Below, piece by piece: positions 1 through 64,000 of a stretch of DNA of 64,000 nucleotides. The first letter of the stretch is position 1, and the number at the start of each line of letters is the position of its first letter. The stretch is from Promethearchaeota archaeon. GTDB taxonomy: Archaea > Asgardarchaeota > Lokiarchaeia > Sigynarchaeales > SOKP01. Both the position numbers and the translations under genes were made by a program. The stretch covers positions 24,946 to 88,945 of the forward strand of contig JAUWBH010000002.1 in assembly GCA_030605085.1 (NCBI GenBank), given 5' to 3'. The notes beneath the pieces are model-generated. The model saw nothing but the letters and a program-made list of their open reading frames with translations. It was not told the DNA's origin and ran no database searches.

Positions 1-426
1 GAAAAATGCTGCGGATGATGTGGTAAATTGGGAATTCGTGGGAACATAAGGCGTGTTAGAACTTATTGATCCTAAAGCTTTGGTGACTTCCACGATTGCC
101 GCTTGTTTATCTCCTTCAGGTTTAAGATGAGCTATTATTTTCATTTTTCCGTCTTTAGCACCCACAATATGACCCTCTCCTTGAACTGATGTAGCAATCA
201 ACTTATCAATTTCACATCGTAAAATTGAATACTTGACTCCAGAAACCATAATAAATGGGGCATTCATATTATTCCAACACGAATATAAATTTTCCAAATC
301 TGCTGTAATATCCCAATTTTCTGTAGAATAAACAACATTATTCATTCCTTCAATTATAACTAAAGAAGAAATAGCGGGTAAAGATTGTATAAGATTTTCA
401 ACTAGAATTGCGTAATCAATCGACAT
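1..426 (-). CDS. Roadblock/LC7-like domain protein (C-terminus outside window)
   Basis: The reverse strand reads without a stop from ATG at 426 to the window edge (142 codons), so the C-terminus is missing. The protein is a clear paralogue of the gene at 4473-5087. They share VVYSTEN/VVYSTDN near residue 38, then VSGVKY, then a GEGHIV..AKD block and a D-(R/K)-x-AAIVE block near the C-terminus. The short strands and helices with a central GEGHIV loop look like the Roadblock/LC7 fold, which in Asgard archaea often works with small GTPases; that assignment is from pattern, not search. The tryptophan after STEN is intact here, whereas the paralogue has TGA at that position. The partner GTPase is unknown. 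Confidence 0.7.
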   Translation of the reverse strand, partial: MSIDYAILVENLIQSLPAISSLVIIEGMNNVVYSTENWDITADLENLYSCWNNMNAPFIMVSGVKYSILRCEIDKLIATSVQGEGHIVGAKDGKMKIIAHLKPEGDKQAAIVEVTKALGSISSNTPYVPTNSQFTTSSAAFF

Positions 427-634
427 TTTATTAGTTCTTAACTTTAAAGGTATTTAATATTCATAATTATTTGCAAAATAATAGAGAAGACTTTGTTGTA
501 TAAATAATATTTGCTTCTAATTAAAACTAAGTTGTTATTTTGTTATCAATAATAAGTTTATATGAGTGAGATTGATTAAGTACAATGAAAAAATAATCAA
601 TAAACCTATCTTAAACGATGTCAATAAATAGAAA

Positions 635-2509
635 TTAGACTTTCTGTAATAGAATTATAAAATTGCTACCTTTCGAGGGCTCTCCTTTAACGCGGTCTTC
701 AATCCATATTTTACCTCCGTAGCCTTCTATAATTTTTTTAACCAGCGACAATCCTATTCCCATACCTCTCCTGCTTACATCTTTCATTTTCGTCTTCTCA
801 AAAATTATCTCTTTTTTGGCGTCAACTATTCCAATTCCGTTGTCAACAAATTCTAATTTTGCATAATTAATTTTATCTAACTGAGTTTCGGAAAATCTAA
901 CCCAAATTTTTACATTATCGTTATTGTTGTACTTTACGGCGTTGTTTAAAATATTTTCAAAAGCATCTAATAACAAACCATTTCCTAGTATGTAAAGATC
1001 TTCGCGCAACTCTAAAATCTCAATATTCACTAATCTCCCTTGAAAGCTGTTGTAAGTAAAATCCACAGCTTCTTTTAATGTATTACTCACATTAGTAGGT
1101 TTTATTACGATTTCTTCTTCTTCTAGTCTGGAAAGTTTTCGAACGTTTTCGATCAAGGTAGCTCCGCGCATAGCGTGCTTCTTAATGCCTTCTAATACAT
1201 CTCTTAAGTTGTCCAGAGGTTGCTTGTCTCTAAATAAGATATAAAGGTCTGCAGTTGATACTATAGATTGCAAAATATTACGCATATCGTGGGCGAATAA
1301 ATCTTTGTAAAAGTTAGCCAGATCGTAGGCATTACGATATTTTTCTTCGGATTCTTTTATTTTTTGTGCTGCTATTTTTCTCTCAGTAATATCTCTCGAA
1401 ATTATAAGAGCTTTCATCTTACCTGTTGCATCTTTGAACGTTTTACCTTTAGTTTCTATCCAGATATAAGTTCCATTTCTATGTTTCATTCTAAACTCAC
1501 TCGAAGCAATACCATCTTTAAAACCAACTCTAAAAGCTTTCCTTACTCGTTCAATATCATCGGGGTGTATATATTTTGTTGGTGAATTGTTAAGCATATA
1601 ATCTTTTGAATAGCCTAATAAGTTCATATGTGCTTGTTCGTTTACGTATTCTGGTAATAATTTATGATTAATAATTGCAATTAAGTCGTTTGCGTTTTCT
1701 AATATAAGACGATATTTTTCTTCGGATTTTATTAACTCTTGCTCTGATTTCTTTATCTCAGTAATATCTCTAAGTAAAGCAACAATTTTAGCATTTTTAC
1801 CTACTTTAACAAAATTACCTCTCGTAGAAACGGTTATATAATGCCCATCCTTATGAAGCAATCTAAATTCTAATTCCACTTTATCGTTTGATTTCATCGT
1901 TTTTCTTATTGCTTCTGTAACAGAATTAAGATCGTCTGTATGAACATATGTTAAAGCATTAGTTCCAATTATTTCGTCTGGATAATATCCTATAAGATTA
2001 TACGCTTGAGGACTTACATAAGTAATTTTCCCAACCAAATCTGTTTCAAGTACTTCGTCTAAAATATTATTAATTAAAAACCGATATTTTTCTTCCGATT
2101 CTTTTAATTTTTGTTCTGCTTTCTTTCTTTTGGTAATGTCCCTTAAATTTGCTACCATACCATTTATTCCTGCAATATTGGCAAGATTTGTAATGAGTCC
2201 TTCCATAATAATCCAAGTACCATTCTTATGTTTAACGCGAAATTCTGGTATTTGAAAGGTTTTATGAAGGTTTTTTATTGTCTGTAAGGCTATTTTTAAA
2301 ATCATGGGGATATCGTCGGGATGAATGTGATCCCTTGGCATTTTTCCCAAAAGTTCTTTTGTTTCATAACCAGTAATCTTTTGAACGGATGGAGAAACAT
2401 ATGTATATTGTGCTTCTAAATTTAGGATGATTGTGACATCGCTTGAATTTTCGGTGATAGCTTTAAATTTTTCCTCATTTATATTAATTTTTTTATCTTT
2501 ACGCATCAT
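635..2509 (-). CDS. Multi-PAS sensor histidine kinase
   Basis: A 624-residue histidine kinase without obvious membrane segments, so probably cytoplasmic. Three PAS domains lie at about residues 14-127, 140-255 and 268-385, each ending in a PAC-like RDIT motif (NLRDITKRK, LLRDITEIK, SRDITERK). A HisKA-like segment follows, with the phospho-acceptor in FAHDMRN (His407), then a HATPase domain with an N box (NILNNAVKYNN), DNGIGI and GMGIGLSLVKKI. The CheY-like gene upstream ends 16 nt before this start, so the two should be cotranscribed and act as a pair. The tandem PAS array suggests sensing of a small molecule or redox state; the ligand cannot be read from the sequence. Confidence 0.93.
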   Translation of the reverse strand: MMRKDKKININEEKFKAITENSSDVTIILNLEAQYTYVSPSVQKITGYETKELLGKMPRDHIHPDDIPMILKIALQTIKNLHKTFQIPEFRVKHKNGTWIIMEGLITNLANIAGINGMVANLRDITKRKKAEQKLKESEEKYRFLINNILDEVLETDLVGKITYVSPQAYNLIGYYPDEIIGTNALTYVHTDDLNSVTEAIRKTMKSNDKVELEFRLLHKDGHYITVSTRGNFVKVGKNAKIVALLRDITEIKKSEQELIKSEEKYRLILENANDLIAIINHKLLPEYVNEQAHMNLLGYSKDYMLNNSPTKYIHPDDIERVRKAFRVGFKDGIASSEFRMKHRNGTYIWIETKGKTFKDATGKMKALIISRDITERKIAAQKIKESEEKYRNAYDLANFYKDLFAHDMRNILQSIVSTADLYILFRDKQPLDNLRDVLEGIKKHAMRGATLIENVRKLSRLEEEEIVIKPTNVSNTLKEAVDFTYNSFQGRLVNIEILELREDLYILGNGLLLDAFENILNNAVKYNNNDNVKIWVRFSETQLDKINYAKLEFVDNGIGIVDAKKEIIFEKTKMKDVSRRGMGIGLSLVKKIIEGYGGKIWIEDRVKGEPSKGSNFIILLQKV

Positions 2510-2525
2510 ATCTAAACATTTATTT

Positions 2526-2888
2526 TTAATAGTTAGAAATTTTTTTTACGCCATTTATTAGCTGTTCTAAATCAAATGGTTTTTTTAAAATCTCAGAAAC
2601 GCCTATTGATTTAGCTAGGTCCTGAACTTCTCCATCGGCAGTAGCAAATATTATTTTTACGTTGCTATCAACCTGAAGAATCTCAGTTGCAGCTTCAATC
2701 CCGTCCTTTATCGGCATCCTATGATCCATTATAATAACATCAGGTTTTTCTGAAAAGGATTTATACATTTCTACGCACTCTTGCCCATCACGGGCTATTC
2801 CTATAATTACGAAGCCTATTCCTTCTAACGCAAGTTTGTAGAATCTCCGTATTGCCGGATCGTCTTCGACAATAAAAATTCTTACCAA
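2526..2888 (-). CDS. CheY-like response regulator (receiver only)
   Basis: A 120-residue stand-alone receiver domain. The acidic pocket is in VEDD (residues 7-10), the phospho-acceptor is Asp55 in IIMDHRMP, the switch Thr is in FATADG (about residue 83) and the conserved Lys is in LKKPF (Lys103). There is no output domain, so it acts through protein contacts or as a phosphorelay carrier. The start is TTG at 2888 with a GGGT-like ribosome binding site just upstream. It is the first gene of a two-gene operon with the PAS histidine kinase (gap 16 nt), its likely phosphate donor. Confidence 0.93.
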   Translation of the reverse strand: MVRIFIVEDDPAIRRFYKLALEGIGFVIIGIARDGQECVEMYKSFSEKPDVIIMDHRMPIKDGIEAATEILQVDSNVKIIFATADGEVQDLAKSIGVSEILKKPFDLEQLINGVKKISNY

Positions 2889-3028
2889 ATAGTCAACCCT
2901 AATTTGCGATGTTATTATCGATATAGAATATATTACCTAGTCATATTGCTTAAATTTAAGTTTTTTTGAGTAAGAACTTGTTTGTCTCGTTAGTACATAC
3001 TGACAATTATAAACGGTTAATTTATAAA

Positions 3029-4186
3029 TTACGTTCCTTTTTTGGAATTTTTTTCTTTTCTGAGTCTTTTTTTCTCCAATCTCTTTTTAACAACGCAGTG
3101 TACAGATCCCGCCATCATAGTCATATAACAGGAATTACAACTAACACATTTTGCGGGAGAGAGGTCCCCGCTTTTCCACCGTTTTGGTAGATCAGGTTCG
3201 TAAATAAATGGTCTACACATTGACACGAACTCTGCGTGCTTTTCTCGAAGTATTTTCTCAGCAGATAAAGGATTTTTGATTCCTCCCACAAGGATTAAAG
3301 GGCAATCGTTCATTACTAGTTTTAGTACTTTAGCAGTTGGAAGCAAATAATTTTCGTCTTCCGTTGATTTAACAAGTTTACTAGGTAATGGATTTTTTGA
3401 GAATGAGATTGAATCTATCGACCCACCGCTCGGTTCAATAGCATCATACCCAGTATCTACAAGAATTTTAGCAGTCTTTTTCGCTTCTTCTAAAGTTAAA
3501 CCTCCTGGTATTTCGTCCTGCGTCTGTAATTTAATAATGATTGGAAAATTTTTACCAACTTCGTCTCTAAGATGATTAAAAAGATCAATTAAAATTTTAC
3601 TCCGCTTTTCCGGATTTCCACCATAATTGTCTGTGCGCTTGTTTGTAAGGGGCGAGATGAAGTTACTAAGTAAATAATCGTGACAGCCGTGCATCTGGAC
3701 CATATCGTAACCGCTCTCGTAAGCTCTACGACCCACATTTACGAAACATTTAACGATTTCTTTTATTTCTTCCACTGTCAGTTCTTTAGGAACTCGGTTG
3801 GTTGCTTTACACAGAATTGGGGAAGGAGCAACAGGGGGATATCTTGGATGAGTACCTTGACGACCTGGATGAAAAATTTGAATAGCGATTCTTACATCCG
3901 AATAATCGTGAACAGCATCAACCAATTGTTTTTGTCCCTTTAGATAAGAATCATCGTACAAATAAGATTGATAAGGCCCACCTGTACCTCTGGGGTCTAT
4001 TGCTACTGCTCCTGTGATTATTAAGCCCGCTCCACCTCGAGCTAAATTAGTATATAATTTAATGAGCTCGTCTGAAACATAACCATATTTAGTTGCGCGC
4101 CGTTCGTATGTCGCAGATCGGACAATCCGATTCTTAATGGGAACATTTCCAATTTTCCAAGGACTAAATAGATTTTTTAATTCCAT
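3029..4186 (-). CDS. OYE-family NADH:flavin oxidoreductase with Fe-S tail (paralogue 1)
   Basis: A 385-residue FMN TIM-barrel ene-reductase of the Old Yellow Enzyme family. Visible marks are KNRIVRSATYERRA near the start, the substrate-binding pair in MHGCHDYLLSNFISP (His166, His169), NKRTDNYGG, and the C-terminal phosphate-binding stretch LVGGIKNP. The C-terminus has CVSCNSC plus a fourth Cys ten residues on (Cys347, 350, 353, 364), resembling the 4Fe-4S site of 2,4-dienoyl-CoA reductase. The FAD/NAD(P)H domain that normally follows in that enzyme is absent; only a basic tail remains. It probably reduces an activated C=C bond with electrons from a separate partner. First of five paralogues in 13.5 kb. 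Confidence 0.9.
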   Translation of the reverse strand: MELKNLFSPWKIGNVPIKNRIVRSATYERRATKYGYVSDELIKLYTNLARGGAGLIITGAVAIDPRGTGGPYQSYLYDDSYLKGQKQLVDAVHDYSDVRIAIQIFHPGRQGTHPRYPPVAPSPILCKATNRVPKELTVEEIKEIVKCFVNVGRRAYESGYDMVQMHGCHDYLLSNFISPLTNKRTDNYGGNPEKRSKILIDLFNHLRDEVGKNFPIIIKLQTQDEIPGGLTLEEAKKTAKILVDTGYDAIEPSGGSIDSISFSKNPLPSKLVKSTEDENYLLPTAKVLKLVMNDCPLILVGGIKNPLSAEKILREKHAEFVSMCRPFIYEPDLPKRWKSGDLSPAKCVSCNSCYMTMMAGSVHCVVKKRLEKKRLRKEKNSKKGT

Positions 4187-4472
4187 AAGAATTGCTAAAC
4201 TCTTTTCCTATTTACTATGATATTATTATTTTGAAAGTAAATTATAGTTTATTTTTTTATTGAATTACTACTGCCTGAAGGTAATTGAATTGAAATGTAT
4301 AAGAAAAAAAATTAAAAAAAGAAAAAGATCTTCTTATTTGATGGAATTCATTTCATTTTAAAAGGTCTGAAATATCCAAGAAGAATTAAATCTTACACAC
4401 TAATTTAAATAATTAAACTCTGTTTAAATAAATTTAATTCTTACGAAAAGAACATGTAGAATAAGGAATTAA

Positions 4473-5087
4473 TTATGATCCAATAATCCTTCTTAGCTCT
4501 GAATAGATCTTAGACAATTCCGAAATCATTTGTATGTTATTTTGTTGAAGATAATATTCAATAAAGCCTGGTAAACCATCTGGAATGCTTATCCAACCTA
4601 AGAATTCTTTAATTTCACCTTCTAACTGTGAATCTATGGTGGGAATGCTTTCTTCTTTAATAGCCATTGGATTATTACCAAAATGGGAATCCTCTGCCAT
4701 ATATGAGGTCTTAGAGCTCATTGCCTGTAAAACTCTTGAGATTTCCACAATGGCCGCTCTTCTATCTCCATCATGTATGACATAAGTGATTATTTTCCTT
4801 TCTTCGTCTTTCGCGGCGACAATGTGCCCCTCTCCCCGGATAGATGTAGCAACCATCGTATCAATATCACATTGCAACATTGTATATTTTACTCCAGATA
4901 CGATAATATGACTTGCGCTTTCTGAGTTCCAACTTAAACTTACGTTATCAATATCATTACTAATATCTCAATTATCTGTGGAATATACGACTTCATTTCG
5001 CCCTTCAACTATGGCAACTGCATAAATATCAGGGACGATTTTTAACAAGTTATTAATGTAGTCATCGTACGGTATGTACATTGTCAT
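4473..5087 (-). pseudogene. Roadblock/LC7-like protein with in-frame TGA
   Basis: The frame from ATG at 5087 (a second ATG is at 5081) to the stop at 4473 would encode 204 residues, but codon 40 is TGA (4968-4970). It falls exactly where the paralogue at the window start has Trp (STEN-W-DI against STDN-stop-DI). The rest of the frame is intact and conserved, including VSGVKY, GEGHIVAAKD and the GDRRAAIVEISR block, and is followed by a 70-residue tail. Restart at ATG 4880 would give 135 residues but would lose the first strands and helix of the domain. A TGG-to-TGA nonsense change, or a sequencing error, is the simplest reading. TGA ends other genes here, so recoding is unlikely. Confidence 0.7.
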
Positions 5088-5174
5088 ACTAATTTCACCA
5101 ATCATTCGTTTTGTATCTAATCAAAATCTCCACTTTAATCTTTATAAAGATTAGTTTTTTTTATTTTCGTGGAA

Positions 5175-5200
5175 ATATCCCTATGTTATATCCCTATGTT
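5175..5200. repeat. 13-bp tandem repeat, two perfect copies
   Basis: The unit ATATCCCTATGTT occurs twice without a spacer (5175-5187 and 5188-5200), about 90-115 nt upstream of the interrupted Roadblock gene. It could be an operator or replication slippage; nothing else supports either. Confidence 0.6.
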
Positions 5201-5335
5201 ATATATGGGTTTGTTATTTAAAAATTTTAACTAATAAAATCGATATACATAAAGGGATACAACTTTTTAAGTGTCTAAATTTTTCAATCCAATTGGACAA
5301 ATTTCTAATAAAAAATACATAATTGACAATTAAGA

Positions 5336-6523
5336 TTAAATTAAAATAATAAATGTGTAAAAGCTAAGTAACAACGCAAAACAGATAAAGGTAGGTATTG
5401 CTAAATGCTTGAAAGCACTTTTATAATCAGTTTTAAAATAATTTATACTGTACGAAACGCATGGGTGAATGGGCGTGATTAAATACCCTAGAAATATTGC
5501 ACAGTATAGAACTACAAAATCTATTAATGGCATCACGAGGAGGGCGTTTTGAAAGAAGTAGATCGGAATTAAAATTAAAAGGGGTAATTGAACTCGACCT
5601 GTAGCAAATCCTAGTAAAAAACCGATGCAAATAAATATTAAAAACGGTAATAGTAATGCACCGATTTCTTCAGGCACGCCTGATCTTTTGAAAACTTCTA
5701 AAAACCAGAAAATAGCAAATATAAGCAATGGAAATCTCCAGACTTTCATTTTTTTGGTTACTTCTTTTACCCGTGAGGCCGGCATTTTAGCTAACATTAA
5801 AGCAATACATAGGCTTATACACAATCCAATGAGTAAAAAAACTTCTGGATAAGTTAGATTAAAAAACGTTCTACCAATAAAATCTATAATAGGTGCAATC
5901 ATAAGCGGCGTAAAATTACGCATAACTCTTTTAAGGTCGCGTTCAAATTCTTCTGTCGTTATCTCAACGGAACGGAGTAACGTGAAATATCCTATAGTTA
6001 GCATAACAATAAATGGAATAATCATAGCTACTACTATGATGTATAACGAAATTCCTGCCAATACGCTAGCTACAATCAAAGTAGATGATAAAGGATAAAT
6101 TAAAATAAAAACATGGCGATACCAGACATTAATCGCGTTTTTCCGATTAGATGTTATGTTCGAATCTATTTGATCAACAATCGGAGCAGACATTAAAGCA
6201 CCTCCGGCAATTGGAATCATCCCAAAAAACGCTGGACTGATCATTAGGGCAGTCTTTTTTGATACATTCAATTTTTGAACTAATTCAAGCATTAATCCCG
6301 ATTCATCCATTATTCCACCAAGTATAGCGATTAGGGCTACTGCCATAGCTAAAAGAATAATCGATGGATTGGTAATTACAGTAATAAAAATGATTAGAAT
6401 ATCTACTTGAGTTAACAACGCAAACAAAAGCGTCCCAACACATAATACTATACCTAACTCTTTCTTAGAAAAAATCATAATTATTGTAAGTACAATAAGA
6501 AAGCTTAGCCAAGGCGGTATCAC
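5336..6523 (-). CDS. DUF401-type integral membrane permease
   Basis: A 395-residue, very hydrophobic protein with about ten or eleven predicted membrane segments and short charged loops. The overall pattern matches the DUF401 family of archaeal and bacterial membrane proteins, thought to belong with the ion-transporter/GntP-like permeases. Features include an N-terminal two-helix block, the loop FFGMIPIAGGALMSAP with Gly and Pro as in re-entrant loops of such carriers, and a similar small-residue segment near the C-terminus (GYLITPIHPC). No catalytic domain is present. It stands next to oxidoreductase and hydrolase genes, so import of an organic anion for that island is a reasonable inference. 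The substrate is unknown. Confidence 0.7.
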   Translation of the reverse strand: MIPPWLSFLIVLTIIMIFSKKELGIVLCVGTLLFALLTQVDILIIFITVITNPSIILLAMAVALIAILGGIMDESGLMLELVQKLNVSKKTALMISPAFFGMIPIAGGALMSAPIVDQIDSNITSNRKNAINVWYRHVFILIYPLSSTLIVASVLAGISLYIIVVAMIIPFIVMLTIGYFTLLRSVEITTEEFERDLKRVMRNFTPLMIAPIIDFIGRTFFNLTYPEVFLLIGLCISLCIALMLAKMPASRVKEVTKKMKVWRFPLLIFAIFWFLEVFKRSGVPEEIGALLLPFLIFICIGFLLGFATGRVQLPLLILIPIYFFQNALLVMPLIDFVVLYCAIFLGYLITPIHPCVSYSINYFKTDYKSAFKHLAIPTFICFALLLSFYTFIILI

Positions 6524-6867
6524 ACTACTTGAAATATTTGTTCCCTTAAAAATTACTTCAAATATTTTTTCATTGTTGTAGATTTATTTATTAAAACTAT
6601 CGAAAACATCCGATATCCAAATTTAACAAAATTAATAATAATAATAATATAAATCTATAAATCTTCAATTGACAACAATGTAAACAAGTTCATTTATGTG
6701 TTTGTATAAAAAAAAATATAATTAGATAATTTTAATCCTTTTTTTTTTAAATTATTTTTATTGAATATTATAATGTAAAGCAAATATTTAAAAATTAAAT
6801 TTCAAATAATTTTTTCATTATTAATTATTATTTTAGAATAAAAAACTCAATTAAGATGTGATATGTA
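6524..6867. other. Divergent intergenic region, 344 nt
   Basis: Very AT-rich spacer between the permease (minus) and OYE paralogue 2 (plus); it must hold both promoters. Short AAT-type runs occur at about 6630-6660 and a poly-T run near 6735. No convincing ORF, RNA gene or inverted repeat was seen. Confidence 0.5.
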
Positions 6868-8064
6868 ATGTCTATTCTTTTTGAACCCATGAAAATTGGC
6901 GAAATTGAAGTTGAGAACCGTTTTGTCCGCTCTGCGACTTGTGAAAATATGGCTAAAGAAAACGGAGAAGTTACTGATGATATTGTAAAAACTATTAGTA
7001 CGCTTGCCAAAGGAGAAATTGGTCTGATTATTCCAGGATATTTGTATATCCATCCTTTGGGGAAAGCATTTAAGTATCAAACGGGAATTCATAGCGATGA
7101 TATGATCCTTGGTCTAAAAAGAGTTGTAGAGGTGGTACATCAAGAAAAAGGGAAGATTGCCTTTCAGATAGCACATGCAGGACCTCAGACATATAAGGAT
7201 CTAATTGGTACTACACCTATTGGACCGTCCCGAAGAGTAATGAATCCCGCTACGATGTTAAAACCAAAAGAAATGAATGAAGACGAAATTAACGAATCTA
7301 TTCAGGCATTCGTCGATGCGTCAAGGCGAGTTGTTGAAACTGGAGCAGATGCAATTCAATTCCACGCCGCTCATGGCTATTTAATTAGTCAATTTCTCTC
7401 TCCTTTTTTCAACCATCGAAAGGACGAGTGGGGTAGTTCAGATGAGAATCGTTTTCGTTATTTAAAGGAGATTATTTTAGAGACCAAAAAAGTGGTACCA
7501 AAAGATACGCCTATTTTATTGAAAATTAACGCCCACGATTACACGGAAAAAAAAGGAATAACAGTACCTTTAGCTGCAAAATATTCCGAATGGTTAAAAA
7601 ACTTGGGAGTCGACTGTTTAGAAATAAGCTGTGGTACCGGACATTACTCCACATTTGCACAATGTCGGGGGAATGTTCCCGTGAAAGAACTTGTACAATC
7701 ATTCCCTCCCGCTATGCAACCTATAGCAAAAAATGTATTAAAAGAGATGGTAGGGAAATACGATCTCGAGGAAGGGTATAATCTCGAGGCTGCAAAAATC
7801 ATAAAACCCGTTTTAGGAGATGTTCCTTTAATGCTTGTAGGAGGATTGCGAAGTTTAGATTTTATGGAAGAAATAGTAAAAAAAGGACATGTGGATTTTG
7901 TATCTATGTCTCGTCCTCTTATTAGAGAGCCTTTCCTTGTAAAGAATTTCAAAGAAGGAGGGCAGAATATGGCTTCATGTATCTCATGTAATCGTTGTCT
8001 TGCTGCACTACCGAACAATTTTCCTACTCGTTGCTATGCTAAAAAGTTTCCCGAAAAAAAATGA
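6868..8064 (+). CDS. OYE-family NADH:flavin oxidoreductase with Fe-S tail (paralogue 2)
   Basis: A 398-residue OYE homologue. Motifs are ENRFVRSATCENMA near the start, IAHAGPQ, the substrate-binding pair in FHAAHGYLISQFLSP (His166, His169), HRKDEWG, and LVGGLR near the phosphate site. The C-terminal cysteines are CISCNRC followed after eleven residues by a fourth Cys, so a 4Fe-4S site is likely, again without the FAD/NAD(P)H domain. It differs from the other four by an insertion of about 35 residues after SCGTGHYSTFAQCRG, in the region that shapes the active-site mouth, so its substrate probably differs. Divergent from the permease gene. Confidence 0.9.
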   Translation: MSILFEPMKIGEIEVENRFVRSATCENMAKENGEVTDDIVKTISTLAKGEIGLIIPGYLYIHPLGKAFKYQTGIHSDDMILGLKRVVEVVHQEKGKIAFQIAHAGPQTYKDLIGTTPIGPSRRVMNPATMLKPKEMNEDEINESIQAFVDASRRVVETGADAIQFHAAHGYLISQFLSPFFNHRKDEWGSSDENRFRYLKEIILETKKVVPKDTPILLKINAHDYTEKKGITVPLAAKYSEWLKNLGVDCLEISCGTGHYSTFAQCRGNVPVKELVQSFPPAMQPIAKNVLKEMVGKYDLEEGYNLEAAKIIKPVLGDVPLMLVGGLRSLDFMEEIVKKGHVDFVSMSRPLIREPFLVKNFKEGGQNMASCISCNRCLAALPNNFPTRCYAKKFPEKK

Positions 8065-8187
8065 AAAATGTCTGATAACTACAGCGTCGATAGGAAACCT
8101 TTCTTCGCTTAGGAAAAGACTTATTTAACAAAACAAACTGAAGGTAATCAAAAATGTATTTAAGTAAATTAGGAGCAGGAAAAGATT

Positions 8188-8454
8188 TTGAGTGGGCTTG
8201 AGAAAAAAGAACTTTTAATCCGATTATTTAATGAAACAAGAGAATGGATGGACGATTTTCTCATAGAAGAGCTTAAGAATACAATTGACTATGAAGATCC
8301 GGAGATCCAAGAATATTTACGAGTACTTGGTATTTTATTTCACAATATAATGGTCATCACGAAAAAGTTAAATGAAGAGCTTGAATATCAAGTGTCCTCT
8401 ATTATCTTGAATCATTTTCTTGAAGAAATTAGTAGACTTTGGCCAAAAGATTAA
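8188..8454 (+). CDS. Small helical protein of unknown function
   Basis: An 88-residue frame starting at TTG 8188, with AGGAG 12 nt upstream as a plausible ribosome binding site. The sequence is acidic and strongly helical (for example WMDDFLIEELKNTI and VITKKLNEELEYQ), without cysteines, membrane segments or a recognised motif. It follows OYE paralogue 2 by about 120 nt on the same strand and could be a small partner protein. I do not recognise the family. Confidence 0.55.
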   Translation: MSGLEKKELLIRLFNETREWMDDFLIEELKNTIDYEDPEIQEYLRVLGILFHNIMVITKKLNEELEYQVSSIILNHFLEEISRLWPKD

Positions 8455-8628
8455 GACGTAATATTTTATTAGAAACAATAATAATAAAGGAGAACCAATA
8501 CGATAATGAGTTCCGAAAAATTTTATTAAATTTAATTGGTTTTTTGTGTGTTACGTAAAAATCTTACATTATCTACATCTTTAGAGTTTTAAAATTAAAA
8601 AAAAGTTATGATTATTAGAATTTAGTTA

Positions 8629-9798
8629 TTATTGGAGCTTTTTTTTCTCTTCTCTCTTCTTTTTCCTATCTGCTTTCTTTTTAATTGGGCAATGTAAAGA
8701 TCCAGACATAATCGTCCCGAAACATTTATTACAACTAGTACAGAGTGGTGGTGAAAAATCGCCGCTTTTCCACCGGTTTGGAAGGTCCGGTTCATATATA
8801 AGGGGTCTTGATATCGCTATGAAATCAGCTATTTTTTCTTGTAGAATTTTTTCTGCGCTTAGTGGGTTTCTTACACCTCCCATGAGGATAATGGGGCAAT
8901 CTTTCTTAATTTGCTCTAACCTTTCCGCGCTTGGAAGAAAATAATTTTCGTCTTCAGGTGTTTTGACTACTGCGCTTGGATAAGGCTTCTCTCCCATAGC
9001 TACTAATTCGAATCCCCCTCCACTTGGTTCAATTGCGCAATAACCGACATCAACGAGCAACTTAGCAATTTCCATCCCTTCATCTAGGGTTAAACCTTCC
9101 GGAATAAAATCATTGGTTTGTAGTTTTAGAGTTATTGGAAATTTTTTTCCCATCTCGTCTTTTACCTGATTGTATATATCTACCAGTATTTTTGCTCTGC
9201 TTTGAATATCTCCTCCATATTCATCTTTACGCTTGTTTGTAAATGGAGAGAGAAAATTACTGAGCAACCAACCGTGGCCAGCATTTAATTGGACTAAATC
9301 ATATCCGCTTTCATAGGCTCTTCGGCACGCTTCCACAAAATTTTTAATAATTTCTCTAATCTCTTCGATTGTCAATTCCCTAGGAGTTTTTTTAGTTACT
9401 ATGTGAAGGATAGGCGATGGCGCAACTGGTTGAATATTTGGATTAAAGCTACCTCGACCAGCGTGACTTAATTGTGGAGCTATTTTAACTCCAGAATATT
9501 CGTGAACAGCGTCCACTAATTTTTTGTGTCCTGCTATTTGAAAATCATCGTCCAAACAAAGTTGAGCATTAGCGTTCTTGCCAATTTGATCAATTGAAGT
9601 AATCTCCGTAATTATTAATCCTGTTCCGCCTTCAGCTAAAGTTGTATAAAATTCTATTTGTTGTTCGGTTGGATTCCCATCTTTAGATGCCATATTAGTA
9701 AAGGTTGCCGAACGTATTATACGATTTTTAATTTGAACTTTTCCAATTCTTCCTGGACTAAAAAGAGTTATTAACTTTTCCATTTTTAATTTTTCCAT
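8629..9798 (-). CDS. OYE-family NADH:flavin oxidoreductase with altered active site (paralogue 3)
   Basis: A 389-residue OYE homologue, closest in sequence and C-terminal layout to the one at 3029-4186. It has KNRIIRSATFTNMA, LSHAGRGSF, NKRKDEYGG, LMGGVRNP, and the cysteine tail CTSCNKC plus a Cys ten residues later, followed by a basic end. The usual His-x-x-His pair is changed to Asn172-Ala-Gly-His175 (QLNAGHGWLLSNFLSP), so the residues that hold the substrate carbonyl are Asn/His instead of His/His. The start may be Met1 or Met6; both fit. It is divergent from the amidohydrolase gene at 9952. Confidence 0.9.
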   Translation of the reverse strand: MEKLKMEKLITLFSPGRIGKVQIKNRIIRSATFTNMASKDGNPTEQQIEFYTTLAEGGTGLIITEITSIDQIGKNANAQLCLDDDFQIAGHKKLVDAVHEYSGVKIAPQLSHAGRGSFNPNIQPVAPSPILHIVTKKTPRELTIEEIREIIKNFVEACRRAYESGYDLVQLNAGHGWLLSNFLSPFTNKRKDEYGGDIQSRAKILVDIYNQVKDEMGKKFPITLKLQTNDFIPEGLTLDEGMEIAKLLVDVGYCAIEPSGGGFELVAMGEKPYPSAVVKTPEDENYFLPSAERLEQIKKDCPIILMGGVRNPLSAEKILQEKIADFIAISRPLIYEPDLPNRWKSGDFSPPLCTSCNKCFGTIMSGSLHCPIKKKADRKKKREEKKKLQ

Positions 9799-9951
9799 CT
9801 ATTTTAATTAAAATTTTTATAAATTTTTATCTTAAGAGAATTTAAAATTAATTATTAATTATTATTTTTCCTTTTTATTTATAAGAATTATTTTAAAAAT
9901 TACAAAATTATTTGCTTAAGAAATAGAATTAAACAGGAACTGTGAGAGTTT

Positions 9952-11403
9952 ATGTCGAAAAATTATTCTAAATTTGTGAGGACATTTATAGAAACTAACA
10001 AAGATATGTTGATAAGTATTAGCGACCAAATATGGGAGTTTGCGGAAATCGCTTTGAAGGAATATAAATCTTCCGAATTATTAGCAAATACATTGAAAGA
10101 TGTTGGTTTTAAGGTTGAAATCGGTGTAGCTGATATGCCAACTGCATTTGTAGCCAGTTATGGTACTGGAAAACCCATAATCGCTATTTTAGGCGAATTT
10201 GATGCTTTACCGGGACTCAATCAAGTTGCCGAGCCAATACAAAAATCACTGAAAGAGGGTGCCCCTGGGCATGGTTGTGGACATAATCTTTTGGGAGCGG
10301 GATCTTTAGGGTGCGTTTTAGCAGTTAAAGGAGCTATTGATACCGGAATTGCAAAAGGAACTATAAGATTTTATGGATGTCCTGCTGAGGAGCGTTTTAA
10401 TGCTAAAGGTTGGATGGCTTTAAATGGTCTTTTTGATGGTGTTGATATTACTTTAACGTGGCATCCTGCTTTTTTAAATATGTTAAATGTGTGGTCCGCT
10501 TTAGCATTAAATTCGGTTTTATTTAAATTCTATGGTAGAACCGCTCACGCTGCTGGTGATCCTCATAATGGCCGTAGTGCTTTAGATGCTGTTGAGCTCA
10601 TGAATGTAGGTGTGAATTATCTTCGAGAACATGTAATAAGTGATGCTCGAATGCATTATGTCATTACCAATGGTGGGAATGCACCTAATGTTGTACCAGA
10701 ATATGCAGAGGTATGGTATTATATTCGTGCACCTCAACGTCATTTAGTTGAAGAGATATACGAAAGAGTAGTAAATATAGCGAAAGGAGCAGAATTAATG
10801 ACAGAAACAAAATTAGAAGTTGAATTTTTAAGTGGAAGTTATAATCATCTTCATAATGAGATAGTTGGTGAAGTCTTATATGAAAATATGAGAAAAATTG
10901 GTCATCCAAGGTTTAATAAGGAAGAGCGAAAGTTTGCTGAAGAATTAAGAAAGACAGTATCCCCTCACTGGATGGATGGTTATACAAGATATATCCCAGC
11001 TGATTTTAGGGAATTAGCTAAAACCGTGTTAAGTCAACCTTTAAATAACATGATAGTTCCAATCCTCGGTAAAGGTCAAAGCGCACCTGGTTCGACTGAT
11101 GTAGCCGATGTGAGCTGGTTCACTCCTTTAGGAGAAATTGAAACAGCTTGTTTCGCAATGGGCACTCCAGGTCATTCTTGGCAAAATGCTGCCGCAGCGG
11201 GAATGAGCATCGGACATAAAGGTATGTTAACGGCAGCAAAAGTGTTAGCATTATCAGCGCTCGAATTCATGAATAAAACTGAATTGGTTGAAAAAGCACA
11301 AAAGGAATTTCAGGAAAAAATTAAAGATAAGCCTTATAAATCACCTTTTCCTGAAGGACTTAAACCTCCCATCCTTTGGATTAAAAAAGGAGCAAATAAT
11401 TGA
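9952..11403 (+). CDS. M20-family amidohydrolase, AbgB-like
   Basis: A 483-residue zinc peptidase/amidohydrolase of the M20D group, close in layout to the p-aminobenzoyl-glutamate hydrolase B subunit. Metal-binding signatures are GEFDALPGL, GHGCGHNLLG, PAEERFNAKGW and WHPAFLN; the lid (dimerisation) domain begins near FYGRTAHAAGDPHNGRSALDAVE, and a terminal motif is GTPGHSWQNAAAAG. There is no signal peptide, so it is cytoplasmic. The family cleaves amide-linked amino acids from aromatic acyl groups or dipeptides. With OYE ene-reductases and a GH3 enzyme alongside, a role in stripping a conjugated aromatic compound is possible but inferred. Confidence 0.88.
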   Translation: MSKNYSKFVRTFIETNKDMLISISDQIWEFAEIALKEYKSSELLANTLKDVGFKVEIGVADMPTAFVASYGTGKPIIAILGEFDALPGLNQVAEPIQKSLKEGAPGHGCGHNLLGAGSLGCVLAVKGAIDTGIAKGTIRFYGCPAEERFNAKGWMALNGLFDGVDITLTWHPAFLNMLNVWSALALNSVLFKFYGRTAHAAGDPHNGRSALDAVELMNVGVNYLREHVISDARMHYVITNGGNAPNVVPEYAEVWYYIRAPQRHLVEEIYERVVNIAKGAELMTETKLEVEFLSGSYNHLHNEIVGEVLYENMRKIGHPRFNKEERKFAEELRKTVSPHWMDGYTRYIPADFRELAKTVLSQPLNNMIVPILGKGQSAPGSTDVADVSWFTPLGEIETACFAMGTPGHSWQNAAAAGMSIGHKGMLTAAKVLALSALEFMNKTELVEKAQKEFQEKIKDKPYKSPFPEGLKPPILWIKKGANN

Positions 11404-11560
11404 GAATAAATAAGAAAGTGTCGCAAAACTTTATCGAATTTAATTAAAAGTTTAAGTATTTTTAAAAAAAACTATAAAGATATTTAGAGAAAATAAGTTC
11501 TTTTCTCTTAAGATTATAGGTATAGAAATCTTTTTTTATCAAAGAAATTTTAAAACTACT

Positions 11561-14026
11561 ATGGTAAACTCAAATGAAAGTGAAAAACCGCTATATTTAG
11601 ATCCTACTCAACCTATTGAAAAAAGAGTCGAAGATTTAGTCTCAAGAATGACAATCAAGGAAAAGGTTGCTCAACTCGGGTCGTATTACGCAACTGACCT
11701 TACGGATTTGAACGAATTATCTCTTGAAAAAATAGAACGATTAATTAGCAAAGGGGTGGGACAAATTACTAGAATAGGCGGAACTTTGAATAGCATCCCA
11801 GAGATTTCAGCAAAGATAGCAAATGGTTTACAAAAGTTCTTAAAAAAGCGAACGCGCTTAGGAATACCAGCAATTGTTCACGAAGAATGTTTATGTGGGT
11901 ATACTGCTAAAAAAGCCACAGTATTCCCCCAAATTATTGGAGTAGCGTCAACATGGGATCCAGAATTGGTAGAAGCTATGACTAGAAAAATTAGTGAACA
12001 AATGCGTATAGTTGGAGCTCATCAAGGATTATCACCTGTTCTTGATATTGCACGAGATCCAAGATGGGGCCGCACAGAAGAGACTTTTGGTGAAGATCCT
12101 TACCTCGTATCACGGATGGGCGCCGCATATGTAAAAGGTTTACAAGGCGATTCGTTAAAAACAGGGATAATTGCAACTGCGAAGCATTTTTTGGGTTACG
12201 GATTATCCCAAGGAGGACGAAATTGGGGTCCCTCATTTATCCCAGAAAGAGAGCTACTGGAAGTGTTTGCAAAACCATTTGAAGCAGCAATCCACGAAGC
12301 TAATATAGGATCTATTATGAATTCCTATAGCGAAATTGATGGAATTCCTTGTGGGATTTCCCGCAAAATTCTGACCGAATTACTACGAGATAAGCTCGGT
12401 TTTAAAGGTATTGTGGTTTCAGATTACGGCACAATAGAACTTAATTGTAAAATGCATCGAGTGGCAATGAATTCGACCGAAGCTGCAATTCTTGCATTTA
12501 ATGCTGGTCTTGAAGTTGAACTTCCAAGAACTTCAGGATTTGGAAGAGCATTTGTAAGAGCTGTTGAAAAAGGTAGGGTTAGCGAAGAAGCGTTGAATAA
12601 ATCAGTGGCTCGTATATTAACGAAAAAATTCGAACTCGGTCTATTTGAAAATCCGTATGTTGATGAGGATAAAGAAAAAATCGCAGAAGTTTTTACAAAT
12701 CCTGAAAATAAGAAATTAGCGCGGGAAATTGCTCGAAAATCCATAATATTATTAAAAAACGACGAAAATCTTTTACCCCTTAAAAAAGACATAAAATCTC
12801 TTGCCGTAATCGGTCCCAACGCTCATAGTGCCCGCAATTTACTTGGTGATTATACTTTTGTGGGTCAATTTGAAGCCACTGTGAGCAATGCTACAGGCAT
12901 TAGTGAGCTTTCCAAAGAACAAGAAGCTTTATTTAAACAATTATTTGATGAAAAAAACCCAGATTCGTTTACTCGAGCATCTTATGATATCATAAGTATT
13001 TTGGAAGCTATAAAAGAAAAAGTGTCAGAAGGCACAAAAATCGCTTATTCTAAAGGGTGTGAAATTCAAAGCGATGATAAAAGTGGGTTTAAAGAAGCAG
13101 TCGATATAGCAACAAAATCTGATGTAACAATTCTTGTAATGGGGGAAAAAGCGGGATTGACAAGGGAGTGCACTAGTGGTGAATCTCGGGATCGTTCCAG
13201 CTTAAAATTACCCGGCGTTCAAGAAGATTTAGTTCGCGAAATTCACGCAACAGGCGGCCCAATAGTCTTGATATTAATAAATGGGCATCCTCTTTCAATT
13301 TCATGGGAAAAAGAGAACATTCCGGCAATCTTAGAGGCATGGTTGCCAGGCGAAGAAGGCGGCACTGCCGTTGCTGATGTTTTATTTGGTGATTATAATC
13401 CAGGAGGAAAATTACCTGTCTCTGTTCCTCGAAGTGTAGGTCAAATTCCACTCTATCATAACTGTAAACCTACTGGTAGCATTTCCGTTTGGGCGTGGAA
13501 TTATGTTGAAGAAAACACAACTCCATTATTCCCTTTTGGTTATGGCCTTAGTTATACGCAATTTAAATACGAAAATTTGGTAATAAATAAATCGCGTGTC
13601 GATTCGAAGGATAAAATTGAGATTTCTGTAGATGTTAGGAATGTTGGTAAGGTTCGTGGTGACGAGGTTGTACAATTATATTTACACGATGCGGAAGCAA
13701 CTATTACACGCCCGTTGGAAGAATTATTTGGCTTTAAACGGATAACCTTAGACCCTGGAGAACAGACTACAGTAGAATTCACAGTTTCAATGAAACAACT
13801 TGGATTTTACAACGAAAATATGGAATATATCGTAGAACCTGGAAAAATTGATGTTTATATTGGCAGCATCCACGCAAACCACAGTTCAGAACAATTAGAT
13901 CTTTTTAAAGATCTTCTCGCACATAAAGATGTGAAAATGAAAGGCTTTTTCACAATTACAGGTGAAACCTTAGATTTAAGTCGAGATAAAGAGTTTTTTT
14001 CTAAAGTTAAGGTTATCAAAAAGTAA
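11561..14026 (+). CDS. Glycoside hydrolase family 3 (beta-glucosidase/xylosidase type)
   Basis: An 821-residue GH3 enzyme with the full three-part layout: (beta/alpha)8 domain (about 1-340), alpha/beta sandwich (about 385-640) and a C-terminal fibronectin-III-like domain (about 690-780). Key motifs are DIARDPRWGRTEETFGEDP, KHFLGYG, and VVSDYGTIE with the nucleophile Asp288. There is no signal peptide, so it acts in the cytoplasm on imported glycosides. Substrate class cannot be fixed, but beta-linked glucose or xylose on small aglycones is usual for the family. It is on the same strand as the M20 amidohydrolase (158 nt upstream) and the next OYE gene. Confidence 0.93.
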   Translation: MVNSNESEKPLYLDPTQPIEKRVEDLVSRMTIKEKVAQLGSYYATDLTDLNELSLEKIERLISKGVGQITRIGGTLNSIPEISAKIANGLQKFLKKRTRLGIPAIVHEECLCGYTAKKATVFPQIIGVASTWDPELVEAMTRKISEQMRIVGAHQGLSPVLDIARDPRWGRTEETFGEDPYLVSRMGAAYVKGLQGDSLKTGIIATAKHFLGYGLSQGGRNWGPSFIPERELLEVFAKPFEAAIHEANIGSIMNSYSEIDGIPCGISRKILTELLRDKLGFKGIVVSDYGTIELNCKMHRVAMNSTEAAILAFNAGLEVELPRTSGFGRAFVRAVEKGRVSEEALNKSVARILTKKFELGLFENPYVDEDKEKIAEVFTNPENKKLAREIARKSIILLKNDENLLPLKKDIKSLAVIGPNAHSARNLLGDYTFVGQFEATVSNATGISELSKEQEALFKQLFDEKNPDSFTRASYDIISILEAIKEKVSEGTKIAYSKGCEIQSDDKSGFKEAVDIATKSDVTILVMGEKAGLTRECTSGESRDRSSLKLPGVQEDLVREIHATGGPIVLILINGHPLSISWEKENIPAILEAWLPGEEGGTAVADVLFGDYNPGGKLPVSVPRSVGQIPLYHNCKPTGSISVWAWNYVEENTTPLFPFGYGLSYTQFKYENLVINKSRVDSKDKIEISVDVRNVGKVRGDEVVQLYLHDAEATITRPLEELFGFKRITLDPGEQTTVEFTVSMKQLGFYNENMEYIVEPGKIDVYIGSIHANHSSEQLDLFKDLLAHKDVKMKGFFTITGETLDLSRDKEFFSKVKVIKK

Positions 14027-14028
14027 AA

Positions 14029-14060
14029 TTAATAGAATTAATCGTTAATAGAATTAATCG
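14029..14060. repeat. 16-bp tandem repeat, two perfect copies
   Basis: TTAATAGAATTAATCG occurs twice directly (14029-14044, 14045-14060), three nucleotides after the GH3 stop codon. The unit contains the palindrome ATTAAT and lies ahead of a T-rich stretch, so it may belong to the transcript end. Confidence 0.6.
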
Positions 14061-14265
14061 TATAAGTTCTTTCTTTAGTAGGTTTTATTACTTTCTTTTT
14101 TTCTTTTTAATTTATCTTCCTTTCATAAAATTTTTTCGGAAGGTGGAATAAACCCCACTTTCCTAATCATGAAAAAAAGAAATTTTAAAATTTTTACAAA
14201 CAATATAGTAATAACAATTAAAATTCATGTATATTAATAACCCAAATAAATTCAAGGATAAAATT

Positions 14266-15396
14266 ATGTATTCAAAACCTAAAAAAATTGGAACAATAGA
14301 AATCAAAAATAGATTCGTTAGATCCGCCACATATGAAGGCATGGCCACTGAGGAAGGACATGTGACAGATAAACTCATAGAACTTTATAAAAATTTAGCT
14401 GAAGGAGGAGTGGGATTAATAATTACTGGCTATGCTTACGTTCAAAAAAGTGGAGTAGCGTGGGATAAACAAATGGGAGTATACAACGACGATTTATTAC
14501 CGGGATTAAGTAAACTTGCAGATACCGTCCATAAACATAGTCAAGATTGTAAAATTGCTTTACAAATTGTGCATTGTGATCGGCAATCTTATCATTTAGA
14601 AAATACTTTAGCCCCGTCTGCAGTATTGGATAAATTGACTAGAAAAATGCCGAAAGAAATGTCTATTGAAGAAATAAGAGAAACCATCGAAGCTTTTGCT
14701 CAAGCAGTAAGGAGAGTAAAAGAAGCAGGATTCGATGCTGTCCAACTTCATGGTGCTCATAGATATTTAATTAGTGAATTCTTATCTCCATACACAAATA
14801 AAAGAACGGACGAATATGGAGGGAGTACGGATAATAGAGTAAAATTTGTTGAAGAAATCTATAATAGAAGTGTAGAATTAGTAGGAAAAGATTTTCCAAT
14901 TTTAATTAAAATGAATGGTGTTGACTTTTTAGAAGGTGGACTTACAGTAGAAGAGTCTAAGAAAATAGCAGAAAAGCTTTCAAAAATAGGTTTTGCTGCG
15001 ATTGAAATCAGCGGTGGCATGTGGGAAGTATGTAAACGTAGTAAAAAAGAACTTGGTTGGAAACCTACTTTTATACCCGAAAGCCGAATGTTTGTAGGTA
15101 CTAAAAATGAGGTTGCTTATAACTTACCATTTGCTAAAGAAATCAAGAAGGTAGTAGATGTACCCTTGATAGTAGTTGGAGGAATCAATTCGCTCGATTT
15201 GGTTGAACAAATTTTAACGGAAGGGAGTGCTGATTTTTTATCTTTCTGTAGACCTATGATTCGAGAACCTGACTTACCAAATAGATGGTTAAAAGGAATT
15301 GGAGATCGTACTGTCGAATGTATTTATTGTAATGGGTGCATGTCAAGCTTAGTTACTACTGGTATTCGATGTGTTAAGAAAGAACCGTCTGAATAA
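14266..15396 (+). CDS. OYE-family NADH:flavin oxidoreductase with Fe-S tail (paralogue 4)
   Basis: A 376-residue OYE homologue. I place the start at ATG 14266 (MYSKPKKIGT) because it matches the start of the next paralogue and has a GGAT site just before it; an in-frame ATG at 14227 would add 13 poorly conserved residues. Motifs are KNRFVRSATYEGMA, LHGAHRYLISEFLSP (His162, His165), NKRTDEYGG, VVGGINS and the tail CIYCNGC plus Cys after ten residues. The usual HAGR loop reads HCDR. It lies 60 nt upstream of paralogue 5 and the two are close homologues, so they probably form an operon after tandem duplication. Confidence 0.9.
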   Translation: MYSKPKKIGTIEIKNRFVRSATYEGMATEEGHVTDKLIELYKNLAEGGVGLIITGYAYVQKSGVAWDKQMGVYNDDLLPGLSKLADTVHKHSQDCKIALQIVHCDRQSYHLENTLAPSAVLDKLTRKMPKEMSIEEIRETIEAFAQAVRRVKEAGFDAVQLHGAHRYLISEFLSPYTNKRTDEYGGSTDNRVKFVEEIYNRSVELVGKDFPILIKMNGVDFLEGGLTVEESKKIAEKLSKIGFAAIEISGGMWEVCKRSKKELGWKPTFIPESRMFVGTKNEVAYNLPFAKEIKKVVDVPLIVVGGINSLDLVEQILTEGSADFLSFCRPMIREPDLPNRWLKGIGDRTVECIYCNGCMSSLVTTGIRCVKKEPSE

Positions 15397-15455
15397 TTGT
15401 TCCAATAATGAATTATATGAATTAAATAACAATAAAAAGGAGGTTGAAAAAAATT

Positions 15456-16580
15456 ATGTATTCTGAACCTAAAGAAATTGGGACAATCTTGATTAAAAAT
15501 AGATTCGTAAGATCTGCAACTTACGAACGAAGAGCCGCTAAAGATGGAAGCGTAACGGACGAACTCTTACAATTTTATAAAGCTTTAGCCGAAGGGGGCG
15601 TTGGGTTAATAAACACAAGTTTTTCCTATATCCAACCAATTGGTCAAGCATTTCCAAACCAAATTGCGATAAATAATGATAACCTAGTACCCGGATTAAG
15701 AAAACTCGCAGAAATAATCCATGAGAACGGCGATGGATGCAAGGCTGTCGTACAAATAGGTCATTGCGGTCGTGAATCTATGTTCTTGGAAAACACCGTA
15801 GCTCCCTCTGCCGTTCTTGAACTTATGTTCAATAGTATGCCAAAAGAAATGACAATTGAAGAAATAGACGAAACTATAGAAGCATTTGCTCAAGCAGCAA
15901 GGAGAACAAAAGAAGCAGGTTTCGATGGAGTTCAACTTCATGCCGCTCACGGATATCTCTTAAGCGGATTTCTATCACCTTACACCAACAAAAGACAAGA
16001 CAAGTATGGTGGAAGTACGGAAAACAGAGTCCGAATTATTGAAAATATTTACGAAAGAACTGTGGACTTGGTAGGAAAGGATTTTCCGATTTTAATAAAG
16101 ATGAATGGCGATGATTTTTTAGAAAATGGACTTACAGTAGAAGAGTCCAAGAAGATTGCAAAAATGCTGTCAAAAATGGGATTTGCTGCCATTGAAGTTA
16201 GTGGAGCTATGTGGGATGTCGCATTACGTACGCAGGAGGAGCTAGGTTTCCTACCGGTATTCATCCCTGAAAGCAGAGTTGATATAGATTCAAAGGATAA
16301 GGAAGCATATAACTTACCGTTCGCAAAGGAAATTAAAAAGGTTATCGACGTGCCTTTAATTATGGTTGGTGGAATAAGATCTATTGATGTGATAGAAAAA
16401 ATACTAAAAGAAGGGGACGCAGATTTCGTTGCCCTAAGCCGACCACTCATTCGAGAACCAGATCTTCCAAATAAATGGCTTAAAGGAATAGGAAGTGAAA
16501 CTTGCGAATGTATTTCCTGTAATGCTTGCCTAGGAAGTACCACAACAGGACAACTTCGATGTCTTCAAAAAGAATCCTAA
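15456..16580 (+). CDS. OYE-family NADH:flavin oxidoreductase with Fe-S tail (paralogue 5)
   Basis: A 374-residue OYE homologue. ATG 15456 is preferred over TTG 15444, because the strong AAGGAGGT site at 15437-15444 overlaps the TTG and is correctly spaced only for the ATG. Motifs are KNRFVRSATYERRA, GHCGRES, LHAAHGYLLSGFLSP (His162, His165), NKRQDKYGG, MVGGIRS and the tail CISCNACLGS with a fourth Cys after ten residues. It is highly similar to paralogue 4 throughout. As in the others, the FAD/NAD(P)H module of dienoyl-CoA reductases is missing. Confidence 0.9.
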   Translation: MYSEPKEIGTILIKNRFVRSATYERRAAKDGSVTDELLQFYKALAEGGVGLINTSFSYIQPIGQAFPNQIAINNDNLVPGLRKLAEIIHENGDGCKAVVQIGHCGRESMFLENTVAPSAVLELMFNSMPKEMTIEEIDETIEAFAQAARRTKEAGFDGVQLHAAHGYLLSGFLSPYTNKRQDKYGGSTENRVRIIENIYERTVDLVGKDFPILIKMNGDDFLENGLTVEESKKIAKMLSKMGFAAIEVSGAMWDVALRTQEELGFLPVFIPESRVDIDSKDKEAYNLPFAKEIKKVIDVPLIMVGGIRSIDVIEKILKEGDADFVALSRPLIREPDLPNKWLKGIGSETCECISCNACLGSTTTGQLRCLQKES

Positions 16581-16749
16581 TAATATTATAGCTTTTTTTT
16601 TAATTATTAATCTTGTTAAGAAATAATTAATATAATTATCTTTAATTTCAGTAGAAAAAGTAAATGTCTTAAAAATCAACATTAAATTCTTTTAGAGAAA
16701 TATCTTAATATTGAATAATAAAAAATATTAGTATAGGTTAAGAAAGTAA

Positions 16750-16962
16750 ATGACAGATGAGATAAATTATAAGGAGTTTTTCGAGAATAGGGCAGGGTTA
16801 TCCGACAAGGACGAATACATGCACGATTTTGAAAAGGATTTTGGACAATTTCCGCGTTACCACAACGAAAGTTGGTATTTTAATTTTATTGATCGCCCAA
16901 ATAAATTTTATTTTGTAACTCGTTTATCGCTTCATATGGATACTAAGAAATCTAAAATATAA
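16750..16962 (+). CDS. Short ORF, probably the 5' fragment of a larger gene
   Basis: A 70-residue frame from ATG 16750. It is acidic and aromatic (NESWYFNFIDRPNKFYFVTR) and reads like the opening of a beta-rich binding domain that stops abruptly after LHMDTKKSKI. Its end overlaps the end of a short minus-strand frame at 16932-17099, giving two gene pieces tail to tail. I take it as a truncated gene, though a genuine small protein cannot be excluded. Family not recognised. Confidence 0.4.
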   Translation: MTDEINYKEFFENRAGLSDKDEYMHDFEKDFGQFPRYHNESWYFNFIDRPNKFYFVTRLSLHMDTKKSKI

Positions 16963-17099
16963 CAACCAACGTGAATATAGTGAGTTACAGGAAATATTAT
17001 ACTTTCTACCACATCACGTGTTAATAAATTACGCCGAACACTTTTAGAAAACAGTGCGATTAGATCATTAGTTACTTCATCACTCATATCCCCTAACAT
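16932..17099 (-). CDS. Short ORF, possible gene fragment
   Basis: A 55-residue minus-strand frame from ATG 17099 to TGA at 16932-16934. The first 40 residues (for example SDEVTNDLIALFSKSVRRN) have a protein-like helical composition; the last ones lie antisense to the end of the previous fragment and are probably read-through into foreign sequence. No family recognised. It may equally be a chance ORF. Confidence 0.25.
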   Translation of the reverse strand: MLGDMSDEVTNDLIALFSKSVRRNLLTRDVVESIIFPVTHYIHVGCYILDFLVSI

Positions 17100-17254
17100 A
17101 ATAATTCCTCGACATATACCATTCTTTGAATAGACTTAACTGAAAGCTATAAATCATTTCTTCTTATAATGGAATTTTCTAAATTCTTATAAATTTTTAT
17201 AAATAATCAGAAGGTTAATTAGGATATGAATTATTATGATCCTAGAGGAAAAAT

Positions 17255-17734
17255 ATGAGTAAAAAAACGAATGAAAAAGAGGATTTACTTAACTGTTGTG
17301 CTGATTCCACTATTCCACAGTCTTTTTCTGGAGTTTTTCGGTTAATATATAAAATTAATAAACAGATAGAAAAGTTACAGCGTAATAACATTCAAACTAC
17401 AAACCTAACGCCTACACAATATTTAATTTTGAAGCAGTTGTGGGAAAATGATGGACGACAATTTAAGGAATTAGCAGATTTATGTTCTTGTTCTAGATCT
17501 ACTATCACAGGAGTCATTGATACTATGGAAAAAAATAAATTAGTTAAACGAGAAGCAAACCTCGAGGATAGAAGGAGTTTATTCGTCAAACTTACAGAAA
17601 AAGGTAAAGAATTAGAAAAAACGGCTCCTAAGTTAGATTCATTAATGAACAATTGTTGTCAAGGCTTCAATCAAGATGAACTTAAAATGTTAGGAAGTTT
17701 ACTACAAAAACTTTTTGATTCCTTAAAATTTTAA
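17255..17734 (+). CDS. MarR-family regulator with cysteine pairs (possible metalloid sensor)
   Basis: A 159-residue winged-helix regulator with the MarR pattern: LTPTQYLILKQLWENDG, the recognition helix CSCSRSTITGVIDTMEKN, and the wing EANLEDRRSLFVKLTEKG. It carries cysteine pairs at residues 14-15, 77/79 (inside the DNA-binding helix) and 134-135. This is unusual for MarR proteins and suggests thiol or As(III)/metal sensing. A ribosome binding site AGAGG precedes ATG 17255. The next gene encodes an arsenite methyltransferase whose promoter holds a perfect palindrome, so this protein is the obvious candidate regulator. MarR membership is firm; arsenic sensing is inferred. Confidence 0.88.
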   Translation: MSKKTNEKEDLLNCCADSTIPQSFSGVFRLIYKINKQIEKLQRNNIQTTNLTPTQYLILKQLWENDGRQFKELADLCSCSRSTITGVIDTMEKNKLVKREANLEDRRSLFVKLTEKGKELEKTAPKLDSLMNNCCQGFNQDELKMLGSLLQKLFDSLKF

Positions 17735-17797
17735 TGGATTGGTTACATTTCTCTTTGCGTTGTTGCTATGAACCTTGAAATTCAAATTCCGATAATA

Positions 17798-17811
17798 GTT
17801 CGGATCCGAAC
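17798..17811. promoter_or_regulatory. 14-bp perfect palindrome, candidate operator of arsM
   Basis: GTTCGGATCCGAAC at 17798-17811 is a perfect inverted repeat in the spacer between the MarR-type gene and arsM. It sits immediately upstream of the BRE/TATA-like sequence, so a bound regulator would block promoter access. The match to a MarR-type dimer site is an inference. Confidence 0.6.
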
Positions 17812-17815
17812 AATT

Positions 17816-17830
17816 CGAAACCTTTAAATA
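17816..17830 (+). promoter_or_regulatory. BRE/TATA-like promoter of arsM
   Basis: CGAAACC (BRE-like) followed by TTTAAATA (TATA box, 17823-17830) lies about 95 nt before the arsM start, so transcription should begin near 17852-17856 with a leader of about 70 nt. It follows the palindrome by 4 nt. Confidence 0.5.
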
Positions 17831-17924
17831 AATAGTTTGATATTTAATTATTAAGATCCTTACTATTTTATAGGATGGTTAAAAGTAATAAAAATATAAA
17901 AGAAAAATATAAAGGATGTAAAAA

Positions 17925-18827
17925 ATGGTAGAAAATAAAGATGAAGATGAAGTACGAAAAACTGTAAGAAAGAGATACGCCAATATAGTAAGAAATTCAA
18001 GTTCTTGCTGCGGTCCTAGCACTAATACAACCTCATCGTGTTGTGGCCCCCAGACAAACACTAATATAGCCTCTTCGTGTTGCGGTCCAAGTAGTAGCAA
18101 TAATTTAGCCGATAGAATTAGTTCTGGTATTGGATACTCTGAGCAAGAAATTGAAAGCGTTCCTCAAGGATCAAATTTAGGTTTAGGCTGTGGAAATCCA
18201 ACCGCTCATGCTTCTATTAAGGAAGGTGATGTAGTTCTCGATCTTGGCTCTGGAGCGGGATTTGATGTTTTTCTGGCATCCCAAAGAGTTGGTAAAGAAG
18301 GAAAAGTTATTGGAATAGATATGACTCCAGAAATGATTGATAAAGCTCGAGAAAACGCAATACAAGGTAATTACGAAAATGTAGAATTTAGGCTTGGTGA
18401 GATCGAAAACCTTCCTGTTGCGGACAACACAGCCGATCTTACGATTTCCAATTGTGTAATTAACCTATCACCTAATAAAGAGAAGGTATTTCAAGAGATT
18501 TTTCGAGTCTTAAAACCAGGAGGAAAAATAATGATTTCTGACATAGTTTTATTGAAAGAACTACCAGATTTCGTAAAAAATAGTATTGATGCTTATGTAG
18601 GCTGCGTTTCGGGTGCACTTTTAAAGGAAGAATATATAAGAACGATCCAAAATTCAGGATTTCAAGATGTTAAAATTATTCAAGAAACGACATTTCCAGC
18701 AGATTTTTTGGCAAATATTCCAAATATAGATTCTTTACTCGAAAAATTTAACTTAACATTTGAGGAAATAGGTGAAGTGGCAAAAACTGTAGTGAGCGTA
18801 AAAGTACAAGGAATTAAACCTAATTAA
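17925..18827 (+). CDS. arsM: Arsenite S-adenosylmethionine methyltransferase
   Basis: A 300-residue class I methyltransferase that would methylate trivalent arsenic to organoarsenicals using S-adenosylmethionine. The SAM motif is [11 protein letters not shown], followed by [14 protein letters not shown]. Catalytic-type cysteines are present in SNCVINLSP (Cys176) and VGCVSGAL (Cys226), 50 residues apart as in characterised ArsM enzymes, plus Cys89 in GLGCGNP. The N-terminal region has three successive SCCGP motifs (cysteine pairs at 28-29, 39-40 and 52-53) separated by Ser/Thr/Asn-rich linkers, a repeat that may load As(III). Downstream of the cysteine-rich MarR gene and its palindrome. Confidence 0.9.
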
Positions 18828-18893
18828 AAATTATATCACTAATTTTTTAATCACTTTAAATTAATCAAATTGTTCAATCAAATAATATCATAA

Positions 18894-19703
18894 ATGGGTA
18901 TAAAAATGAAAAGGAAAGGTATACATGAACCAACAATAGAAGATATTATTGAATTAAGCGGTATTGAAGCTTTACATCCTGGAGGAATGGCATTAACAAG
19001 AAGAGTTGCTGAAGTTTCTGGATTAAAAACGGGGATGAAAATCTTAGATGTGTCCAGCGGAAGAGGAACACAGTCTATTTTTTACGCAAAGGAATACGGG
19101 GTTGAGGTTATAGGTGTGGATCTTTCTGAAGAAATGATTCAAGCTTCAACCGACAATGCCAAGAAAGAAGGGGTTGAAAAAGTTACATTCAAATTAGGCG
19201 ACTCTCAGGATTTACCATTTGGAGATAATTTGTTCGATGTAGTCATTAACGAATGTGCGGTTGGAATTCCTGACGACTCTCAAAAAGTATTGAACGAAAT
19301 GGTCCGAGTTGCTAAACCTGGAGGAGTTGTCGTAATTCACGAGTCAACCTGGCGCAAAAAATTTACAGACGAAGAAAAAGACGAATTTTCTGAGAGATAT
19401 GGAACAACTCCTTTAGAATATGACGAATGGATAACTATGCTCAAAAAAGCCGGCTTCAAGGAAATAATTACTGAATTTGACGAATGGAGTAAACCTGAGA
19501 TGTTTTGGAAAATTAGAAAAGATCGAGATGTAGAGCATTATACAAAAGTTCTGACGCCTTCTGAGTTGAAAAATACAATGGCAAAAATAGTACAAAAATA
19601 CGGACAAAAAGCTTTAAATAAAGCGCTTGAGAATCAGAAAATATTTTTCGACGCTGTTCTTGATGGCAAATTGGGTTATTGTTTATTTAAAGGTATAAAA
19701 TAA
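18894..19703 (+). CDS. Class I SAM-dependent methyltransferase
   Basis: A 269-residue Rossmann methyltransferase. The SAM-binding motif is ILDVSSGRGTQSIFYAKEYG, with IGVDLSEEMIQAS as the acidic-loop motif and LPFGDNLFDVVINECAVG as motif II/III. The C-terminal part is helical and contains several Trp residues. It lies 66 nt behind arsM on the same strand and may be cotranscribed, but the arsenite-binding cysteines are missing; only the Cys in NECAVG aligns near that position. The substrate is unknown; further methylation of an arsenical or a small metabolite are options. Confidence 0.82.
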   Translation: MGIKMKRKGIHEPTIEDIIELSGIEALHPGGMALTRRVAEVSGLKTGMKILDVSSGRGTQSIFYAKEYGVEVIGVDLSEEMIQASTDNAKKEGVEKVTFKLGDSQDLPFGDNLFDVVINECAVGIPDDSQKVLNEMVRVAKPGGVVVIHESTWRKKFTDEEKDEFSERYGTTPLEYDEWITMLKKAGFKEIITEFDEWSKPEMFWKIRKDRDVEHYTKVLTPSELKNTMAKIVQKYGQKALNKALENQKIFFDAVLDGKLGYCLFKGIK

Positions 19704-19893
19704 AAATTTCATTTATTTTTTGGGATTCATCCTTCTTTTTTTTCCATTTTATATTGAAAAGGAAAATGAATAAATTAAACAAGAATTATATCACTTGATA
19801 TTTTCAGGACGTAATACTGATCGTTTTTAATAAATCAGTAAATTTTCATTCTATTATCATTATAAAAAATGTTATCATTTAATACTATTATAA

Positions 19894-20386
19894 ATGAGAT
19901 TAACTGAACAAATTCAAGTATCGCGTTCAAAGGAATTGTCTCATTTATGCCATTTAGCAAAGAATCTTTACAATTTGGCTAATTGGTACGTGAGACAGGA
20001 TTTCTTTCATTTGAATAATATCCTCAATTATTACGATTTGGATTTCGTTCTTAAACACAAAGAAGCGTATAGGAATTTACCTTCTCAGACATCACAACAA
20101 ATACTGAAAATAGTAACGAGAAATTGGAAATCTTACTTTAAAAGTCTAAGAGAGTATAGAAAAAATTACAGAAAGTTTAAGAAAAGTCCACAAATTCCCA
20201 AATACAAAAAGAATCTCGAGAGGATTGTTTAGAACTTCTAACGGAACGATTATTAACGCTGATGTAAATGCGGGATATAATATAATGAAAAAAGCATTCC
20301 CAAATTCCGTGACGGTTGATGGGATAGAGGCATTCGGATTGATGCCGCAGATAATTTATCAGAAGATATACGATAATATTATTTGA
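19894..20386 (+). pseudogene. tnpB: IS200/IS605-type tnpB with internal deletion and frameshift
   Basis: The first part (19894-20232) encodes 112 residues typical of TnpB N-termini (HLCHLAKNLYNLANWYVRQ, LPSQTSQQILKIV, RNWKSYFKSL, KSPQIPKYK). After the stop, a different frame from about 20229 gives the TnpB C-terminus, with FRTSNGTIINADVNAGYNI, the last RuvC aspartate region, ending at TGA 20384-20386. The middle of the protein, including most of the RuvC-like nuclease and the zinc finger, is deleted. It is therefore a dead copy of an RNA-guided nuclease/transposon gene. A related C-terminal remnant lies at 52754-52880. Confidence 0.85.
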
Positions 20387-20506
20387 AATAAAATGAGTAT
20401 ATTTTTATTCATTTTGATGATCTAAATACAATCTGGTTTTATTGTTTATTATCCAACATTTTAAATTATTTTAAATATTAATATAATTATAAGGTGAAAA
20501 ATAAAA

Positions 20507-21715
20507 ATGTCGTATTTTTATAGTCCTAGTATAATATACGGAAGTGGTGCCTTGGACTTTTTAGTAAATGTTTCAGGAGAGAAATGTTTTATTGTAACTG
20601 ATAAAAATCTTGAAGAATTGGGAATCCTAAAAATATTAACCGATAAACTCGAAAGTCTTGGAAAGAACTACGAAATTTTTAGCGATATCGTCCCAGATCC
20701 TCATGAAGATGGCGTGTATAAAGCAAAGGAAAAATGCATTGCGTATGAGCCTGATATAATTATTGCACTTGGAGGGGGTTCTGTTATTGATACAGCAAAG
20801 GCAACTTGGGCGTTATATGAACTTCCCGAAATTACACTTGACAATTTAGCATTGAATAGGGAACTTTTTAAGATTAACACGGGTAAAAAAGCGAGAATGG
20901 TTATCATTCCAACTACTTCTGGAACAGGTTCTGAGGCAACTTTAGGTGTGATTATATCCAGATTTCAGGAGTATAATAGTATATGGAGAAAAATGGAACT
21001 ACCTCATATAGGACTCGTTCCTACTTTTGCTATAGTAGATCCCGTTTTCCCAGCAGAAATGCCACCACAATTAACAGCTAATACCGGATTTGATGCCTTA
21101 GCACACTCGCTGGAAAGTGCGATTACTATATGGAGAAACGATATTAGCGATGCTCTTATCTTAAAAGCCGTAGATCTAATATTTAAATACTTACCTCTCG
21201 CATATAAAGATGGCAAAAATATGAAAGCAAGAGAAAAAATGCATCTTGCTGCAACTATGGCTGGTTTAGCGATGAGCGCTTCAATGGCTCATATAGGCCA
21301 TACATTAGGCCATAGTTGGGGGGCAGTTTTTCATGTACCTCATGGCAAAAATGTGGGGATCTTCCTTCCCTATGTTTTACAATATTGCATGAACGATACC
21401 GATGAGGCTAATAAATCAACTGAAATATTAGGAACACTTGTAAAACAATTGGGATGGGCTAAATGGGACGAAGATACTAAAAAAGCTGCATATATTCTAA
21501 TTGATAGAGTAAAGCAGCTACAAAAAGAGGTTGGCTTTCCAAATAAACTCCAAGATTTAGGAATTTCTAGAACTGACCTTGAAAATAACATAGATAATTT
21601 AATTAGCTTATGCTATCAAAGTCCTATATGTACCGCAGGTCCGAGATCTCCATCTACGGAAGAATGGGAAAATCTCTTTATATTTGCTTACGAAGGGAAA
21701 GATATAGATTTTTAA
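20507..21715 (+). CDS. Iron-containing alcohol dehydrogenase
   Basis: A 402-residue group III (Fe-ADH) dehydrogenase. The nucleotide-binding motif is ALGGGSVIDTAKA, followed by PTTSGTGSEAT. Metal ligands are visible as Asp and His in ANTGFDALAHSLES, His in HTLGHSWGAVFH and His in HVPHGKNVGIFLP. The enzyme should interconvert an alcohol and an aldehyde with NAD(P)H in the cytoplasm; substrate unknown. Downstream is a strong T-rich terminator-like stretch. It stands alone between the tnpB relic and a convergent gene. Confidence 0.93.
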   Translation: MSYFYSPSIIYGSGALDFLVNVSGEKCFIVTDKNLEELGILKILTDKLESLGKNYEIFSDIVPDPHEDGVYKAKEKCIAYEPDIIIALGGGSVIDTAKATWALYELPEITLDNLALNRELFKINTGKKARMVIIPTTSGTGSEATLGVIISRFQEYNSIWRKMELPHIGLVPTFAIVDPVFPAEMPPQLTANTGFDALAHSLESAITIWRNDISDALILKAVDLIFKYLPLAYKDGKNMKAREKMHLAATMAGLAMSASMAHIGHTLGHSWGAVFHVPHGKNVGIFLPYVLQYCMNDTDEANKSTEILGTLVKQLGWAKWDEDTKKAAYILIDRVKQLQKEVGFPNKLQDLGISRTDLENNIDNLISLCYQSPICTAGPRSPSTEEWENLFIFAYEGKDIDF

Positions 21716-21720
21716 TTATA

Positions 21721-21740
21721 TCTTTTTTTTGTTTTTTTTT
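21721..21740 (+). terminator. T-rich transcription terminator
   Basis: Two T runs separated by one G directly after the Fe-ADH stop, as expected for archaeal intrinsic termination; the convergent gene ends about 65 nt further on. Confidence 0.5.
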
Positions 21741-21806
21741 ATCTGAATAGGATTTAAAAGTAGAGAAATTATGTTTTTCTATGTTTATCATATCCATAAT
21801 AGTCGC

Positions 21807-22988
21807 TTATTTTATTATTCTGTGCATCTGATTTTCCATCGTGCCCTTCCCTTTAATTATTTTACCGTTCCAAGTACCATTTGCGTTGAGTATATAGTCA
21901 GTAATGTATTCATTTTCTTTACCCATCGATCCCTTACGTGAAAATTTGGAGGCGGACACCATATTTAGATCTAGCAGGGGATTACCTGAAGAATCTTTTC
22001 CAGCCGTGACTTTCCATTCTATTGGAACTTTAGTTGGAATATCTACATCTTCACCGTAAGCTATTTCTTTTATTTGGAAATTCCCAGTTTGGAAATGGTA
22101 CCACTTACCATTCATTACGGCTGCTCCCTCACCAACTTCAAAAATTCCTTCATCCTCAAGATCTAGGGAGATATAAAAAAGATGAACTGCTCCTTCAGGA
22201 AATTGTAAATTAAGCCACCTCCAATCATATACGTGTAAAGTTGAAAATATACCTAGACCATGTTCGATTATACCTCTTCCATTAGAAATATTAATTTTTT
22301 TTCCATTTATTTCTATTTCTCCTGTTACTTTTATGGCAAACATATCGTAATACCGGATGGACATTGAAGGAGTAATTATAACTCGATCATTGTTATATAC
22401 TAGAACTCCTTTTGGGTCTAACGATTCGAAAGTTAGGTTTCCTTTAATATCCATTTTTTTGTCGTGGAAAATTAATTTATAGCCTTCTTTCCATATTCCA
22501 TCAAATTCGAGATCACACGCTCTTATATTAATTTCTTGGTGAAACCTTGTTTTAGAAAGATTTTTAAAAATTCCACGATTAGAAACTTTTACCCAAATGC
22601 TTGATTTATAAGTTTCAGAGTGAAGAAAAGTATCAATAAATGAAAATGGTAAAGATGGCGCGTTGACCCAGAAAAAACGATAAACAGTATCGAAAATATC
22701 CTGAGAATCTCCTTCTTTAGAGTTGAACATAACATATATCATTCCTTCTTCCATTGGCCCTCCCGTACCTTCAGTAGATGGCATAATAGGCTCTTTAAGT
22801 AGTTTATTTTCTCTTATAAAATTCTCAATTTTATTCCTGTTAGCTCTTTTTAACTTGATAATGGTTCTAGAGTTTTTCAAGAGGAATTCTTTTCCAGATT
22901 CCCCGAAGGCATTATTAACAAAGTCCACAAACGCATTGTTAATTTTATCTAATAATTTCTCTTTTTCTTCTTCTTCTTCTTCACCCAT
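21807..22988 (-). CDS. Beta-rich protein, possibly of the CrtC/lipocalin-like superfamily
   Basis: A 393-residue protein without signal peptide or membrane segment, starting with a run of glutamates (EEEEEEKEK) encoded by a GAA repeat. The body is rich in beta strands with many Trp and Tyr. The segment GIIEHGLGIFSTLHVYDWRW followed by LNLQFPEGAVHLFYISL resembles the hydroxyneurosporene synthase/carotenoid hydratase-like fold, in which a two-part lipocalin-like barrel holds a lipid. This assignment is tentative. It could act on isoprenoid lipids or another hydrophobic ligand. Convergent with the Fe-ADH and divergent from the sugar symporter. Confidence 0.5.
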   Translation of the reverse strand: MGEEEEEEKEKLLDKINNAFVDFVNNAFGESGKEFLLKNSRTIIKLKRANRNKIENFIRENKLLKEPIMPSTEGTGGPMEEGMIYVMFNSKEGDSQDIFDTVYRFFWVNAPSLPFSFIDTFLHSETYKSSIWVKVSNRGIFKNLSKTRFHQEINIRACDLEFDGIWKEGYKLIFHDKKMDIKGNLTFESLDPKGVLVYNNDRVIITPSMSIRYYDMFAIKVTGEIEINGKKINISNGRGIIEHGLGIFSTLHVYDWRWLNLQFPEGAVHLFYISLDLEDEGIFEVGEGAAVMNGKWYHFQTGNFQIKEIAYGEDVDIPTKVPIEWKVTAGKDSSGNPLLDLNMVSASKFSRKGSMGKENEYITDYILNANGTWNGKIIKGKGTMENQMHRIIK

Positions 22989-23158
22989 TTTTTATATACC
23001 TTCTTTTGTAATTATCTTTCATTTGCTTTTAACAAACGAAAAATTCGTTCTTATTTAATTTTTATTATTATAATCATTGAGTAAACTATCAAAATAAGAT
23101 AAAAAAAAGAAAAGTCCATTGTTTCTTATTTCATTTTTAGGTTAAAAAAAACCAAAAC

Positions 23159-23169
23159 TATTTATATAA
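23159..23169 (+). promoter_or_regulatory. TATA-like promoter of the symporter gene
   Basis: An A-rich BRE-like stretch (AACCAAAAC) followed by TATTTATATAA, about 45 nt before the ATG at 23210, would place the transcript start near 23190 with a short leader. Confidence 0.45.
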
Positions 23170-23209
23170 TTACGTCCAAAGTTTTAATTAAACTTAAATT
23201 GGTTTTTTT

Positions 23210-24622
23210 ATGAATGATAAAGAAAAAAATTTTAGTGATGCTTATTCAAATAAAAAAGCAGCAGCATATAGTGTTAGCCAAATAGTAAATACAGCAGCGT
23301 TTCAGTCCTTTTCACTTTTAATATTTACGTTCTATTATGCTGTGGTTGGAATTAATGTCATTTTAATTTCTATAGGTTTTATAATATGGTCTATATGGAA
23401 TAGTATAAATGATCCTATGTTAGGTTATATTTCAGACCGCACACATACTAGATGGGGGCGCCGTTATCCTTATATTATGGCTTCGATTATTCCATTAGCA
23501 GTAATAATGATTCTATTGTTTACTCCACCAATATCTATGGGTATAACTGATGAACTTACCAATTTCGTATATTTTCTTATCATAATTCTTATCTTTGAGC
23601 TATTTTTTACAATGTTTGATTTAAATTTGATATCATTATTTCCTGAATTATTTATTACTAAAGAACAAAGAGAAAAAGCTAATGCAATCAGAATGACATT
23701 TTATATCGCTTCATTAATCATAGCTTTTATTTTGCCAACAATATTTATTCCAGATTGGTCGGATCCAAAATACTTAAGAGAATTCCAAATTTTTGGCATA
23801 TTTATTGCTATAATTATAGTAATTTTCGGCATTATTTTCTTAAAAGTTAGTCCAAAGGAGAGAGCCGAATTTAAAGATGATTATAAAAGGGCACCAGGCT
23901 TCATCACTGCCCTAAAAACGTGCGGTAAGAACAAGACATTTATACGGTATGTTCCAGCCGAAGTGGCACTTTGGTTCGTAATAGGGATGATAACTACAAT
24001 AATACCACTTTACGATAAATTTGTCTTAGGTATCGGAGAAGGAGAAACAATGTTTTTGGGACTAATATTAATACTTTTATTTATCTCAACAGCAGTTTTT
24101 ATGAATATTCTGTGGAAGCCATTGGTTCGAAAAATTGGTACTAGAAAATCATTTTTAATTTCTTTATTAGTCTGGTTTTTAACGATGGTTCCATTAATGT
24201 TTATTCAAGATAGATGGACAGCAATGATCGTGTTTTTCCTAATGGGAATAGGTTTATCTGGTCCGATATATTTTGTCGATTTAATTCTTGCTGATATTAT
24301 TGATGAGGACGAGGTAAATACAAAAACTCGTAGTGAAGCAAGTTATTACGGAATAAAAATATTCTTCATTAGATTATCTACTGTTTTTGTATTTTTAACT
24401 ATTGCTTTAGTATTTACAAATGTCGGGTGGACAGTGTTTGCACCCGAAAAGGTGACTCCGCAAATAATTTTCGGATTAAGAGCTTTAATGTTTATTTTTC
24501 CTGCAATTGCGTTAGGGATTGCCTTTTTGGCGGTATATTATTACCCTTTACATGGGGAAAGGCTAAAGAAAGTAAAGGAAGAAGTCCAGATAATACACGA
24601 GGAAAAGAGAGCAAACCTTTAA
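23210..24622 (+). CDS. GPH-family (MelB-like) sugar:cation symporter
   Basis: A 470-residue major facilitator protein with twelve predicted membrane helices. The cytoplasmic signature NDPMLGYISDRTHTRWGRR is typical of the glycoside-pentoside-hexuronide:cation symporters, and a matching acidic signature follows in the second half (DLILADIIDEDEVNTKTRSEA). It should import a sugar or glycoside together with Na+ or H+. The GH3 enzyme at 11561 is cytoplasmic and lacks an adjacent importer, so this protein is a candidate supplier 9 kb away, but no shared regulation is visible. The C-terminal tail is cytoplasmic and charged. Confidence 0.88.
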   Translation: MNDKEKNFSDAYSNKKAAAYSVSQIVNTAAFQSFSLLIFTFYYAVVGINVILISIGFIIWSIWNSINDPMLGYISDRTHTRWGRRYPYIMASIIPLAVIMILLFTPPISMGITDELTNFVYFLIIILIFELFFTMFDLNLISLFPELFITKEQREKANAIRMTFYIASLIIAFILPTIFIPDWSDPKYLREFQIFGIFIAIIIVIFGIIFLKVSPKERAEFKDDYKRAPGFITALKTCGKNKTFIRYVPAEVALWFVIGMITTIIPLYDKFVLGIGEGETMFLGLILILLFISTAVFMNILWKPLVRKIGTRKSFLISLLVWFLTMVPLMFIQDRWTAMIVFFLMGIGLSGPIYFVDLILADIIDEDEVNTKTRSEASYYGIKIFFIRLSTVFVFLTIALVFTNVGWTVFAPEKVTPQIIFGLRALMFIFPAIALGIAFLAVYYYPLHGERLKKVKEEVQIIHEEKRANL

Positions 24623-24707
24623 TTTCTATTTTTTTTTAATTAATAAGATTTTATTTAATCCACTTTTTTAGAGTTTTTTTATAAGCATCTTTAATTTTAT
24701 TATATTT

Positions 24708-25475
24708 ATGTCTAAATGGAAAGAATTAGATGAAAAGTTGAATAAATATCTTAGACTAGCGACTTTTCCGATAGGCGTGAAATTATTTGAAGATAAAGAA
24801 GAGATAAAAAAAATAAATTTTTTGAAAACGCCAGATGAGAAGATCGCCCTATGTCAAATGTTCAGCTATTCTAGATATTACGGTTGGACGATGGGATGTA
24901 CCAAGGAGGATAATTTATGTCCTCTTGCGGAAATTGCTCTCGGTTTTGAACAAGCGTACAAACTTTTTGAAGAAGGGTCTTTTTTTGTAGGGAGATACAA
25001 CAAAACAAAAGAAGCAGCGAAGAAAACCACTGCGAGTATGCCAAGACTACCGTATGGGAAATTCAATGCGGTAGTCTCAGGGGCTTTAAACCGGATAGAT
25101 TTTGAACCAGATCTCATTTTAATTTGGGGAAATTCGGCTCAAATAATGAGAATCATTCAAGGTGATTTGTGGAAAAAAGGAGGAAGGATTACAATGTCCA
25201 CATTTTGTGATGGAGTTTGCGCAGACACGCTCTCACAAGCTTACATTACGGGAGCTCTTCAAGTTGCGTTTCCTTGCCTTGGAGATCGTCGCTTTGGAAT
25301 GGCTAAAGATACGGATTTAATAGCGTCAATACCATTTGGAATTGTCAACGATATAATAGACGGATTAGAAAAAACTCATAAAGCAGGTACGAGATATCCT
25401 ATACCATTTCAACTCTCAACGCCTGAATTTTTTGTTAAATTAAAGAAACAATTAGAAAAAGCTAAAAAAAGCTAA
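24708..25475 (+). CDS. DUF169 family protein
   Basis: A 255-residue soluble protein of the DUF169 family. Family-like features are FPIGVKLFEDKEEI near the start, the cysteine in IALCQMFSYSRYYGWTMGC, the following CPLAEIALGF, and a second cysteine region with STFCDGVCADTLSQ and VAFPCLGDRRFGM. The regularly placed cysteines suggest a metal or Fe-S site, but no function is established for the family. It is 85 nt downstream of the GPH symporter on the same strand. Confidence 0.85.
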   Translation: MSKWKELDEKLNKYLRLATFPIGVKLFEDKEEIKKINFLKTPDEKIALCQMFSYSRYYGWTMGCTKEDNLCPLAEIALGFEQAYKLFEEGSFFVGRYNKTKEAAKKTTASMPRLPYGKFNAVVSGALNRIDFEPDLILIWGNSAQIMRIIQGDLWKKGGRITMSTFCDGVCADTLSQAYITGALQVAFPCLGDRRFGMAKDTDLIASIPFGIVNDIIDGLEKTHKAGTRYPIPFQLSTPEFFVKLKKQLEKAKKS

Positions 25476-25512
25476 AAAGAATTAAATATATTTTTTCTTT
25501 CTTCTTTAATTT

Positions 25513-26232
25513 TTAATTGTCGTTATCAATAGTATGAAAATCGATATCTCTTGTGATGTGTTCATCGTGTAGAACATTGTCAATAGATAACACAAACCCT
25601 AAAAGTATACACCTATCAGTTTGAGATTCATAAATTTTTAAAACATAGGTTTCTCGATAATCAGATGTCGAACCTAAAATGATCTCTTTCCATGTATCTG
25701 CTCTCTCGATTTCAGCTATTATTTTTCCTATAGTAATGTCTATGATTTTATAAGAACGCCCCATGTAATCGCCTTGTGCATCATACCATCTATTTCCTAT
25801 AGGATCTTCCAAGTAGAATTTGGGATTATCTTGAGAAATTACCTCCTTTTTAATTCTGGCAACTACGGTTCCAGTTGAATCTTTTATAACTTGAGTTTCG
25901 TGAACAGAAGTAGTTTCTTTGTAAATTGTGGCTGAAATTGAATTATCTAATTCTCTAAGCTTAACTATGTTGCCAAACTCCGAAATTATTCTCTCAACTT
26001 TACCAATTGTTTTTTCATTTTCGTCTAAAATATAGCCATTTGCGTAATATAAAGAATCTTCCTTGAAAACGTAATAATTTCTATTAATATCAAATAAAGC
26101 ACTTTGAGAACAAAATTTTTTTAAGTTTGATTTTGATGTATTGCTAATATTTGAAGATAATTCGGCACCACAGTTTGCGCAAAACTCTTGATTTGAAATT
26201 CTAATCTCTGTTCCGCATTTAGAGCAGTACAT
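25513..26232 (-). CDS. Zinc-ribbon protein with LURP-one/scramblase-like domain
   Basis: A 239-residue protein. Residues 1-25 form a zinc ribbon (MYCSKCGTEI then FCANCGAEL: two CxxC knuckles). After a Ser/Asn-rich linker, residues 45-230 are a string of short beta strands with alternating charged and hydrophobic residues, such as RNYYVFKEDSLYYANG, YKETTSVHETQVIKDSTG and PIGNRWYDAQGDYMGRSYKI. This looks like the LURP-one-related/phospholipid scramblase-like barrel (Tubby superfamily). Such a domain could bind lipids or act as a regulator. Fold assignment is moderately sure, function is not. Confidence 0.6.
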   Translation of the reverse strand: MYCSKCGTEIRISNQEFCANCGAELSSNISNTSKSNLKKFCSQSALFDINRNYYVFKEDSLYYANGYILDENEKTIGKVERIISEFGNIVKLRELDNSISATIYKETTSVHETQVIKDSTGTVVARIKKEVISQDNPKFYLEDPIGNRWYDAQGDYMGRSYKIIDITIGKIIAEIERADTWKEIILGSTSDYRETYVLKIYESQTDRCILLGFVLSIDNVLHDEHITRDIDFHTIDNDN

Positions 26233-26375
26233 GGTAGCTTTTCTTTAGGCTTTAGGCAGTAAATTTAATTTTTAATAAAAAAAAACTAATTAATCGTTTA
26301 TATTAAAAAACAATCACAATTTTTAATTCTTAATCTTTAAAAATAATAATAAAGCGCTAAAATAAATGTTTAGTA

Positions 26376-28118
26376 ATGGCATCAGATTATAACAAGCTTT
26401 CTGAAAATCTTTCACAGAAATTCAAGAAAATTGTAGGGGGTGAAAATTCTTTTTCAGAATACGAAATTAGATGGTGTTACGCTTTTGGACCCACTGTATT
26501 TGAAAAATCTTGGATGCCAGAATTAATTTTAATGCCTCAAAATACGAATCAGATCTCAAAAATTTTGAAGTTAGCAAATGAAAATAAAATACCAGTTACC
26601 CCTAGAGGGAGTGGTACGAGCTTATCTGCGGGATCGTTAAGTGCGTATGGAGGTATAATTTTAGATTTAAGCCAAATGAATAAGATTATTTCAATTGATA
26701 TTGAAAATAATTTAGTCGAGATAGAACCTGGTGTGGTGTGCGACGATTTAAACGGGAAACTAGCAAAATACGGTTATTTTTTTCCCCCAGATCCGGGATC
26801 TAGCTCAGTTTGTACCGTTGGTGGAATGGTTGCAGAGAATTCCGGGGGAATGCAAGCTTTCAAATACGGGGTTACTAAAGACTATGTATTATCAATAGAA
26901 GTCGTATTACCTGATGGAAAAATCGTAAATTTTGGCACAAATGTCCTTAAGTCCGTTTCCTCCTATAATTTAAAAGATTTATTTGTGGGTTCAGAAGGGA
27001 CTTTAGGAGTTTTTACCAAAATTGGACTAAGAATTAGGCCAGCACCTAAAAAAAATAAATTAGGTTTTTATATTTTTGAAAACATAGATGATTTGAGCGA
27101 TTCTGTTAAGGAGTCGCGAAAGAGGGGAATTGTTCCAAATTTAGTAGAATTCTTAGATAAACTCACCACTCAGGCAGTATTTGAATACTTAGGTGGTGAA
27201 TTTTTAGATTATCCTAAGGGATATGTGTTATTGGCAAATATAGATGGGAACGACGATAATGAGATTGAGCAAAACTTTTCAATTCTTCACGATATAATGA
27301 TAAGACACAATCCCCTCATAGCAAAAATCGCTGTTGACGATAAACAACGCGAAGATTTGATAAATGCTAGAAAAGCGGCACTTCCCGCCTTAGCAAGGAT
27401 TAGCCCGACATGTTGCTTGGAAGATTGTACCATAAAACTAAGTGATTTTGCTGATGTTATCAAAAAAATTGAAAATCTTACAAAACAATTAAATATCCCC
27501 TCTTTAAAAATTGCTACTTTCGGTCATATGCTCGACGGTAATATGCATCCCACTTTTTTATTCAACGAAAACGATCCAAAAGATAGGGAAAATTTCCAAG
27601 CGGCTAAAGATTATTTATATATAGAAATAGTTGTCCCAGTTGACGGGTCCATCACGGGGGAACATGGAATCGGGAAAATTAAAACGCAATATGTTAATCT
27701 AGAGCATGATGAAGATGTCGTTGAAATGATGACTCAAATGAAACTGCTTTTTGATCCGAACATGATCTTAAATCCTGGTGTAGGAAAAGGAGACAAAAGA
27801 GAAATTATAAATTCCAAAACGGTTAGACGTTTGAAAAATCAACCAGAAAAAATATTAAATTTAAATTGCATGAGATGTAATTTTTGTAAGGAATCTTGTC
27901 CCTCCATAATATTTTTTAAGTCTGAAGCTTTTAGTCCAAGGGGGCGTTTAAGCATTTTAAACGGTTTAGTTCACGGCGATTTAGAGTTAAGCGAGCTAAT
28001 AAACGATATTTTTCACGCGTGTACCTTATGTGGAATGTGCTTGACAACCTGTCCCGCGGGAGTTAGAACTCACGAGATTTTTGAAAAAGCTCGAGAAATA
28101 ATGCATAACCTAAGGTGA
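26376..28118 (+). CDS. FAD-linked D-lactate/glycolate dehydrogenase with 4Fe-4S tail (copy 1)
   Basis: A 580-residue flavoprotein of the vanillyl-alcohol-oxidase/GlcD type. The FAD-binding domain carries PRGSGTSLSAGSL (about residues 76-88) and DPGSSSVCTVGGMVAENSGG; the catalytic cap carries histidine motifs GHMLDGNMHPTF and GSITGEHGIGK. The last 100 residues hold two cysteine clusters (CMRCNFCKESCP and CTLCGMCLTTCP) for two 4Fe-4S centres, with no CCG (HdrD-like) domain after them. It should oxidise D-lactate or a related 2-hydroxyacid and pass electrons to an external acceptor. Its stop overlaps the GTG of the next gene, a close paralogue. Confidence 0.9.
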   Translation: MASDYNKLSENLSQKFKKIVGGENSFSEYEIRWCYAFGPTVFEKSWMPELILMPQNTNQISKILKLANENKIPVTPRGSGTSLSAGSLSAYGGIILDLSQMNKIISIDIENNLVEIEPGVVCDDLNGKLAKYGYFFPPDPGSSSVCTVGGMVAENSGGMQAFKYGVTKDYVLSIEVVLPDGKIVNFGTNVLKSVSSYNLKDLFVGSEGTLGVFTKIGLRIRPAPKKNKLGFYIFENIDDLSDSVKESRKRGIVPNLVEFLDKLTTQAVFEYLGGEFLDYPKGYVLLANIDGNDDNEIEQNFSILHDIMIRHNPLIAKIAVDDKQREDLINARKAALPALARISPTCCLEDCTIKLSDFADVIKKIENLTKQLNIPSLKIATFGHMLDGNMHPTFLFNENDPKDRENFQAAKDYLYIEIVVPVDGSITGEHGIGKIKTQYVNLEHDEDVVEMMTQMKLLFDPNMILNPGVGKGDKREIINSKTVRRLKNQPEKILNLNCMRCNFCKESCPSIIFFKSEAFSPRGRLSILNGLVHGDLELSELINDIFHACTLCGMCLTTCPAGVRTHEIFEKAREIMHNLR

Positions 28119-29869
28119 AGATTAATATAAGCTATAATAAAATTTCAGAATCTTTATCTCAAAAATTCAAGGAAATCGTAAGTGAAGAACATTTTTTCAG
28201 TGATTATGAGATTAGATGGACTTATGCGTATGGAGGCACAATTTTTGATAAATTGTGGATTCCGGATTTAATTTTAATGCCGCAATCTACAGACCAGATC
28301 TCAAGAATTTTGAAACTAGCAAATGACAATAACATTCCTGTAACTCCGAGAGGTAGCGGAACCAGTCTTTCAGCTGGAACAATGACCCCTTATGGTGGTA
28401 TTGTCTTAGATTTAACCCAAATGAATAAAATACTAAATATTGATATTGAAAATAATTTAGTCGTTATAGAAACTGGTGTGATTTGTGACGATTTAAACGA
28501 ATCTTTAAAACCTTATGGGTATTTTTTTCCACCAGATCCCGGATCAAGCTCAATTTGTACAATAGGTGGGATGGTTGCAACTAATGCTGGTGGAATACAA
28601 GCGTTTAAATATGGAGTTACGAAAAAATATGTTTTATTTATAGAAGTTGTCTTAGCCAACGGAAAAATATTAAATTTAGGCACTGGAGTCTTAAAATCGG
28701 TTTCTTCTTACAATTTAAAAGACTTATTTGTGGGTTCTGAAGGTACATTAGGGGTTGTTACAAAAATTGGTCTTAGAATCAGACCTTTACCCAAAACAAG
28801 AAGATTGGGATTGTTCATTTTTGAGAATATAGAAGATTTAAGAGATGCCGTAATTGAATTGAGAAAACAAGGGATCGTTCCTAATTTATTGGAATTTATG
28901 GATAAACTCATATTACAAGCAGTTACAGATTATCTTGGAGGAGAATTTTTAGATTTTCCTAATGGATATGTCTTACTGGCAGAAGTAGACGGAGAAAATG
29001 AGGAAGAAGTGGAAAATAGTTTTTCAATTCTATTCGATATTGTCATTCAAAAAGGACCAATTTATCATAAAATTGCAAAAACTGCGAAGGAAAGAGAAAG
29101 ATTAATACTTGCGAGAAAGTCTAATCTCCCCGCTCTTTCTAGAATATCACCAACTACTTGTGTTGAAGATTGTACCATCCAAATAACTGATTTTGCTGAA
29201 GTTATTAAAAAAGTAGAGAAAATTCCCGAAAGTATTGATGCTAAGAATTTAAAGGTTGCAATAGTTTGTCATATGGAAGGTAATTTGCATCCTACTTTTT
29301 TATTTAACGAAAATAACGAAGAAGACGTAAAAGAATTTGAAAAAGCTATTGAATATCTTTATAGGGAGATTATAATCCCGGTAGGAGGGGATCTAACGGG
29401 TGAACATGGGATAGGTAAAGTTAAAACGCCATACCTCGAACTTGAGCATGGTTCTACCGTTGTAGATTTAATGAGCCAAATTAAAAAACTCCTTGATCCG
29501 AACTTGATTCTTAATCCTGGAATTGGAAAAGGGGATAAGCGAGTTTTAAAGAAAATAAGGTCTAATCGAAAATTAAAGAATCAAGAGGGTAAAATTTTAG
29601 AACTAAGATGTATGAGATGTGGATTTTGCTTAGCTACTTGTCCCTCTAGGATTTTCTATGGGATTGAAGCATATAGCCCTAGAGGACGATTAAGCCTTTT
29701 AAATGGAATAGTGTACGGGGATTTAAAATTAGATAATATTGATTTAATAAACGACATTTTTCACACCTGTACATTATGTGGGCTTTGTTTAATTAACTGT
29801 CCTGCTGGTGTAGAAACCATTGAAATTTTTGAAAAATCGAGAGAAATATTACATAAATTTAGAGGATAA
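28115..29869 (+). CDS. FAD-linked D-lactate/glycolate dehydrogenase with 4Fe-4S tail (copy 2)
   Basis: A 584-residue tandem duplicate of the previous gene with the same architecture: PRGSGTSLSAGTM, DPGSSSICTIGGMVATNAGG, histidine motifs CHMEGNLHPTF and GDLTGEHGIGK, then CMRCGFCLATCP and CTLCGLCLINCP. The GTG start overlaps the previous stop by four bases (GTGA), which implies translational coupling. The two copies have clearly diverged, so they may prefer different hydroxyacids or form a heterodimer. LarA follows after three nucleotides, which favours lactate as the substrate. Confidence 0.9.
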   Translation: MKINISYNKISESLSQKFKEIVSEEHFFSDYEIRWTYAYGGTIFDKLWIPDLILMPQSTDQISRILKLANDNNIPVTPRGSGTSLSAGTMTPYGGIVLDLTQMNKILNIDIENNLVVIETGVICDDLNESLKPYGYFFPPDPGSSSICTIGGMVATNAGGIQAFKYGVTKKYVLFIEVVLANGKILNLGTGVLKSVSSYNLKDLFVGSEGTLGVVTKIGLRIRPLPKTRRLGLFIFENIEDLRDAVIELRKQGIVPNLLEFMDKLILQAVTDYLGGEFLDFPNGYVLLAEVDGENEEEVENSFSILFDIVIQKGPIYHKIAKTAKERERLILARKSNLPALSRISPTTCVEDCTIQITDFAEVIKKVEKIPESIDAKNLKVAIVCHMEGNLHPTFLFNENNEEDVKEFEKAIEYLYREIIIPVGGDLTGEHGIGKVKTPYLELEHGSTVVDLMSQIKKLLDPNLILNPGIGKGDKRVLKKIRSNRKLKNQEGKILELRCMRCGFCLATCPSRIFYGIEAYSPRGRLSLLNGIVYGDLKLDNIDLINDIFHTCTLCGLCLINCPAGVETIEIFEKSREILHKFRG

Positions 29870-29872
29870 ATT

Positions 29873-31150
29873 ATGAAATTTGATTATGGAAAGGAAGGAA
29901 TTGAAATTAATCTTGATCCCGCGTGGAATACAACCATTTTTCGACCTCAGAAGCAAAAAGATATTAAAAATTCAGTAAAAGCTATAAGAAATGCGATTAG
30001 AAATCCTATTGGAAGTCTTTCGCTACAAAAAATAATAGAACAAAAGAAGGATTTGAATAAAATTTGTATTGTGGTCAGCGATGCAACTCGACCTGTCCCT
30101 TCGAACATTATTCTTGAGGGGCTCATCAAAGAATTAGACGATTATGGGATTAAAGTGGAGCAAATTATTCTATTAATAGCCACTGGTTTGCATAGAAGCT
30201 CTCGCGAAGAAGAGCTGGAAAGAATTTTAGGCAAAGATTTAAAAAATAGATTGAAGGTAATTGATCATGTCGCAACAGATATGAACTCCCTTGAATTTTT
30301 AGGAAAAACATCTGATGACATCCCAATCTACATCAATAAACATTATTACAATAGCGATTTGAAAATTTTAACCGGATATGTCGAACCTCATTTCTTTTTT
30401 GGTTTTGCTGGTGGAAAAAAATCACTATCTCCTGGAATTGCTGGTGCAGACACCATCCAAGGAAATCATTCGGCAAAAAACATTGCCTCACCCTACGCTC
30501 GATTTGGAATCTATAAAGAAAATCCTATGCACAAAAATTCCATGGAAATTACAAAATTAGTAGGAGTAGATTTTATAGTCAACATATGCATCAACGAAGA
30601 CCACAAGATTACTCAAGTTGCTGCCGGAAATTTTGAAAAAGTTCACGAATTTCTCGTGGACTATCAATTAAAACATGTTTTCAGAGAAATTTACGAACCA
30701 TACGATATCGTAATCTGCGGGAACGGAGGTTATCCTTTAGATATTAATTTATACCAAGCAGTCAAGAGTATGGCAATTGGTGAAATGGCTATAAAAAAGA
30801 ATGGTATGATTATTTCTGTGAATGAGCTTTCCGATGGAATTGGTCATGATAATTTTAAAGAATTAATTTATTCCGGAATACCCCCCGAACAAATATATAG
30901 GAGAATTTTAAATAAAGAAATTATTGTACCTGATCAATGGGAAATCCAAATTTTAGCCAGAATTTTAATGAAAGCAGAAATTTATGTTATATCTAAATTA
31001 AATGAAAACGAAATTGGAAATATAGGGTTAAAACGTGCAAAAACAGTGGAAGAGGCAATTGAGATTGGTCTAAAAAAATTTGGATTAGATGCCAAAATCT
31101 TAATTTTACCAAATGGACCTCAAGTATTACCTCTATTGAAAGAGAATTAA
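29873..31150 (+). CDS. larA: LarA-type nickel-dependent 2-hydroxyacid racemase
   Basis: A 425-residue protein of the LarA (former DUF2088) family, which racemises lactate or similar hydroxyacids with a nickel-pincer nucleotide. Expected active-site residues are visible: VSDATRPVP, the first His in LIATGLHRSS (His107), the second in GYVEPHFFFGFAGGKKSLSPG (His173) with the cofactor-binding lysine just after it (Lys182 or 183). It closes an operon with the two FAD dehydrogenases (3 nt gap), a layout that fits conversion of L- to D-lactate followed by oxidation. The cofactor genes larB, larC and larE are not in the window. Confidence 0.88.
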   Translation: MKFDYGKEGIEINLDPAWNTTIFRPQKQKDIKNSVKAIRNAIRNPIGSLSLQKIIEQKKDLNKICIVVSDATRPVPSNIILEGLIKELDDYGIKVEQIILLIATGLHRSSREEELERILGKDLKNRLKVIDHVATDMNSLEFLGKTSDDIPIYINKHYYNSDLKILTGYVEPHFFFGFAGGKKSLSPGIAGADTIQGNHSAKNIASPYARFGIYKENPMHKNSMEITKLVGVDFIVNICINEDHKITQVAAGNFEKVHEFLVDYQLKHVFREIYEPYDIVICGNGGYPLDINLYQAVKSMAIGEMAIKKNGMIISVNELSDGIGHDNFKELIYSGIPPEQIYRRILNKEIIVPDQWEIQILARILMKAEIYVISKLNENEIGNIGLKRAKTVEEAIEIGLKKFGLDAKILILPNGPQVLPLLKEN

Positions 31151-31165
31151 GTTAAAAAATCAAAA

Positions 31166-31573
31166 CTAATGGTTATAATCTTTCATTTTTTCAAGCAAGA
31201 GTTTCATTTTTTGGTAATTCATAGCACCTATAATTTTATCAATAATCTTGCCTTTTCTAACGAAAAGAGTTGTTGGAATGCTTGTTATCATATATCGCTG
31301 GGCAATTGCTTCAAGTTCGTCAACATTTACTTTCGCAAATATAAACACTTTTTGATATTCTTGCTGAAGCTTTTCAAATATGGGAGCGAAACTCATACAT
31401 GGACCACACCAAATCGCCCAGAAATCTATTACTATGATTTTGTCATAATCCTTCATTAATTTATTAAATTCTTCGATGTTATGAACTTTTACAACTTCTT
31501 TTGGCATTGCTTGAAGTTTTATCAACTTTTCCGCTTTTTTCATTCGAATTCTTTCTAATTCGTGGTCAGACAT
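31166..31573 (-). CDS. Thioredoxin-family protein
   Basis: A 135-residue thioredoxin with active site WAIWCGPCM (Cys56, Cys59), the cis-proline motif ITSIPTTLF, and the usual beta strands ahead of it (KIIVIDFWA). About 25 extra basic residues precede the fold, longer than typical thioredoxin; they have no signal peptide character. It probably reduces protein disulfides in the cytoplasm. Convergent with larA. Confidence 0.93.
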   Translation of the reverse strand: MSDHELERIRMKKAEKLIKLQAMPKEVVKVHNIEEFNKLMKDYDKIIVIDFWAIWCGPCMSFAPIFEKLQQEYQKVFIFAKVNVDELEAIAQRYMITSIPTTLFVRKGKIIDKIIGAMNYQKMKLLLEKMKDYNH

Positions 31574-31769
31574 TATTTTTCCAATTTAACTTTATCTTCT
31601 TATGAAAGAAATTGATGCAAACATAATAAACTTTATTGATTCCCTTCTAAAATAAGAATTGTGTCTCTATTTATTCAGATTCGGTTAAATTTACAATTAT
31701 TACGATTTATGCAATTCATTTAGAAAATATCATAATAATCCTTAAAAACATTCAAGAATATGTAGATCT

Positions 31770-32531
31770 ATGAACATACATTCCCTTTTTATTTTAAAAA
31801 CTTCTGGAGTTTGTCTGTATAGCAGAAATTTTACAGATGAATTTGAAAAATTGGATGTTCACTTAGTTACACCTTTTTTTTCCGCAATTTTCTCCTTTTC
31901 AAAAAAAGTTATCCATAAAAAACTCGAAGAACTCGAAATGAGTGGATTAAGGTTTACATTTAAAGTCATTGACGAGTTCATTTTTACAATTTTAGCCGAT
32001 TCAAGCGTAAGTATATTATTTACCTCTACGAGATTATCAAGAATAGTGGATGCTTTTCTTAAAGAATATTATCAATCAGACAAGTTAAAAGATTTCACGG
32101 AAATCGAAAATCCAGACTTTGACAAGGTGATAGACTCGATAATAGCGGGCGAAGAAATCAATCCTGAAATTTACACGAAAATAATCGAACATTTTAAAAA
32201 TTTAATGATTCAGGACGAAATTTCTGGAGCTGCGGTTCTCTCGACAAATGGAAGTATAATCTACAATACCCTTCCTTCTGACATATTGCTTGGGTCTTTA
32301 AAAGAATTAGAAATTCGTTTTATGTCTGGAGCATTGGACGTTCCTGAATTATTTTATAGTTTAGAAAATGGTGAAAAAGTTTTTTCAAAGATAATCTCCG
32401 AAGATATATCAGGCTTGAATTTTTTCATAGTATTATTATTTAGAAGTTCTATTCCTTTAGGAGTAGCAGAAGTGAACTTATTTAAAATTACTAACCAAAT
32501 TAAGAAATTAATTAGTTCAGAAAATAAATAA
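31770..32531 (+). CDS. Two-domain longin/Roadblock-like protein
   Basis: A 253-residue protein. The first 100 residues (MNIHSLFILKTSGVCLYSR, then FTFKVIDEFIFTILADSS and an amphipathic helix) have the strand order and opening of longin-type domains, as in adaptor sigma chains and other eukaryotic trafficking proteins. After an acidic linker, residues 150-250 form a second alpha-beta domain (EISGAAVLSTNGSIIYNTL then GLNFFIVLLFRSSIPLGVAE), probably Roadblock-like. No enzyme motif. In Asgard archaea such domains are thought to bind small GTPases. The domain calls rest on pattern only. It precedes the two flavoprotein genes by 45 nt. Confidence 0.6.
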   Translation: MNIHSLFILKTSGVCLYSRNFTDEFEKLDVHLVTPFFSAIFSFSKKVIHKKLEELEMSGLRFTFKVIDEFIFTILADSSVSILFTSTRLSRIVDAFLKEYYQSDKLKDFTEIENPDFDKVIDSIIAGEEINPEIYTKIIEHFKNLMIQDEISGAAVLSTNGSIIYNTLPSDILLGSLKELEIRFMSGALDVPELFYSLENGEKVFSKIISEDISGLNFFIVLLFRSSIPLGVAEVNLFKITNQIKKLISSENK

Positions 32532-32576
32532 TACGAAAATCAATAATTTTTTTTTACAGTTTACATTACTGATTGT

Positions 32577-33836
32577 ATGTACGATGTTATCATAATAGGT
32601 GCAGGAATATCTGGCGCAATTTTTGCTTTTAAAGTGTCTAAATATGCCAAAACGCTTCTCATTGAAGCTAAAGGTAAAAATGAATTTCCTAAAGGAACAA
32701 AGATTTACCCCGAACATAATAGACCTTTTCTAAATGAAGTAAATTGGGATGATAGAGAGATTTTCCCAAGAATTCACACAATTATTAGATATTTGGGCAC
32801 TAAGGAAGAGAGTGTTGTTAGATCGGACGAATTCGGTATGCCATTTGGTAATATTTGTTATATTGAAAATCTTTTTGAATGGTTAATTAGAAAATTTGAA
32901 GAGCAAAATGGAAATACTAAATTTAACGAAAAAATTCACAAAATTAACAAACACAACGATTATATAGAAGTTATTAACAATAAAGGAGAATCTTATTCAA
33001 CTAAATTATTAATTTTAGCAACTGGATCGTATGGATTTGATCTACAGAAATCTTTAGGGTTCAATACACCTGATCGATACACCGGGATCTATTCGCACAT
33101 GTATGGAGAAGAAGATAAATTAAACGATAACTTCGATATTGAATATAACTTCCATATCAATTCAAAAATAAGTCAAAGTGGCCCATTTTTCGTAGCAAAG
33201 GGAAGAAATAGGATTTTTCTAGGATTTGTTGGGAGTAAAAGCGAAACTGAACAAGGTATCTATTCGAAATACGAGAGAATTATAAAAAATTACAAAAAAA
33301 TACAACCATTTATACAAGGATTAAAACAAGATAAACCAACACTAACTAAAATTTCAAAACATCCGATTAAATCGTATTCTCAAGATAGAATTTTAGTATT
33401 AGGAGAAGCTGCGGGATTAGTTACATCATTTTTTTACGAGGGTCTTTTAGCAGGATTAGCTTCAGCAGAACTTTCCGCTAAAACAGTTATACCTTTATTA
33501 GAAAACGGAAGTAATTTTGAAAGGCATGCTTTAAAAAATTACGATAACGAATTAAATCGAATCCTATTGCAAACATACTTTAAAAACGATAATGCTTCCG
33601 AGTATCTTTTTTACAACGCTCCTTCCCACAGTAATTTAATCTTCAATACTTACGCAAAACTTGTTAGCGAAAACAAAACAATCAGAAAGTATATCTGGGA
33701 GGGTCACATCTCTCACAATTTAGAAGATTACGACACAAAAAGGGATAGGTGGATTGGAGAGCAACTATTTAGAAAATTGCCAATAGTCTCAAAAATATTT
33801 TTAGCCCCCTTATTTCTAAAAGCAATGTTTAAATAA
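32577..33836 (+). CDS. FAD-dependent oxidoreductase, geranylgeranyl-reductase-like (copy 1)
   Basis: A 419-residue flavoprotein opening with the dinucleotide-binding motif YDVIIIGAGISGAIFAFKVS and an acidic end LLIEAKGK. The second FAD motif is ILVLGEAAGLVTSFFYEGLL, where the aspartate usual in GDAAG is Glu. Overall layout and length match the geranylgeranyl reductase/digeranylglycerophospholipid reductase group, which saturates archaeal lipid chains; halogenase-like or other monooxygenases are alternatives. Basic hydrophobic C-terminus (KIFLAPLFLKAMFK) could touch the membrane. Tandem duplicate of the next gene and 45 nt after the longin-like gene. Confidence 0.72.
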   Translation: MYDVIIIGAGISGAIFAFKVSKYAKTLLIEAKGKNEFPKGTKIYPEHNRPFLNEVNWDDREIFPRIHTIIRYLGTKEESVVRSDEFGMPFGNICYIENLFEWLIRKFEEQNGNTKFNEKIHKINKHNDYIEVINNKGESYSTKLLILATGSYGFDLQKSLGFNTPDRYTGIYSHMYGEEDKLNDNFDIEYNFHINSKISQSGPFFVAKGRNRIFLGFVGSKSETEQGIYSKYERIIKNYKKIQPFIQGLKQDKPTLTKISKHPIKSYSQDRILVLGEAAGLVTSFFYEGLLAGLASAELSAKTVIPLLENGSNFERHALKNYDNELNRILLQTYFKNDNASEYLFYNAPSHSNLIFNTYAKLVSENKTIRKYIWEGHISHNLEDYDTKRDRWIGEQLFRKLPIVSKIFLAPLFLKAMFK

Positions 33837-33881
33837 TTTTAAATGTCAAACTTTCATACGATTATCGTTATGATAAACTTT

Positions 33882-33891
33882 TTTATATATA
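33882..33891 (+). promoter_or_regulatory. TATA-like promoter of flavoprotein copy 2
   Basis: A TTTATATATA run about 22-31 nt before the ATG at 33913, after an A-rich stretch. With the usual 25-nt distance the transcript would be nearly leaderless, suggesting this copy has its own promoter. Confidence 0.4.
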
Positions 33892-33912
33892 TTTTGGGTA
33901 ATAAAGATAATT

Positions 33913-35190
33913 ATGTACGACGTAATTGTAATAGGTGCAGGTATTTCTGGCGCCTCGTTTGCTTATAAAATTACAAAAAGTAGCGACGCAAAAATTCTTC
34001 TTATTGAAGCTAAAGATAAAGCTAAACTTCCAGTTACAACAAACATTTTTCCAGACCATAATAGAAGATTTTTAACCGACGACGAAGTGAATTACTCAGA
34101 TAAATCGATGTTTCCATGTACTTTTCGCAAAATTAATTATATGGATAAAAAATACCATGGGATTATTGATTCTGCAGAATTTGGGGCTCCTTTTGGATAT
34201 ATATCCTATACGGAAAAGCTTATCGAATTTCTCTTGAATAAAGCGGAAGAGCAAGGAGGAATAATTAACTATGGTGAAAAAATATCGAAAGTTTCAAGAA
34301 GTAACGATAAAGTTGAGGTTCTTTCAAGTTCAGGGCAATCTTACACAGGAAAATTATTAGCATTTGCCACGGGATCACATAGCTTCGATTTACAACGCTC
34401 TTTAGGATTTGAAACTCCCGATAAATATATGGGGTGCGTTACGCATCTTTATGGGGATGAGGACGTAATAAAAGAGAATATTCCTACGAATTATATCTTT
34501 CATCTTAATCCTAAAATTAGTCATGACGGACCTTTATTCATTAATAGAGGAAAAGAACGAATTTTTTTAGGATTTCTTGGTAAAAAAGGAGACACTCCTG
34601 ATACCCTCATCTCAAAATTAGGTAGAATCTTGAGAAATTATCAGCCTTTTCAGCCTTTTCTTAAGGGCTTAAAAGAAGGTCTTTCAAAACCAGTTGTTGG
34701 TGAAATTTCAAAACATCCTATCAAAAACTTTTCCCTCGACCGAACTATAGTGTTAGGTGAAGCAGCAGGAATAGTAACTGCCCTCTTTTACGAAGGCTTA
34801 TTGGGCGGCTTAGCCTGTGCTGACATCGCTAATTCCGTTATAAATCCCTTGTTAGAGAACAACAGTAATTTTACTCGGATGGAATTAATAAAATACGACC
34901 AAGAACTTAAACGAATTTTATTAGATAATTATTTTAAGACGGGTCTTGCTTCAGAATACTTATTTTATCAATCAGGTACAAAACTTAAAACATTATGGGA
35001 AACGTACTGTAATTTCATTAAAACGAACAGAACAATCCGTAAATATATTTGGGAGGCTATAACAAGATTCGATCTTGAACATCATGATCTCGCACGAGAT
35101 CGATGGACGGGGGAACAATTGTTTAAAAAATTACCTACTTTGCAAAAAATGACTTATTGGCCGTTGTTTTTAAAGGCCATGCTTAAATGA
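33913..35190 (+). CDS. FAD-dependent oxidoreductase, geranylgeranyl-reductase-like (copy 2)
   Basis: A 425-residue paralogue of the preceding flavoprotein, alignable over its full length: YDVIVIGAGISGASFAYKIT at the start, GAPFGYISYTEKL, FATGSHSFDLQRSLGFETPD, TIVLGEAAGIVTALFYEGLL and the basic hydrophobic C-terminus (TYWPLFLKAMLK). The same Glu replaces Asp in the second FAD motif in both copies, so it is an ancestral feature of this pair. Likely a reductase of isoprenoid double bonds. Followed by two membrane protein genes. Confidence 0.72.
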   Translation: MYDVIVIGAGISGASFAYKITKSSDAKILLIEAKDKAKLPVTTNIFPDHNRRFLTDDEVNYSDKSMFPCTFRKINYMDKKYHGIIDSAEFGAPFGYISYTEKLIEFLLNKAEEQGGIINYGEKISKVSRSNDKVEVLSSSGQSYTGKLLAFATGSHSFDLQRSLGFETPDKYMGCVTHLYGDEDVIKENIPTNYIFHLNPKISHDGPLFINRGKERIFLGFLGKKGDTPDTLISKLGRILRNYQPFQPFLKGLKEGLSKPVVGEISKHPIKNFSLDRTIVLGEAAGIVTALFYEGLLGGLACADIANSVINPLLENNSNFTRMELIKYDQELKRILLDNYFKTGLASEYLFYQSGTKLKTLWETYCNFIKTNRTIRKYIWEAITRFDLEHHDLARDRWTGEQLFKKLPTLQKMTYWPLFLKAMLK

Positions 35191-35310
35191 TAAGAAACAT
35201 GCATAGTAAGAAAAAACACACTAACTGAAGAAATATTAAATAAGCATCATAAATTAATTTACGAAGATATCAACAAAAAATATCAACGAAAAGAAACGGA
35301 GTTTTTTTTA

Positions 35311-35961
35311 ATGGATTTGGCATCAATTAGAATTATAACACAGGCTATTGCCAATTTTTCAACTATTATTGTTGCTCCAATTATGACATTTCTCGTCGCA
35401 AGAAAGCTTTACATAGAATATAAGGAAACTAATCAACTTAATATCGTACGTCTACTTATATTAGGAATTTTTATAGCGTTTTCGTGGGCAATTATTCCTA
35501 CCAATTTAGTTGAAAGCACGGACCTTAAGTATGTAGTGGATATTAATGTTATTGGTTGGAATTTATTCACAATCACACCCTATTCGATAGCGATAGGTGT
35601 GATGGTTACATTATCATTATGCCTAATTGCTTATGCTAATCGTTGGGAAACGTTCTATTACGCGCCATTATTTATTTTTGGAGGAGTTTTAATATTTTAC
35701 GTACTTACAGGGTTTTCTGCGTGGTATCAGTATTTTGTTTTATTATGTGGGATAATAGGGCTTGTATTTTTTTACATCACGGGATTTCGTTTGAAAGACA
35801 ATGGATCATTAGGATTAGGAGTGTTTTTCACATTCTCATATATTTCAGTAATCTTTGGTGAGACGATTCCCGGCGATATTTTTACAATATTAATAGCAGT
35901 TTTCGGATTAATTTTTACTCTTGGATATTTTACACCGTTCAAAGAAAAGGAGGAAGTTTAA
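35311..35961 (+). CDS. Polytopic membrane protein of unknown function
   Basis: A 216-residue protein with about seven hydrophobic segments (for example FSTIIVAPIMTFLVA, LILGIFIAFSWAI, VLLCGIIGLVFFYITGF, FTILIAVFGLIFTLG) and a short charged C-terminus. There are no recognisable catalytic or transporter motifs. The next gene, also a membrane protein, starts 1 nt after its stop, so the two are surely cotranscribed and may form a complex. Confidence 0.75.
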   Translation: MDLASIRIITQAIANFSTIIVAPIMTFLVARKLYIEYKETNQLNIVRLLILGIFIAFSWAIIPTNLVESTDLKYVVDINVIGWNLFTITPYSIAIGVMVTLSLCLIAYANRWETFYYAPLFIFGGVLIFYVLTGFSAWYQYFVLLCGIIGLVFFYITGFRLKDNGSLGLGVFFTFSYISVIFGETIPGDIFTILIAVFGLIFTLGYFTPFKEKEEV

Positions 35962-35962
35962 A

Positions 35963-36697
35963 ATGCTTGACGTGATTGTTTTAACGATATTAGAAATCGT
36001 AGTTATAACCTTAGCAGCGCTTTCAGAAGTTCCTCTCGTTAAAAAACTTAAAGAGACAAGAAATAAGTTATTTTTGGGAGTGATTTTAATTTTGATTACC
36101 ATTCAAATAGCGTCAATCTTTCAAATTTTATTATATTTCCAAATTACACTGACAATCGGAAAAGCGTTGATTTTGTCTGAACTTCTTTGGCTTATTTTAT
36201 TGACAATTATTTCACTATTTTTACTATACTTAAAGAATCTAAAAAAATTTTATACGCTTCCTATTGTCGTTAGTTTTTTCATTGGATTTGGTTTGGTTCT
36301 TTTTGATGATTTTACCGCCTATATTATTTATACGGGTATATCCGGTGTGTTAGGCTCCATACTTTTATTGCTTGACGGAAAAAAAAATAATAATGGTCTG
36401 GTGTTTTCTATGGGAATAGCTCTTCTAATAAATGTATTAGGCGCGATAATAGTATTTCTTTTTTATCTTGAAATAGTTGGCTCAATAATTGGAATTGTAG
36501 GTATGGTAGTTTTAGTGCTTGGTTCGTACGAAATTATTGACAAATACTTTCTAGTTGACAAAGAAGAAGAGAAAAAAATTAAAAGTTCTTATCGCAAGGT
36601 TATTGGACAAAAGGTCAATTACCTGGGGATATCGAACTACGAATTTAAAAGATTTTTAGAGGATTGGAAAGCGAGAAATTTCTCAAAAGAGGAATAA
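35963..36697 (+). CDS. Polytopic membrane protein with cytoplasmic tail, unknown function
   Basis: A 244-residue protein starting at ATG 35963, chosen because a strong AAGGAGG (35947-35953) lies nine bases upstream; an upstream ATG at 35921 would run through the end of the previous gene. About seven membrane helices are followed by a charged tail of about 55 residues (VDKEEEKKIKSSYRKV onward) with a helix pattern. One nucleotide separates it from the preceding gene. An Arf-like GTPase gene follows 232 nt later. Possibly a membrane receptor for that system, but this is only from position. Confidence 0.75.
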   Translation: MLDVIVLTILEIVVITLAALSEVPLVKKLKETRNKLFLGVILILITIQIASIFQILLYFQITLTIGKALILSELLWLILLTIISLFLLYLKNLKKFYTLPIVVSFFIGFGLVLFDDFTAYIIYTGISGVLGSILLLLDGKKNNNGLVFSMGIALLINVLGAIIVFLFYLEIVGSIIGIVGMVVLVLGSYEIIDKYFLVDKEEEKKIKSSYRKVIGQKVNYLGISNYEFKRFLEDWKARNFSKEE

Positions 36698-36929
36698 ATT
36701 GTTTTTTTCCATGAGATGTATTTCACATTATTTTATGTTAGATGACGATTATTTTTTCTTTAAATGATTCCTACTAAATTTTCAAACTACTTTAAACCAT
36801 TTTCAATTTTAAATTGTGTGTTATTATAACAGAAATAGGAAAAATTGATTGATTTTTTTAATAAACACATAATATCACGATCATTAATACATTTTTATTA
36901 TTAATATTATAAGATATATTTGATGAGAC

Positions 36930-37838
36930 ATGGGTTTTAAGGATTTATTAAATAGAATTTTCACGAAAGATAAAAAAGTTGTAATCTGTGGACTCGATAA
37001 CGCAGGTAAATCCACGATGGTGTCGTTTTTACAACAAGGAACCTTCATTGAGCATACTCCCACTATGGGGAAGGATCAATCCACCATTGAAGTTCAAGGT
37101 ATCCGAATGAACCTGATAGATATGGGAGGGCAAAAAGATTTCCGTGGATTATGGCTTGGAGAAATGGACGATGCTCAATGTGTTCTTTTTATGGTTGATG
37201 CGGCAGATCAAGAAAGATTTAAAGAAGCTAAGATAGAACTTTGGAAATTATCGTCAATCTTTAAAAAAAAGCCATTAATAGTTTTAGCTAATAAATACGA
37301 TCTTGAACAGGTAGCAGAATTAAGCGAAATAATTGAAGCGCTCAATTTAAAAGAATTACCATCATTTGAAGTTTTCCCCGTTTCATGTAAAACAGGATTA
37401 GGACTTGTAGATGCTTTTACAAAAATTTATTATAAATTAACTGGAAAAACTATTACCAAAAAGGTATGTCCTAAAGCATTAACAGTTTTCGATCATCTTG
37501 GTACACCTTTAACAACAAAAGAGGGGGAATTTTGTACCGAAGATCTGCTTCAAGGAGGCTTGTTATCGGCAATCACTAATTTTGTAAAAGATTCTTATCA
37601 TTCCGAATTGAATTCTGTGAAAATGGAAGATAATGTCATAGTTTTGTATAGAACGAAGCATTTAATGGGATCGCTAATTATAGATGAATCTGATCATATG
37701 GACGTTAAAGAAGCAAAAATTGAATTGAAAGAGTTATTGGAACATCTTGAAAATATGTGCCCTGAACTAGAAAATAACCAATTAAATTCTGAGAAAATTA
37801 ATTTTCTCGTCCAACAATATTCTACAAATTTTTTTTAA
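36930..37838 (+). CDS. Arf-like small GTPase with C-terminal longin/Roadblock-like extension
   Basis: A 302-residue protein. Residues 1-175 form an Arf/Sar-type GTPase: P-loop GLDNAGKST (21-29), switch I Thr in HTPTMGKDQ, DMGGQKDFRGLW (Asp64 to Gln68, the catalytic Gln), NKYD (121-124) and SCKTG (152-156). The start MGFKDLLNRIF has an amphipathic character with Gly2, as in Arf proteins. Residues 180-290 form an extra alpha-beta domain (ALTVFDHLGTPLTTKEG, GGLLSAITNFVKDS, KHLMGSLIIDESD) that resembles longin/Roadblock-type regulators. Such fusions are unknown in eukaryotic Arfs. It presumably cycles on a membrane surface. Confidence 0.88.
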   Translation: MGFKDLLNRIFTKDKKVVICGLDNAGKSTMVSFLQQGTFIEHTPTMGKDQSTIEVQGIRMNLIDMGGQKDFRGLWLGEMDDAQCVLFMVDAADQERFKEAKIELWKLSSIFKKKPLIVLANKYDLEQVAELSEIIEALNLKELPSFEVFPVSCKTGLGLVDAFTKIYYKLTGKTITKKVCPKALTVFDHLGTPLTTKEGEFCTEDLLQGGLLSAITNFVKDSYHSELNSVKMEDNVIVLYRTKHLMGSLIIDESDHMDVKEAKIELKELLEHLENMCPELENNQLNSEKINFLVQQYSTNFF

Positions 37839-37862
37839 TTTTTTCTTAAAATTATCTATGTT

Positions 37863-40364
37863 TTATTTATTTTCAAACATTTTTGATAATTTATCTTGTA
37901 TTAAATTAACCAAATTCTCGAATTTTGTAATAAATTGATTGACTTCTTTTGCTATGCTCGGGTCTAGTTCGCTCGCTTTCTTGAGACATTCAATTGCCTT
38001 ATTGTGATCCTTTTTTTCGTGAAAACTATAACCGATAAATATCCAAGCTTTTGTATATCTCGGATTTAAATCGATTGCTTTTTGATAGCTCTCTATAGCA
38101 TTGTCCAGCTCGTTTTTATTTTTATAAACATTTCCCTTTCTATACCACGCCATAGCATATTCCGGGTCAACTTCTATCGCTTTATTAATATACTCCAATG
38201 CATCGTCGTAAGAACCTTTAAATTCGTGAACTAAACCTAAATTATTCCACGCTTCTTTGTAATTTTCATCTAATTCTACTGCTTTATTGTACAATTCAAT
38301 AGCACTGTCATAAGAGCCCTCTTCTTTATTTAAATAGATATTCCCTAAATTGTAGTAGGATTCTGCGAAACTGGCATCTAGTTCGATTGCTTTCTGACAG
38401 ATTTCGGAAGCCTTATCAAAATCCCCTCTTTCTATATCAAACTTGGCTTTATTATTTAACTCTTTAAGATATGATTGTTTAACCTTTGTATTCTGTCCAC
38501 TCTTTATACTTTTATCGTTTATATTTTCAGCAATTGATAATCCTTTCTCGTAATATTCAAATGCGTTCTCAAAATTTTTTTCGTTTGCCAACCGATGTCC
38601 ATAATCCAAAATAGTATTTATGATATCCACCAGCTTGCTATCTCTAATAACTGTATATTCTATTAATAAAGCTAAATTAAGAGCGTTCATTATGGGTTCA
38701 TTTGCCCCATCATATTTATTTTGATCTACTAGTAGATTTCCTTGATCAAGTAGTAATTTAATAAGATCCGAATAAACATTATCGATTTGATGCTTTATAT
38801 CATCAATTTTTTTAGCTCGTTCTTCGGGATTTTTTATCAAGGTTGCCCTATTTAATTTTTCTTTTAATTCTTCAAGATTTTCTTTGTATTTTTTTTGTTC
38901 TTCTGAAACATAACCATCTGCTACAACTTGTTTCATTTCGGATTGATATATTAAGTTTTTAATGATACCGACTTGTCTTTCCATCTCTTCAGAGAGGTAC
39001 ATCTTATTAGTTATGGAGAGAGCATCATTAAATATTTCTCTCGCTTTATCATATTTCTTTTGAGTTAGAAGTATTGTTCCTTCCTTTAAAGCGTCTTTTA
39101 TTTGAGCAGAATAAGATTGATTAATCGATTTCTTAATTTTTTCAACTTCCCTGTCCGAAAGCTCTTTACTCGACATGTTTTTAGAGATGCTTAAAGCAGA
39201 ATATAATTCTGAAATTGCTTTTTCGAACTCTTTTTGTTCTACAAGCTGTTTACTTTTATTCTCTCTTGATTTTATCCCTGCTAAATATGTTTGATCTGCA
39301 AAACTAGATAAAATGGATAATTCTTCACTTTTTTCTTCAGATTCCGCCATTTCGTTAGCAATATCTAAAGCTTTCTTAAAGTTATCAGCAGCTTCATTCA
39401 CTTTAGAAATCGAATCTTCAAAATTTTCTTCCTGGATAAGTTGCATTGACTTTTCTTTTAGCGGTTTAATTCGATCAGCGTATATAGGATTAATTAATTC
39501 GCCAATTTTGTTTAAGTCTTCCTTTCTCAGATCTGATTCGTGCATTTTTTCCGTTATTACCAATGCTTTTTTTAATTCGGTGATCGCTTCTTCTATGTTA
39601 CTCTGTTCAATTAAACTTTTTCCTTTTTCTACTAAAGGTTTTATTTGTTCTGAACATGTTTGATTAATGTGATTCTCAACATTAGTTATTTCGGTTTTCT
39701 TTTGGTCAGAATCGTACATATTTTTGCAAATACTTAATGCGTCTTCATAAGTGTTAATCGCTTCATTTATTTTACCCTCTTGTTTTAATTTGTTCCCTTG
39801 CTCTATTACGAGCTTAACTTTATTAGAATAAGTTTGATTAATCAAATTTTTTATTTTAGTTATTTCTTTGTTGTCTGGTTTTGAACCGTAAATCTGATTG
39901 CTAACGCTCATTGCTTCTTTATATACATTAATGGCTTCTTCGAATTTCCTGTTTTGTTTTAATTGATCTCCTTGTTCTATTAATTCATTTAATTTTGTTT
40001 GGCTAATTAAAAAATTGACATTTTTTATTTTTGAATTTTTTAAATTTGAATCATCTATATGTTCCGCAAGAATTAGAGCTTCATTTAATTTGGTTATAGC
40101 ATCTTCAAATTCTTTATTCTGAACCAAAATGGTTGTTTTTTCTGAAATATCGCTAATCTGAGCCGAAAAAGTATCGTCTATTTTGACTACGATTGTTTTA
40201 ATATCTGCTTCTCCTTGTTTAGGATCCTTAGAGTTTGTTTTAACAAAATCTATTCCTCTTCGATATCTCTCGATAGCTTCTTCGTATTTCTTCTGATTTC
40301 TTAATTCATTGCCTTCCTTAATTATCGGTCTTAATTTTTTCCATATTGATGAAGTTTTTACCAT
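37863..40364 (-). CDS. Large TPR-repeat protein
   Basis: An 833-residue soluble, highly charged, all-helical protein. The last 190 residues contain four or five canonical 34-residue TPRs (for example AWNNLGLVHEFKGSYDDALE and AWYRKGNVYKNKNELDNAIE). The first 500 residues are built of about nine imperfect units of roughly 58 residues, each opening with a helix like EQGDQLKQNRKFEEAINVY and closing with a segment like INQTYSNKVK. It probably acts as a scaffold; the partners are unknown. It is convergent with the Arf-like GTPase gene, ends 24 nt from it, and could belong to the same process. Confidence 0.9.
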   Translation of the reverse strand: MVKTSSIWKKLRPIIKEGNELRNQKKYEEAIERYRRGIDFVKTNSKDPKQGEADIKTIVVKIDDTFSAQISDISEKTTILVQNKEFEDAITKLNEALILAEHIDDSNLKNSKIKNVNFLISQTKLNELIEQGDQLKQNRKFEEAINVYKEAMSVSNQIYGSKPDNKEITKIKNLINQTYSNKVKLVIEQGNKLKQEGKINEAINTYEDALSICKNMYDSDQKKTEITNVENHINQTCSEQIKPLVEKGKSLIEQSNIEEAITELKKALVITEKMHESDLRKEDLNKIGELINPIYADRIKPLKEKSMQLIQEENFEDSISKVNEAADNFKKALDIANEMAESEEKSEELSILSSFADQTYLAGIKSRENKSKQLVEQKEFEKAISELYSALSISKNMSSKELSDREVEKIKKSINQSYSAQIKDALKEGTILLTQKKYDKAREIFNDALSITNKMYLSEEMERQVGIIKNLIYQSEMKQVVADGYVSEEQKKYKENLEELKEKLNRATLIKNPEERAKKIDDIKHQIDNVYSDLIKLLLDQGNLLVDQNKYDGANEPIMNALNLALLIEYTVIRDSKLVDIINTILDYGHRLANEKNFENAFEYYEKGLSIAENINDKSIKSGQNTKVKQSYLKELNNKAKFDIERGDFDKASEICQKAIELDASFAESYYNLGNIYLNKEEGSYDSAIELYNKAVELDENYKEAWNNLGLVHEFKGSYDDALEYINKAIEVDPEYAMAWYRKGNVYKNKNELDNAIESYQKAIDLNPRYTKAWIFIGYSFHEKKDHNKAIECLKKASELDPSIAKEVNQFITKFENLVNLIQDKLSKMFENK

Positions 40365-40944
40365 TCTCTATACGCCATCCCTTCCTATATAATATTCCAT
40401 GTGATTATTTTTTAAAATAATTGTGATTTTATTTTATAAATCTACCTTTAAACAAAAAGGAAGATAATAAGTTTAAAACACCGTTAAATTTTTCACAATC
40501 TCATTTTTTTTTATAATTTTTATTTTATATAAAATTTAGGTTAAATTACTTAATTTTTATAACACAAAATTAGTTAATATTTAGTTTTTTAAGACTCAAC
40601 TTATAAATAATTCATTTAATATTGAATAATTGGACAAGAATTCAATAGTATATTATAAAAAACAATATTTAGAATAAAATAAAAAAGATTGATTATATAA
40701 CAGAAATAGAACGTAAAATAGTTGATTTAGATTTACCAGATACTCGATTGGAAGAAGATTCTAAAGACGAAGAAAAGGAAAAAAAGAAGGAGAAATTTGG
40801 ATTCATAAGATTTGGGTTCCATCCACTCTTTTTTCCATGGATGTTCCCTTTATAAAAGCTTAACTCTTTTTTTTTTAATATTTTATTTTTGAGCAAATTA
40901 CTTCTTCAAAATACGCCAATTTTGAGCGAGGAACTTTGGAATAG
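40365..40944. other. Intergenic region of 580 nt with one small ORF
   Basis: AT-rich spacer between two minus-strand genes; it must carry the TPR gene promoter near 40365-40480. The only coding-like stretch is the startless plus-strand frame at 40688-40855, listed separately. No inverted repeat or RNA gene was seen. Confidence 0.5.
40688..40855 (+). CDS. Small startless ORF, possible gene remnant
   Basis: A plus-strand frame of about 55 codons ending at TAA 40853-40855. It encodes a charged stretch (EIERKIVDLDLPDTRLEE), a Lys/Glu-rich linker and a strikingly aromatic end (FGFIRFGFHPLFFPWMFPL). Composition is protein-like, but no ATG, GTG or TTG lies at its beginning; only ATT or ATA is available near 40688. 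It may be the 3' remnant of a lost gene or a small protein with a rare start. Confidence 0.3.
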   Translation: MDYITEIERKIVDLDLPDTRLEEDSKDEEKEKKKEKFGFIRFGFHPLFFPWMFPL

Positions 40945-42087
40945 TTAATCGGTAAAATAAAGATGTTCGTCAAATCCAGTTTCGGCCAAGAGATCTTGCC
41001 CAAGTTTTTGAATAGCTCGTTTTGTTGGATTTTGTAAGATGTGTCTTGCAATGTTAATAACTTTCGTTAATTTGCTGTCAGAAAACCCTTTTATAATTTG
41101 GTCATATCTCGAAAACGACATACCCGCAGTATAGACACCCGTTGCTGTTCTCTCTGCCCCAGTAGAAGTCTGCCAATGTTCTACACGAACTTCTATGTTT
41201 TCTAATAGATGTGAACAAAAGAACCATTCTAAGAGTAGTATCATATTTTTCGATTTTCTTTTAGTTTGTCTTAAAATTTTAAAAGCAAGATTTAATCTAT
41301 CTGGATGAATTTGCCTAAAAACGCGTTCGTACTGTTCTGTCATGTTTTCTCTAACGTGTTCTTTTATGCTTTGCATTATCTCGTCTACTTTTTGTGCTCT
41401 TTCTTTAAGTACTTCTTGCTGAATTGATGTTATATGTTGATTAATAGCATCTTGAACTTCTTGACTTTGATCTAAGGATTGTTCTTGGGATCTAGGCCGC
41501 CCTGATCCCCCACTAATCTCAGAAGGCATGGAATAAATCTCTTTTTGAGGAAGAGTAAATAAAGTATCTAATTTAGAAGGATCTTGCCTTACTTCACTGA
41601 ATTTTTCCCCTATTTCAGTTTTAGAATACCCCATATTCATAAGATAAAATGCGGCCGAAGAGAGTTGGTTTTCTAACGCTTGAGATTGAGTATAATGCCC
41701 CCCAAATTCTTTTTCTAACTGTTCATCAGCAATTAAGCTAATCTTTTCTTCGTTAATCTCATCCAATTTAAACGAATCTATTTTTTTAAGGATGTATTCA
41801 ATTTGTTTAGGTCCTAAATAATTTAAAGCCCCCGTCGGACCAATTAAATAAGAAATTAATTCCATTTTTTTTAGAGTATCGTTAAGAACATTCTGATTTT
41901 TCCCCAACGATATTTTTAAAAAAAGTTCTAATAAGTTTTGATTAAATCCCGCAATAATTTTAAGAAATGATTCTTCAAACTTAGCAAGATGCTCGTTCAA
42001 TTTATTTCCTTGAAGTTCTTCTGGAAGTTTGATACTAAAAGCAAGTGCATTATCAATGATCATGTAAAGGTAGTCTGATTTTAGCAT
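40945..42087 (-). CDS. Helical protein of unknown function
   Basis: A 380-residue soluble, mostly helical protein. The N-terminal 190 residues are regular helices; a low-complexity linker rich in Ser, Gly and Gln (about 190-215) separates them from a C-terminal helical domain with a coiled-coil-like stretch (SIQQEVLKERAQKVDEIMQS) and a conserved-looking end (NIARHILQNPTKRAIQKLG). No catalytic motif or membrane segment. The sequence SGGSGRPRSQEQSLDQSQ in the linker suggests a flexible two-domain protein. Family not recognised. Confidence 0.7.
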   Translation of the reverse strand: MLKSDYLYMIIDNALAFSIKLPEELQGNKLNEHLAKFEESFLKIIAGFNQNLLELFLKISLGKNQNVLNDTLKKMELISYLIGPTGALNYLGPKQIEYILKKIDSFKLDEINEEKISLIADEQLEKEFGGHYTQSQALENQLSSAAFYLMNMGYSKTEIGEKFSEVRQDPSKLDTLFTLPQKEIYSMPSEISGGSGRPRSQEQSLDQSQEVQDAINQHITSIQQEVLKERAQKVDEIMQSIKEHVRENMTEQYERVFRQIHPDRLNLAFKILRQTKRKSKNMILLLEWFFCSHLLENIEVRVEHWQTSTGAERTATGVYTAGMSFSRYDQIIKGFSDSKLTKVINIARHILQNPTKRAIQKLGQDLLAETGFDEHLYFTD

Positions 42088-42171
42088 AACCGTACAAATT
42101 TTTCTTTGACTTTATCTTCTAAAAATTCCAACACTTAATTTAATTAATAAAAATACTATTATTAATACTTT

Positions 42172-42672
42172 TTAAAAACCTTTTTTATATTTTTTAGCAA
42201 TTTTTCTGGCAAGATTCATTTGCTCTTTTGTTTCTAAACTACACGGTCGAAGTTTGCGAATCCATTTTACAGGATCTATACCGTCTGGAAGGTATCCATT
42301 ATACGCTGCCCAAGCTATGACCATTATACCCGTTCTACCACATCCTGCTACGCAATGGACTACTATAGGGTCTCCATTGGCACTATGTTTTCCAGTAATA
42401 TCGAGAAACCTTTTTATTTGAGCTTCCGTAGGAGTTCCGTAATCGGGAATGTTTATGCGATAATATTTAAAATTTTCTGACATTTCTTGTTGATTATCAA
42501 ATTCAGAACAATTGATAACTACTTTTATTCCTTCCTTTTTATATCTTTCAATTTCTCTAGATTCTGGCCACCAACCTGACGCCATTTTTCCCTTAACTAT
42601 CCAAGAAAATGGTTCCGTACGATGGGGTTGTCCTCCTTCTGGCCAATACCAAGGTCGTACCACATTATTCAC
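42172..42672 (-). CDS. Dual-specificity protein phosphatase
   Basis: A 166-residue cysteine-based phosphatase. The P-loop VHCVAGCGRTG gives the nucleophile Cys107 and Arg113, and Asp77 in NIPDYGTP is the likely general acid. The N-terminal part (WYWPEGGQPHRTEPFSW) is specific to this subfamily. It would remove phosphate from protein Tyr/Ser/Thr or from a small phosphorylated molecule in the cytoplasm. It shares an 80-nt divergent promoter region with the Nudix gene. Its 5' part and that promoter are repeated at 43518-43805. Confidence 0.9.
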   Translation of the reverse strand: MNNVVRPWYWPEGGQPHRTEPFSWIVKGKMASGWWPESREIERYKKEGIKVVINCSEFDNQQEMSENFKYYRINIPDYGTPTEAQIKRFLDITGKHSANGDPIVVHCVAGCGRTGIMVIAWAAYNGYLPDGIDPVKWIRKLRPCSLETKEQMNLARKIAKKYKKGF

Positions 42673-42772
42673 ATCTTAGAAAAATATTTTCTTCAATCTT
42701 TATAATTTTTAAAACTTATTAATACTTAATAAATGATGAGAAATACGAATTTATGGCTGATAAAGAAAAATT
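42484..42772. repeat. Direct repeat copy A (phosphatase 5' part, promoter, Nudix start)
   Basis: About 289 bp spanning the phosphatase 5' coding part, the intergenic promoter and the first codons of the Nudix gene. It recurs with few changes at 43518-43805 in the same orientation, about 1 kb away. Confidence 0.85.
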
Positions 42773-43229
42773 AATTGGCTTCGATCATCGTCATTATCAT
42801 TATCCTGCCCATCCACATATCGGTGTAGGTGTCCTTTTAGTTAGAAACAATCGTTTACTCTTAGTAAAAAGAAAATACAATCCTGACGCAGGATATTGGT
42901 CAATACCAGGGGGTCACATGAAACTTGGCGAAAAAATTCAAGACGCAGCATTACGAGAAGCCTTTGAAGAGACAGGCTTTAAAACAAAAGTTTCAAGGCT
43001 AGCGGGCATTATCGACAAAATTATGTACGATGACGAGGGAAATATCGAGTATCATTACATATTAATTAATTATTTTGTTGAACAAATAGAGGGTGATCCC
43101 AATCAACCACCTAAAGCCGACGATGACGCTCTTGACGCCAAATTTGTACCGTTTGAAGAACTTAAAAACTATAAATTAACAGAATCTTTAATCGAGCTTT
43201 TAAAACAATTGAAAATTGGATTCGACTAA
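42753..43229 (+). CDS. Nudix hydrolase (intact copy)
   Basis: A 158-residue Nudix protein. The Nudix box is GGHMKLGEKIQDAALREAFEETGF (starting near residue 53), with all metal-binding glutamates present. It should cleave a nucleoside diphosphate linked to another group, with Mg2+ or Mn2+; the substrate cannot be read, though the early PHIGVGVLLVRNNRLLLVKR is typical of housecleaning enzymes. Divergent from the phosphatase with a shared promoter. A second, frameshifted copy lies at 46921-47385 and a 5' fragment at 43786. Confidence 0.92.
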   Translation: MADKEKLIGFDHRHYHYPAHPHIGVGVLLVRNNRLLLVKRKYNPDAGYWSIPGGHMKLGEKIQDAALREAFEETGFKTKVSRLAGIIDKIMYDDEGNIEYHYILINYFVEQIEGDPNQPPKADDDALDAKFVPFEELKNYKLTESLIELLKQLKIGFD

Positions 43230-43422
43230 GTTTAATTGCTTAAAATACAATTCCTTTTTTGTTATGACGTAAAAATTGTATTCTATCATTATTTTCATAA
43301 TAGCTTATTCTGAAGAAATTAAAAATAATTTTAATTTAAAAAACAAAAAAATATAATCTGGTTATAATTATTGTGTATTAGATATTTGATAAATCAGAAA
43401 ACTTAATAGAAGGTCTTTAGAT

Positions 43423-43494
43423 TTGTCCACACTAATGAAAATCGCTAGGCAAGGAAAGACTACAAAAGAAATGGAGATCGTTGCTAAAAACGAG
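43423..43494 (+). pseudogene. 5' fragment of a thiC-like gene
   Basis: TTG at 43423 opens a frame whose first 24 codons match the thiC start at 48178 (STLMKIARQGKTTKEMEIVA against STLMKIARDGKTTKEMEIIA). The upstream GGTCTT-TAGAT stretch also matches. After AAAAACGAG the similarity stops and the sequence joins the phosphatase fragment. Many silent differences show it is a diverged copy, not a fresh duplication of the present thiC. Confidence 0.75.
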
Positions 43495-43517
43495 CTCTCT
43501 CCTCTTCTTCTCCTCAC

Positions 43518-43706
43518 TTCTTGTTGATTATCAAATTCAGAACAATTGATTACTACTTTTATTCCTTCCTTTTTATATCTTTCAATTTCTCTAGATTCTG
43601 GCCACCAACCTGACGCCATTTTTCCCTTAACAATCCACGTGAATGGTTCCGTGCGATGGGGTTGTCCTCCCTTCGGCCAATACCAAGGTCGTACCATGTT
43701 ATTCAC
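43518..43706 (-). pseudogene. 5' fragment of a dual-specificity phosphatase gene
   Basis: From ATG 43706 the first 62 codons are almost identical to the intact phosphatase at 42172-42672 (WYWPKGGQPHRTEPFTWIV, then EIERYKKEGIKVVINCSEF). The copy then runs out at about 43518 into unrelated sequence and the thiC-like piece. The catalytic Cys and Arg are missing, so any product would be inactive. Confidence 0.85.
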
Positions 43707-43805
43707 ATATAGAAAAATATTTTCTTCAATCTTTATAATTTTTCAAACTTATTAATACTTAATAAATGATGAGAAATACGAATTTATGGCTGATAAAGAA
43801 AAATA
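43518..43805. repeat. Direct repeat copy B
   Basis: Second copy of the 42484-42772 segment: phosphatase 5' part, promoter, and the first codons of the Nudix gene (ATG 43786, MADKEK). It ends abruptly at 43805. The Nudix frame then diverges completely, so that start leads to a short unrelated ORF. Confidence 0.85.
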
Positions 43806-43940
43806 TTGGAATTTAGTATCAAGAAAATTTCTACTTAAAAGAAAATTTCTTCAAGGCAATTTAACGAAACGATTAAGTGCAAAAATAGAAATTCAAAAAG
43901 TTAAAAAAAAAATTTTTGTTATTTGTTACTATAATATACT

Positions 43941-46586
43941 TCAAGAAAGTCTAGCTTTTCTCTTTCTAATGAATATATAAGAAACTACACCTGCAGCGAT
44001 CGCTCCAGATGAGCTAAGCACAATCGTAATCATTCCAACTGGAGATACGAGAAAATCGAAAATATCAAAAGGTTCATCTTTTTTCTTCTTTTTATCACCA
44101 CCGCCACCTCCACCGTTACCGTCATCGTCATCATCGTCATCATCGTCATCATCAGGGACAGATGAAGTATACCATTTTAAGTCGTAAGAATTCCCTTCAT
44201 CACCCCAATTGACACAGAGGTAATAAATTCCGCTTGAAGAAAGTATATAGTCGATATATTCATTATCGGTCGTTGACCAGCCAAATGTAATTATGTATCC
44301 ATTAATATCGCAGACATCTATGTCAACATCACCTTCAGCATGCGTGAAAGTGAGATCTACATGCAAATATAGTTCTCCCGAGGATATATAGATTTCAAAC
44401 CAATCATCGTCTGATTGCATACCCGATCCATCGATAGAACTTAACCATACATTTTCGTAAGATGAGAGATCATAGGCCTCCCAATAATAATCATTAGGTT
44501 CGTAATTATCATCTGGTGCACCACTGGAAAATTGATCGTCCCACCATAAATCATAAGAATTCCCAGCATCATCAAAGTAGACCAAAAGATAATAGGTTCC
44601 GCTAGATGGTAAGACATAGTTGATATATTCGTTATCAGTGGTTGAGTCACTATAAGTTACAATGAAACCACTACCATCGTAAACATCTAAGTCGATATCC
44701 CCCGCAACATCCGAGAAAGTGAGAGTAACAACTAGATGTTCGTAGCCGGGAGTTATGTAAATTTCGTACCAGTCATAATCTGCTTGTATCCCATTTCCAG
44801 CAATAAGGCTCAACCATGTTTGCTCCGCAAATGAGATGTCATAGGCGGAAAGTAAATCGTCGTTCTCCTCGTATGCATCATCGCCTCCAGCACCGGGATC
44901 CTGATCGTCCCACCTCAGATCATAAGAATTTCCAGCATCCTCATAGTAAACCAAAAGGTAATAGGTTCCGCTAGATGATAAGACATAGTCTATATATTCG
45001 TTATCAGTAATTGATTCACTATCAGTTACAGGGGAACCACCACTATCGTAAACAGCTAGGTCGATATCCCCTGCTGCGTCCGAGAAAGTAAGCGTAACAA
45101 TTAGACGTTCGTCGCCGGGAGTTATGTAAATTTCGTACCAGTCATTGTCTGCTTGGATTCCAAGTCCATCAATAGAACTCAACCATGTTTGCTCATATGA
45201 TGAGATATCGTATGCAGAAAGTCTAACGTCATTTTCTTCGTAATTATCATCGGGTAGATAACCATAATAAGCATTAAGAAATTCGTCCCATGAGAGGTCG
45301 GCAGTAAAATCTAACATTGTTTCATAATCGTTATCATAAGATCCAGATGATTGAGGGTAATAAATAGTTATTCCGTGAAAATCAGGATGGCTAGAGCCAT
45401 GTTCTTCAGCGATTAACATTGAGGATATTGCACTCATAACATCTTGGGCTGCATTTTGTATAGTAATGTTCGATATTCGATTATTTATCTCGTAAGCAAA
45501 ATCATATAAATCTATGAATTCTGAAGCATAAAAAGCCTCTTCACTCGCACCTCTAGCTCCACTAATTTCAGTTCGATATAGTATTATGCCATTTTTTAAT
45601 GCTTGTCCAAAAACATCTATTGCTGATGATAAACTACTTTCTTGTGTTAAATCTACAGAAGATTGCGTTTCAATTGTTGCGCCTGGATAAGATTGAATAT
45701 ATCGCGTTACTATTGTTTGCCCTAAAGTAGTGGGGCTCATAGAAGGAGTGTTTTTTAAGTCAGTTAAAATTGTATCATAAGGCCACCCATCTCCAGGTTC
45801 TACTTCCTCAGATCCTACACGTACATCAACCCAATCTTTAATCTGATAGTCTACTTCCGCCATCGCCATTAAACACGCATCAAATCCTAATAATTCGATG
45901 TTAACTCCTGCATTTGATAGTGCTGCTTCTAATTCCACAAGAGTGATACTGTCTCCGAAACTCGTATCGTCATAACATACTGCTTTTGTAACATCTTTAT
46001 TCTCGTCATTAGAGTTTTTCCAACCAGCTCCATGATCCCACAAAACTAATGCATAATTATCTGCGGGGTAAGTAGTAGTTCCCCATATAATAAAATCAGA
46101 GAGGGTTGCTGAACTACCCATATTTCTCTCTCCTAAATCAAATAAAGCATTTGCAGAAGTAGGATCCATATCGTAAGTGATATAATATCTTTTTGTAGTT
46201 GTCCAATCACCATAAGATGGGTCATACCCAGATGTCCTATCAAATTGAACGACAATATGTATGTTTGAATCAGATCCAACAGTTGCCATCTCTAGAAAAT
46301 CATCTATACCTGCAGACTCGAGGTTATTGTCAGCATCTAAGTATACAAGGAATGTCCAATTATTAGCCCTGTATTTTGATACTGGATTACCATTCTTTTT
46401 ATCATCTCTTACCAATTCATCACGAATATTATCGTTTATTTCTATTTCTTGTTCAGAGTCTACCTCTTTCGAATTATCACTTGTTTTTGCGGTCGCATTA
46501 TCGACTATCGTAGCAGTTACGCTAAACATAAGAAGGAATGTTAAAAATACTGCTATCCACATAAAAAGTCTTTTTTTATTTTTCAT
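43941..46586 (-). CDS. Membrane-anchored C11 (clostripain-like) peptidase with three PPC domains
   Basis: An 881-residue exported cysteine peptidase. Residues 1-34 are a signal peptide (KKRLFMWIAVFLTFLLMFSV). The C11 domain begins near residue 76 (WTFLVYLDADNNLE) with catalytic His185 in LVLWDHGAGWK and Cys238 in GFDACLMAMAE. Three pre-peptidase C-terminal (PPC)-like beta-sandwich repeats follow from about 440 to 800, each ending like GTYYLLVYYEDAGNSYDL. A run of ten Asp, a Gly stretch and a Lys run lead to a C-terminal membrane helix (MITIVLSSSGAIAAGVVSY) and a basic end. The enzyme should therefore be displayed on the cell surface, cleaving after Arg/Lys. Confidence 0.92.
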   Translation of the reverse strand: MKNKKRLFMWIAVFLTFLLMFSVTATIVDNATAKTSDNSKEVDSEQEIEINDNIRDELVRDDKKNGNPVSKYRANNWTFLVYLDADNNLESAGIDDFLEMATVGSDSNIHIVVQFDRTSGYDPSYGDWTTTKRYYITYDMDPTSANALFDLGERNMGSSATLSDFIIWGTTTYPADNYALVLWDHGAGWKNSNDENKDVTKAVCYDDTSFGDSITLVELEAALSNAGVNIELLGFDACLMAMAEVDYQIKDWVDVRVGSEEVEPGDGWPYDTILTDLKNTPSMSPTTLGQTIVTRYIQSYPGATIETQSSVDLTQESSLSSAIDVFGQALKNGIILYRTEISGARGASEEAFYASEFIDLYDFAYEINNRISNITIQNAAQDVMSAISSMLIAEEHGSSHPDFHGITIYYPQSSGSYDNDYETMLDFTADLSWDEFLNAYYGYLPDDNYEENDVRLSAYDISSYEQTWLSSIDGLGIQADNDWYEIYITPGDERLIVTLTFSDAAGDIDLAVYDSGGSPVTDSESITDNEYIDYVLSSSGTYYLLVYYEDAGNSYDLRWDDQDPGAGGDDAYEENDDLLSAYDISFAEQTWLSLIAGNGIQADYDWYEIYITPGYEHLVVTLTFSDVAGDIDLDVYDGSGFIVTYSDSTTDNEYINYVLPSSGTYYLLVYFDDAGNSYDLWWDDQFSSGAPDDNYEPNDYYWEAYDLSSYENVWLSSIDGSGMQSDDDWFEIYISSGELYLHVDLTFTHAEGDVDIDVCDINGYIITFGWSTTDNEYIDYILSSSGIYYLCVNWGDEGNSYDLKWYTSSVPDDDDDDDDDDDGNGGGGGGDKKKKKDEPFDIFDFLVSPVGMITIVLSSSGAIAAGVVSYIFIRKRKARLS

Positions 46587-46920
46587 TTTCCCTCATTTTT
46601 TTATAGTTTTTTTAAATGAATTCTTGTTAAATTAATTTTTGGAGGATCTCCTTTAAGAGATCAATATTTATTATTAAATTTTTGTAGATTTCAGTTCTCT
46701 TTTTTAAAACTTGATTACTATTGAATTAATAGTCAATGATTAACTTTCTTTTTTATTCTTTCTTTATAAATATTTTGCAAAAATGTAAAAATTTGTTTAA
46801 ATATAAAAAAAGTTATTATTCGGCATATTAATCGAAGGATGCGCCACCTGCGATAATAATAATCTCTTTTTTATAATTATAAAACTTCTAATTATTTAAC
46901 ATTGAAAAAGTCGAAAATAT
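46587..46920. other. Divergent intergenic region, 334 nt
   Basis: Spacer between the C11 peptidase (minus) and the damaged Nudix copy (plus). T-rich near the peptidase start and AT-rich throughout, apart from a short GC-richer patch at about 46835-46852. No ORF or RNA gene was recognised. Confidence 0.45.
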
Positions 46921-47385
46921 ATGGTTGATAAAGAAAAATTAATTTCTTTCGATCATCGTCATTATTATTATCCTGTCCATCCCCACATAGGAGTAGGCAT
47001 ACTTTTAGTTAGAAACGATTGTTTACTTTTAGTAAAAAGAAAATTTAATCCCGACGCAGGATATTGGTCTATACCAGGGGGACACATGGAACTCGGTGAA
47101 AAAATCCAAGACGCAGCATTACGAGAAGCCTTTGAAGAAACAGGTTTTAAAACAAAAGTTTCAAAGCTCGCAGGAATTATTGATAAAATTATGTACGATG
47201 ACGAGGGAAAAATTGAGTATCATTATGTATTAATTAATTATTTTGTAGAACAAATAGAAGGCGATCCTAACCAACCACCTAATGCCTCTTGATGCCAAAT
47301 TTGTACCATTTGAAGAACTTAAAGACTATAAATTAACAGAATCTTTAATCAAGCTTTTAAAACAATTAAAAATTGGTTATGATTA
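46921..47385 (+). pseudogene. Nudix hydrolase copy with 11-nt deletion
   Basis: From ATG 46921 the frame matches the intact Nudix gene at 42753, including the full Nudix box. Between 47286 and 47287, 11 nt present in the intact copy are missing, so the frame ends at TGA 47290-47292 after 123 residues. The last 32 codons (LDAKFVPFEELKDYKLTESL onward) remain readable in another frame up to TAA 47383-47385. The truncated product keeps the catalytic motif but loses the C-terminal strand and helix. The downstream gene follows 22 nt later. Confidence 0.85.
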
Positions 47386-47407
47386 ATGAAAAGGTGATTT
47401 AAAGAGA

Positions 47408-47902
47408 ATGTCAAAACAACCTACAAGTTATGAATCAAACAAAATTATGGAACAAATTCTTAAAAGGTCGAAAGGTAAAACAATAGATTTAGTGGTTGAT
47501 CACGAACTTCTAGGAGTTACACCAGAAATGATTGATTGGTGGTGGGATAATATTCACACAACCGAGCGTTATAAATTATGGCACCCGGAAGACCATAAAT
47601 CGTTTGAATGGGAAGTTTCTCCTAAAAGAGGTCATGTAGGAGCAATTCAACGGATTGTTGAAAACATTGGACTCCCTACTATGTTGCGGATTCGATGGGA
47701 AGATCCTAGCTCATCACCAATACAAATTGAGTATAGTCATGCGCTAGTGGGGAGTACCCTCGATCAAGATGACAAGCCGATTACCTGGCTTTTGCACGAA
47801 TATGAATCTATTAAAAATGGAACAAAATTACGGTCAACATTTCGATTACCTGCCAAGGCTCCAAAACCGTTTATTGAAGCTCTATGTAAGCACAATATAT
47901 AA
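47408..47902 (+). CDS. DAPG-hydrolase-like (PhlG family) protein, possibly truncated
   Basis: A 164-residue frame with AAGGTGAT eight bases before the ATG. The pattern LLGVTPEMIDWWWDNIHTTE and YKLWHPEDHKSFEW, with the His/Glu-rich metal-site look, resembles the 2,4-diacetylphloroglucinol hydrolase-like family that cleaves C-C bonds in acylated phenols using zinc. The frame stops at TAA 47900-47902, but the same frame continues with a plausible C-terminal helix (EISEFANFLPKLYEKNKSLD) to a TGA at 47963-47965, so about 20 residues may have been lost by a nonsense change. Family call moderate. Confidence 0.6.
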   Translation: MSKQPTSYESNKIMEQILKRSKGKTIDLVVDHELLGVTPEMIDWWWDNIHTTERYKLWHPEDHKSFEWEVSPKRGHVGAIQRIVENIGLPTMLRIRWEDPSSSPIQIEYSHALVGSTLDQDDKPITWLLHEYESIKNGTKLRSTFRLPAKAPKPFIEALCKHNI

Positions 47903-48177
47903 GAGATTAGTGAATTTGCCAATTTTTTACCAAAACTCTACGAAAAGAATAAATCATTAGATTGATCTAAACTTAATTAATACAAAAGAAACAGAGATAA
48001 TCTTTTTTCATGTATTAGATTTTAATTTTAATATAATTAATTCTATTAAATATAATACAGATATTAAAATGCCTTAATATTTAATAAACAAAAAGTTATA
48101 ATTCAATTATTATTATTTTGATATAGATATTGAAATAATTCGATTGATACTAATACTTTAGCAATAGGTCTTAAGAT

Positions 48178-49482
48178 TTGTCAACATTAATGAAAATTGC
48201 GAGAGATGGCAAAACAACTAAAGAAATGGAGATAATTGCCAAAAACGAGCAAGTAGATTTGGAATTTATTCGACGCGGAGTAGCAAAAGGGAGGATTATT
48301 GTTCCTAAATCCAATCGGCGTGAATTAGAACCTCCAATCGGAATTGGTAAAGGATTACTTGTAAAAATCAATGCTAATATTGGTTCTTCGAAAACTGTGT
48401 GCAATATTGAGGGAGAGGTAGAAAAGGCAAAAATAGCCGTTAAATACGGTGCTGACACGGTGATGGATTTAAGTACTGGTGTTACTGAAACCGATGTTAA
48501 AACTATTAGAAAAAAAATCCTTAATGAAGTTAAGGTGCCTTTAGGTACTGTTCCTATCTATCAAATAGCTTTAAGGGCCATTGAGAAAAAAGGTGCCATC
48601 ATTCACATGGATGAGGATGACATGTTCAAGGTTGTCGAAGAACAGGCAAAAGAAGGTGTGGATTTTTTTACAGTACATGTTGGTGTAACTCGCGAAATTG
48701 TAAATTATCTAGTAGATCATCCAAGAACGATGGGTGTTGTTTCGAGAGGTGGCACTTTTCACGCCTCATGGATATTAGAGCATAATCAAGAAAATCCATT
48801 TAATAAAAATTATGACTATTTGCTTGATATTGCAAAAGAATATGATTTTACATTATCACTCGGCGACGGTTGCCGACCAGGCTCCATATTCGATTCAACA
48901 GATTTTGTTCAAATTCAAGAATTACTTGAAATATCAAAATTAGTTAAAAAAGCTTGGGAAAGAAATGTTCAAGTAATGGTCGAAGGTCCAGGACACATAC
49001 CTGCAAACGAGGTTGAGAGAAACATTAAAATGATGAAATCATTATGCGATGAGGCACCATTCTATGTTTTAGGCCCCCTAGTAACTGATATTGCACCCGG
49101 ATACGACGAGATTGTCAGCGCAATTGGAGGAACTTTAGCAGGTTTAGCAGGAGCAGATTATTTATGTTATGTTACACCTAGCGAGCATCTTGGATTGCCT
49201 AATTTAGAAGAAGTAAAAAGAGGCGTGATTGCTACAAGAATTGCTGCACATGCCGTTAATATAGCGAGGTATGGAAGAAGAGCATCAGAGTGGGATTATA
49301 AAATGGACATTGCTAGAAAGAATTTAAACTGGGATGCGATGCTAAAGCTTGCAATTGATCCTGAAACAGCCACGAAAATTCATTCTAGAGATAAGAATTC
49401 TATAAATGAAGTATGTAGTATGTGTGGGGAATTTTGTGCTATTAAAACTTTAAAAGATGCTTTAGAAAAGAAAAAATTATGA
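48178..49482 (+). CDS. thiC: Phosphomethylpyrimidine synthase
   Basis: A 434-residue radical SAM enzyme that makes the thiamine pyrimidine from aminoimidazole ribotide. Recognisable motifs are IRRGVAKGRIIVPKSN, NANIGSS, KYGADTVMDLSTG, MVEGPGHIP, LVTDIAPGYDEIVSAIGG and the C-terminal Fe-S motif CSMCGEFC (CX2CX4C). The frame opens at TTG 48178, preceded by AGGT; ATG at 48190 is an alternative start with equal support from the family N-terminus. No TPP riboswitch is visible upstream. The ThiDN gene lies 1.1 kb downstream on the other strand. Confidence 0.96.
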   Translation: MSTLMKIARDGKTTKEMEIIAKNEQVDLEFIRRGVAKGRIIVPKSNRRELEPPIGIGKGLLVKINANIGSSKTVCNIEGEVEKAKIAVKYGADTVMDLSTGVTETDVKTIRKKILNEVKVPLGTVPIYQIALRAIEKKGAIIHMDEDDMFKVVEEQAKEGVDFFTVHVGVTREIVNYLVDHPRTMGVVSRGGTFHASWILEHNQENPFNKNYDYLLDIAKEYDFTLSLGDGCRPGSIFDSTDFVQIQELLEISKLVKKAWERNVQVMVEGPGHIPANEVERNIKMMKSLCDEAPFYVLGPLVTDIAPGYDEIVSAIGGTLAGLAGADYLCYVTPSEHLGLPNLEEVKRGVIATRIAAHAVNIARYGRRASEWDYKMDIARKNLNWDAMLKLAIDPETATKIHSRDKNSINEVCSMCGEFCAIKTLKDALEKKKL

Positions 49483-49601
49483 TTTTTTGAATTTATTATT
49501 TGGTAATCCATTCCTCTTTTGAAGGTTTCTCTAAATTATATCTTTGACATAAATCACATATAAGACTATAAGAAAAATTATTTTTTTTTAAAAATTCTCA
49601 T

Positions 49602-50492
49602 TCATTCTGCTAACTTTTCTTTGATTTGTGCAACTAATTTTTCAGATTCTTCTGAATCAGTTATAAATTCAATTTCGTCAGGTGATAATATTCCCACTCC
49701 TAATTCTACTGCTCTTTTAATTTGTTCTTGCTCAAAAATTGATCCGTTGGATACTTCTGGCGTAGTCCCAAGAATTCGCAATATCGCAACTCCAACAGCA
49801 TCAATTGCTATTTTATCTGTTCCTGCAACAAAAACATTTGCTTCTACTCGGGTACCTTCCATAGGTCCACCATCTACAAAAGTAATAACCCCATCCATGA
49901 TAATTAAGTCGGCCCTGTATACCGCATTAATTTCTGCAATCATTTTCCTTTGATGCTCTGATGCGTGTAGCTCACGCATATTTCTTCGATTTACCATTCC
50001 TACGGAGTTTTTTAGTGATAAAGTAAAATGGCCACCGAAACCGTGAGTCTTTATACAGCAAGTTTCAATAATGCATTCTGCTTCATCGTAAATTTTGGCA
50101 AAAAGAAATCCTCTTTTCCAATGACTACCTTCGGGTTGTTTAAGGTCAAATCCCTCTTTAGGTGTTTTAGATAAATCAACTATCTTAAAATCTAATTCTT
50201 TTGCTAATGCATTTAATCCTTTTTTCTCTATAACTACAGCAGTGTTAGCTGGACCACTTCGTTCAGCTACCGTAATTGATTTTGCACCCATCTCCTTTAA
50301 CTTGATGATAATCTGCTTTACTGTTTCCATTGAGCTTGAACCAGGTGGAGGATCAGCAGTATTGAAATTTAGTTTGAAAATTACATCTTTACCCTCAACA
50401 GGATTGATTCCTAATAACTCCAAGGACTTGTTTATACCGTAAACACGATTTTTGGTCGAAATAACTGCCACTTTAGTCATATTATACACCAT
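49602..50492 (-). CDS. DUF362 family protein
   Basis: A 296-residue protein of the DUF362 family, whose members often associate with ferredoxin domains or with sulfur and cofactor metabolism. Motifs are GKDVIFKLNFNTADPPPGSS, ETCCIKTHGFGGHFTLSLKN and IMDGVITFVDGGP. No ferredoxin domain is attached here. The start may be ATG 50492 or ATG 50480 (MTKVAVIS), the latter fitting the family better. It ends about 120 nt from thiC (convergent) and is downstream of ThiDN on the same strand, so a role in thiamine or Fe-S supply is possible but unproven. Confidence 0.85.
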   Translation of the reverse strand: MVYNMTKVAVISTKNRVYGINKSLELLGINPVEGKDVIFKLNFNTADPPPGSSSMETVKQIIIKLKEMGAKSITVAERSGPANTAVVIEKKGLNALAKELDFKIVDLSKTPKEGFDLKQPEGSHWKRGFLFAKIYDEAECIIETCCIKTHGFGGHFTLSLKNSVGMVNRRNMRELHASEHQRKMIAEINAVYRADLIIMDGVITFVDGGPMEGTRVEANVFVAGTDKIAIDAVGVAILRILGTTPEVSNGSIFEQEQIKRAVELGVGILSPDEIEFITDSEESEKLVAQIKEKLAE

Positions 50493-50574
50493 ATCTTTGG
50501 TAGTAAATTGTATTTATAAAATTAAAATTTGACTGTTTAAAAAAATAAGGCAATGCAGTAGAACCGATATAAGT

Positions 50575-51978
50575 CTAAATTAAATTAATTACTTTTCGAA
50601 GTTTCGTTATCATATCTTCTGAATTTTTCCCAAATAATCTTATCATCGGTTCCTTACCTTTTGCTCCCGTATCCCATATAATATCCGGAATTTCCTTAAT
50701 ATCCGTCTTATTTAAATATTCCTTAATCAACCACTGCATAGTAGAATGCTCTTTTTTCTTGACTTCATCCGGCTGAGTCTCTCTAACGAACTCGTAGGTT
50801 TTTAAATCGGTTTTTTCTTCTATATTTTGAACAAGACTTGGTGAATACTTTAAATTCATTACAAAGTTAATTGATTTATCAAATTCTTTAGCCGTAAGAA
50901 TTAATCGAGCAGTATGATCGGAAACACCAAATTTAATAACTCCAGATGCCTTAGGATACCCATTAATAATTGTAACTCTTCCTTCTATACCGGCAACCTC
51001 ACTCTTATCCTTGGCATTCGGAAGAGACCCAGAAATATTTAGTCTAACTTCAGGGATTAATTTGCTAAAAACCTTTTTTTCTGAGATAAAATTATAAATT
51101 TCCTTAATCTGGTTTATAACTTCAATCTTTTCCTTAGGAATTGTTAAATCAAGAACCTTTCCTTTATTTGGTAATTCAACATAATTTTGAAATTTTTCAT
51201 TGAAAAATTTTTCAGCTAAGGAAATAGATTCTTCAATGTTATATCCTTTACTCAAAAAAGCCGTAATTGCCGAAGAAAAGACACAACCTGTTCCATGAAT
51301 ATTACCTTTTATGTCAATTCTTCTTTTCTCTGATGTCTTAAAGATTTTATTAAATCCCTTTTCTGACTTTTTATTAATAAGAATTAAATCAAAGATTTTA
51401 TCTCCATTAATTCCTGCACTTTTTATGATTACTGCTTTTTCTTCATTGATATTTTCAACTTCGGTATACATTTTATTTAAAATTATGGAAGCTGCTGTTT
51501 TTAGTTTATCAATGTTTTCCTTCGTTATATTTTTAAGTTCCATATCAGAATAGTAACTAGCTTCGGAAATATTCGGAGTTAGAATCTTTACAACTGGAAA
51601 TAGGTTTTTTTCTATTTCCAATTCTAAGCCCTCATTTGAAAGCCTTTCTCCTGAACTAGATGTTGATATGGGGTCTAAAACCGCGCACAAATCGTATTTT
51701 TTAATATAATCAACAATTATATCTAATCCCTTAACATCAGGTACCATTCCAATCTTTACAAATTTTATGGGATAATTACTTAAAATGGCATCTAATTGCT
51801 TATCTAATTGATCAGAAAGAGAACTATATCCATAAAAATGTGTGGCGCTTTGATAAGTTATTGCTGTAATAACGGAAAAAGGATGGACTCCACATCTATC
51901 AAAAGTTCTTATATCTGCTTGAATTCCCGCTCCAGAAGTAGGATCTGCCCCAGCAATAGTTAAACAAAAAAAGTCCAT
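50575..51978 (-). CDS. thiDN: ThiD-ThiN bifunctional thiamine phosphate synthesis enzyme
   Basis: A 467-residue fusion. The N-terminal two thirds is a hydroxymethylpyrimidine (phosphate) kinase: AGADPTSGAGIQADIRTF, ITAITYQSA, VKIGMVPD, LDPISTSSSGE and the anion hole HGTGCVFSSAITAFLSKGY. The C-terminal 165 residues are a ThiN thiamine-phosphate synthase: RLNISGSLPNAKD, VAGIEGRVT, IKFGVSDHTARLIL, WDTGAKGKEPMIRLFG. This archaeal arrangement replaces ThiE and works with ThiC. The kinase half has a roughly 20-residue insertion between about 160 and 215 compared with ThiD. Confidence 0.93.
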   Translation of the reverse strand: MDFFCLTIAGADPTSGAGIQADIRTFDRCGVHPFSVITAITYQSATHFYGYSSLSDQLDKQLDAILSNYPIKFVKIGMVPDVKGLDIIVDYIKKYDLCAVLDPISTSSSGERLSNEGLELEIEKNLFPVVKILTPNISEASYYSDMELKNITKENIDKLKTAASIILNKMYTEVENINEEKAVIIKSAGINGDKIFDLILINKKSEKGFNKIFKTSEKRRIDIKGNIHGTGCVFSSAITAFLSKGYNIEESISLAEKFFNEKFQNYVELPNKGKVLDLTIPKEKIEVINQIKEIYNFISEKKVFSKLIPEVRLNISGSLPNAKDKSEVAGIEGRVTIINGYPKASGVIKFGVSDHTARLILTAKEFDKSINFVMNLKYSPSLVQNIEEKTDLKTYEFVRETQPDEVKKKEHSTMQWLIKEYLNKTDIKEIPDIIWDTGAKGKEPMIRLFGKNSEDMITKLRKVINLI

Positions 51979-52041
51979 AATTCAATTAACATAACAAGGT
52001 TAAAGGATTTTTCTATTCACAAAAAGTATATTGTTTTATTC

Positions 52042-52623
52042 TTATTTTGAATTGACTCTTGCAAAGGCCCATTTTGCCTTATCGTCTAAGCCAAGGGTTT
52101 CATAGGATTTACCCAGATATAAAAAAGCGTCGGGAAACTCAAAATCCTCCTTAACAAGCTTAAATAAATGGTTTATTGCCAAATCGTACCTTCCTCTTAA
52201 GTAGTGAATTTTTCCTCTTAAAAAATAGATATTATGTCTTTTAAACGTTGGCAATTTTTTGTCGTCAAATACTGCTAATCTTTCGATTCCCGCTTCATAA
52301 TCCTTTTTTTCAATAAAATCTTCAATTACATCAATTAATTTTAAAAAGGCCATTTTGTCGGCGATTTTCTTTATTTTTTGCATTTTTTCTTGTTCTTTTT
52401 TACCTTTTAACGCTTCCTTTTCTTTACTTGCTCTTTTTTCTAAAACTTCGTTACATGTTGCGATTAAATCCGAAGAATACTCCTCGTTACATAACGGACA
52501 ATTCTTAGAGTGGGGTATCCAATCTATTAAACAACTTTCATGAACGCTATGTCCATTAAGACATTCACACAAATGATCTTTCCCTTCTTCAATATCTAAA
52601 TGGCAAATTAAACAGGAAGGCAT
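52042..52623 (-). CDS. RING-H2 finger protein with TPR-like domain (candidate E3 ligase)
   Basis: A 193-residue protein. Residues 4-45 match the RING-H2 consensus: Cys4-x2-Cys7-x13-Cys21-x3-His25-x2-His28-x2-Cys31-x10-Cys42-x2-Cys45. A basic coiled-coil-like helix (about 55-85) links it to a C-terminal helical domain with TPR features (HNIYFLRGKIHYLRGRYDLA, DAFLYLGKSYETLGLDDKA). RING domains recruit ubiquitin-charged E2 enzymes, so the protein is a candidate E3 ligase or adaptor in an archaeal ubiquitin system. No E1, E2 or ubiquitin gene is in the window. The metal-ligand pattern is clear; ligase activity is inferred. Confidence 0.85.
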   Translation of the reverse strand: MPSCLICHLDIEEGKDHLCECLNGHSVHESCLIDWIPHSKNCPLCNEEYSSDLIATCNEVLEKRASKEKEALKGKKEQEKMQKIKKIADKMAFLKLIDVIEDFIEKKDYEAGIERLAVFDDKKLPTFKRHNIYFLRGKIHYLRGRYDLAINHLFKLVKEDFEFPDAFLYLGKSYETLGLDDKAKWAFARVNSK

Positions 52624-53183
52624 AAAAGAGCTATTAAGATTATTTTAAATATCTTAAACAATCAATGAAAATTTTATATATATAATAAAACTAACATTTT
52701 TAAGACTATTCTTTTCAGACTATCAAAATGAATAAAATAATATTCAAATTATTTCAAATAATAATATCAACGAGATTTTGTTGAATTATTTGTGGCATTA
52801 GTCCGAATGCCTCTATCCCATCAACCGAAATGGAATTTGGGGATGGTTTTTTCAGGATATTATACCCCGCATTTACATCGTAGTAATCTTAATACTTCTC
52901 GCGTCTTTATAATATTATCAAATGAGTGTCTCCTTTATATTGATTATAGATTGCCAATTTACTGATTTATTAAAAATTATCTCGTTATTACATCTTGATA
53001 ATATCAGATAATACGTTCCTTGATTAATGTATTCATTTTTAAAAGATTAAAAAATTTAATATGTTTAAAAATATTTTTTCGCAAAGAATTTTTTACTAAG
53101 AATTTTATTACTAAAACTTTTTTATAATTATTGAATAATTAATTTTAATTTCATAAATTTAAATTTGTGAGGGAATATTTTTT
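52624..53183. other. Intergenic region, 560 nt, with transposase remnant
   Basis: Spacer between divergent genes. It contains the tnpB C-terminal remnant at 52754-52880. The rest is AT-rich and must hold the promoters of the RING-H2 and GTPase genes. Nothing else was recognised. Confidence 0.5.
52754..52880 (-). pseudogene. tnpB: TnpB C-terminal remnant
   Basis: The reverse strand reads DVNAGYNILKKPSPNSISVD, then GIEAFGLMPQII and a short end at TGA (52754-52756). It matches the C-terminus of the tnpB at 19894-20386 almost residue for residue (DVNAGYNIMKKAFPN, VDGIEAFGLMPQII). Similarity stops at about 52880, so only some 40 codons survive. A relic of the same IS family. Confidence 0.75.
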
Positions 53184-54734
53184 TTGACTGTATCTAAAAA
53201 AGACCTCTTTTCGGAATTATTCAATAACTTTTTTGATATTACTGAAGAAGTGCTGTCTGTTATCGTTTCTGATAAGGGGGGTTTAATTATTGCTGGTGAG
53301 AAACGGAAAGATATAGACATGGAAATTATAAGCGTTTTAACTGCGATAATTAATCCAATATTGGAAAGAATTCGAAATGAATTCGCTTTTAAAAAATTTG
53401 GTACAGCAAGTTTCGATACGGACGAACACCGCCTCCTATTTATCTCTGTTGATGAGAATATTACGCTAAGTTTGGTCATAGATTCTATGGCTTCCGTCGA
53501 TAAATTGTCGCCATACGCGTATTTTCTTACGGAAAAAGCAGCCCAAATTATTTACGGTAAGGAAGACGAGAGGATTCAATTAACAATCCCTAACTTTGAA
53601 TACGACGGAGAAAGCCCTGAAAGATTGAAAAATCAGATTTATCAGATGAGATTAGAAAGTGGAGGTGTCTACAGATTCAAATTTATCGTACTAGGCGACC
53701 ACGAGGTCGGCAAAACCTCCATAATTAGAAGATATGTTGATAAGAAGTTTTATCACGATTATCGTGCGACAATAGGGTTAAATATTTTAATGCATAGGTT
53801 TGAATTTTACGGAAACGAAATAAATTTGTCTCTCTGGGACATTGGAGCGCAAAAATATTTTAAACGGTTCAGAAAAACGTATTACATGGGATCTCAAGCT
53901 GTTTTTATTGTTTTTGACTTAACCAATCTTCAATCCTATGAACACGTGACTGAGTGGTTTGAAGAGTTAGCTGAATTTATTCAGGATAAAGATATCCCTA
54001 TTGTAATTGTTGGGAATAAAACTGATTTGAAAGAAGAGAGAGTAATTAGTTATCAAGAAGGAGTCGAATTAGCAACAAGATTGTCTGAAAAAGGAGTTTC
54101 TAAGATTTCTTATATTGAAACAAGCGCTCTAACCGGAGAGAATGTTGATGATTCGTTCTCACTCATTAGCTATCATTACATCATGAAATCGAAGGAGAGG
54201 GAAGAAGATTTGCTCAAAAAGGATTTATTAGGAGAAATCATTGCTATCATCGAATACAAAGGCAGATTAGAAATAGCCTTTATTTCGGAAAATCCGTTCT
54301 GGAGTCCTGGCATACAAATATTAACTGAATTGAAACAATTAGGAGAATATTCAAAACTCAAAGACGATAAAGAAGAAAAGATATATAAATACGCTAATAA
54401 TTTGACATTGAAAAATTTTCTTTACGAAGTAATAGATGTCTCAACTTCTGACGGTGCTTTTTGTATATTTGACGCTCGCTCTAAAATCGATCCTATATGG
54501 AGAGAATTAGTAATCAGGATTATTGAGAATATTCAAGAAAATAAGGTAATATTAGTGGGAATTCGCGTTTCAGAAAGTACAGATTGGTCTGAAATAATGG
54601 AACAATTTGATGTGAACGATCTTTTGGAACAGAAAATGATCTCTCTACTATTCTTCAAAATCGGCATGGAATATCGATTGGAAATCTACGACCAGCTAAT
54701 AGTAATGTTGAACACGATTAAAAATATTGGATAA
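53184..54734 (+). CDS. Roadblock + Rab-like GTPase + C-terminal domain fusion
   Basis: A 516-residue three-part protein. Residues 1-130 form a Roadblock/LC7-like domain (EVLSVIVSDKGGLIIAGEKR, then a strand-rich second half). Residues 160-335 are a Rab/Ras-like GTPase: GDHEVGKTS (171-179), ATIGLNI, DIGAQ (219-223), NKTD (278-281) and ETSAL (312-316). G3 reads DIGAQ instead of DTAGQ, so the Gly after Ala is replaced while the catalytic-type Gln is kept. Residues 340-516 form a further alpha-beta domain of unknown kind (ILTELKQLGEYSKL, DGAFCIFDARSK). The start is TTG 53184 with GAGGG upstream. No prenylation motif. Confidence 0.85.
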   Translation: MTVSKKDLFSELFNNFFDITEEVLSVIVSDKGGLIIAGEKRKDIDMEIISVLTAIINPILERIRNEFAFKKFGTASFDTDEHRLLFISVDENITLSLVIDSMASVDKLSPYAYFLTEKAAQIIYGKEDERIQLTIPNFEYDGESPERLKNQIYQMRLESGGVYRFKFIVLGDHEVGKTSIIRRYVDKKFYHDYRATIGLNILMHRFEFYGNEINLSLWDIGAQKYFKRFRKTYYMGSQAVFIVFDLTNLQSYEHVTEWFEELAEFIQDKDIPIVIVGNKTDLKEERVISYQEGVELATRLSEKGVSKISYIETSALTGENVDDSFSLISYHYIMKSKEREEDLLKKDLLGEIIAIIEYKGRLEIAFISENPFWSPGIQILTELKQLGEYSKLKDDKEEKIYKYANNLTLKNFLYEVIDVSTSDGAFCIFDARSKIDPIWRELVIRIIENIQENKVILVGIRVSESTDWSEIMEQFDVNDLLEQKMISLLFFKIGMEYRLEIYDQLIVMLNTIKNIG

Positions 54735-54776
54735 TTTTTTTCTTGATTTAAATTTGACCTTATTATTTTTGAACTA

Positions 54777-54796
54777 CCACTCACTAAAGTGTGTGG
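54777..54796. repeat. Hairpin 1 of the IS-like relic
   Basis: CCACTCAC-TAAA-GTGTGTGG: seven base pairs plus one T-T mismatch around a TAAA loop. It has the form of IS200/IS605 subterminal hairpins. Confidence 0.65.
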
Positions 54797-55020
54797 ATTC
54801 CTAATTCACAGAAAATAGCTCAACAAGATTCGGGAATCGTGCCGAGTCTTACATTTTCTCCAAAGGCTTAACTTCCCGCTATTCCATCGGTAGAATTCCG
54901 TTTCTTTTTGTAGTCGTTGGTTATCCGACCAAAGAGTAGGAATTAATTAAAATATATTTTAAGAGAATTAAAAAAAAAGGAGTAAGAAGATTTAATGAAT
55001 TCTCCTCCAGCTCACTTCAT

Positions 55021-55041
55021 CACCTTCCTAAAGAGAAGGTG
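55021..55041. repeat. Hairpin 2 of the IS-like relic
   Basis: CACCTTC-CTAAAGA-GAAGGTG: seven perfect base pairs around a seven-base loop that also contains TAAAG, like hairpin 1. Confidence 0.65.
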
Positions 55042-55145
55042 TTTTCTTGAGCAGTCAGGATAAAAAATAAAGGAAAAGTAAAATAACTTTACTTATAAAA
55101 AATTTTTAATTGTTGCTAACAATAATTCGAAGGTGAATTCTTATA

Positions 55146-56975
55146 ATAAAAGGATTTAGAGGGAAATTATTAAAAGTCAATTTAACCACTAAGGAGATTT
55201 CTAAGGAACTATTAAATGAAGAATATGCAAAAAATTTCTTAGGTGGAGCTGGTTATGCGTGTCGTTATTTGTACGATCTAATTGAAAAAGAGACGAATCC
55301 ACTTTCCCCTGAGAATGTTATAATGATAATGACAGGTGTGCTGCAAGGTACCTTTGCACCTAATACTGGTAGGTGGGTTGTATGTTCGAAATCTCCTTAT
55401 ACCGGATTTTGGGGAGAATCTAATTGCGGAAGTTGGTTTGGTTCTGAGGTTAAAAAGGCGGGATTTGATGGTATAATAATAACTGGCTCTTCTGATAAAC
55501 CAGTTTATCTTGAAATTAAAGACGAAGATGTGAAATTAAAAGACGCAGACTTCTTATGGGGTAAAGGCACATTTTATACCACCCAAAAACTTAAAGAACT
55601 TTTTGGTAACGATAAAGCCATGGTGGCGTGTATTGGTCAAGCTGGTGAAAACCTTGTAAAATTCGCTAATATAGTCTCTGAACAAAGGGCTGCGGGAAGA
55701 ACTGGTATGGGTGCTGTTTTAGGCTCAAAAAAGTTAAAAGCAATAATTGTGAGAGGAAGCAATATTAAATTAGATGTGGCTAATCCTGATAAACTAAAAG
55801 GGGCTATAAATAAAGCCAGAGATAATGTAAAATCGTCTTTAATGACTGAAATCTTGAGTAAATTCGGAACGTCTGGTGGAGTTGATCTGTATAATGCAAC
55901 GGGAGAATTACCCAATAAATATTTTACACAATCTAAGTGGGCTAATTCCACAAATCTTTCTGGAGTAACAATGGCAGAAAAGATTTTGGTTAAAAACAGA
56001 TTTTGCCATTCGTGCGTAATTGGCTGTGGAAGGAGAGTTGTTATTAAAGAGGGTAGATACAAAACCGATGAGATTGAGGGTCCCGAATACGAAACGCTAG
56101 TGAGTTATGGAAGTTTGTATTTAAACGATAATTTAGAGTCTATAGTTCATATTAATATCAAATGTTATGATTATGGAATTGATACTATTAGTTCAGGAGC
56201 AATTATTTCGCTTCTAACTCATCATTATAATAAAGGTAATATTAAGTCTGAGGATCTTGATGGCTTAAAGCCAGAATGGGGCAATATTGAAATTTCCGAA
56301 AAATTTTTAGATAAAATGACTAATCGAGAAGGGATAGGAGATCTATTAGCAGAAGGATCTGACGCTATAGGTAAGAAATTTAATATTTCTCAAGAGGAAA
56401 TCGCTACAGTTTATGGTTTAGAAGTAACTTATCACGATCTTCGTTCAAATTATGGGATGGCCATAGCATATGGGATGGGTTTAAAGGGACCTTCACATAA
56501 TCTATTAGATACCTATTTTATTCTATCTGGGATTCCTTTAGATGAAATTGACATAAAACAAATAGATAAATATTTAGATAACGAGGATATGGCTGAACTC
56601 TGTTCTTTACTTATGGATTACAGAGCCCTATACGGTTCTCTGATTATGTGTTCATTTTGTAATCCTCCACCTTCACAAGTCGCAGCCATTATTGAACATG
56701 CAACCGGGTTAAAATTTGGGATAGATGAGATTAAATTGTATGGTGAAAGAATCGCAACCATGAAACGACTTTTTAGCATAAAAATGGGATTAACTGCTGT
56801 AAATGATAGATTACCTCAAATTTTGTTGAGACCATTCCCAGACGGAGGTTCAGCTGGAAAAACACCCGATTTTGAAAAATTAAAAAAGCTTTTTTACGAA
56901 TATAAAGACTGGGATCTTATAACAGGAATACCAAGTGAAACTAAATTAAAATCTTTGGATTTGAATAAATTCTAA
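55146..56975 (+). CDS. aor: Aldehyde:ferredoxin oxidoreductase, apparent AUA start
   Basis: A tungsten/molybdenum-pterin enzyme that oxidises aldehydes to acids with ferredoxin. It is about 609 residues from the proposed start, as usual for the family. Motifs are KGFRGKLLKVNLTTKEI at the N-terminus, FLGGAGYACRYL, GRWVVCSKSPYTG, GRTGMGAVLGSKKLKA, and the 4Fe-4S ligands FCHSCVIGCG (CX2CX3C) with a later Cys in IMCSFCNP. No ATG, GTG or TTG exists before TTG 55269, which would cut off about 40 conserved residues. AAGGTGA at 55130-55136 sits nine bases before ATA 55146, where homology begins, so an AUA start is likely. Confidence 0.88.
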   Translation: MKGFRGKLLKVNLTTKEISKELLNEEYAKNFLGGAGYACRYLYDLIEKETNPLSPENVIMIMTGVLQGTFAPNTGRWVVCSKSPYTGFWGESNCGSWFGSEVKKAGFDGIIITGSSDKPVYLEIKDEDVKLKDADFLWGKGTFYTTQKLKELFGNDKAMVACIGQAGENLVKFANIVSEQRAAGRTGMGAVLGSKKLKAIIVRGSNIKLDVANPDKLKGAINKARDNVKSSLMTEILSKFGTSGGVDLYNATGELPNKYFTQSKWANSTNLSGVTMAEKILVKNRFCHSCVIGCGRRVVIKEGRYKTDEIEGPEYETLVSYGSLYLNDNLESIVHINIKCYDYGIDTISSGAIISLLTHHYNKGNIKSEDLDGLKPEWGNIEISEKFLDKMTNREGIGDLLAEGSDAIGKKFNISQEEIATVYGLEVTYHDLRSNYGMAIAYGMGLKGPSHNLLDTYFILSGIPLDEIDIKQIDKYLDNEDMAELCSLLMDYRALYGSLIMCSFCNPPPSQVAAIIEHATGLKFGIDEIKLYGERIATMKRLFSIKMGLTAVNDRLPQILLRPFPDGGSAGKTPDFEKLKKLFYEYKDWDLITGIPSETKLKSLDLNKF

Positions 56976-57099
56976 TTATAATATTTTTATTTTAAAAAGA
57001 TTTTTAAAAAGATTGCTTCTTTTTCAATTAAAAATAAAAAAAGATAAATTCTTTACTAATATAAGCATTAACAACTAGAATAATAAATAGCGAATTGTA

Positions 57100-57495
57100 A
57101 TGTTTGATTACGATGAATATAACAGATGGATGAATGAAGCAGAAAATACATTTAAGTCGGCAATAGTAGACAAAGATAATGGATATTATAATTGGTGTTG
57201 TTTTAAAAGTCAACAGGCTGGATAATTTGCGTTAAAAGCACTTTTGTATGGTTTGGGATTCACACCCTTTGGTCATTCGTTAACTAAACTAATGGGAAAT
57301 CTAAAAAATCAAAAAATAAATGTTTCTACAATCTCATCATCATGCAAAAAGTTAGATTTACATTACATTCCATCTCGTTATCCAAATTCATATCCTTCAG
57401 GTTCACCATATGAATATCATGATGAGTCGATAGCAGAAGAGGCTATAAAGAATTCTGAAAATGTCATTAATTTTGTGAAGAGTGTTAAAAAATGA
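57100..57495 (+). pseudogene. HEPN-domain gene with in-frame TAA
   Basis: From ATG 57100 the frame reads YDEYNRWMNEAENTFKSA, then NWCCFKSQQAG, a TAA (57223-57225), and continues without further stops: FALKALLYGLGFTPFGHSLT to TGA 57493-57495 (131 codons plus stop). In HEPN proteins this helix reads QQAAEFALKAL, so TAA replaces Glu (GAA). The GHSL motif of the family is present. The coding part after the stop (from TTG 57244) gives 83 residues and lacks the first helix. The gene overlaps its MNT partner by four bases. A likely inactivated toxin. Confidence 0.8.
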
Positions 57496-57917
57496 ATAAA
57501 ATGTTAAAACCTATTAAATATACTATTAAAAAATATATTAATGATGTAATAAAAGAATTAAATCCTAAATGTATTATACTATACGGCTCTTTAGCAAGGG
57601 GAGATTTTAACGAAAGGAGCGATATTGATATTATTGTGATTTCATCGCTATTACCAAAGAATTATTACGAACGAGCAAAACTACTTTATGGTCTGATTAA
57701 AACTTTTGATCCAATTGACCCTATAGGTTTTACTCCTGAAGAATTTATCAATATGATTAAAAAAAGGCATTGTACAAGTTTATTTGCTATGGAGGAAGGA
57801 AAAGCTTTGTATGGAAAAAAATATTTTTCTTACTTAAAAAAGATTCATAAAGAAGTAATTATTAAATACAAGATCGTTAAAGGAAATTCTGCTAGGATTC
57901 CAAAAGCGCTAATTTAA
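57492..57917 (+). CDS. MNT-type nucleotidyltransferase (HEPN partner)
   Basis: A 141-residue minimal nucleotidyltransferase. The signature LYGSLARGDFNERSDIDIIV contains GSx10DxD (Gly-Ser and the two metal-binding Asp). ATGA overlap with the preceding HEPN gene indicates translational coupling. In HEPN/MNT pairs the nucleotidyltransferase usually neutralises the HEPN RNase by adding AMP groups. Here the partner carries a nonsense codon, so the antitoxin may be all that is left active. Confidence 0.88.
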   Translation: MNKMLKPIKYTIKKYINDVIKELNPKCIILYGSLARGDFNERSDIDIIVISSLLPKNYYERAKLLYGLIKTFDPIDPIGFTPEEFINMIKKRHCTSLFAMEEGKALYGKKYFSYLKKIHKEVIIKYKIVKGNSARIPKALI

Positions 57918-57987
57918 TTTTATTACTTTTTCCACCGATTTTTCATTATTTCTTTTAATTAGTCCTTTAACAAATTATTTTGCTATT

Positions 57988-58305
57988 CTATGTTATTCCT
58001 CTATTCGCCAAAATTTTACGCATTTTTTCAGCATCCTTAGGGTATGTTTTGTATACAAGAGTGTAGAGGATTAAGCAAAGAGTCCACGGAATTAAAGCTA
58101 CTAAAAACATCCCGTATGCAAGTGCCATCATATTCCTCGTTCTTATAGCTGCTGGTAACGAACTAATTTCAGTTCCTAAAGGAGGTGTTTGATAACCAAA
58201 GAACATGGCGATCACCCCTACTAATATTGCACCGAGGGCTCCAAAAGTTCCTTCAAACAATCTCCCAACAGAGTATGCTGTGCCCCTAATTTCTGGTTCA
58301 AAAAT
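57988..58305 (-). pseudogene. C-terminal remnant of an MFS/GPH-type transporter
   Basis: A minus-strand frame of about 105 codons, open from just after TAG 58306-58308. It begins IFEPEIRGTAYSVGRLFEGT, continues through two or three membrane helices (GALGAILVGVIAMFFGY, MALAYGMFLVALIPWTLCLI) and ends YPKDAEKMRKILANRG. This is the usual end of major facilitator transporters, but the first ten or so helices are missing. TTG 58260 could start a 90-residue product. Most likely a truncated gene. Confidence 0.6.
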
Positions 58306-58341
58306 CTACAATTAGAAAAGCAGATTGCAAAAATTAAAAAT

Positions 58342-59403
58342 TCACTTTTTCAACCTTTGTTTTAATTTTTCTGAGATTAAATCTCCCATTTCGTTAGTTG
58401 AAAGAGTTTTAAGGTTTGGATTTGTAACATCAATTGTTCGTCCTTCTGTAAGAGCGTCCTCGACCGCACTCTCAATTTCTATTCCTATTTTAGATTTAAA
58501 AGATTCTTGCATCATTAATTTTACGCTTAAGATCGTTCCAATTGGATTAGCTACATTTTTTCCGGCAATGTCGGGAGCAGATCCGTGAATTGGCTCGTAC
58601 ATTGAGACTTTACCAGGATGGATGTTTCCACTTGATGCCATTCCTAAACTACCTATGAGAATCGCCCCTTCGTCGCTAATTATATCGCCAAACATATTTC
58701 CAGTTACAACTGTCTTGTATGCATAGGGAGTTCTGATAAGCCATTGGCAAAAAGCATCTACATATATATCCTCCGTCTGAATATCTGGATATTCTGAACT
58801 GATCTCATGAAAAACTTTGCGCCATAATTGGCTGGGTTTCAGAATATTAGCCTTATCTACTGATGTAATTTTGGTGTGGCCCATTCTTCCTGCAAATTCA
58901 AAAGCAAATTTAATTATACATTCACATCCTTTCCGAGTATATAGCATGATATTCTGAGCTTCATCTTCTTTTAAATATCCAATATTTTTATAAAGCCCCT
59001 CAGTATTTTCTCTTATAAAAAATATCTCAATCCCCTCACCGATAAACTCATTCTTTAAAGGACACCGATCTCTTAGAGCTTCGTATAATTTTATCGGTCT
59101 CAAATTCACATATAAATCTAAATCTTGTCTTATCTTAAAAATTGCGATCTCGGCAACTCCTTGTGGCAAACTCGGAATTCCAATAGCTCCAAATAACAAC
59201 GCATCGGAATTTTTAATCGTTTCAAACGATTTTTCAGGCAAACTTTCTCCATATTTTTTCCATATGGCGCCTCCCGCAGGAGCTTCTTGAAATTCAAACT
59301 CAAAATCAGTGTAATCGTTAATGATATTTAATATTTTTAAACCCTCAGGAATTACTTCTTTACCTACGCCATCGCCTTCGGTAAATGCGATCACTTTTTT
59401 CAT
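58342..59403 (-). CDS. Isopropylmalate/isocitrate dehydrogenase-family enzyme
   Basis: A 353-residue beta-decarboxylating dehydrogenase. Motifs are GDGVGKEVIPEG, ALLFGAIGIPSLPQG, the substrate-binding LDLYVNLRPIKLY, FIRENTEGLYKNIG, VDKANILKPSQLWR (catalytic Lys), GNMFGDIISDEGAILIGSLG and EPIHGSAPDIAGK. LeuB-type (isopropylmalate) is likeliest; homoisocitrate or tartrate dehydrogenases share this pattern, so I give no gene symbol. No other leucine genes are in the window. The Asp-rich NAD site (EPIHGSAPD) suggests NAD rather than NADP. Confidence 0.88.
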   Translation of the reverse strand: MKKVIAFTEGDGVGKEVIPEGLKILNIINDYTDFEFEFQEAPAGGAIWKKYGESLPEKSFETIKNSDALLFGAIGIPSLPQGVAEIAIFKIRQDLDLYVNLRPIKLYEALRDRCPLKNEFIGEGIEIFFIRENTEGLYKNIGYLKEDEAQNIMLYTRKGCECIIKFAFEFAGRMGHTKITSVDKANILKPSQLWRKVFHEISSEYPDIQTEDIYVDAFCQWLIRTPYAYKTVVTGNMFGDIISDEGAILIGSLGMASSGNIHPGKVSMYEPIHGSAPDIAGKNVANPIGTILSVKLMMQESFKSKIGIEIESAVEDALTEGRTIDVTNPNLKTLSTNEMGDLISEKLKQRLKK

Positions 59404-59907
59404 AAGACATAAACTCTCAAAATTTCTTTATATTATATTAATTTTATAAAAATTTTAGATTTAAGAGATTTTGTAAAAATTTTTGAAGGAAAAAAAGCAG
59501 AAAAAAAGCATTTTTAAAAATCAATTAAAATATTACAGTTTTTCTCAAATTTAATTTCAAAATTCATTATTAAATTATTGGTTCATTAAATTTCTATTTT
59601 TAATTTAATATTTCAGACGAGAAATTTAATGGATAAAGATAGAATGCCCATATAATTCAAAATAAAAAAAAATCTTAGATCTCTGGGCTCAGAACTATTT
59701 CTATCGTTTCAAATTTAAGACATCGCAATTTTGTCGATTGGATGAAATTTGAAAATTTATTAACCAAAACATATTCTATCGAAAATTTAACGCAACCTTT
59801 AAATATTTAAAAGAAGTAATATTATTTAATAAAGTTCAGATTGAAAAATGTGGACTTTACAAAAAAAATTTTATGAAAATAATTATAAAGTGGAGGAATG
59901 ATAAGAT
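59404..59907. other. Intergenic region, 504 nt, with histone promoter
   Basis: AT-rich spacer between divergent genes. The only supported element is the promoter-like sequence upstream of the histone gene. A-rich runs at 59490-59515 and several short T/A blocks occur; no ORF or RNA gene was recognised. Confidence 0.45.
59791..59806 (+). promoter_or_regulatory. BRE/TATA-like promoter of the histone gene
   Basis: CGCAACC followed by TTTAAATATT has the layout of an archaeal BRE and TATA box, about 100 nt before the histone ATG. The predicted start near 59830 would give a leader of about 75 nt. Confidence 0.45.
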
Positions 59908-60156
59908 ATGGCAAAAAAAGTTTTCGCTTGGAGTCCGATCAGAAAATTGATGAAAGATAATGGCGCTGAAATGGTTGCTCGAGATGCAGTCGATGCTTTA
60001 ATTGATTATTTAGAAAAAGTAGCTAAAAATATTACAAATAGAGCTCTTGAAATGACGAGACACGCGGGTCGGAAGAATTTTTAACGCGTTACGCTTTAAA
60101 ACTTTATATTGACCCTAAATGATATGGACATAGCGATGAAACTCGCTCAGAAGTAA
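59908..60156 (+). pseudogene. Archaeal histone gene interrupted by a 30-nt palindromic insert
   Basis: ATG 59908 follows GGAGG (59892-59896). The frame encodes KKVFAWSPIRKLMKDNGAEM and ALEMTRHAGRKN, a typical archaeal histone fold, then hits TAA at 60082-60084 after 58 residues. The same frame resumes at 60109 with LTLNDMDIAMKLAQK and TAA 60154-60156. Removing exactly 30 nt (60079-60108, two stops) gives 72 residues whose end aligns without gaps with the end of HMfB (HAGRKTIKAEDIELAVRRFKK). The extra 30 nt contains a hairpin. Status may be pseudogene, truncated histone or something recoded. Confidence 0.75.
60079..60108 (+). other. 30-nt insert with hairpin inside the histone frame
   Basis: The segment separates codons for RKN from LTLNDM. 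Positions 60079-60101 fold on themselves: TTTTAA pairs with TTAAAA, then one C-T mismatch, then GCG pairs with CGC around a TTA loop. It contains two in-frame TAA codons. The exact ends can slide by two bases. Confidence 0.6.
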
Positions 60157-60178
60157 AAGAAATTTACTTCTTTTAAAT

Positions 60179-60598
60179 TTATATCATTTTTTTTTTTTTT
60201 TTTTTTTTAATTACAGGTTTCAGTTTTTTGTATACAAATGTCTCTTTTGCTTTTTTCATCTTTTCTTTATATATTATATTCTCTTTCTTTAATTCTTCTT
60301 CAGACTTTCGAAAGAATTTCAGGATGTCTTCATTCCAATAATTATTGTTATCGATAAACCTAAAATTTTTTGTCTCAAAATTAAAAATTAAGGCACTATG
60401 AGAACCACGATCCCGTAAGTAATACCAATTCTCCCGCTCGCTAGATGATACATGAGGAGTGTTCTCAAAAAAATCTATTGGAAATAATTGTAAGCATCTT
60501 AAGACTTGTAAAGGATTAAACCCCATTTTTTCCTCTAGAGTCTCAGCACAAGCCTCTATTACTCTATTGAAATTGTGATTAAATTCAAAATTGCTCAT
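60179..60598 (-). CDS. Small soluble protein of unknown function with poly-Lys end
   Basis: A 139-residue acidic-to-basic protein (EFNHNFNRVIEACAETLEEK at the start, then NPLQVLRCLQLFPIDFF, RENWYYLRDRGSHSA). It ends in a lysine run (VIKKKKKKKMI) encoded by a 22-base A tract on the coding strand (T tract at 60187-60208), which is prone to slippage. Family not recognised. A plausible charged tail, but the exact C-terminus is uncertain. Confidence 0.65.
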   Translation of the reverse strand: MSNFEFNHNFNRVIEACAETLEEKMGFNPLQVLRCLQLFPIDFFENTPHVSSSERENWYYLRDRGSHSALIFNFETKNFRFIDNNNYWNEDILKFFRKSEEELKKENIIYKEKMKKAKETFVYKKLKPVIKKKKKKKMI

Positions 60599-60723
60599 TA
60601 GATAAATCTTATTATCAAATTTTACTTTTATTTATTATTAAAACATCCTTTTTTTTTATTTATTTTTCTTACTTTAGAAATATTTCTCAAGAGTAATTTT
60701 TTTAATACTTTCTCTAAAAATTG

Positions 60724-60770
60724 ACAATAAATTATTTATATTATAACTTATCTATTTATATTCTAATTAT
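60724..60770 (+). promoter_or_regulatory. Promoter region of amidase 1 (copy A)
   Basis: ACAATAAATTATTTATATTAT and a following TATTCTAATTAT stretch recur upstream of amidase 2 at 62344-62391, so the promoter was duplicated with the gene. TTATTTATATTA is a fair TATA element. Confidence 0.5.
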
Positions 60771-60776
60771 TTTACA

Positions 60777-62270
60777 TTGTGTGATAAAATGAATAAAGAC
60801 GATATTTGCTTTATGTCTGCGTTCGAAATGGCAGACAAAATAAGAAGACAAGAACTCACATCGGAGGAAATAACCGAGATCATTATCGAAAGAATTGAAA
60901 AAATAAATCCCCTAATTAACGCTTTTTGTACTCCGACATTTGAGTTGGCAAGAGAAATGGCAAAAAAGGCGGACGATTCCGTTAAAAAAGGTGAAAAATT
61001 GGGGCTATTACATGGGATTCCAACCTCTATAAAAGACGAAATAGAAACAAAGGGAATTAGAAGCACTTTTGGATGTAAAATATTTGAAAATTACGTTCCT
61101 ACGGAGGATGACGTATCAGTTAAGAGGTTGAAAGATGCTGGCATTGTTATGTTAGGGAAAACCAATCTCCCACCTTTTGGATATGCTCCAATGACAAACA
61201 ACTTAATTTTTGGACCAACTAAAAATCCTTGGGATTTAGGGAGGACTCCCGGAGGTTCTAGCGGTGGTGCTGCAGCAGCTATGGCTTCTGGATTGGGACA
61301 ATTAGCTTTGGGTGGTGATGGAGGGGGTTCAATTAGGATTCCTGCTAGTTTTTGTGGTGTTTACGGAATTAAACCGAATTTTGGGAGGGTGCCGAACCTT
61401 TTTGCTAAATTAGGAGGAATTATCGGGACATTTAGTCAAGAAGGGCCTATTGTTAGATATGTGAAAGATGCCGCTTTAATGTTGGATGTGATTGTAGGAG
61501 AAGATGATTCATATAAATATTCATTACCAAAACCAAACTTTAGCTACCTTGAGAAACTTAAAGAGAAACCCAATAAAATAAAAATAGGTTACGCTTTAAA
61601 TTTAGGAATTGCGAAAACTCTCGATCCTGAAGTTAAAAAGTCTATTTTAAATGCCATTGAAAAATTTGAGAACCTCGATTGGTTAGTTGAGAAAAGTAAT
61701 CTGATTGATCTTACGTATTCTAAGGAACCTATTCTTGGTATAACACGACCACGAATAAAGGATCCTTTTATGGTTTTAGGGACAATTTGGGCTTCAAGTT
61801 TTAGTAGCGTATTAGATGTTATGGGTTTATTTAAGGAATGGGCGGATAAACTAGACCCTGTGTTAGTTCAAATGGTCAAACTGGGATTTAACATCACTGT
61901 AAAAGATATAAAAAAAGCAGAAATTCAAATGGAAATGATTAGCGAAAATATAAATCGACACTTCAAAAAATACGATATTTTAATAACTCCAACCTTAGCG
62001 TGTCCCGCTTTTGAAATAGGAAAATCCCTCTTTGATAGGGTTGAGATAGATGGAAAAATGGTAGGAACTAGCGAATGGATGTCATATACTTATCCATTCA
62101 ACATCAGTGGTCATCCTGCAGCCTCAATCCCTTGCGGCTGGTCTAGCGATGGAATGCCTATTGGAATGCAAATAGTTGGAAGACGATTCGATGAGGTATC
62201 AGTGCTTCAAGTTTCAAAAGCTTTTGAAGAAATCACTCCTTGGCAAGATAAAAGACCTCAACTAATTTAA
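60777..62270 (+). CDS. Amidase-signature enzyme (copy 1)
   Basis: A 497-residue amidase signature family protein, starting at GTG 60777 or more likely ATG 60789. The Ser-cisSer-Lys triad is visible: TSIKDE (Lys86), PGGSSGGAAAA (Ser162 area) and GDGGGSIRIP (nucleophile Ser185). It hydrolyses an amide or ester; GatA-type transamidase function is unlikely because gatB and gatC are absent. The C-terminal half has IDLTYSKEPILGITRPR, an insertion not found in the next copy. Promoter shared in sequence with copy 2. Confidence 0.92.
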   Translation: MCDKMNKDDICFMSAFEMADKIRRQELTSEEITEIIIERIEKINPLINAFCTPTFELAREMAKKADDSVKKGEKLGLLHGIPTSIKDEIETKGIRSTFGCKIFENYVPTEDDVSVKRLKDAGIVMLGKTNLPPFGYAPMTNNLIFGPTKNPWDLGRTPGGSSGGAAAAMASGLGQLALGGDGGGSIRIPASFCGVYGIKPNFGRVPNLFAKLGGIIGTFSQEGPIVRYVKDAALMLDVIVGEDDSYKYSLPKPNFSYLEKLKEKPNKIKIGYALNLGIAKTLDPEVKKSILNAIEKFENLDWLVEKSNLIDLTYSKEPILGITRPRIKDPFMVLGTIWASSFSSVLDVMGLFKEWADKLDPVLVQMVKLGFNITVKDIKKAEIQMEMISENINRHFKKYDILITPTLACPAFEIGKSLFDRVEIDGKMVGTSEWMSYTYPFNISGHPAASIPCGWSSDGMPIGMQIVGRRFDEVSVLQVSKAFEEITPWQDKRPQLI

Positions 62271-62343
62271 AAAAATATCTATTTGTTATTTTAAATTCTA
62301 ATCTTATTTTTAAGAATTTGAATATCGGAAATAGAAGTAAAAT

Positions 62344-62391
62344 AACAATAAATTATTTATATTATATTGTGTCTATCTATATTCTAATTAT
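62344..62391 (+). promoter_or_regulatory. Promoter region of amidase 2 (copy B)
   Basis: Near copy of the region upstream of amidase 1 (60724-60770), with the same ACAATAAATTATTTATATTAT core. Confidence 0.5.
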
Positions 62392-62402
62392 AGAAAATTA
62401 TA

Positions 62403-63836
62403 TTGGATGATCAAATGGGTAAAGAAGATATTTGTTTCATGTCTGCTTGCGATATGCTTGAAAAGATAAAAACGCAAGAACTGACATCGTTAGAAATCAC
62501 TGAAACCATCATTGAAAGAATTAAAAGAGTAAATCCAACAATTAACGCTTATTGTACCACAACCTTTGAGTTAGCCAGAGAAAAGGCGAAAAATGCCGAC
62601 GAAACGGTTAAAAAGGGAGGGGAATTAGGGCTATTACATGGGATACCAACTTCAATAAAAGACAACACGGAAACAAAAGGAATTAGAACTACTTTCGGTT
62701 GCAGGATATTCGAAAATAATGTTCCTAAGGAGGACGAAATAGTAGTTACGAGATTAAAAAACGCAGGTATTGTACTTTTAGGAAAAACTAATACGCCTGC
62801 TTTTGGATATAAAGGAGTGACTGATAATTTAATTTTTGGTGCTACAAAAAATCCATGGGATTTGAAAAAGACTTCTGGAGGTTCGAGCGGCGGTGCAGGG
62901 GCAGCCGTGGCGTCAGGATTAAGTCCTTTAGCTTTGGGTTCAGATGGCGGAGGTTCTATTAGGATTCCTAGTTGTTTTTGTGGTGTTTATGGACTTAAAC
63001 CGAGCTTTGGAAGAGTACCTCAGAGTAGCATGAAATTAACTGGCAATCTTGGTACATTCGTTCATAAAGGCCCTCTTGTAAGATATGTAAAAGATGCCGC
63101 CTTAATGTTGGATGCAATGGCGGGAGAACACGATTCAGATAGATATTCGCTACCAAAACCAAATGTTAGTTATCTTGAGATGCTCAAAGAAAAACCTAAA
63201 AAATTAAAAATAGGCTATTCACTTACTCTCGGATTTGCGAAAACTATTGCCTCTGAGGTTGAAAAATCTATTCTAGAAGCTGTTCAAAAATTCGAATCGG
63301 AATTCGATTGGTCGGTTGAGAAAAGTAAAATTAGAATAAGAAGTCCTGGAGAATCAATGTGGATTACATGGACATCTGGTTTTGCTTATATGTTAAAACC
63401 ATTTTTAAAGGAATGGGAGGATAAAATAGACCCTGAGTTAGTTGAAACCGTGAAGATTGGCTTAGATTATTCTGTTCAAGATGTAAGATTAGCAGAAATA
63501 CAAAGAGAAATAGTTTACGAGAGTATTTGTCGACATTTCAAAAGATATCACATATTAATAACTCCTACATTAGCTTGTCCTGCTTTTGAGCTAGGTAGAT
63601 CGTTTCCTACGAAAATAGATGATAAAGACGTAGGTCCTGGCGAATGGATGCCATTTACTTATCCGTTCAATATGAGCGGTCATCCCGCGGCTTCAATTCC
63701 ATGTGGTTGGTCTAGTGATGGATTGCCTATTGGTATGCAAATAGTTGGAAGACGATTTGACGAAGTATCAGTACTTCAAGTTTCTAAAGCTTTCGAAGAA
63801 ATAGCACCGTGGCAAGACAAAATTCCAAAATTTTAA
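62403..63836 (+). CDS. Amidase-signature enzyme (copy 2)
   Basis: A 477-residue tandem duplicate of the preceding amidase with the same triad: TSIKDN (Lys86), SGGSSGGAGAAVA and SDGGGSIRIP (Ser185). TTG 62403 or ATG 62415 is the start. Near its middle it lacks about 20 residues present in copy 1, so the substrate pocket differs. Conserved C-terminal stretch SIPCGWSSDGLPIGMQIVGR is identical in pattern to copy 1. Followed by T-rich sequence and no further gene before the window ends. Confidence 0.92.
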   Translation: MDDQMGKEDICFMSACDMLEKIKTQELTSLEITETIIERIKRVNPTINAYCTTTFELAREKAKNADETVKKGGELGLLHGIPTSIKDNTETKGIRTTFGCRIFENNVPKEDEIVVTRLKNAGIVLLGKTNTPAFGYKGVTDNLIFGATKNPWDLKKTSGGSSGGAGAAVASGLSPLALGSDGGGSIRIPSCFCGVYGLKPSFGRVPQSSMKLTGNLGTFVHKGPLVRYVKDAALMLDAMAGEHDSDRYSLPKPNVSYLEMLKEKPKKLKIGYSLTLGFAKTIASEVEKSILEAVQKFESEFDWSVEKSKIRIRSPGESMWITWTSGFAYMLKPFLKEWEDKIDPELVETVKIGLDYSVQDVRLAEIQREIVYESICRHFKRYHILITPTLACPAFELGRSFPTKIDDKDVGPGEWMPFTYPFNMSGHPAASIPCGWSSDGLPIGMQIVGRRFDEVSVLQVSKAFEEIAPWQDKIPKF

Positions 63837-63890
63837 TAAAAAAAAGTTTTTCAAATTAATGGGGTTAATGCCTTTTAGGTGATAACCCAA

Positions 63891-63899
63891 TTTTTTTTC
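63891..63899 (+). terminator. T-rich terminator-like stretch
   Basis: A run of eight T residues about 55 nt after the last amidase stop, before a region with no recognisable gene up to the window end. Confidence 0.35.
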
Positions 63900-64000
63900 A
63901 TTTCGTTATTTTGTAAAAATTTAGATGGAAGTAATATAAACTTTTGGATTTGTTAAATTCTTGCTACATGAACTATCATTCTTTGGGCAATTAAGCGCCT

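Follow-up and report, generated by a model that had tools for sequence, protein, structure and literature searches.

The pre-mRNA of crenarchaeal cbf5 reportedly carries an intron of the bulge-helix-bulge (BHB) type, whose motif is the substrate of the archaeal tRNA-splicing endonuclease, a finding attributed to Watanabe in 2002, Yoshinari in 2006 and Yokobori in 2009. BHB introns have also been predicted for XPD and Fen1. The BHB introns of archaeal tRNAs and rRNAs have the motif geometry in common with the element described here, and presumably the enzymes, the host in our case being an mRNA. According to the available text of PMC11291895, tRNA introns are very abundant in Atabeyarchaeia and Freyarchaeia, which are other Asgard groups. 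In Haloferax volcanii, a BHB element in the mRNA of HVO_1309 is processed in vitro (available text of PMC7714728); it is likewise a BHB element in an mRNA, but it lies in the 5' UTR and splits no coding frame. The same 2020 paper states, in its available text, that besides its own 5'-UTR case the cbf5 intron is the only other BHB intron reported from an archaeal mRNA. Predictions in other protein-coding genes, together with putative viral introns of 12 bp whose splicing was not demonstrated, are cited in the available text of PMC2738675, where Asgard archaea are absent from the cited predictions. Our literature search (subscription journals and preprints lay largely outside it, and uL11 and zinc ribbons were not searched by name) found no description of introns in protein-coding genes of Asgard archaea, histone genes included.

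In the window, i.e., the whole 64-kb stretch of Lokiarchaeal DNA that was analysed, a histone gene is interrupted by an insert of 30 nt. We conclude with high confidence that this insert is a BHB intron in the histone pre-mRNA, predicted to be excised from the RNA.

The interrupted histone gene and its predicted BHB element

The unspliced histone frame (59908-60084) ends after 58 residues, and the insert contributes two stops to it. The same frame reopens downstream with LTLNDMDIAMKLAQK and runs to a stop at 60154-60156. The first 57 residues match Pfam PF00808 (E 8.7e-9), and exon 1 also matches PDB chains of HPhA, HMfB and HMfA. An earlier, sequence-only reading of this DNA is confirmed as regards the start of the histone, both in-frame stops, the excess of 30 nt and the downstream frame, which is open and histone-like. 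That reading placed the insert at 60079-60108; its length of 30 nt is correct, whereas its boundary lies one base too far right, because alignment with the intronless Lokiarchaeotal orthologue L001 and with intron-bearing L046 puts the gap at 60078-60107. This register was also preferred because it gives RKK, with its invariant lysine, whereas 60079-60108 gives RKN. Excision of 60078-60107 joins CGG AAG AA to A TTG, giving RKKLTLNDMDIAM with an RKKLT junction, and results in a complete 72-residue histone; it brings back the second K of RKK, invariant in relatives in a 32-row family alignment whose rows were chosen among 120 listed homologues. A total of 204 homologues were found, with 75-91% identity among the 120 listed, which, where named, are mostly Lokiarchaeota/Promethearchaeota. 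HAGRKKLTxxDMxLAMxL or a near variant forms the C-terminus of most of these 120 proteins, and ten of them look interrupted at one or both gene sites, by our own reading and at the protein level only.

Table 1 Features of the histone locus and of the predicted BHB element, in window coordinates
Feature	Position	Strand	Basis or remark
Isocitrate/isopropylmalate dehydrogenase gene, conserved neighbour	58342..59403	-	PF00180, E 6e-101
GGAGG, Shine-Dalgarno-like	59892..59896	+	Sequence; upstream of histone start
Archaeal histone exon 1, 56 codons + 2 nt, MAKKVFAWSP...HAGRK AA	59908..60077	+	PF00808; homologues
Outer exon-exon helix, 5' arm GGGTCG	60066..60071	+	Pairs with 60110-60115
Central 4-bp helix, 5' strand GAAG, in exon 1	60072..60075	+	Best BHB register
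5' bulge AAT, predicted cut after 60077	60076..60078	+	BHB rule, cut between bulge residues 2 and 3
Predicted BHB pre-mRNA intron, 30 nt, phase 2	60078..60107	+	Top scan match; exact gap versus L001
Inner intron hairpin, TTTTAA/TTAAAA + GCG/CGC, loop TTA, 23 nt	60079..60101	+	Fold, best register
Central 4-bp helix, 3' strand CTTT, in intron	60102..60105	+	Best BHB register; absent from minimum-energy fold
3' bulge ATA, predicted cut after 60107	60106..60108	+	Best BHB register
Exon 2, A TTG ACC ... AAG TAA = K/LTLNDMDIAMKLAQK stop	60108..60156	+	Family C-terminus KLTLxDMxLAMxL
Outer exon-exon helix, 3' arm TGACCC	60110..60115	+	Pairs with GGGTCG
22-T run, compatible with an archaeal oligo-T terminator	60187..60208	+	Sequence; function inferred

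The layout of 60066-60115 (50 nt) is that of archaeal BHB introns: two 3-nt bulges, AAT and ATA, lie around a 4-bp helix (GAAG/CTTT) at the exon-intron borders, and cutting between the second and third residues of each bulge yields exactly 60078-60107. Position 60109 is probably unpaired too, so that the 3' bulge possibly comprises 4 nt, as in a relaxed BHB. Folded with both exon arms, the 50-nt element gave a z of -2.7 against shuffled sequences, 1 of 200 shuffles being as good; in its minimum-energy fold, a symmetric alternative takes the place of the central helix. A 56-nt fold without most of the 5' exon arm was uninformative (z 0.15 versus shuffles). By a BHB score that is ad hoc, and under which candidates below the top few mostly look like chance in all scans, the element is the best site on both strands of the 64 kb (39.1), followed by a site at 35.6 with an ORF filter or at 37.9 (42 nt) without the filter. 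Twenty shuffled windows contained a mean of 1.25 sites with a score of at least 39 at lengths of 22-45 nt, and 0.1 at lengths of 28-32 nt. The insert starts with TTTTTA and ends with TTTAT; GT...AG ends are absent and it is not of the spliceosomal type. With 30 nt it is too short for the catalytic core of a group I or II intron. No Rfam match at gathering score was found in the window, and ARAGORN found no tRNA in the 64 kb.

With regard to the genomic neighbourhood, 31 of the 64 histone loci, a set in which contig ends cut some loci short, gave a match to the dehydrogenase gene, among them intron-bearing L043, L048 and L051 as well as intronless L001. The other four of the five window neighbours compared with these 64 loci gave no match. 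GTGGAGGAAT is also found 5' of the start in L001 and in L007/L040. A minus-strand ORF convergent with the histone (60179-60598, 139 aa) has no Pfam match at E <= 0.01, and its lysine-rich end lies in the 22-T run. A HEPN-domain gene at 57100-57495, with a PF05168 match on its downstream piece, was considered as a further intron carrier and rejected, as it contains a single in-frame stop and no intron-like insert; the gene after it has what we take to be a nucleotidyltransferase-like motif.

Probable introns in related histones and in other protein-coding genes

The histone search of genome contigs gave 64 loci, seven of which carry inserts of the BHB kind. The sequence-only reading had proposed to check the same locus in sister genomes; this check revealed an insert at the window's site (site 2) in four further assemblies (L043, L046, L048 and L051), making five copies with the window, all of 30 nt. 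The remaining three have their inserts at site 1, between MAKK and FAWSP (L037, 29 nt; L040, 32 nt; L041, 29 nt), while L090, a histone paralogue in the genome of L046, has two inserts at two further sites. For all ten histone introns, window included, the best structural BHB register is also the register that restores the family sequence, in a test restricted to the element with 12 nt of flank at either end. The restored junctions are RKKLT, KKVFA, MKHNGA and ITRND; the junction peptides were computed for nine introns and that of the second L090 intron was read by hand. L001 has the exact empty site: the aligner places its gap at 60078-60107, and L001 agrees fully with the window over the 19 nt that precede the insertion point and the 9 nt that follow it.

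The exon arms differ from site to site. The central helix is AAAG/CTTT in L043, L048 and L051 and has one mismatch in L041, and the outer helix of the second L090 intron is almost absent. The folds of the L048 and L051 elements were not superior to those of shuffled sequences (z -0.06 and 0.94, respectively). Exon pairing was higher in the loci with an intron than in those without, both at site 1 (3 vs 50 loci, p 0.001) and at site 2 (5 vs 57 loci, p 4e-4), kinship being ignored in both comparisons. The lowest pairing score of an intron-bearing locus was reached by 9 of the 57 intronless loci at site 2 and by 1 of 50 at site 1, and the outer arms of intronless L001 are the same as those of the window; outer arms also pair in genes without an intron.

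At E <= 1e-18, there is one histone orthologue in each of the seven intron-bearing genomes except G002, which has two. The two in G002, L007 without and L040 with an intron, are near-identical including their flanks and lie on the same chromosome; several differences between them are found near the intron site. Comparison of exon 1 with L001 gave a pS of 0.44 and a pN of 0.06, which indicates purifying selection, and the 12 codons of exon 2 gave a pN of 0.15 and a pS of 0.68. In the histone of another Lokiarchaeote (L053, 2440-2560), an odd stretch lies between FAWS and RKLMKDNG and is perhaps a longer insert.

BHB scans covered ~673 kb of G005 and 800 kb of G002, both genomes having been picked partly for their known histone copies, which served as controls. 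In G005, two zinc-ribbon paralogues are interrupted exactly between CPK and CG. The zinc-ribbon protein has matches in 58 of the 83 genomes of the class; 53 copies, down to E 4e-19, were examined and 50 were scored, 17 weaker matches being left out. The set excludes L271 and L275, in which the pattern was absent, L276, which was left undecided, and L278-L280, which had been fetched twice. A BHB intron between CPx and CG was present in 29 of the 50 scored copies, and CPxC was unbroken in the other 21. Intron lengths were 28 nt (n = 1), 30 nt (10), 31 nt (12) and 32 nt (6), so that 19 of the 29 are not a multiple of three. Cuts between the second and third bulge residues restored the protein in 29/29 cases when anchored on the expected junction, and 14 of these introns were also found by a scan without the junction anchor. 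The central helix is complete in nine and has one mismatch in 20. Among 24 distinct zinc-ribbon introns, mean pairing was 15.2 with their own arms versus 7.1 with swapped arms, a difference reached in 0/2000 permutations; mean exon-exon pairing was 17.9 in copies with an intron versus 12.5 in those without (p 6e-6, kinship ignored). The gene tree (50 rows), built by a quick method from exon 2 alone, requires 11 switches of intron state, and starred branches force at least five of them. On L187, an 11.9-kb contig of G005, interrupted zinc-ribbon genes have as neighbours genes with AAA and SAVED domains as well as a weak SMODS match, a setting resembling a defence island.

The two best candidates of G002 were ribosomal protein uL11 (28 nt), which matches PF00298 and, less strongly, PF03946, and a CinA/MoaB-like protein (30 nt), identified by PF00994. 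uL11 had matches in 74 of the 83 genomes, and the best 30 loci were analysed: by our own reading, the frame stays open throughout in 12 of them and is interrupted in 18. BHB excision restores the uL11 consensus at four positions within 17 codons. Restored junctions were obtained at 11 loci, with introns of 28-36 nt, and in addition at L330 and L331 in the position-anchored test; when the position anchor was removed, the matches in L331 were no plausible junctions. At the position between PPI and GPA, the sole restored junction is that of L346 (35 nt). The interrupted loci L324, L333, L336, L337 and L339 gave no restored junction at the thresholds used, and the BHB junction scan reported nothing in the 12 read-through loci. 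The first patterns scored 15/30 uL11 and 1/30 CinA loci, and looser ones were used for the final counts. For the CinA/MoaB-like gene, 1 of 30 loci was interrupted among the matches listed, some genes with short frames (e.g., those of G029, G030 and G032) being left out. The uL11 genes L324, L330 and L333 apparently contain two introns each within about 20 codons. The hairpin loops of the histone, uL11 and L090 introns often read AACTC, ATCTC, ATTTC or AAGTC, followed by G, as if they were related copies.

The second 400 kb of G002 contained 16 BHB candidates, none of them convincing. Besides the control histones, the scans yielded two genes in ~673 kb and two in 800 kb, and from this yield, a small sample, we guess that a genome may contain ten introns or more.

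Proposed splicing of the insert and competing explanations

In the proposed mechanism, GGGTCG of exon 1 would pair with TGACCC of exon 2, the GAAG/CTTT helix would separate the two bulges, and the intron would close with a hairpin of its own. On the model of crenarchaeal cbf5, each bulge would be cut by the tRNA-splicing endonuclease between its second and third residues (3' of 60077 and 3' of 60107); the exons would then be joined, probably with RtcB as the ligase, into the complete 72-residue histone. The sequence and anatomy of the element, its precise presence or absence among relatives, its conservation and the enzyme genes of the sister genomes are direct observations. Every one of the 17 intron-bearing relatives searched (17/17) had two PF01974 genes and an RtcB match, three of the RtcB matches being partial. 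The two PF01974 paralogues would fit a hetero-oligomeric endonuclease, a kind of enzyme that, according to the available text of PMC6379350 and PMC2738675, tolerates relaxed motifs, in Crenarchaea also outside tRNA. Cleavage and joining of the RNA in living cells, and the part of the endonuclease and RtcB in it, are inferred.

Of the four options that the sequence-only reading had offered, our results support removal from the RNA, in the form of a BHB intron, and each of the other three (a dead gene, a 58-residue protein and translational bypass) is disfavoured. A random or transposed 30-nt insertion that killed the gene would agree with the two in-frame stops and with an uninterrupted reading of only 58 residues. 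We regard such a pseudogene as very improbable, since five assemblies share the position of the insertion to the base and keep the downstream coding sequence, the interrupted histone is usually the sole orthologue of its genome, pN is well below pS, and the insert has BHB anatomy with matching arms in other genes. That the insert length is exactly divisible by three, earlier brought forward as an argument against decay, has little weight, because the site-1 histone introns are of 29 or 32 nt and 19 of the 29 zinc-ribbon introns are of 28, 31 or 32 nt. Orthologues with the same insert and no conservation downstream had been named as counter-evidence; those found keep the histone C-terminus downstream of the insert. 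The occurrence of the same insert in separate assemblies makes assembly error very unlikely as its source. The family C-terminus, kept by exon 2 in all five copies read with DNA, also speaks against a truncated histone of 58 residues as the real product, with the remainder as an untranslated tail. The open frame for such a product exists, and the predicted proteins P0005 and P0069, with 61 residues, are similar; but unspliced site-1 copies would give a peptide of 23-24 residues, just the first five of which are histone, and this explanation is extremely doubtful.

Translational bypass, in which ribosomes would hop over the insert as they do in T4 gene 60, could draw on 9 of the 37 introns tested, all nine of them zinc-ribbon introns (9/29), in which the triplet preceding the gap is repeated at its end. 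Matched take-off and landing codons occur in none of the eight histone introns tested, however, the window having AAG and ATA; the gaps of 28-32 nt fall in several phases, and the recurring feature is the pairing of the exons with bulges at the cut sites, so that hopping is most improbable. The near-identical L007 and L040, one without and one with the intron in a single chromosome, could also reflect a programmed excision from the DNA itself, or a mobile element that only part of the population carries. We give this the least credence of all, because the inserts are present in many assemblies and the arms keep pairing despite sequence change, with the exons joining the fold, which points to RNA.

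Comparison with known introns

It is reasonably likely, in our judgement, that Lokiarchaeia harbor shifting BHB mini-introns of ~30 nt in their protein genes, perhaps at least ten per genome, which have undergone repeated gain and loss at positions that lie near one another without being the same. If so, many Asgard genes annotated as truncated would be intact, and mRNA splicing by tRNA enzymes would be routine in archaea near the origin of eukaryotes. Such introns could be the reason why some genes in Asgard MAGs look broken or truncated, and they could have consequences for gene surveys based on ORF calls; the matched orthologues with and without introns would provide a tractable system for the study of intron gain and loss. 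Loss of the cbf5 intron through replacement of the gene by reverse-transcribed spliced mRNA is proposed in the available text of PMC2738675; a replacement of this kind would explain the exact empty sites seen here.

In comparison to cbf5, the introns described here are found in other genes (histone, uL11, zinc ribbon and CinA/MoaB-like) and in another phylum, with several genes per genome, several positions per gene and lengths mostly of 28-32 nt (up to 36 nt in uL11). The mechanism is already known from crenarchaeal cbf5, whereas the Lokiarchaeal histone and ribosomal-protein mRNAs appear to be new as substrates. Eukaryotic spliceosomal introns and introners are many and short, and show turnover between relatives. 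The Lokiarchaeal introns are likewise short and show turnover, but they have no GT-AG ends, and their recognition, in contrast to that by the spliceosome, would be by structure. By analogy, the Lokiarchaeal mini-introns, if our reading of them is true, would be an equivalent of introners that depends on tRNA enzymes, in the archaea closest to eukaryotes.
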